Shown here: in pieces, positions 1 to 24,724 of the stretch
How the letters are laid out: every line of letters begins with the position of its first letter
Numbering within the stretch: position 1 is the stretch's first letter
Virus record (IMG/VR): IMGVR_UViG_3300036790_000261
Location: 1 to 24,724 of that record
From: a virus
Length of the DNA stretch: 24,724 nt
Strand: one strand, 5' to 3'
Made by a program: the position numbers and the translations under genes
Notes under the pieces: model-generated
Seen by the model: only the letters and a program-made list of their open reading frames with translations
Told to the model about the DNA's origin: nothing
Database searches by the model: none

Positions 1-26
1 GTGTCGCGTTTCTCTCCCTAAACCCG

Positions 27-53
27 AAAAGCCCCAGTTCAGGGCTATTTTTC
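27..53 (+). terminator. Rho-independent terminator
   Basis: AGCCC (30-34) pairs with GGGCT (42-46) around a 7-base loop and is followed by ATTTTT, the classical intrinsic terminator layout. It would end transcripts entering from the left and insulate the small-gene block that starts at 156. An A-rich preceding stretch (27-30) could make it work weakly on the minus strand too. Confidence 0.8.
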
Positions 54-142
54 CAGTGCCACCTAAAAAATTCGAACAAGCGTACCGGTTAACGCAACAC
101 TGTTTCGCTATAAGGCGTCTTGGCGCGGTTGGTAACGCGTGT

Positions 143-148
143 TAAGCT
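143..148 (+). promoter_or_regulatory. -10 box for leaderless gene at 156
   Basis: TAAGCT lies 7 bases before the ATG at 156, so transcription would begin at or next to the start codon. A possible -35, TTGGCG, occupies 120-125 with a 17-base spacer. No Shine-Dalgarno sequence is present before 156, which supports a leaderless reading. Confidence 0.55.
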
Positions 149-155
149 CTGCGAC

Positions 156-296
156 ATGACGAAGGCTGACGACCTTGAAGCCCGTTGGTGCGTCGCGTGC
201 CGTCACGCGAATCACTGGCACGGCGCCCCAGACGGCACGTGCGACGACCCGCGGTGCGAGTGCCCGTACCGGCCTGATGGAGTAGCGAGTGTCTGA
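156..296 (+). CDS. Small Cys-rich protein, 46 aa
   Basis: A 46-residue protein that is too short for most gene callers. It has a WCVAC pair (C12, C15) and a second cluster TCDDPRCEC (Cys at 33, 38, 40) with His between them (HANHWHG), which suggests a single small zinc site. Start: ATG 156 has no ribosome binding site but a -10-like TAAGCT exactly 7 bases upstream, so it is probably translated from a leaderless message. The stop overlaps the GTG of the next gene at 289 by 8 bases, so the two are likely translationally coupled. The function is unknown; small CxxC proteins like this are common in actinophage early regions. It could be a chance ORF, but the spacing, overlap and codon use argue for a gene. 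Confidence 0.6.
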   Translation: MTKADDLEARWCVACRHANHWHGAPDGTCDDPRCECPYRPDGVASV

Positions 297-402
297 CATC
301 GACGGCGAGTGGCTCGACATCTGGCTTGCGGTTACCCGTGCGAACCTCGTTACCTGGCAGGACTGGATTTACGGGGGGCGCTGGGAGGAGACAAATGCCT
401 GA
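289..402 (+). CDS. Small hypothetical protein, 37 aa
   Basis: A 37-residue peptide beginning MSDIDGEWLDIWLAV, rich in Trp (four residues) and acidic residues, with no cysteines, unlike its neighbours. GTG 289 overlaps the end of the upstream gene by 8 bases and its own last codons overlap the ATG of the next gene at 395, so it fills the gap perfectly in a coupled chain. Its 3' end carries the GGAGGAG ribosome binding site of the next gene (384-390). I do not recognise a family. It may be a real micro-protein or a coupling leader for the 153-residue protein downstream. Confidence 0.5.
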   Translation: MSDIDGEWLDIWLAVTRANLVTWQDWIYGGRWEETNA

Positions 403-856
403 CCCGTACGAGCGGCACGGCCGTAACTCGTGGGAGTGGGGCCCGAGCCCGCCCCGGGGCCAGTCTCGTGCCGCTGCCGCGGACCAGGGGCTGGGTTCCG
501 CGAAGCGCCCGCCGGCGAAGAAGGACCCGGGCCTGTGCAAGGCGCAGCACTGGAAGGGCCCGCACATCCCGGTGTTCCGGCTTCGCCAGTACGGGTACCG
601 GAGATCCACGTGTGAGTGGGGCACGAACTGGGGGAAGCCGGAACCGCGGTGGCACTGCGCGCACGAGGAGGTCTGCTCGGGGTGCGGGAAGGTACTGAGT
701 GTTTTCGTTGAGAGCCGCTGCCCTGACCTTCACCCGGTCACCAAGGAGGAGCAGGAAGCGCTTGACCGGGAGGCAGAGCGGTGGCGTGAGCGCCGGTCGG
801 TACGGCGTCGCCCGGTGATTGACGGCCCGCAGGGTTACCGGAAGAGGAAGGCGTAG
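395..856 (+). CDS. Zinc-binding hypothetical protein, 153 aa
   Basis: A 153-residue protein starting MPDPYERHGRNSWEWG at ATG 395, chosen because a strong GGAGGAG site sits just upstream. The first third is basic and Pro/Arg-rich, probably disordered. A His/Cys cluster follows at about residues 85-115: WHCAHEEVC, SGCG, then SRCPDLHP, which is a plausible one- or two-metal zinc finger. The C-terminal 45 residues are highly charged (EEQEALDREAERWRERR), probably helical, ending in a basic tail. The pattern suits a small nucleic-acid-binding phage protein, but no specific function can be assigned. It is followed after 3 bases by another Cys-rich gene. Confidence 0.7.
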   Translation: MPDPYERHGRNSWEWGPSPPRGQSRAAAADQGLGSAKRPPAKKDPGLCKAQHWKGPHIPVFRLRQYGYRRSTCEWGTNWGKPEPRWHCAHEEVCSGCGKVLSVFVESRCPDLHPVTKEEQEALDREAERWRERRSVRRRPVIDGPQGYRKRKA

Positions 857-859
857 ATC

Positions 860-979
860 GTGGCGAGGGTTCTTCAGTTTCTGTTCGGTACGTGCACGTG
901 CAGCTGCGGCATGTTCTCCAAATACGGCTGCATGAACAACAAGCACTGCCACAACAAGGCGACAGGCTGCAACGCGTAG
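860..979 (+). CDS. Metallothionein-like Cys-rich micro-protein, 39 aa
   Basis: A 39-residue protein with six cysteines and two histidines. The arrangement is C-x-C-x-C (12-16), then C24, HCH (29-31) and C37. This density recalls metallothioneins and very small zinc proteins. GTG 860 follows the previous stop by 3 bases, and the AGAGGAAGG run at the end of that gene serves as a ribosome binding site. Its TAG stop directly abuts the ATG of the next gene (TAGATG at 977-982). The N-terminus (MARVLQFLFG) is hydrophobic but too short for a signal peptide. Metal binding is inferred only from composition. Confidence 0.6.
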   Translation: MARVLQFLFGTCTCSCGMFSKYGCMNNKHCHNKATGCNA

Positions 980-1234
980 ATGCCTGTCATCTGTGAAGCG
1001 GCCGTCGAGCTGCTGGAGCCAGACGTTGACGACGTTCCGCCGTGCCAGGCGTGGCGCATTCAGGAGCTGTCTATTCGATGCGGGGTTCCGTCGTCGTTCT
1101 GTGTTTACATTTCGTGCACATGCGGGGAGCGCGGGTCCTATTTTCTCTGTGGCGAGGATTTCTGGCGGGTGAAGTACGGATTCGCTCAGTGCGGGGCGTG
1201 TAAGACACCAATTACGAAGTGGCAGGAGATATAG
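980..1234 (+). CDS. Zinc-ribbon-like protein, 84 aa
   Basis: An 84-residue protein with eight cysteines. It begins MPVICEAAVELLEP and ends with a likely ribbon: SCTCGERG near residues 46-51, then FLCGEDFW, then CGACKTPI near residue 73. Start ATG 980 abuts the previous stop and there is no good independent ribosome binding site, so translation is probably coupled. An AGGAG site for the following gene is in its last codons (about 1223). No family is recognised. The CxC plus CxxC layout points to metal binding and perhaps nucleic-acid contact. Confidence 0.7.
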   Translation: MPVICEAAVELLEPDVDDVPPCQAWRIQELSIRCGVPSSFCVYISCTCGERGSYFLCGEDFWRVKYGFAQCGACKTPITKWQEI

Positions 1235-1237
1235 CAG

Positions 1238-1549
1238 ATGGCGACAACGATTAAAGCCGTTCGGCGCAATAAGGGCAACTGTATCTGCAATAACCGGCCG
1301 GAATGGGTGAAAGAACTAGCTGGGGTATGCCGGTACGGCTGCTGCAAGGAGTTCCGCTGCCCCGTATGCCGGGGGAAACTTGGCGGATGGGGCTCCGTTG
1401 AGTGCAAGTGCGAAGGTGGTCCCCGGTGGTTGCGTCACCCGGGTATGGCCACGCCGGGGCGCTATGACCTAGCGAGAGACAAGTTTGTGGAGGTTCACGT
1501 TGCGGTTAAGCCCTCGCTGCTTCGGCGGGGTTTGCACCGGAATCCCTGA
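1238..1549 (+). CDS. Multi-CxxC zinc-binding protein, 103 aa
   Basis: A 103-residue basic protein. Cysteine pairs occur in order as CIC (16-18), VCRYGCCKEF, CPVCRG and ECKCEGG, giving nine cysteines in the first 60 residues. This suggests two zinc sites, with CRYGCCKEFRCPVC resembling a treble-clef or rubredoxin-type knuckle. The C-terminal 40 residues lack cysteines and are Arg-rich. The start is ATG 1238 with AGGAG 10 bases upstream. It ends the first gene chain and is followed by a hairpin at 1591-1629. The function is unknown; a DNA-binding or host-takeover role is only an inference. Confidence 0.7.
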   Translation: MATTIKAVRRNKGNCICNNRPEWVKELAGVCRYGCCKEFRCPVCRGKLGGWGSVECKCEGGPRWLRHPGMATPGRYDLARDKFVEVHVAVKPSLLRRGLHRNP

Positions 1550-1590
1550 GTTCTACCGGCTTTATCCAGCTTTACCCAAGTTTGGCGGAG

Positions 1591-1629
1591 AAGCCCCTCT
1601 CTGTTTGCAGCAGGGACAGGGAGGGGCCT
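1591..1629 (+). terminator. Hairpin terminator after first small-gene chain
   Basis: GCCCCTCTCTG (1593-1603) pairs with CAGGGAGGGGC (1617-1627), an 11-bp stem with one G-U pair and a 13-base loop. It is preceded by AA and followed by CTTCC rather than a T run, the form of T-poor hairpin terminators common in GC-rich actinophages. The rest of 1550-1794 shows no coding sequence that I can support. Confidence 0.55.
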
Positions 1630-1781
1630 TCCGGGTGTTCCGCGGTCTTTCAGCCGGCTGGTCACGGTGACCGGGGTTCGCGGGGCCGGGAGCCAGTCTT
1701 GTCCGGCTTGCCGCACGAGGGTTGCCGCCCCGAGTCCCCTGAGTGTACCTGAGACGGGCGGAATAAACGAGTCCGGTGCGT

Positions 1782-1787
1782 TATTGT
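1782..1787 (+). promoter_or_regulatory. -10 box for leaderless gene at 1795
   Basis: TATTGT lies exactly 7 bases before ATG 1795. No Shine-Dalgarno sequence precedes the ATG, and no good -35 is visible. The position fits a leaderless transcript restarting expression after the hairpin at 1591-1629. Confidence 0.5.
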
Positions 1788-1794
1788 GAGTCTC

Positions 1795-1998
1795 ATGACG
1801 TTCATCGGAGCAATTAGCGACCGCGGCGGTGCCGGGCGCAACGGGGACGGAACCTGGCCCGCGACGGACGGAAAAGGCTGCCCGAACTGCGGTGCGGTCG
1901 GCAAGGGCGGTCATGGCGGCCATTGCCAGAACGGGCAGTACACCTACGACGAGAGCGGTCGGCTGCTAGGACGTAAAGAGAGGGTCAGGCGTGTGTGA
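1795..1998 (+). CDS. Small Gly-rich zinc-knuckle protein, 67 aa
   Basis: A 67-residue protein starting MTFIGAISDRGGAGRN. It is Gly-rich in the middle, with a CPNC pair (about residues 29-32), then GHGGHC, a plausible C2HC knuckle, and a basic tail (GRKERVRRV). ATG 1795 was preferred over GTG 1786 because the -10-like TATTGT sits 7 bases upstream of it and no ribosome binding site exists for either. The stop overlaps the next GTG start at 1991 by 8 bases. The function is unknown. Confidence 0.55.
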   Translation: MTFIGAISDRGGAGRNGDGTWPATDGKGCPNCGAVGKGGHGGHCQNGQYTYDESGRLLGRKERVRRV

Positions 1999-2413
1999 AA
2001 TCGCGGAGAATTTCATCAGCGGGGCATTCCGCAAGGTAAAGGACTGCGGAGACTGCAGCTGCTCGTCCAGTACCACGGAGCACGTTGAAGGCGCGGGCGG
2101 CTGCTGCGTGAACTGCGGCAACCCGGTTTTAAGCCGGAGCCTTCGCCGGGGTGATGACTGCCGGGAACGGCTTGCCGGTGATCTCGGTGAAGTCAGCCGC
2201 GAGCTGAACCAGGTCCACGCCGGCCAGGAAAGCCGTGCTAGCGAGGTGCTCGGGCCAGATGACAACCCAGGCTTCCTCGGCTTCGTGCTCCCAGAACTGA
2301 TCGGTAAAGCTGGTTTCCTGCGCCCAGGTGATGAACCGCTCGTCGCCCCCGACGGAACCCGCACCCGGGGCGCCGTAGCCGCCGGTGACAACGGAGTGCC
2401 CGCCGTCGACTGA
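1991..2413 (+). CDS. Cys-rich ORF running antisense into peptidase gene
   Basis: GTG 1991 has a good GAGAGGG site 6 bases upstream and overlaps the previous gene, so initiation looks genuine. The first 46 residues are Cys-rich like the neighbours (DCGDCSCSSS, then GCCVNCGN). From base 2129 on, the frame lies antisense to the minus-strand peptidase gene, and the remaining 94 residues look like a shadow of that gene (Arg/Gly-rich, no recognisable pattern). No in-frame stop occurs before 2411. A gene that once ended near 2130 may have lost its stop when the peptidase gene was inserted. The N-terminal part is likely real; the full length is doubtful. Confidence 0.4.
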   Translation: MCEIAENFISGAFRKVKDCGDCSCSSSTTEHVEGAGGCCVNCGNPVLSRSLRRGDDCRERLAGDLGEVSRELNQVHAGQESRASEVLGPDDNPGFLGFVLPELIGKAGFLRPGDEPLVAPDGTRTRGAVAAGDNGVPAVD

Positions 2414-2932
2414 GCTGGCTGAGCTGTACCCCCAGGGCTCGCCGTCCTTGAACTGCTGCATGTTCACGTCGAGGACGTTGATGCCGGTCCACACGTAGCC
2501 GAACAGCGCGATCGCCGCCTCAAGCTCTTCCGGGTCCTTCACGTTGACCGCGGCGAAGCCGACCGCCTTGACCCCGTCGGGACCGGGGTTGGCGACGAGC
2601 CACTCCAGCAAAGTCTGGATGTCCATGCCGTTGTCGTCGGCGGGGAAGCCCGGGTTCTGCGTCTTGTAGACCTCGAAGACCTGGTCCTGGTCCGGGTAGT
2701 AAGGAGTGTCGTTCAGGGTGTAGGTGACCAGTCGGCGGACGTTGGCCCAGGTGACCGCGACGCAGTCGCCGTAGGTGTCGTTGCCGAGCATCTGCCAGCC
2801 GCCGTTCATCGCGGCGAGGTAGTCCTCAGCGGCCGGGACAGCGGGGACGACGCCGGTCAGGTAGTCGGCGAGCTTGAGGGATGCGGCCCGCTTGGGGGCG
2901 CGGCGGCCGAGCTTGCCGGGAGTGCGTACCAC
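2129..2932 (-). CDS. Papain-like cysteine peptidase-fold protein, 267 aa
   Basis: A 267-residue soluble protein without a signal peptide. The first 25 residues are basic. A papain-fold pattern follows: GNDTYGDCVAVTWAN places a candidate nucleophile at C57 at the start of a helix, GGHSVVTGGYG places the His at 179 at the start of a strand, and FITWAQETSFTDQFW (200-214) is the Trp-containing strand that usually follows. In C1/C39-like enzymes these form the catalytic dyad or triad. The region between (about 100-165) looks like alternating helix and strand. The start at 2932 has GAGAGGA upstream. It is a single-gene minus-strand unit among plus-strand genes, as expected for a moron. The substrate is unknown; cleavage of a host protein or peptide is an inference. 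Confidence 0.75.
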   Translation of the reverse strand: MVRTPGKLGRRAPKRAASLKLADYLTGVVPAVPAAEDYLAAMNGGWQMLGNDTYGDCVAVTWANVRRLVTYTLNDTPYYPDQDQVFEVYKTQNPGFPADDNGMDIQTLLEWLVANPGPDGVKAVGFAAVNVKDPEELEAAIALFGYVWTGINVLDVNMQQFKDGEPWGYSSASSVDGGHSVVTGGYGAPGAGSVGGDERFITWAQETSFTDQFWEHEAEEAWVVIWPEHLASTAFLAGVDLVQLAADFTEITGKPFPAVITPAKAPA

Positions 2933-2993
2933 GGTGGTCCTCTCGTCAGAAACAAAGGGGACCGGCTCCCGGTCAGGGCCACGGCTTAGCGGT

Positions 2994-2999
2994 AGTCTA
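2994..2999 (-). promoter_or_regulatory. -10 box of minus-strand peptidase promoter
   Basis: On the minus strand this reads TAGACT. Transcription would start near 2987 and give a leader of about 55 bases that includes the GAGAGGA ribosome binding site of the peptidase gene. Only 9 bases separate it from the divergent plus-strand box at 3009-3014. No clear -35 is visible. Confidence 0.5.
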
Positions 3000-3008
3000 G
3001 CGCCGAGT

Positions 3009-3014
3009 TACTAT
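3009..3014 (+). promoter_or_regulatory. -10 box for leaderless DUF397 gene
   Basis: TACTAT lies exactly 7 bases before ATG 3022. No ribosome binding site precedes the ATG. The box is back to back with the minus-strand box at 2994-2999, so the two polymerase footprints must overlap. Confidence 0.55.
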
Positions 3015-3021
3015 GATGCTT

Positions 3022-3129
3022 ATGAGTACGTATAGGAAGTCAAGTTACAGCCACGCCAACGGCAACTGCGTTGAGGCAGGGCGGGCATCAGGTGTTGTCG
3101 TCCGGGACACGAAGGAGGTGCCCGCTTAG
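3022..3129 (+). CDS. Truncated DUF397-domain peptide, 35 aa
   Basis: The 35-residue product carries the family hallmark YRKSSYS (residues 4-10), then NGNCVEAG (13-20) and VVVRDTKE (25-32). These match the order WRKSSYS, NCVEVA, VAVRDSKD known from DUF397 proteins of Streptomyces and relatives. Family members are usually about 55-70 residues and continue with a P-x-L-x-F and W-x-x-F segment; here TAG follows right after VPA, so the C-terminal third is missing. In hosts, DUF397 proteins are typically encoded beside XRE-type regulators and modulate them. The start at ATG 3022 sits 7 bases after TACTAT with no ribosome binding site. Its TAG is also the first half of the next gene's -10 box. It may be a natural mini-form or a decayed gene. 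Confidence 0.75.
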   Translation: MSTYRKSSYSHANGNCVEAGRASGVVVRDTKEVPA

Positions 3130-3132
3130 AAT
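3127..3132 (+). promoter_or_regulatory. -10 box built on a stop codon, for gene at 3140
   Basis: TAGAAT is 7 bases before ATG 3140, and its first three bases are the stop codon of the DUF397 peptide. GGGACA at 3104-3109 is a possible -35 with a 17-base spacer. GGAGG at 3114-3118 lies too far upstream of 3140 (about 21 bases) to act as its ribosome binding site. Confidence 0.6.
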
Positions 3133-3139
3133 CAGCGGC

Positions 3140-3559
3140 ATGGGACGCTGGGTTGAGGCGAAGCGCGACGGCAAGTGCGGGCACTGCCCGCGGGCAATCA
3201 CTGCCGGGGACGAGATCTGGGTGAAGTCCGCCGGGGTGTCCTACTGCCAGGATTGCGGGCTGCTCGCGGAGAACGTCCCGCATGAGTGCGGTGAGCTGGA
3301 GACCTCGATCATGAAGGAGCTGGCGAAGCTCCCGATGGAAGCCGGCGAGGGCGTGCTGGCCCAGTCGATGATCATGCTGGCCCGGCAGCTGGACGACGGT
3401 GACGTTCCCCCGCGCGAGCGCCCGCAGTACACCAAGGAGCTGCGGATCAGCCTGCTCACGCTGCAAGACGCCTACCCGGCGACCGATGACGAGGACGAGA
3501 CTGAGACAGCCCGGCAGAAGCGCGAGCGTCGCGCCCGTGAGTCCGGCAGTGGCTACTAG
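3140..3559 (+). CDS. Probable terminase small subunit with N-terminal zinc knuckle
   Basis: A 139-residue protein. Residues 13-39 hold CGHC and CQDC pairs around a short beta segment (ITAGDEIWVKSAG), a likely zinc ribbon. Residues 50-115 are helical (LETSIMKELAKLP, AQSMIMLARQLDDGD, KELRISLLTLQDAY) and resemble small, helical actinophage terminase small subunits, which have a similar run ending in LARxLD. The tail is strongly charged (DEDETETARQKRERRARE). Small subunits recognise the packaging site and load the ATPase subunit; the large subunit gene is about 1.5 kb downstream. No ribosome binding site is present at a workable distance; TAGAAT 7 bases upstream suggests a leaderless message. The assignment rests on helix pattern and position, so it could instead be another DNA-binding protein. 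Confidence 0.5.
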   Translation: MGRWVEAKRDGKCGHCPRAITAGDEIWVKSAGVSYCQDCGLLAENVPHECGELETSIMKELAKLPMEAGEGVLAQSMIMLARQLDDGDVPPRERPQYTKELRISLLTLQDAYPATDDEDETETARQKRERRARESGSGY

Positions 3560-3595
3560 CGGAATAACTCTGCGCCTTGTGTGGTTCAATGAGGC

Positions 3596-3937
3596 ATGGA
3601 AACTGAGATGACACGGGCGTTGAGCTGTTGTGGCGCCGCCAGTCAGCAAGAATGCCGCAACCGGTGCCCAGTGGACTGCCAGTGCCGGTGCCCGGGTTGC
3701 TGCTGCCCGCGAGCGCGAGCGGGCTACGACTTCACCGCATCGTCCCGCTACCACTGCGATGTCTGCGACGGCCTGAAGTCAGTGCCCGCTGACATCCTCT
3801 TCGAGCGCGACCGGGTGTGCACCTGCGGCGTCACGCTTCACGCCATCCCCGAGCTGACCCTGCACGACATCGACTGCGACACCGTCCCCTGCCCGTTCTG
3901 CCAGCTGCTCGACGAGCCCGTGCACCAGGAGGTGTAA
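3596..3937 (+). CDS. Cys-rich zinc protein, 113 aa
   Basis: A 113-residue protein with about 20 cysteines in two parts. The N-terminal half has a dense run (CCGAAS, CRNRCPVDCQCRC, CCCPRA). The C-terminal half has regular pairs (CDVCDG, CTCGV, CPFCQL), typical of zinc ribbons. It may bind three or more metal ions. ATG 3596 has no ribosome binding site; TTCAAT lies 5 bases upstream, a weaker version of the leaderless pattern. ATG 3608 is an alternative in-frame start. The last residues PVHQEV are encoded by a 19-base sequence that also holds the ribosome binding site of the next gene and recurs exactly at 4309-4327. Confidence 0.65.
   Translation: METEMTRALSCCGAASQQECRNRCPVDCQCRCPGCCCPRARAGYDFTASSRYHCDVCDGLKSVPADILFERDRVCTCGVTLHAIPELTLHDIDCDTVPCPFCQLLDEPVHQEV
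3915..3933 (+). repeat. 19-bp direct repeat, copy 1 (coding end plus RBS)
   Basis: AGCCCGTGCACCAGGAGGT is identical to 4309-4327. It encodes the C-terminal PVHQEV of the upstream gene and supplies the AGGAGG ribosome binding site for the gene at 3938. Confidence 0.9.
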
Positions 3938-4147
3938 GTGGATGACCTGATCGAGGCCCTGACTATCCTCCGGAAATACCTGGCGAAGCCGACGCATACG
4001 CCCACCAACTGCGCGCATGACGTGCTGTGGGTTGCTGTCGACCCGAAGACGGTGCCCCCTGAGGACGTGTACCGGCTTGACGAGCTCGGGTTCGTTCCGG
4101 ACGAAGACAGCGACGGTTTCATGTCGCACAGGTTCGGGAGCTGCTGA
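3938..4147 (+). CDS. Conserved small actinophage protein, 69 aa
   Basis: A 69-residue acidic protein starting MDDLIEALTILRKYL and ending SHRFGSC. The layout is an N-terminal helix, a NCAHDVLWV strand with Cys/His, a PEDVYRLDELGF helix, and the terminal FGSC. I recall this pattern from small hypothetical proteins of mycobacterial and other actinobacterial phages, none with a known function. GTG 3938 has AGGAGG 6 bases upstream, supplied by the 19-bp repeat. The next ATG follows its stop after 1 base. Confidence 0.75.
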   Translation: MDDLIEALTILRKYLAKPTHTPTNCAHDVLWVAVDPKTVPPEDVYRLDELGFVPDEDSDGFMSHRFGSC

Positions 4148-4148
4148 C

Positions 4149-4331
4149 ATGAACGACCCGCGTCTTCTTGTTCGGGTAGACGGCCGGGGCAGGATCAGCC
4201 TTGCCTCGGTAGCCGGCCCGCAAGAGTACAGCTACTACCTGGTTGAGGTCGCCGAGGACGGGGTGATCACCCTGACGCCAGCTGTCGTTGCCCCGCTGGT
4301 CGCTGACAAGCCCGTGCACCAGGAGGTATAA
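4149..4331 (+). CDS. AbrB/SpoVT-like small protein, 60 aa
   Basis: A 60-residue protein. Residues 8-45 (VRVDGRGRISLAS then YYLVEVAEDGVITLTPA) follow the beta-hairpin pattern of SpoVT/AbrB-type swapped-hairpin DNA-binding domains, in which a V-D-x-x-G-R-I segment precedes the core strands. Such proteins often act as small transcription regulators or antitoxins. No toxin partner is seen next to it. It ends in KPVHQEV, matching the end of the protein encoded at 3596-3937 because of the shared 19-bp repeat. ATG 4149 has no strong ribosome binding site, so it is probably coupled to the upstream gene. Confidence 0.6.
   Translation: MNDPRLLVRVDGRGRISLASVAGPQEYSYYLVEVAEDGVITLTPAVVAPLVADKPVHQEV
4309..4327 (+). 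repeat. 19-bp direct repeat, copy 2 (coding end plus RBS)
   Basis: This copy is exactly identical to 3915-3933. It encodes the PVHQEV end of the AbrB-like protein and the AGGAGG site for the gene at 4334. The exact match in otherwise unrelated genes suggests recent duplication of an end-plus-RBS cassette. Confidence 0.9.
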
Positions 4332-4333
4332 GC

Positions 4334-4555
4334 GTGCCGCACTGCTACGACTGCGGGGAAACGATCGTCGAGGACGCTGATTCCGGCAGCTGGGTGCACG
4401 AGGCCAGCCCCGCGGCTTTTAACCCGGCGCAGTGCGTGCTGGGCACCAGCGACGGCCGGGCTTACGGCATCAGCGAATCCGTTGCCGCTCCTTGCGCGGA
4501 CAATAACTGCCCTGACCCGGCAGGCCCCCCGTGGTGGGCGGAATTCGTGAGGTGA
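4334..4555 (+). CDS. Small Cys-containing hypothetical protein, 73 aa
   Basis: A 73-residue protein starting MPHCYDCGETIVEDADSG. The N-terminal CYDCG pair, a later FNPAQC and a CADNNCPD pair near residues 54-59 could form one zinc site. It ends PPWWAEFVR. GTG 4334 has AGGAGG 8 bases upstream from the 19-bp repeat. The stop overlaps GTG 4552 of the next gene (GTGA). No family with a known function is recognised. Confidence 0.7.
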   Translation: MPHCYDCGETIVEDADSGSWVHEASPAAFNPAQCVLGTSDGRAYGISESVAAPCADNNCPDPAGPPWWAEFVR

Positions 4556-4764
4556 TCCTCTGGTGGCGTCTCCGCAGGTGGCTGCTGCACCCGGTGGACA
4601 GCTGCCGCTGGTGGTGGAAGACGCGGCACGTGCCTCGGCCGGGCGACCGGGTTGTCGACTGCCGGGGGCGCCTGTCCCGGGTTGCCGCGGTTGACGACGA
4701 TGACGTGACGCTTGAAGACGGCTACCGCTGCTCGTGGATGCACTGCTGCAGCTGGCCGGAGTAG
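4552..4764 (+). CDS. Conserved Trp/Cys-rich small protein, 70 aa
   Basis: A 70-residue protein with the motif DSCRWWWKTRHVPRPGDRV (about residues 16-34), then a short beta-like segment and an RCSWMHCC ending. The early part reads as an amphipathic Trp/Arg-rich helix. I recall similar HPVDSCRWWW-type proteins in actinophages but no function. GTG 4552, which overlaps the previous stop (GTGA), is chosen over GTG 4531 because the shorter form avoids a 25-base overlap and GGCGGA lies 9 bases upstream. It is the last gene before the structured gene-free region. Confidence 0.65.
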   Translation: MILWWRLRRWLLHPVDSCRWWWKTRHVPRPGDRVVDCRGRLSRVAAVDDDDVTLEDGYRCSWMHCCSWPE

Positions 4765-4765
4765 A

Positions 4766-4854
4766 CCCGGGGCCATGCCAGGCACGTAGCCCACTACTGC
4801 TTCGCCCCGGGGCCATCCCAGGCACGTAGCCCACTACAGCTTCGCCCCGGGCCA
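4766..4854 (+). repeat. 40-bp tandem repeat, two copies plus 9 bases
   Basis: Units at 4766-4805 and 4806-4845 differ at two positions, and a third copy starts at 4846 but breaks off after about 9 bases. Each unit begins CCCGGGGCCAT and contains GGCACGTAGCCCACTAC. The first unit also has the small palindrome TGCCAGGCA. The array lies 225 bases before the terminase gene, where packaging (pac/cos) or replication sites often sit. Confidence 0.9.
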
Positions 4855-4897
4855 AATCTTTCGCGAAGTCCACTGGACGAACGCCCCGGGTCAGGTT

Positions 4898-4953
4898 CCC
4901 TCTCGTTCTTTAGCCTGCCTTCCGGCGAGAGGGGCGTTACGAGGAAGGCAGGC
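4898..4953 (+). ncRNA. Interlocked inverted repeats, possible pseudoknot
   Basis: Stem A is CCCTCTCG (4898-4905) with CGAGAGGG (4926-4933), 8 perfect pairs. Stem B is GCCTGCCTTCC (4913-4923) with GGAAGGCAGGC (4943-4953), 11 perfect pairs. The order is A5', B5', A3', B3', so they form an H-type pseudoknot with connectors of 7, 2 and 9 bases, or two mutually exclusive hairpins. If transcribed, this would be a stable RNA element. Transcription is not shown by the sequence, so the ncRNA label is tentative. Confidence 0.5.
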
Positions 4954-4957
4954 CAGG

Positions 4958-5052
4958 GAGCACCCCTCCGGCGGAACCGGCCCGTTACCTGGAAAGGCGT
5001 CATAGCCGATCTGGAGTAGAGCAGGTTCGACCCCTGTACCGGAGGGGTGCTC
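4958..5052 (+). ncRNA. tRNA-like element inside a 14-bp inverted repeat
   Basis: GAGCACCCCTCCGG (4958-4971) is perfectly complementary to 5039-5052. Near the 3' arm, 5021-5037 has the form of a tRNA T-arm: GCAGG, loop TTCGACC, CCTGT. The distance from 4966 to 5045 (80 bases) suits a tRNA with six matching acceptor pairs, but I cannot fold a proper anticodon arm; GGC-GTCATA-GCC (4996-5007) has a 6-base loop and only three pairs. It may be a decayed tRNA, a tRNA-like structure, or a packaging-site palindrome. Its 3' side ends 13 bases before the terminase -10 box. Confidence 0.35.
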
Positions 5053-5065
5053 TTTGCTGTGTCCG

Positions 5066-5071
5066 TAGTAT
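5066..5071 (+). promoter_or_regulatory. -10 box for leaderless terminase gene
   Basis: TAGTAT lies 6 bases before GTG 5078. No ribosome binding site precedes this GTG. ATG 5076 overlaps it in another frame, which gives only a short ORF. No clear -35 is visible; the 14-bp helix at 4958-5052 occupies that position. Confidence 0.5.
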
Positions 5072-5077
5072 CAGCAT

Positions 5078-6724
5078 GTGCAAAGTGCTACGCCGAGTGT
5101 CCTCTACGGGTCCCAGCGCCCCCGGTTCTTCACGTGCCCGCCGCGGCACGAGCACCGGGTTGAAGGCTGCCGTCCGTGCGCTGGCGGAGGCAGCGAGTAC
5201 GAGCCTGAGGTCGGCTGCGGCGACCAGCAGGCTATTGACGTGCTCGGCTGGGCGCAGGACGCTGCCGGGTACGAGCCTGACCCGTGGCAGAGCTGGTTCC
5301 TGACTCAGGCGCTCGGCACCCTGCCCGACGCGACCTGGGCGTCGACTGACGTCGGCCTGGTGGTCAGCCGCCAGAACGGCAAGGGCACCATCCTGGAAAT
5401 CCGCGAGCTCGGCGGGCTGTTCGTGCTCGGCGAAGAACTGATCATCCACACGGCGCACGAGTTCAAGACTGCGGCTGAGCACTTCCGCCGGGTCAAGGCA
5501 GCGTTCGACGACCACCCGGCGCTGCGCAAGCGGGTCAAGCGGATCAGCGGCTCGCACGGCGAGGAAGCGGTCGAGCTGTTCCCGCAGCCCACCCTGATCT
5601 TCGGGCCCGGCCGCAAGCAGATCACCCGCAGGGTTGCCGGCCGGCTCCGGTTCCTCGCCCGGTCCAAGGGCTCCGGCCTCGGCTTCTCCTGCGACTGCCT
5701 GGTCTACGACGAGGCGATGATCCTGACCGAGGACCAGGTGGCCGCGTCCCTGCCGACGATGTCCGCCCGCGCTAACCCGCAGATCTGGTACACCGGCTCC
5801 GCCGGCCGTGAGGACAGCTTCCAGTTCGCCGCGATCCGCCAGCGCCTGGTCAAGGGCACCCGCGACCTGTGCGCCGCCGAGTGGAGCATCGACCCGCATA
5901 ATGACGGCTGCACCCGGGACGAGGAAACCGGGCGCGAGTCCAACATGTTCGTCACCTGCACCAAGCACGACGACCGTGATGTGCCGAAAAGCTGGGCGAA
6001 GGCCAACCCCGGTTACGGGTACCGGATCAGCGAGAAGTTCACCCGCGACACCGAGCTCAAGGGCATGCCCGCCCACAAGTTCGACCGGGAGCGCCTAGGG
6101 GTCGGGGACTGGCCGCAGCCGGAGGCGCCGTGGGCGGTTATCAGCGAGATCAGCTGGCAGAAGCTTGCCGTCGGGCGCGATGACGCCGGGTTCCCCGTGC
6201 AGCCCATCGTGTTCGCCGCGGACATCGACGAGGACGGCCGCAGCGCCACCATCAGCGCCGCCTGGGACCATGACAGCAAGAAGGTCGTGCTGGAGATCCC
6301 GAAGGGCTGCTCGCGGCAGGGCAGCGACTGGGTGATGGACAAGCTGACCGCCATGTACGAGAAGTGGCGCCCGCTGGCCGTCGTGATGCCGAAGAGCGGT
6401 CCCTGCGCCGCGCTCATCCCCGACGGGAAGAAGAAGTGGCGCGAGCGGCTTGTAGAGATAGGCACCGCGGAAGAGGCAGCTGCTTTCGCCTGGTTCCTGC
6501 AGCAGGCCCGTGCCGAGTCAATGTGGCACTTCGGCCGGGACGGGGCCCCCACCCTGTGGCACGCTGTTGCCACCGCGGCGACTCGTGTTGTCGGGGACGG
6601 CGGCAAGGCATGGTCCCGGCGGGACAGCGAGAGCGACATCACCCCGGTCACCAGCGCTACCCTCGCCGCCTACGTGCTGAACCGGGAGCGCCGCAGCTAC
6701 AACCTGCTCGACTCGATTGGTTAG
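5078..6724 (+). CDS. terL: Terminase large subunit
   Basis: This is the packaging motor: an N-terminal ATPase that drives DNA into the procapsid through the portal and a C-terminal nuclease that cuts concatemers. Length 548 residues is usual. An N-terminal extension (C20, H24, H26, C31, C34) looks like a zinc knuckle. Walker A is SRQNGKGT (97-104), Walker B LVYDEA (208-213, D211/E212), and the coupling motif YTGSAG (238-243). The nuclease begins near FAADIDEDGRSA, with D382 a likely metal ligand. The family is the Terminase_1-type of actinophages. GTG 5078 is the most 5' start compatible with the zinc knuckle, and TAGTAT 6 bases upstream suggests a leaderless mRNA. A TTAGGAG site at its 3' end starts the next gene. 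Confidence 0.93.
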   Translation: MQSATPSVLYGSQRPRFFTCPPRHEHRVEGCRPCAGGGSEYEPEVGCGDQQAIDVLGWAQDAAGYEPDPWQSWFLTQALGTLPDATWASTDVGLVVSRQNGKGTILEIRELGGLFVLGEELIIHTAHEFKTAAEHFRRVKAAFDDHPALRKRVKRISGSHGEEAVELFPQPTLIFGPGRKQITRRVAGRLRFLARSKGSGLGFSCDCLVYDEAMILTEDQVAASLPTMSARANPQIWYTGSAGREDSFQFAAIRQRLVKGTRDLCAAEWSIDPHNDGCTRDEETGRESNMFVTCTKHDDRDVPKSWAKANPGYGYRISEKFTRDTELKGMPAHKFDRERLGVGDWPQPEAPWAVISEISWQKLAVGRDDAGFPVQPIVFAADIDEDGRSATISAAWDHDSKKVVLEIPKGCSRQGSDWVMDKLTAMYEKWRPLAVVMPKSGPCAALIPDGKKKWRERLVEIGTAEEAAAFAWFLQQARAESMWHFGRDGAPTLWHAVATAATRVVGDGGKAWSRRDSESDITPVTSATLAAYVLNRERRSYNLLDSIG

Positions 6725-6733
6725 GAGAACAAC

Positions 6734-6889
6734 ATGATGTCTGTCGTCAAGTTCAAGGACGGCACTGAGGACGTTCAAGTGTGGGAAGACCCGGATATGA
6801 CTCCGGCAGCAACCCTGACCGGGGCTATCGCGGACGGTGAGACCCTGAAGGGCGAGGAGCACGCCGGCGCCTGGCTGTACCTGTCGTGA
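6734..6889 (+). CDS. Small acidic hypothetical protein, 51 aa
   Basis: A 51-residue acidic protein (MMSVVKFKDGTEDVQVWEDP and on) with a likely small beta fold and no cysteines. TTAGGAGAAC gives a strong site 7 bases before ATG 6734; ATG 6737 is the alternative start. The stop overlaps GTG 6886 of the following TM peptide (GTGA). Its position directly after terminase suggests co-transcription. The function is unknown. Confidence 0.65.
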   Translation: MMSVVKFKDGTEDVQVWEDPDMTPAATLTGAIADGETLKGEEHAGAWLYLS

Positions 6890-6984
6890 GTGACGAGCAC
6901 GCGCCCCGTGACCCGAGCTGGGGCCGCGGGGCGCTCCTCGTCGTGCTGCTGGTCATCGTGTTCGTGCTGATGACCTGGGCGTAG
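6886..6984 (+). CDS. Single-TM micro-protein, 32 aa
   Basis: A 32-residue peptide with a charged N-terminus (MSDEHAPRDPSWGRG) and one hydrophobic segment (ALLVVLLVIVFVLMTW, residues 16-31) that reaches the C-terminus, a tail-anchored layout. GTG 6886 overlaps the previous stop by four bases, so translation is probably coupled. It lies right before the convergent minus-strand lysis cassette. Tiny TM peptides near lysis genes can be holin or antiholin candidates, but nothing here proves that. Confidence 0.5.
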   Translation: MSDEHAPRDPSWGRGALLVVLLVIVFVLMTWA

Positions 6985-6986
6985 GG

Positions 6987-7057
6987 ACGGCGCGGTAGCC
7001 CGGTCGGGGGCGGTACCTGGCTGCCGGGCTCTTCTGACCGCCGATGCACCGCGCCGT
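6987..7057. terminator. Bidirectional terminator between convergent gene groups
   Basis: Two nested inverted repeats form one long hairpin: ACGGCGCGGT (6987-6996) with ACCGCGCCGT (7048-7057), and AGCCCGG (6997-7003) with CCGGGCT (7024-7030). It lies between the plus-strand group ending at 6984 and the minus-strand group ending at 7063, where a two-way terminator is expected. Confidence 0.65.
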
Positions 7058-7062
7058 TAGCC

Positions 7063-7533
7063 CTAACGTACCTGGAAGTACATCGTTGGCTTCCAGTACA
7101 CGTTCCAGGCGTAGTCGCCGACCCTGGTCCCCTCGGTCCGGGTGCCGAACGTCACGTCGTGCCCGCGGTCAACGAACTCAACGTGGTCGTCGCCGTAGAA
7201 CGCCAGGTCCCCGGCCACCGGGTGGTACGTGCGGACGAGGATGCCGTCGGCGACGCCTGTGGCGAGCATTGACCAGGTGTCCCGGGGCATGCTGATACCG
7301 AGCTGGCGAGCCGCCCAGTACACGAGCCCGCTGCAGTCGAACGTGGTCGGCCCGGCCCCGCCGTCGGCGTACCAGTCACCGGTCCGGGTTTTCGCCATCG
7401 CCATGACGCTCGCCCCGCGGTCGGTGAAGACAGCCGCGTGCGCGGGAACCGGCAGCAGGAACCCTGCGATGGCGAGCGCAGCGACGGTAACGGCCGCGAG
7501 GCGAGCTAGAGCGCCCTTGCGAAGCAACCTCAT
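7063..7533 (-). CDS. Secreted NlpC/P60 peptidoglycan endopeptidase
   Basis: A 156-residue cell-wall hydrolase. Residues 1-33 form a Sec signal peptide (MRLLRKGALAR, hydrophobic core, PVPAHA then A). The mature protein is a compact NlpC/P60 domain: FDCSGL puts the catalytic Cys at 67, GDLAFYGDDHVEF puts the His at 117, and H125 is a candidate third residue. These enzymes cut the D-gamma-Glu to diaminopimelate bond of stem peptides. It is the last gene of the minus-strand cassette; its ATG overlaps the previous stop (ATGA). Having its own export signal means it need not depend on a classical holin. A structural tail lysin is a less likely alternative, given the signal peptide. Confidence 0.85.
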   Translation of the reverse strand: MRLLRKGALARLAAVTVAALAIAGFLLPVPAHAAVFTDRGASVMAMAKTRTGDWYADGGAGPTTFDCSGLVYWAARQLGISMPRDTWSMLATGVADGILVRTYHPVAGDLAFYGDDHVEFVDRGHDVTFGTRTEGTRVGDYAWNVYWKPTMYFQVR

Positions 7534-7898
7534 GGTACGTCCAGCGGCGCGTTCAGCCGGGCGACAACGGCGTCGGAGTCGGCGCGCATCTGCGCGATGA
7601 ACGCGTCGGTGTCGTCGGTCGGGTCGATGACGTGGAACGCGCCGGAGACCTGGCTGGCCGGGATGACCGGGAATTCTGTGGTGTCGCCGCTGCGCGGGGG
7701 CCAGTAGTCGTCGTTCCACTCGGGCAGCTCGTAGGCGGCGCCGTCGTAGTCGGGCAGCTTCTTGTCGGCGAGGACGTGCCACACCTCAGCGTCACCTTGC
7801 CGGGTGCGGCGGATGTCCCGGTACCAGACGAAGCAGGTGACGGACAGCAGGGCGAACAGGACGATCAGGCCGGAGCCGACCATGTGCAGCACAGACAC
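7530..7898 (-). CDS. Single-TM protein of lysis cassette
   Basis: A 122-residue protein with one TM segment near the N-terminus (VGSGLIVLFALLSVTCFVW, residues 7-25), a basic stop-transfer stretch (YRDIRRTRQ) and an acidic, Pro-rich soluble domain of about 90 residues. GTG 7898 is preferred because GGAG lies 5 bases upstream; GTG 7913 or 7919 are in-frame alternatives that would overlap the upstream gene. It sits between two exported wall hydrolases. A holin-like or spanin-like role is possible, but single-TM proteins with large cytosolic tails are not typical holins. Confidence 0.65.
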   Translation of the reverse strand: MSVLHMVGSGLIVLFALLSVTCFVWYRDIRRTRQGDAEVWHVLADKKLPDYDGAAYELPEWNDDYWPPRSGDTTEFPVIPASQVSGAFHVIDPTDDTDAFIAQMRADSDAVVARLNAPLDVP

Positions 7899-7909
7899 GC
7901 TTACTCCGT

Positions 7910-8590
7910 TCACTTGCACACCCAGGGCGCGAAGGAATCCCCGGCGGCCCGGAACTTGGCGACGGCGTTGGCCGCGTTGACGGACGGGTTGGTCAGGCTG
8001 CCGGGCAGGACCGCGCCGAGGATCTGCCAGACGCCGGTCGCGCCCGACGGGTTGTAGGCGTCCGGGTTGAAGCCGCTCTCGCAGTAGGCGATCTCGACGG
8101 CATGGGGCTCAGCCCATGAGGGGCCGCCCGCGCCAAGCCACAGCTGCCCGACTTCCGCTGCCGACAGCACGCCGCCGCTGTACGCCGTGCTCGCCTGGGG
8201 GGGAGGCGCAGACGCGGCGCGGGCGCTGGTGCTGGCTAGAGCGGCAGGGGCGGGCTGCGCGGCGGCGCGGGCGGCAGCTTGGGCCGCGGCGATGGCGGCT
8301 GCTTTCTGCGCGGCGAGTTCAGCGAGGTACTGCAGGTGCGCAGTGTGAGCGAGGTGCGCGGCGTGCGCCTGGGCGGCGGTCCAGCTTGCCGTCCAGCGGG
8401 CCGCGGCGGTTGCCCGGTAGTCCGCTGACACCTGGGTTACGGCGCTGAGAACGGGTAGGGACGGCTTAAGCGGTGACGCCTGGGCCGCGGTCACCAGGAC
8501 CGTGCCGAGGACGAGCGCGAGGCTTGCTGACAGTCCCGTCAGAGTCACCCGCAGATAAGCCGAGAAGGGTGTAAAAACCCTGGCCAGCAT
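7910..8590 (-). CDS. Exported transglycosylase/lysozyme-like wall hydrolase
   Basis: A 226-residue protein that cuts glycan strands of peptidoglycan. Residues 15-38 are a signal peptide or anchor (LTGLSASLALVLGTVLVTAAQA). Residues 58-135 are an Ala-rich helical linker (many AHL, AQAAA, ARAA units). The C-terminal domain (143-226) has VEIAYCESGFNPDAYNP with catalytic Glu at 171, then SGATGVWQI and a closing FAPWVCK, the pattern of SLT/Rpf-type lysozyme-fold domains of actinobacteria, including the Cys pair (C170, C225). ATG 8590 has AAAGGA 6 bases upstream. It is the first gene of the minus-strand cassette. Confidence 0.85.
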   Translation of the reverse strand: MLARVFTPFSAYLRVTLTGLSASLALVLGTVLVTAAQASPLKPSLPVLSAVTQVSADYRATAAARWTASWTAAQAHAAHLAHTAHLQYLAELAAQKAAAIAAAQAAARAAAQPAPAALASTSARAASAPPPQASTAYSGGVLSAAEVGQLWLGAGGPSWAEPHAVEIAYCESGFNPDAYNPSGATGVWQILGAVLPGSLTNPSVNAANAVAKFRAAGDSFAPWVCK

Positions 8591-8674
8591 GTATATCCTT
8601 TGATCGTTGATTGGTGCCGGGCGCGGGGAAGGACTTGCCGGTACTTCGCCCCGTGAGCGGCCGTTTAACGCATG

Positions 8675-8680
8675 ACGATA
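8675..8680 (-). promoter_or_regulatory. Possible -10 box for the lysis cassette
   Basis: TATCGT on the minus strand would start transcription near 8668 and give a leader of about 77 bases before ATG 8590. No convincing -35 is seen. It is the best TANNNT candidate in the 8591-8720 interval. Confidence 0.3.
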
Positions 8681-8717
8681 ACAGGCAGGTCTCGGGCTTG
8701 CCCATAAAAATCGTTAA

Positions 8718-8752
8718 GAAGGCCTCTTCGGGCTAGTTCCGGAGGGGCCTTC
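8718..8752. terminator. Insulating hairpin between divergent units
   Basis: GAAGGCC (8718-8724) pairs with GGCCTTC (8746-8752), and the inner bases can pair further with G-U pairs. On the minus strand it is followed by TTAACGATTTTT, a T-run expected of an intrinsic terminator. It lies 8 bases before the -10 box of the next gene, so it may shield that promoter from the lysis promoter. Confidence 0.5.
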
Positions 8753-8760
8753 GGCATGTG

Positions 8761-8766
8761 TAGCCT
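8761..8766 (+). promoter_or_regulatory. -10 box for leaderless gene at 8773
   Basis: TAGCCT is 6 bases before ATG 8773, and GAGG between them is too close to the ATG to serve as a normal ribosome binding site. This is one of nine starts with the same geometry. Confidence 0.5.
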
Positions 8767-8772
8767 GAGGCC

Positions 8773-9036
8773 ATGACCGCAGTGATGGACCGGGCGACCG
8801 TCGACTTCATCAACACTGAAGCTGAGCGGATCGTCAAGGAGAACCCGCCGAGCGTCGTGGCGCTCACGGTCTTCCTGTTCTCCTTCTTCGCCGTCGCCTG
8901 GGTTATCGGCCGGGTGTGGTTCCACCTCGCGAAGCTCGTCCCGCTGATTGCGCTGTCCTGCCGTTCCGGTTACCGCAAGGGCGGCCGGGTCCCCGTCGAG
9001 TTCAAGGCGCCCGCGCAGCCTTCGTACCCGCAGTAG
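8773..9036 (+). CDS. Single-TM small protein, 87 aa
   Basis: An 87-residue protein: a charged N-terminal helix (residues 1-24), one TM segment (SVVALTVFLFSFFAVAWVIG, residues 27-46), then an amphipathic, basic tail (CRSGYRKGGRVPVEFK). ATG 8773 is preceded at 6 bases by TAGCCT. It lies just before the portal gene; small membrane proteins at this place occur in other actinophages without a defined role. It could also be a lysis accessory, because it is divergent from the lysis cassette. Confidence 0.65.
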   Translation: MTAVMDRATVDFINTEAERIVKENPPSVVALTVFLFSFFAVAWVIGRVWFHLAKLVPLIALSCRSGYRKGGRVPVEFKAPAQPSYPQ

Positions 9037-9126
9037 TAGCCCCGTATATCACCCGCCTGTAACCTGGTCAAAGGACCCTACGGCCGCACGCGGAGCTAGG
9101 CATACCCCGGAAGGTGTGCTTAGCGC

Positions 9127-10929
9127 GTGGGCTTCATTGACAACATCAGGGCGTCCGCTCATGAAGAGCGCGTCATCGGTGGTGTTCCGTGGCAGCCCTG
9201 GACCAACCCGTTCTGGCGGTTCGACACCGGCGGCCCCGTCCACCCGACGCGCTCTTTCTACGGCCCGACGGAGGCGATGGGGCTGCCCGCCCTGTACGCC
9301 GGCGTCAAGCTGCTCGCGGACAGTGCGGCCTCCCTGCCGCTGCGGGTGTACCAGAACCTCGACAGCAGCACGGGCTACGGCATTGGCAAGCACCGGCTGT
9401 ACGGCGGGCCCACTATTTTCGACCGGCCGTCGGTCATCGGCACGTTCTTCGACTGGATGGCGCAGTCGATGGTGTCCGTGCTGCTGCAGGGCAACTGCTG
9501 GGGGTTCATCACCGGCAAGGACGGCTACGGCTTCCCGACGGGCATTGAGTGGATTCCGCCGGAGGACGTCTACGTCCTGGAGCCGCAGGACATGCAGACG
9601 GCTAACCCGCTGCGGGCCAAGGTGTTCGTCTACGGCCGTGAGGTTACCTGGTACGGGCCCGACTCCGAGGTCTTCCACGTTCGCGGCATTACCCTGCCGG
9701 GCCGGGTGGAGGCGATCTCGCCGCTGCGCAACTTCGCGCTGACGATCACCGCCGGGCAGGAAGCGCAGCGGTACGGCACGAGCTGGTACGAGGGCGGCGG
9801 CTTCCCGCCCGGCACCTTCCAGAACGCTGAGATGGAAGTGAACGCCGCGCAGGCGGCTGAGATCCGCGCTGAGCTTGTTAAGTCGCTGCGCCGCCGCGAG
9901 CCCCTGGTGTACGGCCGGGACTGGGACTTCAAGCCGGTCACCGTGCCGCCGAGCGAAGCGCAGTTCATTGAGGCGATGCAGCTGAACGCCACTCAGGTCG
10001 CCGCGATCCTCAACCTCCCGCCCGACCGGGTTGGCGGCAGCCGCGGCGACAGCCTCACCTACTCCACCGCCGAGCAGTCCACCCTGCAGATCATCGAGGC
10101 GCTGCGCCCGTGGCTGGTCCGGTTCGAGCAGAGCTTCTTCGACCTGCTGCCCCGCAACCGGTTCACCCGCTTCTGGACTGACGCGCTGCTCAAGACGGAC
10201 CTGGAGGCCCGGATGAACAGCTACCAGACGATGCGGAACATCGGCATCCGCACTGCCGACGAGATCCGCGAGCTGGAGGACCTGCCGCCGCTCGCGTCCG
10301 GGATCGGCGCTGAAGAGATGCCGCTCACCACGATGAACGCGATGGGCACCAGGGCCGGCGCGATCCCCAAGTCGTTCCTGAAGTCCGTCGTGCTGGAGAT
10401 GGACGTCGCTACCGACCGGCTGATCAAGCTGGAGAAGACCTACATCGCCCAGGGCAAGCTCCCCCAGGCGGCTCCGCAGGTCCCCGGCGCTGGCGGCGGC
10501 TCAGCTCCCGGCAGTGCGAAGCGCACCGACAACGGCGAGTACGGCAACGGCACCGGCGAGGGTTCCGGTCCCGGATCTAACTCGGGCGCGGGCGGCGGCG
10601 CTGCATCGTCCGGCCCGGCGCTAGTTACCGGTCCGCAGCCTCCGTCAGGAATGGCGCCGATCGGCATGCCGAATGCCCCGCTGCCGCTGGCCCAGGACCC
10701 GGCGTCGTTCCTGGCCTCGCTGATCAGCGTCCAGCGGAACGCGGGCTACGACTACGAGGAGCGCGAGGCAGCCCGGCACATTTACGCGCGGATTGTCGAG
10801 CGGGCTAAGCAGATCGAGGCGGCTGAGCCGGAAGAGCGCATTCCGGCTTCGCACGTGCTAGCCCCCTGGGTTCCAGGCCGCGCTGACCTGCGTGACGTGG
10901 TCCTTTCCGCGAACGGGCACAAACGGTGA
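9127..10929 (+). CDS. Portal protein (HK97 family)
   Basis: This protein forms the dodecameric ring at one capsid vertex through which DNA enters and leaves. The HK97-type core spans about residues 45-400: an AMGLPALYAGVKLLADSAA start, SLPLRVYQ, the WGFITGKDGYGFP beta region, then the ALNATQVAAILNLPPDRVGG-type segment (here LNATQVAAILNLPPDRVG) and the stem helices with SLTYSTAEQSTLQIIEALRP. Residues 445-510 are a low-complexity Gly/Ser/Pro linker and the last 90 residues are helical, which makes it longer (600) than most family members. GTG 9127 is used with GGAAGG 12 bases upstream, somewhat far; no better start is present. Confidence 0.93.
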   Translation: MGFIDNIRASAHEERVIGGVPWQPWTNPFWRFDTGGPVHPTRSFYGPTEAMGLPALYAGVKLLADSAASLPLRVYQNLDSSTGYGIGKHRLYGGPTIFDRPSVIGTFFDWMAQSMVSVLLQGNCWGFITGKDGYGFPTGIEWIPPEDVYVLEPQDMQTANPLRAKVFVYGREVTWYGPDSEVFHVRGITLPGRVEAISPLRNFALTITAGQEAQRYGTSWYEGGGFPPGTFQNAEMEVNAAQAAEIRAELVKSLRRREPLVYGRDWDFKPVTVPPSEAQFIEAMQLNATQVAAILNLPPDRVGGSRGDSLTYSTAEQSTLQIIEALRPWLVRFEQSFFDLLPRNRFTRFWTDALLKTDLEARMNSYQTMRNIGIRTADEIRELEDLPPLASGIGAEEMPLTTMNAMGTRAGAIPKSFLKSVVLEMDVATDRLIKLEKTYIAQGKLPQAAPQVPGAGGGSAPGSAKRTDNGEYGNGTGEGSGPGSNSGAGGGAASSGPALVTGPQPPSGMAPIGMPNAPLPLAQDPASFLASLISVQRNAGYDYEEREAARHIYARIVERAKQIEAAEPEERIPASHVLAPWVPGRADLRDVVLSANGHKR

Positions 10930-10992
10930 AACGTTGCACGTCAGGTAGCAGGTACCTACCCTGTTCAGTAGAAGTGGCGCAGCCTGCGCTGA

Positions 10993-11538
10993 TTACGTTG
11001 AGGGAGGTGGCGGATGCCTGAGCACGGTTTCTCGCGCTCGCCGGATTACTTCAACGGGAATCAGGCCAAGGTCGAATCGCCGGTGATGGTTCGGGCACAG
11101 CATGACTACATTGCTCAGCGTGTCGGTGCCACCGTTTTTGCGCGCGATGATGTGGCAGACGTCGCAGGGTGCTCCGTCCCAGTCGCAGATAGCACAGCGG
11201 TCGGCGAACGAGCGGCGAATTGCTTTCCGGAAGGTGGATGTCAGCCGGTAGTTCTGCTGTACGCGTCCCGTCATGCGGCGGCTGTGGCCGCGATTTTTGC
11301 AGAGCAGCGAGCAGTACGCGCCGTTGGGTCGTACGGACGTGTAGTAGGTGAAGGGTTTCCCGCACTCTTTGCACGGCTTGGTAATCGGGGCTGTTCCAGC
11401 AGCTGTGTTGACTTCCCGTTCGTGCGCCCGGTGACAAGGTACCGAGCAGAAGGTCACCTTCGCGTCGCGTTTAGGTCCACGCGACAGGATCGGGCCGTCG
11501 CAGTGCTTACAGGTCTTGCCTGGGACGAATCTAGACAC
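10993..11538 (-). CDS. HNH endonuclease with two zinc ribbons
   Basis: A 181-residue protein. Two CxxC pairs with later CSxxC partners (CKHC with CSVPC; CKEC with CSLLC) form two N-terminal zinc ribbons. The C-terminal HNH domain has CAIC, then CDVCHIIARKNGG and SNVVMLCPNHHRRFDLG, with the HNH His in CHII and the NHH near the end. Such free-standing enzymes are usually homing endonucleases. GTG 11538 is chosen over TTG 11556 because the minus-strand TACACT box sits 6 bases before it. It is antisense to the head operon, between portal and protease, consistent with insertion of a mobile gene. Confidence 0.85.
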   Translation of the reverse strand: MSRFVPGKTCKHCDGPILSRGPKRDAKVTFCSVPCHRAHEREVNTAAGTAPITKPCKECGKPFTYYTSVRPNGAYCSLLCKNRGHSRRMTGRVQQNYRLTSTFRKAIRRSFADRCAICDWDGAPCDVCHIIARKNGGTDTLSNVVMLCPNHHRRFDLGLIPVEVIRRARETVLRHPPPPST

Positions 11539-11544
11539 TGCTTT

Positions 11545-11550
11545 AGTGTA
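11545..11550 (-). promoter_or_regulatory. -10 box for leaderless HNH gene
   Basis: On the minus strand this reads TACACT, 6 bases before GTG 11538. No ribosome binding site is present. It shows that the leaderless geometry holds on the minus strand as well. Confidence 0.5.
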
Positions 11551-11602
11551 CGGCAATCAGTACGACAGACCGGAGCTAGCGCTCGAAGGAGAGGTCTTTA
11601 GG

Positions 11603-13000
11603 ATGGCTGTTCTGTCGAGCGCCGCGAGGGACAATCTGCCCGATTCGGCATTCGCATTCATCGAGCCCGGCGGCAAGAAGGTCAACGGCAAGACCGTCCC
11701 TGGCAGCAAGCGGCACTACCCGGTACACGACGAGCCCCACATCCGGGCTGCACTGTCACGCATCGGGCAGGGCGCCCGGTTCGCGAATGAGGCGAAGGCG
11801 AAGGTAATGGCGGCGGCTAAGGCCAAGGGAATCCAGCACGACGAGGCTAGCTCGTCCACCGGCCGGTCACTGGAGTCCCTCTACCCTGAGGTCCGGTTCC
11901 TCGCCGACGTCCCCGAGATCCGCTCGGTGAACGAGGGCCCGGCGCACATCACCGGCTACGCCGCCGCGTTCGGCAAGCTGTCGCGCCGCCTCGGTGGTTT
12001 CGTCGAGCGGGTCATGCCGACCGCGTTCAACGAGTCCCGCGACGCTGGCTGGCCCGACATGGTCTGCCGGTTCAACCACAAGGACGACATGCTGCTCGGC
12101 ACTACCGCGGCCGGCACGCTCCAGCTGGCGGTCGACGAGCGCGGCCTGCGCTACGACGTCGTCCCGCCGAACTGCCGCGACGACGTGCTGGAGTACGTGC
12201 AGCGCGGCGACGTCCGCTACAGCTCATTCGCGTTCCGCTGCCTGGTGCCCGGTACTGACGACGAGTGGGGCGTCACCGAGTTCAACTTCCCGATGCGCTC
12301 CCTCCACAACATCAACGCGCTCGACGTCGCGCCGGTTACCGACCCGGCCTACCGCGACACCACGGCGGTCGCCCGCAACATGACCGGCGCCATTGAGTCC
12401 CTCGCCATGTGGGTCGACGCCGAGCCTGCTGAAGTCCGCAACATGCTGGAGGCCGGTCAGGCGAGCCGCTTCTTCAAGCGCACTGACCGGCCGTCTGCTG
12501 CCCTCCCGGCGGAGACCGTTCCCGAGGTGCGAGCCAGCGAAATGCTCGACGACCCGGCGATCGCCCTGCGCAACTGGACGTTCAAGGACGAGCCCGAAGC
12601 CGGGGACCGCTCGGCAGGCGACGACGGCGAAGAGCAGCGTGAGCTGACGGCCGACGAACTGGCCGCGCACATCGAGGAAACCCGCGCCATGCACAACGCG
12701 GAGACCATGTGCCGCAAGTACGTCGACGGCGAGCCCTGCGTCCAGGGGTCAGGTCACGACGGTGACTGCACGGGCCGCTGCTACGGCCGCCCGCACGGCC
12801 TGCCCTGCGCGATGGCCATGGGCCACGGCGGCGAGCACCAGCCGATGGCGGTCGACGACGGTAACGGCCCCGGCCGCGGCCGGCCAGCTAAGCGCGACGG
12901 TGAAGAGGCGGCAGAGGGCGCGGAGAAGCGGACGCTGTCCGGCCCCGAGGCACTGCTGAAGGCCTTCGAGCGCCGGAGCCAGCTCGCTGTGATTGACTAA
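11603..13000 (+). CDS. Prohead maturation protease (S78-like) with extra domains
   Basis: This enzyme cleaves head proteins during capsid maturation. Residues 1-80 form an N-terminal domain (LPDSAFAFIEPGG, KRHYPVHDEPHIRAAL) known from some actinophage proteases and capsid fusions. Residues 112-260 are the HK97-type protease: ITGYAAAF, a FVERVMPTAF segment, CRFNHKDD with catalytic His 159, and RGDVRYSSFAF with Ser 207/208. Residues 260-400 are acidic linker. Residues 395-445 hold a Cys/His cluster (MCRKYVDGEPC, DGDCTGRCYGRP, CAMAMGHGGEH) that may bind zinc. At 465 residues it is about twice the size of a simple prohead protease. ATG 11603 has GAAGGAGAG 10 bases upstream. Confidence 0.88.
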   Translation: MAVLSSAARDNLPDSAFAFIEPGGKKVNGKTVPGSKRHYPVHDEPHIRAALSRIGQGARFANEAKAKVMAAAKAKGIQHDEASSSTGRSLESLYPEVRFLADVPEIRSVNEGPAHITGYAAAFGKLSRRLGGFVERVMPTAFNESRDAGWPDMVCRFNHKDDMLLGTTAAGTLQLAVDERGLRYDVVPPNCRDDVLEYVQRGDVRYSSFAFRCLVPGTDDEWGVTEFNFPMRSLHNINALDVAPVTDPAYRDTTAVARNMTGAIESLAMWVDAEPAEVRNMLEAGQASRFFKRTDRPSAALPAETVPEVRASEMLDDPAIALRNWTFKDEPEAGDRSAGDDGEEQRELTADELAAHIEETRAMHNAETMCRKYVDGEPCVQGSGHDGDCTGRCYGRPHGLPCAMAMGHGGEHQPMAVDDGNGPGRGRPAKRDGEEAAEGAEKRTLSGPEALLKAFERRSQLAVID

Positions 13001-13029
13001 TCCCGTGCCAGACGGGCAGGTTTAACCGA

Positions 13030-13386
13030 GTGGATGAGAACCCGGGGTCGCACGTCTCGCCCCTGGAGAACGTAGAACGGCGCATCCTGGTGCAGCTTCA
13101 GCAGATGGAGCTGCGCCTCAACCAGAAATTGGAGCAGATCATGGTTTCTCAGACCGACATTGACGCCCTGACCACGCAGCTCGTTGCCTCGGTAGGCGAC
13201 CTTCAGGCGCAGTCCACGGCGATCGGCGCGGACGTCACCGCTATCCAGGCAGCCCTGGCTAACCCGAACAGCATCGACATCACGGCGCTTCAGGCTGCGG
13301 TGGCGTCGCTCGCGACCAACCAGGCGAGCCTGGACGCTTCGGTCGGCACGCTGAACGACGTCGTGCCCCCGGCGCCCGCGAGCTGA
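13030..13386 (+). CDS. Coiled-coil protein between protease and capsid, 118 aa
   Basis: A 118-residue protein. Residues 13-40 (ENVERRILVQLQQMELRLNQ and on) have a strong heptad-like pattern, followed by a second helical stretch (residues 43-75) and an Ala/Ser-rich end. GTG 13030 has GGCAGG 9 bases upstream; ATG 13141 is an alternative start. Position and helical content are compatible with a scaffold, head decoration or head fibre protein, but the capsid protein already has its own N-terminal helical (delta) region. Function is uncertain. Confidence 0.6.
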   Translation: MDENPGSHVSPLENVERRILVQLQQMELRLNQKLEQIMVSQTDIDALTTQLVASVGDLQAQSTAIGADVTAIQAALANPNSIDITALQAAVASLATNQASLDASVGTLNDVVPPAPAS

Positions 13387-13401
13387 CTGCCACGCGGCAG
13401 T

Positions 13402-13407
13402 TAGACT
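13402..13407 (+). promoter_or_regulatory. -10-like box just before a strong terminator
   Basis: TAGACT would start transcription near 13414, only 17 bases before the perfect hairpin at 13431-13467. No gene follows before that hairpin. It may drive a short RNA of about 60 bases or be a chance match. Confidence 0.35.
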
Positions 13408-13430
13408 GACGGCCTGAGGCTGCTCTGAGT

Positions 13431-13474
13431 AGAACCCTTAACAAGCACGGGGCTTGTTAAGGGTTCTGCCTTTT
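13431..13474 (+). terminator. Perfect 16-bp intrinsic terminator
   Basis: AGAACCCTTAACAAGC (13431-13446) is perfectly complementary to 13452-13467 with a 5-base loop, followed by GCCTTTT. This is the strongest terminator in the window. It separates the portal-protease operon from the capsid gene. Confidence 0.85.
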
Positions 13475-13494
13475 CCGCAGTTAGTTTCGTACCG

Positions 13495-13500
13495 TAGTCT
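13495..13500 (+). promoter_or_regulatory. -10 box of capsid gene promoter
   Basis: TAGTCT lies 7 bases before an ATG at 13508 that is followed at once by TAA. The capsid gene starts 66 bases further on at 13574. The promoter lies directly after the strong terminator, so the capsid gene probably has its own transcript. Confidence 0.5.
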
Positions 13501-13573
13501 TTAACTGATGTAAGCCGCGGCCACGCAGTATGTGCTGGAGCCGGTCCGTTTCCTGAAAAGGGAAGGACTGGCA

Positions 13574-14935
13574 GTGGCTTCGGACCTTGCCAAGTCGCTT
13601 CACGACCAGGAGCTTGACGTCTGGGGCAAGATTCAGTCCCTCGCGCAGGCTGCTGCCACCGAGAAGCGCAACCTTACTGACGACGAGCAGCGCTCTTACG
13701 ACGCGATGCACGCTGAGCTCGACGGCGTTGACAAGCGCCTCAAGGACATCCTTGAGGGCGAGAAGCGCACCGCGGCGTCTGACGAGATGTTCGCCAGCCT
13801 TGAGCAGCGCACCTCGAACCCGGGGGCCAACCGCCGGCCGAACGAGTTCGAGATGGAGCTGCGCTCCTTCGTCGCCGGCGAGCGGCGCGCGATCGACATC
13901 GTGTCGACTGAGTCGCGGATCATGAACCGGCTTGCTACCGGCCGGCCCGTCAGCCCGTACGAGGTCCGTGTCCTGACTGACGCCTACGTGGCGCCTGGCT
14001 CGTTCACGAACCAGACCAACGCCGGCATCGTGCCGATTGACTTCTACGATCAATTGCTCTCGTACCTCATTGAGGTCTCGGGCGTGATGCAGACTGGCCC
14101 GACCGTGCTGAACACCGCGGGCGGCGAGCCGATCCAGGTTCCCATCGTGCAGCAGCACACCGGCCTGACCACGGCCGGCGCGCAGGTTGAGGTTTCCGCC
14201 GCGCAGTCGGCGACGCTGGCCACGGCTGACCCCGGCTTCGGCCAGAAGACGCTGACCGCGAACAAGTTCGGCATCCTGATCCAGGTGGCCCGCGAGCTGA
14301 TCGACGACTCCGGCGTCAACCTGCTCGGCTACCTGGCCATGTCGGCCGGCCGCGCGATCGGCAACCGGCTCGGCAACGCGCTGATCAACGGCGGCGACGG
14401 CATCTCCGGCTCGATCCTCGGTGCGCCCATCGCAGTGACCGGCGGCTCGGCCTCGGCGGTGTCCGGCACCAACCAGGTTGCGGGCGGCCCGTCGTACTCC
14501 AACCTGATCGACATGGAGTACAGCGTCATCGCGCCGTACCGCCAGTCGCGGTCCTGCTACTGGCTCGCGGCCGACCAGACGATGGGCTCGCTCCGGAAGC
14601 TGACCGACACCGTCGGCCGCCCCCTCTGGGAGCCCTCCACTGTCCTCGGCTCGCCTGACCTGCTTCTCGGCAAGCCGCTGGTCGCGGACCCGTTCATGCC
14701 GGCTTACGGCACCGCCGCGACGTCCATCGTGTTCGGCGACTTCAGCCAGTACTTCGTCCGGATGGTCGGCGGGGTGCGGTTCGAGCGGTCGGACGACTTC
14801 GCGTTCGGCAGCGACCTGGTGTCCTTCCGGGCCATCATCCGCGCGGACGGCCAGCTGATGAACCCGCCCGTCGCGGTCACCCCTGGCAACAAGGGCCAGC
14901 CCCTGGTCCTGTTCAAGGGCGGCGCCACGGCGTAA
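13574..14935 (+). CDS. Major capsid protein (HK97 fold)
   Basis: The main shell protein of the phage head, 453 residues. Residues 1-85 are a charged helical region (QELDVWGKIQSLAQ, EEQRSYDAMHAELDGVDKRL-like heptads), the delta domain that acts as a built-in scaffold and is normally removed by the protease. The HK97 core follows: FVAGERRAIDI, the E-loop region (SFTNQTNAGIVPIDFY), then VARELIDDSG, the spine helix with GRAIGNRLGNALINGGDG, and a typical end (FGDFSQYFVRMVGGVRF, FRAIIRADGQLMNPPV). GTG 13574 has GGAAGG 7 bases upstream. It sits between two terminators, suggesting an independent, highly expressed unit. Confidence 0.93.
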   Translation: MASDLAKSLHDQELDVWGKIQSLAQAAATEKRNLTDDEQRSYDAMHAELDGVDKRLKDILEGEKRTAASDEMFASLEQRTSNPGANRRPNEFEMELRSFVAGERRAIDIVSTESRIMNRLATGRPVSPYEVRVLTDAYVAPGSFTNQTNAGIVPIDFYDQLLSYLIEVSGVMQTGPTVLNTAGGEPIQVPIVQQHTGLTTAGAQVEVSAAQSATLATADPGFGQKTLTANKFGILIQVARELIDDSGVNLLGYLAMSAGRAIGNRLGNALINGGDGISGSILGAPIAVTGGSASAVSGTNQVAGGPSYSNLIDMEYSVIAPYRQSRSCYWLAADQTMGSLRKLTDTVGRPLWEPSTVLGSPDLLLGKPLVADPFMPAYGTAATSIVFGDFSQYFVRMVGGVRFERSDDFAFGSDLVSFRAIIRADGQLMNPPVAVTPGNKGQPLVLFKGGATA

Positions 14936-14969
14936 GGTTTACCTGCTTAGCGGATGCCTGCTCTACGGG

Positions 14970-15002
14970 AAGCCCCTCGTCAGTTAACCTGGCGGGGGGC
15001 TT
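14970..15002 (+). terminator. Terminator after capsid gene
   Basis: AAGCCCC (14970-14976) pairs with GGGGCTT (14996-15002), and CAG (14981-14983) with CTG further in. A short GTTT lies a few bases downstream. Together with 13431-13474 it brackets the capsid gene. Confidence 0.65.
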
Positions 15003-15021
15003 CGCCGTTTACGGAGGACAC

Positions 15022-15495
15022 ATGAGGGCCATCAGGATCACGCAGGCGAACTGGCTGAACGACCAGGTTGGCGGGGACCGGAACGACATCAAGCTCGTGC
15101 AGGACGAGATGGCGTACGGGGCGGTTGAGGTGCACCAGATCGCGGTGTACGCACCCGAGTACGACCCGGTGCCGTTTCCCGTGATGCCGGCCGAGACGGC
15201 GGTGGAACTGCAGGACACCCCGTTGACGGTTGCTGAGTCCGCCGGGCAGGCTGAGCGTGACGCCGCCGATGAACTCGTGAAGATGTCCGAGGAGCTCGGC
15301 CTCTACGACGACCCGCCGCATCAGCCTTGGGAAGATGCCGCCGGGCCTAGCGACGTCGAGCCGCCGAAGATGCCGTGGATAACGCACAGCAAGGCGAAGT
15401 GGGTTGAGTGGGCGATTCACCAGGGGGCTAACTCAGGGCTAGCGGCTGCGATGACGAAGAACGAGCTGATGTCCCGCTATGGGGAACGCCTTTAA
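15022..15495 (+). CDS. Hypothetical virion-region protein, 157 aa
   Basis: A 157-residue acidic protein. It starts with a beta-like segment (MRAIRITQANWLN), has a Pro-rich middle (PVPFPVMPAETAVEL), an acidic helix (ERDAADELVKMSEELGLYDD) and a C-terminal helical domain (SKAKWVEWAIHQGANSGLAAAMTKNEL). The C-terminal part resembles small helical DNA- or protein-binding modules, such as the head-to-tail connector-region proteins of actinophages, but I cannot name the family. ATG 15022 has GGAGGA 6 bases upstream. Confidence 0.7.
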   Translation: MRAIRITQANWLNDQVGGDRNDIKLVQDEMAYGAVEVHQIAVYAPEYDPVPFPVMPAETAVELQDTPLTVAESAGQAERDAADELVKMSEELGLYDDPPHQPWEDAAGPSDVEPPKMPWITHSKAKWVEWAIHQGANSGLAAAMTKNELMSRYGERL

Positions 15496-15501
15496 GCGCC
15501 C

Positions 15502-15507
15502 TACACT
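15502..15507 (+). promoter_or_regulatory. Possible -10 box for gene at 15539
   Basis: TACACT would start transcription near 15514 and give a leader of about 25 bases carrying AAGGAG. The gene therefore would have a short normal leader rather than being leaderless. Confidence 0.4.
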
Positions 15508-15538
15508 GGGAATATAGCGTCCAGCAAGGAGACTTCTC

Positions 15539-16069
15539 ATGGCAGCTGTTTCAGACGGCACTAACCCGGGCCGCAGCTCGCGCCCTGAGCGCCAGTCGCC
15601 GGGCCGGAAGCGCAACGGCCGCGCCGAGTCCGGTGTCGACCCCACTAATGAGAACGGCCAGGTCCCGTCCGAGATCTTCGGCTTCTCGCAGACTTACTCC
15701 ACCGGCGCCCGCGGCAGCTCCGGCGGTCACGAGCCTACTGACGTGACGCTGATGCCCGGCCAGCTCGACACCGGCCTCGCCCAGGTGTCCGGCTCGGAGA
15801 TCACCTCGACCGGCGCCCCGGGCAGCACGGGCGCCCGCTCCGGAAGCTCCGGCGGCGAGACGGTCACCTACACCGACTTCTTCGGCTTCATGGGCCAGGA
15901 GCACCGCGAGAGCTCGGCGACCATGCACGTTGACGGCCCCGGTGACTCCACCCAGTTCGGCGACAACAGCGGCTTCAGCGGCGTCACCCTGCCGATCCTG
16001 CAGAATGCGCGGCCGACTTCTAGCGGCGCGGGCATGGGTCACGTCCGGGGTGCCGGCAAGGGACTGTGA
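15539..16069 (+). CDS. Gly/Ser-rich low-complexity protein, 176 aa
   Basis: A 176-residue protein rich in Gly, Ser and Thr. The N-terminal 35 residues are basic and disordered (PGRSSRPERQSPGRKRNGR). Two related segments follow: EIFGFSQTYSTGARGSSGG (about 45-63) and a later STGARSGSSGG with DFFGFMGQ (about 95-120), so the central part is an internal duplication with FGF and GSSGG elements swapped in order. It has no TM or Cys. ATG 15539 has AAGGAG 7 bases upstream. It may be a virion decoration or minor structural protein; that is inference from position only. Confidence 0.65.
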   Translation: MAAVSDGTNPGRSSRPERQSPGRKRNGRAESGVDPTNENGQVPSEIFGFSQTYSTGARGSSGGHEPTDVTLMPGQLDTGLAQVSGSEITSTGAPGSTGARSGSSGGETVTYTDFFGFMGQEHRESSATMHVDGPGDSTQFGDNSGFSGVTLPILQNARPTSSGAGMGHVRGAGKGL

Positions 16070-16257
16070 TGGCTAAGGACGAGTCAGGGGCGAGATGGCC
16101 GGCCTGGCCGGTTTACGGGGCGGTAGGCGCAAACGGGAATTACGACCCGGTCGCGGGAACTGCGTACGTGTCAGATTTCACCCTGACCCCGTCCGGCCTC
16201 GCTGAGCAGGAAGCCGCGCAGCCCGCAGAGGAGGTACCTGATGAAGGACCTGAGTGA
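16069..16257 (+). CDS. Small hypothetical protein, 62 aa
   Basis: A 62-residue acidic protein (MAKDESGARWPAWPVYGAVG and on) with aromatic and Gly-rich first half, a short beta-like segment (TAYVSDFTLT) and a Glu/Pro/Ala tail. ATG 16069 overlaps the previous stop (TGATG) and has AAGGGA 7-8 bases upstream; GTG 16066 is an alternative. Its last codons contain the GAGGAGG site of the next gene. No family is recognised. Confidence 0.65.
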   Translation: MAKDESGARWPAWPVYGAVGANGNYDPVAGTAYVSDFTLTPSGLAEQEAAQPAEEVPDEGPE

Positions 16258-16486
16258 CCTTGCCCGGGGCAGCCTGACGATGAATTCGTCGATGGCCGCA
16301 GGTAACACTGTCAGCGTGAACCCTCCTTTCAGCCCCGTCGGGACCGAGTCTGAGGCTTACGCGGACATCCAGCTGCACTCGGAGCCTGAGCCTGACCTCG
16401 GCCCGAACAACGACCACCAGCTGAAGACGCTGACCGGCGACACCGGCTCTTTCCGGCCGACCGCGCTGACCTGGAAGAAGGTGTAG
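16241..16486 (+). CDS. Small hypothetical protein, 81 aa
   Basis: An 81-residue protein without Cys or TM (MKDLSDLARGSLTMNSS and on, ending ALTWKKV). It is polar, with an acidic segment HSEPEPDLGPNND. ATG 16241 has GAGGAGG 6 bases upstream and overlaps the previous gene by 17 bases. It is part of a run of three short proteins that probably belong to the virion or assembly, judging only from position. Confidence 0.7.
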   Translation: MKDLSDLARGSLTMNSSMAAGNTVSVNPPFSPVGTESEAYADIQLHSEPEPDLGPNNDHQLKTLTGDTGSFRPTALTWKKV

Positions 16487-16488
16487 TG

Positions 16489-16749
16489 ATGGCACAGAGC
16501 TGGGGCCCGATCCACCAGGCCACCACCGACGGCAAGACGGCTGGTCACGGGGACGGCACGGTAACCACCCCGCACGTCGGCAGCAGCCTGCACGGCGAGA
16601 ACTACGACGCCACCGACGGGCGGCACAACAAGGCTGACCACCAAGGCTGGCCGTCGGTCGACCACCTGTCCGGCCCGACCAGCCACGACGACTTCGGCAG
16701 CAAGGCCGGGTCGTTCGAGGACGGCCCCGGAGTGTGGCGCCAGACATGA
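16489..16749 (+). CDS. His/Gly/Asp-rich small protein, 86 aa
   Basis: An 86-residue protein with 9-10 histidines (GHGDG, TPHVGSSLHGEN, DGRHNKADHQG, SVDHLSG). Many His and Asp residues could bind metal, but no known motif is seen. ATG 16489 has GAAGAAGG 7 bases upstream and follows the previous stop by 2 bases. It precedes a noncoding interval of 85 bases with palindromes and a -10-like box. Confidence 0.65.
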   Translation: MAQSWGPIHQATTDGKTAGHGDGTVTTPHVGSSLHGENYDATDGRHNKADHQGWPSVDHLSGPTSHDDFGSKAGSFEDGPGVWRQT

Positions 16750-16763
16750 CAGTGGCCCGCCGC

Positions 16764-16769
16764 TAAACT
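16764..16769 (+). promoter_or_regulatory. Possible -10 box upstream of gene at 16835
   Basis: TAAACT would start transcription near 16777, giving a leader of about 58 bases that contains the palindrome CCTGCTAGCAGG (16788-16799) and the hairpin at 16802-16827. Confidence 0.4.
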
Positions 16770-16801
16770 CAAGACAGCTCGCCGTGGCCTGCTAGCAGGA
16801 G

Positions 16802-16827
16802 CCGGCATCGATTTGTAATGATGCCGG
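16802..16827 (+). promoter_or_regulatory. Hairpin covering the RBS of gene at 16835
   Basis: CCGGCATC (16802-16809) is perfectly complementary to GATGCCGG (16820-16827), with a 10-base AT-rich loop. The last GG of the stem is the start of the GGAG ribosome binding site (16826-16829). Folding would partly hide the site, a layout seen in translational operators. Confidence 0.5.
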
Positions 16828-16834
16828 AGTCCTG

Positions 16835-17248
16835 ATGATTCTCCTGTCCACCACGTTCGCCGACAACCTGCTGGGCACGGGCACTGAGGGCGTAGCCACG
16901 CAGATCGGCGGCGGCACCCTCATTATCTACAGCGGCACTGCCCCGACCGGCCCGAATGAGGGACTGTCCGGTAACACCGCGCTCGCTACCTTCACGTTCT
17001 CGGCGGCAGGCAGCCAGGGCTCCCCGGCGTCCGGTTCAATGACCCTGGTGTTCGCAGCCACCACGGTTACCGCAGCTGCGTCAGCTACCGCGACGTTCTT
17101 CCGGATTGCCAGCAGCGTGCCGACCGCCCTGATTCAGGGCACCGTCGGCACGTCAGGCGCCGACTTCAATCTCTCGTCCACCACGATCACTTCCGGCGAC
17201 AACGTTGCCATCACCGGCACGCCGACGATCTCCTGGACGGTGACCTGA
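16835..17248 (+). CDS. Beta-rich structural protein (head-tail region), 137 aa
   Basis: A 137-residue, almost all-beta protein. GGTLIIYSGTAPTGPN (about 26-41) matches the LKIYTGTRP-like start of a family of small phage structural proteins. It continues with LATFTFS, an AATFFRIASS-type strand, LIQGTVGTSGADFNLSS and an ISWTVT end, in the family order. Members lie in head-tail or tail modules of actinophages and are virion components or decoration proteins. ATG 16835 has GGAG 5 bases upstream, inside a hairpin. Its stop overlaps the next ATG (TGATG). Confidence 0.75.
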   Translation: MILLSTTFADNLLGTGTEGVATQIGGGTLIIYSGTAPTGPNEGLSGNTALATFTFSAAGSQGSPASGSMTLVFAATTVTAAASATATFFRIASSVPTALIQGTVGTSGADFNLSSTTITSGDNVAITGTPTISWTVT

Positions 17249-17874
17249 TGTCCGGCCAGCAGTGGGTGTCGCTGCTTAATCCGGCGAGCCCGCGTGCTTC
17301 CGGCGCCGGCACCGTGCTCAACACCGCGGCGACCGCCACCATCTCACCCTGCCAGGCGGGCGCGCTGACGGCTGACGTCGCCACGGTTAACCCGGACGGC
17401 TACCCGGTGCTTGCCTGGTACCCCGGCCTGCTGATCCGGGTTCTCGCCCGCGGTTTCCTGACTACCACCGGAACCTCCACCACCGCTACCTGGCTGCTGC
17501 GCGCCAATAAGGGCAACAGCAACAGCTTTACGACCCTCGCCACCACGGTCGCCTTGACCACAGGTACCGGTTCGGTGACCGGCCTGCAGTGGAAGATAGA
17601 GGCTCTGCTGCGGTGCACGGCAGTCGGCAGCGGTACCAGCGGCAGCGTCTCGACGCAGGGCGAGTTTTGTATCCTCAGCGCGGTTACGGCTAACCCCGTC
17701 GGTCTAGCAGGCACGACGGGCAACGACACGAACATGCCGATGCCGAACATCTCGGGTGAGACGGCGCTAGGGCTAGACACCACGCAGGTCACGGGTATCG
17801 GCCTGGCGGCGACACTAGCAGGCGCGAACGCGACGGTTCAGTGCACGCAGTGGCTCGTGGAAGCCCTCGACTAA
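17248..17874 (+). CDS. Beta-rich virion protein, 208 aa
   Basis: A 208-residue Thr/Ala/Gly-rich protein with regular strand pattern (LLIRVLARGFLTTTGTSTT, TWLLRANKGNSNSF, GLQWKIEALLRCTAV). It has a QWVSLLNPASP start and a closing QCTQWLVEALD strand. This style is typical of small tail or decoration proteins of actinophages, but I do not recognise a named family. ATG 17248 overlaps the previous stop. It is co-transcribed with the repeat protein that follows 24 bases later. Confidence 0.7.
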   Translation: MSGQQWVSLLNPASPRASGAGTVLNTAATATISPCQAGALTADVATVNPDGYPVLAWYPGLLIRVLARGFLTTTGTSTTATWLLRANKGNSNSFTTLATTVALTTGTGSVTGLQWKIEALLRCTAVGSGTSGSVSTQGEFCILSAVTANPVGLAGTTGNDTNMPMPNISGETALGLDTTQVTGIGLAATLAGANATVQCTQWLVEALD

Positions 17875-17898
17875 CGGCTGCCTAACTGGAGGTAGCCC

Positions 17899-19932
17899 GT
17901 GGCAATAACAGTCACCGCCACGATGAGCGGTACCACGGCCCTTGAGCACATCTACCTGTGGATCAGGGTCCTCACCGGGGCTACCGAGACCGGCGGCGCC
18001 AGCGTCTCAGGCGTTAACGCGTCCGGCGGTGCGAGCGTCACCGCGAGCCTGACCCCGAACTTCAGCAACTCGCTGCCCTGCTTCGCGATCACCGCGGACA
18101 ACTGGGGCGGCTCGTTCACCGCGGCGACGAACAACACGATCGACTCCGGCTCCAACGACGCAGACGACTGGGGCGCCGGGTTCGGCCGCTACACCGGTAC
18201 CGTCACGGCGAGCTCAGCGCTGACGTTCGGCGCGTCGGGGGTCGGCGGCGGCACTGACTACACGTCCTGGGCGTGCTACGAGGTCCCGTCTACCGGGGGC
18301 AGCACCCCGTCGATCGACGCCTCGTCCCCGGCGCTGGCCGCAGCGACCGGCTCGCTCGTCAAGACAGTTACCTCGGCTAGCTTCACCCCGCCCGCCGGGT
18401 CGGTTGTCGTCGCGATGGTCTGCGGCGGCGGCAACGGCACGTCCGGGCCGTTCATCATGACGGTGACCGACACCAGCGTGATGACCTGGACGCAGCGGGC
18501 CGGGTCGCCGACAATTGCCGACCAGGACACCTTCGTCTTCACGGCTACTGTCCCGGGTGCCGCCGGGGCTCCGGCTCTCCCGGTGCCCCTGCTGCTGGTA
18601 CCGCCCGGCCGCAGCTCGCCGATGTCTCGCCGGCTGCTGACGACGCTATTGCCGCTGAGCGCGCAAACCGAGTCCGGCGCTTTCACTGTCCCGCTGCCTG
18701 CCCTGGCGACCTCCCTGACTGGCGTGATAGAGCACCAGGGGTCGTTCAGCGTGCCGCTGCCCGCTCCTGTCACCGCGCTGACCGGCACGGCCCAGCAGAC
18801 TGAGTCCGGCGTTTTCGCCGTCCCGCTGCCTGCCCTGGCGACGGCCCTGACGGGCGTGGTCGTCCATACCGGGTCCCTCAGCCTTCCGCTGCCTGCCCCG
18901 GCTACCTCGCTAACGGGTACGGCCCAGCACACCGAGTCAGGCCCCCTGGCGATACCGCTGCCTTCACCTGTCACGGCGCTGACTGGCAAGCTTGGTCACA
19001 CGGGCAGCCTCTCCGTGGCGCTGCCTTCACCCGTGACCTCGCTAACGGGTACGGCCCAGCACACTGAATCTGGCGCGTTCACCATCACGCTGCCCGGCCC
19101 GGCGACTTCGCTAACCGGAATCCAGGGCACGGCAGGCTCATTCACGATCACGCTGCCCGCCCCCGCGACCTCGCTAACCGGAACCGCCCAGCACACTGCG
19201 TCCGGGTCGCTCAGCATCCCGCTGCCCGCCCCCGCCACGTCGCTGTCGGGTAAGACCGGGCACGCCGGCAGCTTCTCCGTACTACTTCCGGCGCCTGCCA
19301 CCGCGCTGTCGGGTACGGCTCAGCACACCGAGTCCGGCGCATTCGCGATCACGCTGCCCGTCCTGGTGCTGCCCCTGACGGGAACTTCCGGGACGCCGGG
19401 GACGGTAACCGGCGCGTTCGTGATCGTGCTGCCGCCTGGCGTCCGCCAGGAGACAGAGTCCGGTGCGCTCACCCTGGCACTGCCGGTCCTCAAGACTGCG
19501 CTGACCGGGTCTGTCGGGCGGCACGGGGCCTTCGCGATCACGCTGCCTGCAGCCCGCACTGCCCTGGCGGCGCACGTGCCGGTCACTACCTCCGGGGCAC
19601 TCGCCATCGTCTTGCCGCCGCCGGTCACCGCGCTGTCGGGACACGCGCCTGCCACCGTATCCGGGCAGCCAGCGCTCACCCTGCCGTCGCCTGCCACCGG
19701 TCTCACCGGCGTGATCACGCATCTCGGCCTGTTCAGCGTGTCCCTCGACGTGCCTGCAGACCACCTGACCCGGTTTGAGATGTTCGGCTGCGAGTCCCGG
19801 GTAAGCGTCGCCGCTCGGCTGCCCGCTCTCGTCACGACCCTGGCGGCACGCGTTCCTGACCAGCCGGGCTACCGGACCAGCTACCTCGCCGGCCGGTGGA
19901 TCTCCGTGCGCCTGCCTAAGAAGGAGGCCTGA
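17899..19932 (+). CDS. Repeat-containing fibre-like protein, 677 aa
   Basis: A 677-residue virion candidate. Residues 1-230 are a beta-rich globular region (ATMSGTTALEHIYLWIRV, then WACYEVPSTGG, VVVAMVCGGGNGT). From about residue 254 to 640 there are about 16 copies of a 21-22 residue unit, TESGAFTVPLPAPATSLTG-like, with two units alternating as a 43-residue higher repeat (HTESG versus H-x-GS beginnings). Each unit predicts strand, Pro turn, strand, so the region probably forms an elongated beta structure. The last copies are more diverged, and a short non-repeat end (FEMFGCESRVSVAARLPAL and on) follows. GTG 17899 has GGAGG 9 bases upstream. A fibre or adhesin is likely; host receptor unknown. 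Confidence 0.75.
   Translation: MAITVTATMSGTTALEHIYLWIRVLTGATETGGASVSGVNASGGASVTASLTPNFSNSLPCFAITADNWGGSFTAATNNTIDSGSNDADDWGAGFGRYTGTVTASSALTFGASGVGGGTDYTSWACYEVPSTGGSTPSIDASSPALAAATGSLVKTVTSASFTPPAGSVVVAMVCGGGNGTSGPFIMTVTDTSVMTWTQRAGSPTIADQDTFVFTATVPGAAGAPALPVPLLLVPPGRSSPMSRRLLTTLLPLSAQTESGAFTVPLPALATSLTGVIEHQGSFSVPLPAPVTALTGTAQQTESGVFAVPLPALATALTGVVVHTGSLSLPLPAPATSLTGTAQHTESGPLAIPLPSPVTALTGKLGHTGSLSVALPSPVTSLTGTAQHTESGAFTITLPGPATSLTGIQGTAGSFTITLPAPATSLTGTAQHTASGSLSIPLPAPATSLSGKTGHAGSFSVLLPAPATALSGTAQHTESGAFAITLPVLVLPLTGTSGTPGTVTGAFVIVLPPGVRQETESGALTLALPVLKTALTGSVGRHGAFAITLPAARTALAAHVPVTTSGALAIVLPPPVTALSGHAPATVSGQPALTLPSPATGLTGVITHLGLFSVSLDVPADHLTRFEMFGCESRVSVAARLPALVTTLAARVPDQPGYRTSYLAGRWISVRLPKKEA
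18661..19770 (+). repeat. Tandem coding repeat, about 63-66 bp unit
   Basis: The DNA repeats the segment ACGGCCCAGCACACTGAGTC and nearby CTGCCTGCCCC with changes; the best copies (18780-19330) are nearly identical over 30 bases or more. About 16 units are visible, the first about ten close and the last ones decayed. Such arrays can vary in number by slippage or recombination. Confidence 0.8.
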
Positions 19933-19933
19933 C

Positions 19934-20221
19934 GTGCACTGGCTCGGCTGGCTTATCGGGATCTACCCGGTGCCGCAGGGGACGTCCCCTATGTACCAGC
20001 TATGGTCCGGGTTCATCCCGGCGCTGGCCGTGCTTTCCCTCGCCGGCGGCCTCTGGGGGCACTTCAAGAGAATCAACTGCCACGTGCACGGCTGCTGGCG
20101 GATCGGCCGTTACGACCTTCAGGGGTTTAAAGTCTGCCACGCTCACTACCCTGACGACCGGGTGAGGCGAGGCGGCGTTGCCTGGGACCACCTGCGGGAA
20201 AAGATTGACGAGCGGCCGTGA
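19934..20221 (+). CDS. Membrane protein with Cys/His motif, 95 aa
   Basis: A 95-residue protein with one clear TM segment (FIPALAVLSLAGGLWGHF, residues 27-44), possibly a weaker one before it. The cytosolic part has INCHVHGCWRIGRY (48-61) and KVCHAHYPDDR (67-77), i.e. C49, H50, H52, C54, C68, H70, H72, a likely zinc site. I recall similar CHVHGCWRIGR proteins in many actinophages, function unknown. GTG 19934 follows the fibre gene stop by 1 base, with AAGGAGG in that gene's end as its ribosome binding site. The stop overlaps the next GTG. Confidence 0.75.
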   Translation: MHWLGWLIGIYPVPQGTSPMYQLWSGFIPALAVLSLAGGLWGHFKRINCHVHGCWRIGRYDLQGFKVCHAHYPDDRVRRGGVAWDHLREKIDERP

Positions 20222-20556
20222 ACGTCCACCACCAGCGGGCGTTGCTAGTCCTGGTGCTGACCCTTGCCCTCGACGTCGCTCTCGGCGTGCTGTATGGCCT
20301 GGCCGATCACGTGCACGTCCTGCACGGCATGTACTGCGCTCTCGGTACTGCGACCACCGTCGGCTGCGATATTTTGCCTGCCAACGGCTTCGCCTACGTG
20401 CTGTCCGCGGTCATGATGGTCACTGTCGTCCCGCTGTTTGCTTCAGTTTTCGCGTTTTTCACCAGCGGCCTGACGGCTGACCACGTTGATACGCTGACCG
20501 ACAAGCAGACCCAGGACATCAAGGAGCACGTGAATGACACTGTTCGCAAGTCGTGA
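20218..20556 (+). CDS. Two-TM potassium-channel-like membrane protein, 112 aa
   Basis: A 112-residue protein with the layout of a two-TM channel: TM1 (LLVLVLTLALDVALGVLYGL, 9-28), a pore helix and filter-like turn MYCALGTATTVGC (38-50), and TM2 (AYVLSAVMMVTVVPLFASVF, 59-78), then a charged helix. In true K+ channels the filter reads TTVGYGD; here it reads TTVGCD, one residue short and without the Tyr. It may therefore not select K+. Related proteins are known in actinophages. GTG 20218 overlaps the previous stop by 4 bases. A role in membrane potential or lysis timing is speculation. Confidence 0.75.
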   Translation: MNVHHQRALLVLVLTLALDVALGVLYGLADHVHVLHGMYCALGTATTVGCDILPANGFAYVLSAVMMVTVVPLFASVFAFFTSGLTADHVDTLTDKQTQDIKEHVNDTVRKS

Positions 20557-20812
20557 CTCAATTAGCGGGGTCGTGACGGTCCACGTCACCTACGGGCCTG
20601 TTTCTATCACGGTCGACGAGGCTGAAGGCCACATGCTGCAGTTCTGGCACGAGCTTGGGCAGCTGGTCGCCGCGGAGGATAACGAGAAGCGAGCTAGGGC
20701 AGGTTACGAGCGAGCCCGGGAATTGATGCGGCAGCGCGGTGAGGCGATCTGCACCTGGGACGGCCTGCTCCCGGAGAACCAAGACTTCTGGGTCGCCGCG
20801 TTCACGGAGTAA
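20534..20812 (+). CDS. Small hypothetical protein, 92 aa
   Basis: A 92-residue protein with a short beta start (GVVTVHVTYGPVSITVDEAE) and a long charged helix (QLVAAEDNEKRARAGYERAR). ATG 20534 has AAGGAG 9 bases upstream and overlaps the channel-like gene by 23 bases. No TM or metal motif is visible. Its stop (20810-20812) touches a 12-bp stem-loop element. No family is recognised. Confidence 0.65.
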   Translation: MTLFASRDSISGVVTVHVTYGPVSITVDEAEGHMLQFWHELGQLVAAEDNEKRARAGYERARELMRQRGEAICTWDGLLPENQDFWVAAFTE

Positions 20813-20875
20813 GCTTCCCGCAGGTTTGCAAGCACTTGCCCGAGCCGTTCGAGTCGGCAGGCTGCCCGGGAAGCT
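20812..20875 (+). ncRNA. Branched stem-loop element with T-loop arm
   Basis: AGCTTCCCG (20812-20820) pairs with CGGGAAGCT (20867-20875), and CAG with CTG extends it by three pairs past a one-base bulge. Inside are two arms: GCAAG-CA-CTTGC (20828-20839) and GCCG-TTCGAGT-CGGC (20844-20858), the latter with a 7-base T-loop as in tRNA. It may be a terminator or structured RNA. Not a tRNA that I can fold. Confidence 0.4.
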
Positions 20876-20907
20876 ACAGGCCCCTAGCAGGTGCGGCCGT
20901 TCGATCC

Positions 20908-20953
20908 GGCCAGCGTCGTCCCCCGCCCCGGCGACGGGGACGACGCGCTGGCC
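20908..20953 (+). terminator. Long hairpin just before leaderless promoter
   Basis: GGCCAGCG (20908-20915) and TCGTCCCC (20916-20923) pair with CGCTGGCC (20946-20953) and GGGGACGA (20936-20943), interrupted by a 2-base bulge. No T-run follows. An alternative hairpin, GGCCG-TTCGATC-CGGCC (20895-20911), shares bases with it, so only one can form. It ends directly at the TAGGAT box. Confidence 0.55.
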
Positions 20954-20959
20954 TAGGAT
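20954..20959 (+). promoter_or_regulatory. -10 box for leaderless gene at 20966
   Basis: TAGGAT lies 6 bases before ATG 20966 with no ribosome binding site between them. It abuts the end of the long hairpin at 20908-20953. Confidence 0.55.
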
Positions 20960-20965
20960 GCGGTC

Positions 20966-21244
20966 ATGGCTAAGAACAAGAAGGTCAAGCCGATCGCTGA
21001 GTCTGCCGCGCGTGACCTTGACGAGACCCGGCGCCTCGCTTACACGCTGCTCGCCGGCGTTGACCGCAAAGACCGGGAACTAGCTGGCACCCTGGTTAAC
21101 GCGCTAGTGCACCACCAGGGGGCGGGCGCCGTGGACGAGGCGATGGCGCAGGTCTGCGCACTGCTGGAGAGTCCGCAGGACGACGAGGCTCGCCGGTGGA
21201 TGCTGCGTCACGTCAAGAGGATCACGGACGCCCTCGGGGACTAG
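20966..21244 (+). CDS. Small helical protein, 92 aa
   Basis: A 92-residue protein with a basic start (MAKNKKVKPIAES) and mostly helix (ARDLDETRRLAYTLLAGV, ELAGTLVNALVHHQGA, VDEAMAQVCALLE). The single Cys (about residue 64) argues against metal binding. The start at ATG 20966 has the leaderless geometry. Its TAG stop is the first half of the next gene's -10 box (21242-21247). Function unknown; it is not clearly part of the sugar module. Confidence 0.6.
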   Translation: MAKNKKVKPIAESAARDLDETRRLAYTLLAGVDRKDRELAGTLVNALVHHQGAGAVDEAMAQVCALLESPQDDEARRWMLRHVKRITDALGD

Positions 21245-21247
21245 CAT
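21242..21247 (+). promoter_or_regulatory. -10 box built on a stop codon, for gene at 21254
   Basis: TAGCAT is 6 bases before GTG 21254, and its first three bases are the stop codon of the gene at 20966. This is the same device as at 3127-3132. No ribosome binding site precedes GTG 21254. Confidence 0.55.
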
Positions 21248-21253
21248 GCCCCT

Positions 21254-22324
21254 GTGCGTATTCTCGCGAGTCACGACGGTGGTACCGGGTGCGCCCATTA
21301 CCGGATGATCGTGCCGCTGACCGCGGTGAACGAGCTCGCCGACGGCGTCAGCGTGACCTTCCGCTCGGGCGGCGACAAGGCGATGAACAACCCGCACCCG
21401 ATGGTGAGGATCGCTGACGCGGACGAGGTTGACGTTGTTGTGGCGCAGCGGGCGAGTGCGTACGCGGGGCTCGGCCTGTGGCGGCGGTGGGGGAGTAACC
21501 CGTGGCGGCGCACCGTCTACGAGAACGACGACGACGTCTTCAGCATTACCCCGGAGAACACCGCGGCCTGGTCAACCTTCAAGGAGGGAACCGAGGTCCG
21601 CGAGGCGGTGCTGCGCTACTGCACGACAGCGAACCTGATCACCACGACCAGCCCGCACCTGGGTGACCGCTTCCGCGAGATGCTCGGCAACCGGGTGCCC
21701 GTCGAGGTGCTGCCCAATTACGTCCCCGGCTGGGCGCTCAGCCTGCCGCGCGACACTCTTGACCGGCGGCTGCGCGTCGGGTGGATGGGCGGCTCGTCGC
21801 ACGCCCTGGACGTCATGGAAGCCGCGCCGAGCGTTCGCCGGTTCATGCAGCGCTTCCCCGGGTGGGACCTGTTCATCAACGGCGTCGACTACCGGGACAA
21901 GTTCAAGGCTGAGCCCGAGCGGTCGTTTTTCGTCCCCTGGATACACGTCACTGACCACCCGCAGGTCTACTACCGGGCCATCGACTTCGACATCGGCATC
22001 TGCCCGCTGAAGTCCACCCAGTTCAGCCGGTCTAAGAGCTGGGTTAAGGCACTGGAGTACTTCAGCCGCGGCATCCCGGTTGTCGCCAGCGACGTCGAGC
22101 CCTACCGGCGGTTCATCGACCACGGCGTTAACGGCTTCCTTTGCAAGACCGGCCACGAGTGGCTGAAGTACCTGTCCCTGCTTGCCAGCGACGAAGAGCT
22201 CCGCCTGAAGATGGGCGAGGCGGCGAAAGCGAAGGCACGCGAGAACACCATCGAGACCCATTATGCTGAGTGGGTCAACGCGTACCGCATGCTGTTCCCG
22301 GTTGGATGGGAGTACAAGGGGTGA
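21254..22324 (+). CDS. GT-B family glycosyltransferase (GT4-like)
   Basis: A 356-residue enzyme that moves a sugar from a nucleotide donor onto an acceptor. The N-terminal Rossmann domain begins MRILASHDGGTGCAHYRM, with a Gly-rich loop and His-containing turn, and the linker leads to the C-terminal domain (about 172-340): RLRVGWMGGSSHALDV, then SKSWVKALEYFSRGIPVVAS and DVEPYRRFIDHGVNGFL, the usual donor-binding E-x7-E-like region of GT4 enzymes. GTG 21254 is chosen with TAGCAT 6 bases upstream. It is translated together with a zinc-ribbon protein, an epimerase and a C-methyltransferase, a small sugar module. Acceptor may be a virion protein or host wall glycan; not shown. Confidence 0.85.
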   Translation: MRILASHDGGTGCAHYRMIVPLTAVNELADGVSVTFRSGGDKAMNNPHPMVRIADADEVDVVVAQRASAYAGLGLWRRWGSNPWRRTVYENDDDVFSITPENTAAWSTFKEGTEVREAVLRYCTTANLITTTSPHLGDRFREMLGNRVPVEVLPNYVPGWALSLPRDTLDRRLRVGWMGGSSHALDVMEAAPSVRRFMQRFPGWDLFINGVDYRDKFKAEPERSFFVPWIHVTDHPQVYYRAIDFDIGICPLKSTQFSRSKSWVKALEYFSRGIPVVASDVEPYRRFIDHGVNGFLCKTGHEWLKYLSLLASDEELRLKMGEAAKAKARENTIETHYAEWVNAYRMLFPVGWEYKG

Positions 22325-22689
22325 ACTACGAGCCCAAGGTGTACGTGAAGGGCGCCCTGCCGTCCTGCCGCGACCAAGGCTGCCGAGCCCCAGAGCTAGC
22401 AGCGCTGGCACGTCAGCTGTCTAACCACGAACGCGCAGTTCTAGACCTACTGAACATAAAAGGGGAGCAGATGAAGCCGACGCAGGCGCTGTGGTGCGAG
22501 CAGGGGGGCCACGCGTTCAGTGAGAAGGACACCGGTGTCCAGGTGCTCACGATCGCTGGCCGGGGCCCGGACGGGCAGACAGTAGAGGAAACGCGAACCA
22601 GTTGCGGGGAGTGCGCGGCCCTCGCTAAGACCAAGCTCGGCAAGGCGCGCAACAGCCAGCCCTCTCAGCTTCCGCCTAGCGACTCGTGA
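22321..22689 (+). CDS. Zinc-ribbon hypothetical protein in sugar module, 122 aa
   Basis: A 122-residue protein. The first half is helical (APELAALARQLSNHERAVLDLL) with CRDQGC near residue 16. The second half has CEQGGHAFSEKD and SCGECAALAK, a likely C-x4-H-x-C-x2-C type zinc site. GTG 22321 overlaps the glycosyltransferase stop. An in-frame ATG at 22471 has a strong GGGGAG site and could start a shorter protein of the C-terminal part. No enzymatic motif is visible; it lies between two sugar enzymes with GTGA overlaps on both sides, so it is co-translated with them. Confidence 0.65.
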   Translation: MNYEPKVYVKGALPSCRDQGCRAPELAALARQLSNHERAVLDLLNIKGEQMKPTQALWCEQGGHAFSEKDTGVQVLTIAGRGPDGQTVEETRTSCGECAALAKTKLGKARNSQPSQLPPSDS

Positions 22690-23582
22690 GGGCACTGGTA
22701 ACCGGGTCCAGCGGCTTCGTCGGCACGTACCTCGCTAAGTCACTGACGGACGACGGCTGGGACGTTACCGGGTTTAACCTGCGCGCCGGGCAGGACGTTC
22801 GTAATTACGACCAGATGCGCAACGTCATGGAAACCGTTCAGCCCGACCAGGTTTTCCACCTCGCGGCCGTCGCGTGGCCCGGCGAGTCGATCACCGACCC
22901 GAGACGCACGTTCGACGTTAACGTGACCGGGGCGCTGAATGTGCTGGAGGCCGTGTGGCAGACCGGTTCTGACGCTCGCATCCTGCTCGCCGGGACCAGC
23001 GAGGAGTACGGTTACGAAGGCTGGCCCGACGGGTACACCCTGACTGAGGACAGCCCCGTGCGCCCCACCACCCCGTACGGTGTCACTAAGCTGGCCGCCA
23101 CCACGCTCGGCATGACCTACGCTCGCCGTCACCACCTGCGCGTTGTCGCCACCCGTGCGTTCAACCACACCGGCTGGGGACGTCAGGCGGTCAACGCCGA
23201 GTCGGCGTTCGCCCGGCGGATCGTCGCCGTCGAGCAGGGCCTGGCCGACCGGGTTGAGCACGGCCCGCTGGCCCCGGTACGCGATTTCAGCAACGTTCGC
23301 GACGTCGTGCGCGCCTACCGGCTGCTGATCACCCAGGAGCCCGGCATCTACAACATCGGCTCGGGACGGCCTGTCAGCATGAAGGACGTGCTCGGCATGC
23401 TTACCGCTGCTTCAACCCGCCAGAGCATCAAGCTGACGGAGCGTTCCGGTCTCGGCCGCCCTGATAACGCGGGCACCTTCCCGGACGTCAGTTTCGCGAA
23501 GCTCCGGGCACTCGGCTGGGCCCCCGAGTTCGCCCTGGAAGACACCCTGGCTGAGGTACTGAGTTACTGGAGGCACCGGTGA
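22686..23582 (+). CDS. NAD-dependent sugar epimerase/dehydratase (SDR)
   Basis: A 298-residue extended short-chain dehydrogenase/reductase acting on nucleotide sugars. The dinucleotide-binding motif GSSGFVG is at 7-13, HLAAVAWPGES at 58-68, the catalytic region is TSEEYGYEG (104-112) with acidic residue E106, and the YxxxK pair is PYGVTK with Y131 and K135. The substrate side includes PVRDFSNVRDVVRAY and NIGSGRPVSMKDV. It resembles GDP-mannose 4,6-dehydratase and RmlB/GalE-like enzymes; which reaction it performs cannot be told. GTG 22686 overlaps the previous stop. It probably supplies a modified sugar for the glycosyltransferase or the C-methyltransferase that overlaps its end. Confidence 0.85.
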   Translation: MRALVTGSSGFVGTYLAKSLTDDGWDVTGFNLRAGQDVRNYDQMRNVMETVQPDQVFHLAAVAWPGESITDPRRTFDVNVTGALNVLEAVWQTGSDARILLAGTSEEYGYEGWPDGYTLTEDSPVRPTTPYGVTKLAATTLGMTYARRHHLRVVATRAFNHTGWGRQAVNAESAFARRIVAVEQGLADRVEHGPLAPVRDFSNVRDVVRAYRLLITQEPGIYNIGSGRPVSMKDVLGMLTAASTRQSIKLTERSGLGRPDNAGTFPDVSFAKLRALGWAPEFALEDTLAEVLSYWRHR

Positions 23583-24724
23583 GGAACTGCCGCAGTTGCG
23601 ACGGCAGTCTTGAGGACGTCTACGACCTCGGCCTGCACCGCCTGCCGGACTTCACAGAACCAGGTACCCCGGCCGGCCCGCCGCAGCCGCTGCACCTGGT
23701 GACGTGCTCCCGGTGCACCCTGCTCCAGCTAGCAGACACCACTCCGCGCGCCGACCTTTACCACGAGCGGTACGGATTCAAGTCCGGGGTGAACGAGGCT
23801 GTCCGCGCCGACCTGGCTGACGTTGCGACCTGGGCGCTGGAGCACGTGACGCGCCTTCCGCTAGCCAAGTGGCTGGACATCGCCTGCAACGACGGCACGC
23901 TGCTGTCCAACGTCCCGAACCAGGTGTACCGGGCCGGCGTGGACCCGCTCGCGCAGTTCGCCGCGGAGGCCAGTGAGCACGCCGACCGGATTGTCAGCGA
24001 CTACTTCAAGCCTGAGTATTTCGACGTTGCCTTCGACGTGATCACGTCGGTGTCAGTGTTCTACGACCTTGATGACCCGAATGAGTTTGTCGCCGGCGTC
24101 GCCAGTGTCCTGGCCCCGGACGGGGTCTGGGTCATCCAGCAGAACTACGCCCTGGAGATGCTCCGGCTGAACGCGGTCGACAACGTGTGCCACGAGCACG
24201 TCACCTACTTCTCCGTCACCTCGATGCTGCCCCTGCTGGAGCGGCACGGCCTGGAGATGACCGAGGTTGCCTACAGCCCGGTTAACGGCGGCTGCTTCCG
24301 CGCCCTGGTCACGCGCAAGGGCCGTCGGCCAGCTCACCCCGGTGTCGCTAAGGCTGTTGCGGCTGAGGCTGTGCTCGCCGACCCCGCCGCCCTGCGCCGC
24401 TGGGCCCTGGACGTGCAGTACGAGCTGCAGCGCACCCGGCGGGCCGTCGAGGACGTTAAGGCCAGCGGCGGGCAGACTTACGTTTACGGGGCGTCTACCC
24501 GGGGCGGCACGATCCTTCAGCTGCTCGGCACGGGGCCGGAGCTGCTGCCGTACGCTGTCGAGCGCCAGGCCGCGAAGGTCGGCAAGGTCATGGCCGCGAC
24601 GGGTATCCCGATCATCAGTGAAGAGCAGATGCGGGCCAGCCCGCCCGCCGCCCTGCTGGTCAGCCCGTGGTTCTTCCGGGACGTGTTCACCGCCCGCGAG
24701 GCCGCCTACCTAGGCGCCGGGGGG
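23579..24724 (+). CDS. Sugar C-methyltransferase, cut by window end
   Basis: The first 382 residues of a SAM-dependent methyltransferase of the NDP-hexose C-methyltransferase type. An N-terminal zinc site has C4, C7, C43, C46. YGFKSGVNEAV (65-75) is a family motif. The SAM-binding region is WLDIACNDGTLL (98-109). DNVCHEHVTYFS (201-212) and SPVNGGCFRALV (233-244) are the usual DNxCHEH and P-x-x-G-G-S-x-R motifs. VYGASTRGGTILQ (302-314) begins the C-terminal domain found in this family. Full-length members have about 400-415 residues, so only the last part is missing. GTG 23579 overlaps the epimerase stop. It adds a methyl branch to a deoxysugar. Confidence 0.88.
   Translation, partial: MRNCRSCDGSLEDVYDLGLHRLPDFTEPGTPAGPPQPLHLVTCSRCTLLQLADTTPRADLYHERYGFKSGVNEAVRADLADVATWALEHVTRLPLAKWLDIACNDGTLLSNVPNQVYRAGVDPLAQFAAEASEHADRIVSDYFKPEYFDVAFDVITSVSVFYDLDDPNEFVAGVASVLAPDGVWVIQQNYALEMLRLNAVDNVCHEHVTYFSVTSMLPLLERHGLEMTEVAYSPVNGGCFRALVTRKGRRPAHPGVAKAVAAEAVLADPAALRRWALDVQYELQRTRRAVEDVKASGGQTYVYGASTRGGTILQLLGTGPELLPYAVERQAAKVGKVMAATGIPIISEEQMRASPPAALLVSPWFFRDVFTAREAAYLGAGG

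Follow-up and report, generated by a model that had tools for sequence, protein, structure and literature searches.

The question raised by this locus is whether two interlocked perfect inverted repeats upstream of a phage terminase gene belong to a structured RNA and, if so, to what kind of RNA. The analysed window, meaning the whole stretch of 24,724 nucleotides, opens a virus record of 122,331 bases, of which it makes up the first 24.7 kb, and contains the head module of a tailed phage, with genes for the terminase large subunit (PHROG 9), portal, protease and capsid. The terminase gene, terL, begins with GTG and occupies 5078..6724 on the plus strand (PHROG 9, 2.8e-59). Among 50,697 phage records, the best terminase match reaches about 34% identity and comes from an actinobacterial phage; this comparison revealed no isolated phage close to the window. 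Relatives of terL in IMG/VR range in identity from 100% (L002, in which the region upstream of terL is likewise identical to the window) down to about 46%. The head module is also interspersed with genes on the minus strand: NlpC/P60 and transglycosylase-like genes (7063-8590), likely lysis genes, lie opposite to and between terL and the portal gene, and an HNH endonuclease gene (10993-11556), probably a homing endonuclease, lies between the portal and protease genes.

Interlocked repeats and a candidate pseudoknot

The original prediction described an 8-bp and an 11-bp perfect inverted repeat that interleave, and both are present exactly as described. On the plus strand, stem A pairs CCCTCTCG (4898..4905) with CGAGAGGG (4926..4933) and stem B pairs GCCTGCCTTCC (4913..4923) with GGAAGGCAGGC (4943..4953), both perfectly, leaving loops of 7 nt (L1), 2 nt (L2) and 9 nt (L3). 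Accurate for these repeats, that description overlooked a competitor of stem A (a third repeat, 4880-4887/4931-4938, of 8 bp), a 14-bp repeat (4958-4971/5039-5052) and the tRNA-like domain considered below. The repeats had also been thought hard to explain by chance, and they are indeed rare. When all 24,724 nt of the window were shuffled with dinucleotides preserved, interlocked stems of at least 8 and at least 11 bp arose in 7 of 1000 shuffles and in none of 60 in a smaller set addressing the same question. In the unshuffled window, only the A/B pair and one other, which shares stem B, interlock with stems of at least 7 and at least 8 bp. Since the repeats were picked post hoc, the shuffle rarity is not proof; it is suggestive, and an origin by chance alone is improbable, if still possible.

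Comparison with relatives speaks more directly to an RNA. A diverged copy of the pseudoknot was found only in L004 and L005, which share one and the same sequence, so that two distinct sequences are available in all. Over 4890-4960, the window and L004 differ by nine substitutions and two indels. The four substitutions that fall within stems are all compensatory and form two double changes: T4903-A4928 (stem A) and T4916-A4950 (stem B) have each become C-G in L004, where stem B also gains one bulged T (1 nt), and no pair is broken. At least two compensated pairs with none broken had a probability of about 0.0008 in a random-substitution simulation. The search for compensating changes in stems A and B thus yielded, in L004/L005, one double change for each stem, and the predicted RNA-type structure is borne out by changes in both stems across two independent sequences. 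Interlocked helices with compensatory change, as expected of an H-type pseudoknot, are accordingly seen, in these two sequences only.

The original prediction had left the choice between a pseudoknot and two mutually exclusive hairpins undecided. The covariation argues for the pseudoknot; the 5′ arm of the competing helix (4880-4887) is missing from L004, so the pseudoknot is favoured over the competing hairpin, and 4880-4887/4931-4938 was also rejected as an extension of stem A. The summed stem energies, which leave out the pseudoknot penalty (stem A, -13.2 kcal/mol; stem B, -21.6 kcal/mol), are stronger than the best nested folds of 4890-4957 (-24.6 kcal/mol) and 4880-4957 (-28.6 kcal/mol) and about level with a nested fold that draws on extra 5′ sequence (4872-4957, -33.5 kcal/mol). 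For the conserved stretch, the summed stems are better than the best nested fold by about 9-10 kcal/mol in the window and L004 alike, again with the penalty excluded. The pseudoknot is therefore the best-supported of the predicted folds, resting on two sequences. It is absent from L003 and L010, and upstream of terL in the other relatives nothing comparable was found outside L004, the remaining candidates having stems so short that chance would account for them. We also observed that CGTTACnnGGAA occurs twice, at 4935-4946 in the pseudoknot and at 4983-4994 in the tRNA-like domain; its two copies in L004 differ at 1 of 12 positions, and the pair may be a partial duplication.

The tRNA-like domain

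Four nucleotides 3′ of stem B, on the plus strand, begins a predicted tRNA-like cloverleaf (4958..5052) closed by the 14-bp perfect stem (4958-4971/5039-5052), and this segment folds better than its shuffles (z = -4.3). Within it lie a D-arm-like hairpin, CGG-AACCGGC-CCG (4972..4984), whose G4980 is the counterpart of tRNA G19; a long middle arm in the position of the anticodon arm (4985..5019), composed of 4 bp, an unpaired A5015, 5 bp and a 16-nt apical loop; and a T-arm, GCAGG-TTCGACC-CCTGT (5021..5037), with a canonical T-loop and a form common to phage tRNA genes. The minimum-energy fold of this 3′ domain is the cloverleaf in L003 and L010 only, and a nested long hairpin in the window and L004. 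Two further readings of the middle arm were rejected: an apical GGC/GCC hairpin, which is broken in L010, and a tRNA-Sec reading of the UCA in the loop, which is UCG in L010.

We aligned the cloverleaf across four lineages, all of them related phages: the window, L003, L004/L005 and L010. The flanks change, yet core identity stays at 96-100%; in L003 the core is 96% identical to the window over 76 nt, next to an unrelated 5′ flank and flanks that cannot be aligned. On this alignment, 98.2% of pair cells are paired and 8 pairs have changed on both sides, giving a covariation score of 0.393 against 0.209 for shuffled alignments (0 of 500 as high) and at most 0.137 for slid versions of the structure. 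The outer acceptor-like stem has been rewritten in sequence across the lineages with its pairing retained, and the middle arm is paired in 100% of cells, with U-A replaced by C-G and U-G by U-A in L010. One T-stem pair is G-C in L003 and L010 and G-U in the window and L004. The G-U pairs in the T-stem and the middle arm assign the RNA to the plus strand, which is the strand of terL. A D-loop/T-loop pair of the G19-C56 type (columns 19/68) is G-C in three lineages and A-U in L010, a single event, and this one paired change leads us to predict an L-type tertiary contact.

We then asked how far the element is a tRNA. It shares with tRNA the acceptor, D and T arms, the GG of the D-loop, the G19-C56-type contact (by sequence, as a single event) and a 5-bp T-stem with a TTCRANY loop, which reads GCAGG TTCGACC CCTGT/C in the window, L003 and L004; the loop of L010 is TTTGACC. 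It differs in that the middle arm has 9 bp, a bulged A and a 16-nt loop where tRNA has a 5-bp anticodon stem and a 7-nt loop, in that the acceptor-like stem is 10-14 bp long and in that no CCA is encoded. ARAGORN called no tRNA and no tmRNA at the element, and the Rfam tRNA model found no match in the window, with a weak tRNA-Sec match of 15.1 bits in L003; both programs miss the element because of this middle arm, which is unlike an anticodon arm. Judged from its sequence and predicted fold, the element is tRNA-like and is not a tRNA by the usual definition. A scan of the whole window with all 4227 Rfam families gave no family at threshold, and permissive thresholds added only chance matches to microRNA models. 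DNA similarity searches of the 50,697 phage records found no relative of the element; the best weak matches of its tRNA-like part were mycobacteriophage tRNA-Lys genes. Pattern scans of viral contigs and 84,980 prokaryote genomes, with matches inspected or model-scored, produced no further member, and a match in L083 was rejected as a chance match in coding sequence. All other matches from these scans scored at most about 22 bits, versus 105-110 bits for the four members under covariance model R1, which was built from the four element sequences with no tRNA among the inputs. When R1 was run on 40 phage records, ARAGORN tRNA genes nevertheless made up 8 of its 10 best non-member matches (Leu, Val, Asn, Asn, Ser, Ser, Arg and Glu). 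On these comparisons, the predicted tRNA-like domain is better supported and more widely conserved than the pseudoknot.

We propose that the two domains belong to one plus-strand phage non-coding RNA of about 165 nt (4890..5056), with a 5′ H-type pseudoknot domain, a tRNA-like domain and a terminator tail, which would end at its own closing stem; we regard this reading as probable, though with reserve. Its 5′ end is placed at 4890 because similarity to L004 begins there, and from this point the block matches L004 at 94% identity across 203 nt, whereas identity is 82% in the longer match that takes in terL. In favour of this reading, the element occupies, in all four lineages, a gap behind a gene of its own strand. 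Since the pseudoknot is missing from L003 and L010, which have the tRNA-like domain without it, the two domains need not form one RNA. They could instead be unrelated neighbours: a tRNA-like RNA standing on its own, as an atypical or degenerate tRNA gene of the phage, next to a pseudoknot in the 3′ untranslated region of the left-arm genes. The copy in L010 fits such a separation, as it lies beyond terL on the opposite strand, 28 nt behind a gene of the post-terL region and beside a CCA-encoding tRNA-like element; such gaps are a common place for phage tRNAs. Against it, the spacing from pseudoknot to closing stem is the same few nucleotides in both phages that have the pseudoknot, similarity starts at the 5′ edge of the pseudoknot, and the middle arm lacks the 7-nt anticodon loop of a tRNA gene. 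We consider two unrelated neighbours unlikely, though a reading to be taken seriously. The second tRNA-like element of L010 (L010:4706-4785, minus strand, CCA encoded) stands in tandem with the first; a palindrome, GGTTACGCGCGTAACC, forms a hairpin in place of its anticodon loop, and it has a weak tRNA-Sec model match of 13.7 bits. Elsewhere, the phage record contains four ordinary tRNA genes, Arg ACG, Thr GGT, Gln CTG and Met CAT (L091:18100-18173, L093:12253-16941).

Probable promoter, terminator-like end and upstream repeats

The relation of the element to terL depends on where terL transcription begins. A conserved -10-like hexamer, TAGTAT (5066..5071, plus strand), is a candidate leaderless terL promoter: TANNAT occurs exactly 6 nt before the terL GTG in the window, L003, L004, L007, L008 and L010, and no ribosome-binding site is evident before the GTG in these six phages. 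A TANNAT-to-start layout without a ribosome-binding site is that of a leaderless actinobacterial promoter, and terL and the packaging genes are likely driven from such a promoter at 5066-5080. Transcripts from TANNAT would begin at the GTG, so the element would precede the terL mRNA and not form part of it. No promoter-like site was found upstream of the element.

This arrangement bears on the roles first suggested for the repeats, an attenuator before terminase or a packaging RNA by analogy with phi29. The element does lie 125 nt before terL on the same strand and, like the phi29 packaging RNA, would be a structured phage RNA near packaging functions. However, the -10-like hexamer, conserved 6 nt before the GTG, sits 3′ of the whole element, and an attenuator is accordingly not favoured. 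L006-L008 have a very similar terL (79-84% identity), yet lack the element, and the tRNA-like part of L010 lies beyond terL on the other strand. The phi29 analogy also fared poorly: none of the 4227 Rfam families, the phi29 pRNA family included, reaches threshold in the window, and terL is an ordinary PHROG-9 terminase. A terL leader or attenuator, or a packaging RNA working with terminase, is thus highly improbable.

The 3′ end of the element has a terminator-like character, as the 3′ arm of the closing stem is followed by TTT (5039..5055, plus strand), and a scan found 2 terminator-like sites where 0.2 were expected. The sequence after the 14-bp stem is TTTGCTG, a T-run short for a strong terminator, and the loop of this stem is the entire cloverleaf. 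Inverted repeats of 9-20 bp occur at the same place in many terL homologues (L003, L006, L008, L018, L024, L034, L055 and others), and in the window the closing stem of the mimic together with TTT may fill that role. It is conceivable, then, that the element is plain punctuation, separating the left-arm genes from the leaderless terL promoter as a terminator and insulator. The conserved T-loop and D-loop, the matched tertiary pair and the pseudoknot would all be superfluous for a terminator, however, and the core remains 96-100% identical despite its changing flanks; we hold punctuation alone to be quite unlikely. In L003, a 20-bp perfect hairpin (L003:2915-2984) lies between the tRNA-like element and terL, and the closing stem of the window element can be aligned with the 3′ arm of this hairpin, as if one and the same 3′ arm paired, in the two phages, with 5′ arms located on opposite sides of the tRNA mimic.

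Immediately upstream of the pseudoknot, four GCCCCGGG-type cores (4764..4892, plus strand) start at 4764, 4804, 4844 and 4883, at a spacing of 39-40 bp; they lie within and close to two direct repeats of 40 bp. Similar arrays of 39-42 bp are present at the same place in L010 and L003 and absent from L004. These DNA repeats are probably separate from the RNA, and operators or terminase-binding iterons are possible identities for them. Together with such iterons, the interlocked arms could themselves be a DNA site for a protein, either the terminase small subunit at pac/cos or a repressor, and DNA dyads too would survive double changes. The T-loop and the G-U pairs, by contrast, are RNA features, interlocked arms of 8 and 11 bp would be an odd shape for a dimer site, and L004 keeps the stems without the iterons. 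A DNA site is therefore very unlikely.

Known tRNA mimics and a possible role

Plant RNA viruses, bacterial Y RNAs and tmRNA all offer well-known examples of tRNA mimicry. In the plant viruses, the mimic stands at the 3′ end of the RNA with a pseudoknot just upstream, and the proposed RNA shares both the 3′-terminal mimic and the upstream pseudoknot; it differs in belonging to a double-stranded DNA phage, in having an ordinary helix and no pseudoknot as its acceptor and in lacking a CCA end. No tmRNA match was obtained at the element with either Rfam or ARAGORN. Y RNAs have a Ro-binding stem where the element has its 5′ pseudoknot. Y RNA models gave no match over 4740-5120 at E <= 10, and the phage record itself has no Ro60/TROVE gene (PF05731). 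A Y RNA identity was rejected on the model scan and on this search of the phage record, although bacterial Y RNA, or YrlA, is likewise a non-coding RNA that bears a tRNA-like domain (PMC7790460).

Atypical tRNAs, including tRNA-Sec, tRNA-Pyl and allo-tRNA, have been reviewed (PMC7609411), and the passages of that review on these molecules offer further likenesses. In M. alvus tRNA-Pyl, as described there, the acceptor and D stems meet without a linker base and the anticodon-side stem leaves an A unpaired on its 3′ side; the element shares the missing linker base and has an unpaired A on the 3′ side of its middle stem. Allo-tRNA is defined in the same source by a 12-bp acceptor plus T domain in the 8/4 or 9/3 form, whereas in the element the acceptor-like stem has 10-14 bp and the T-stem 5 bp. 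Also comparable are irregular sequences resembling allo-tRNA from soil metatranscriptomes (Mukai et al. 2017, via PMC7609411), which could not serve translation in E. coli and some of which stand in tandem. The element resembles them as an irregular tRNA-like RNA with a tandem form, but they keep the 8/4 or 9/3 acceptor domain, and the review's account of them reports no pseudoknot or phage packaging context.

How might the favoured plus-strand RNA be made and used? A left-arm transcript, or a short one from an unrecognised promoter, would cross 4890-5056, and the pseudoknot and tRNA mimic would fold as the transcript emerges. The 14-bp acceptor stem and the T-run may then end the left-arm transcript, with terL starting from its own leaderless promoter. 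In the released RNA, the pseudoknot could shield the 5′ side as a stability or anchoring domain, and tRNA-binding proteins may recognise the RNA through its elbow, formed by the D-loop and T-loop. Possible partners would include RNase P, a T-loop pseudouridine synthase and a tRNA-attacking defence nuclease. We infer the single transcript, its termination by the element and the engagement of tRNA enzymes from these features. Going further, we tentatively suggest a new class of non-coding RNA in DNA phages that joins a 5′ pseudoknot to a tRNA mimic without an anticodon. Such an RNA would offer a decoy or platform to enzymes that handle tRNA, or to host defences that target it, and would terminate its own transcript through the acceptor stem of the mimic. 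Our search of the open-licence literature turned up no double-stranded DNA phage described as having a tRNA mimic that covaries, lacks an anticodon and is fused to a pseudoknot, which is weak evidence of novelty. Since gene finders and Rfam are blind to the element, such elements may be common yet missed. A conserved phage tRNA decoy, if this is what the element is, would be directly relevant to how phages contend with tRNA-cutting defences.
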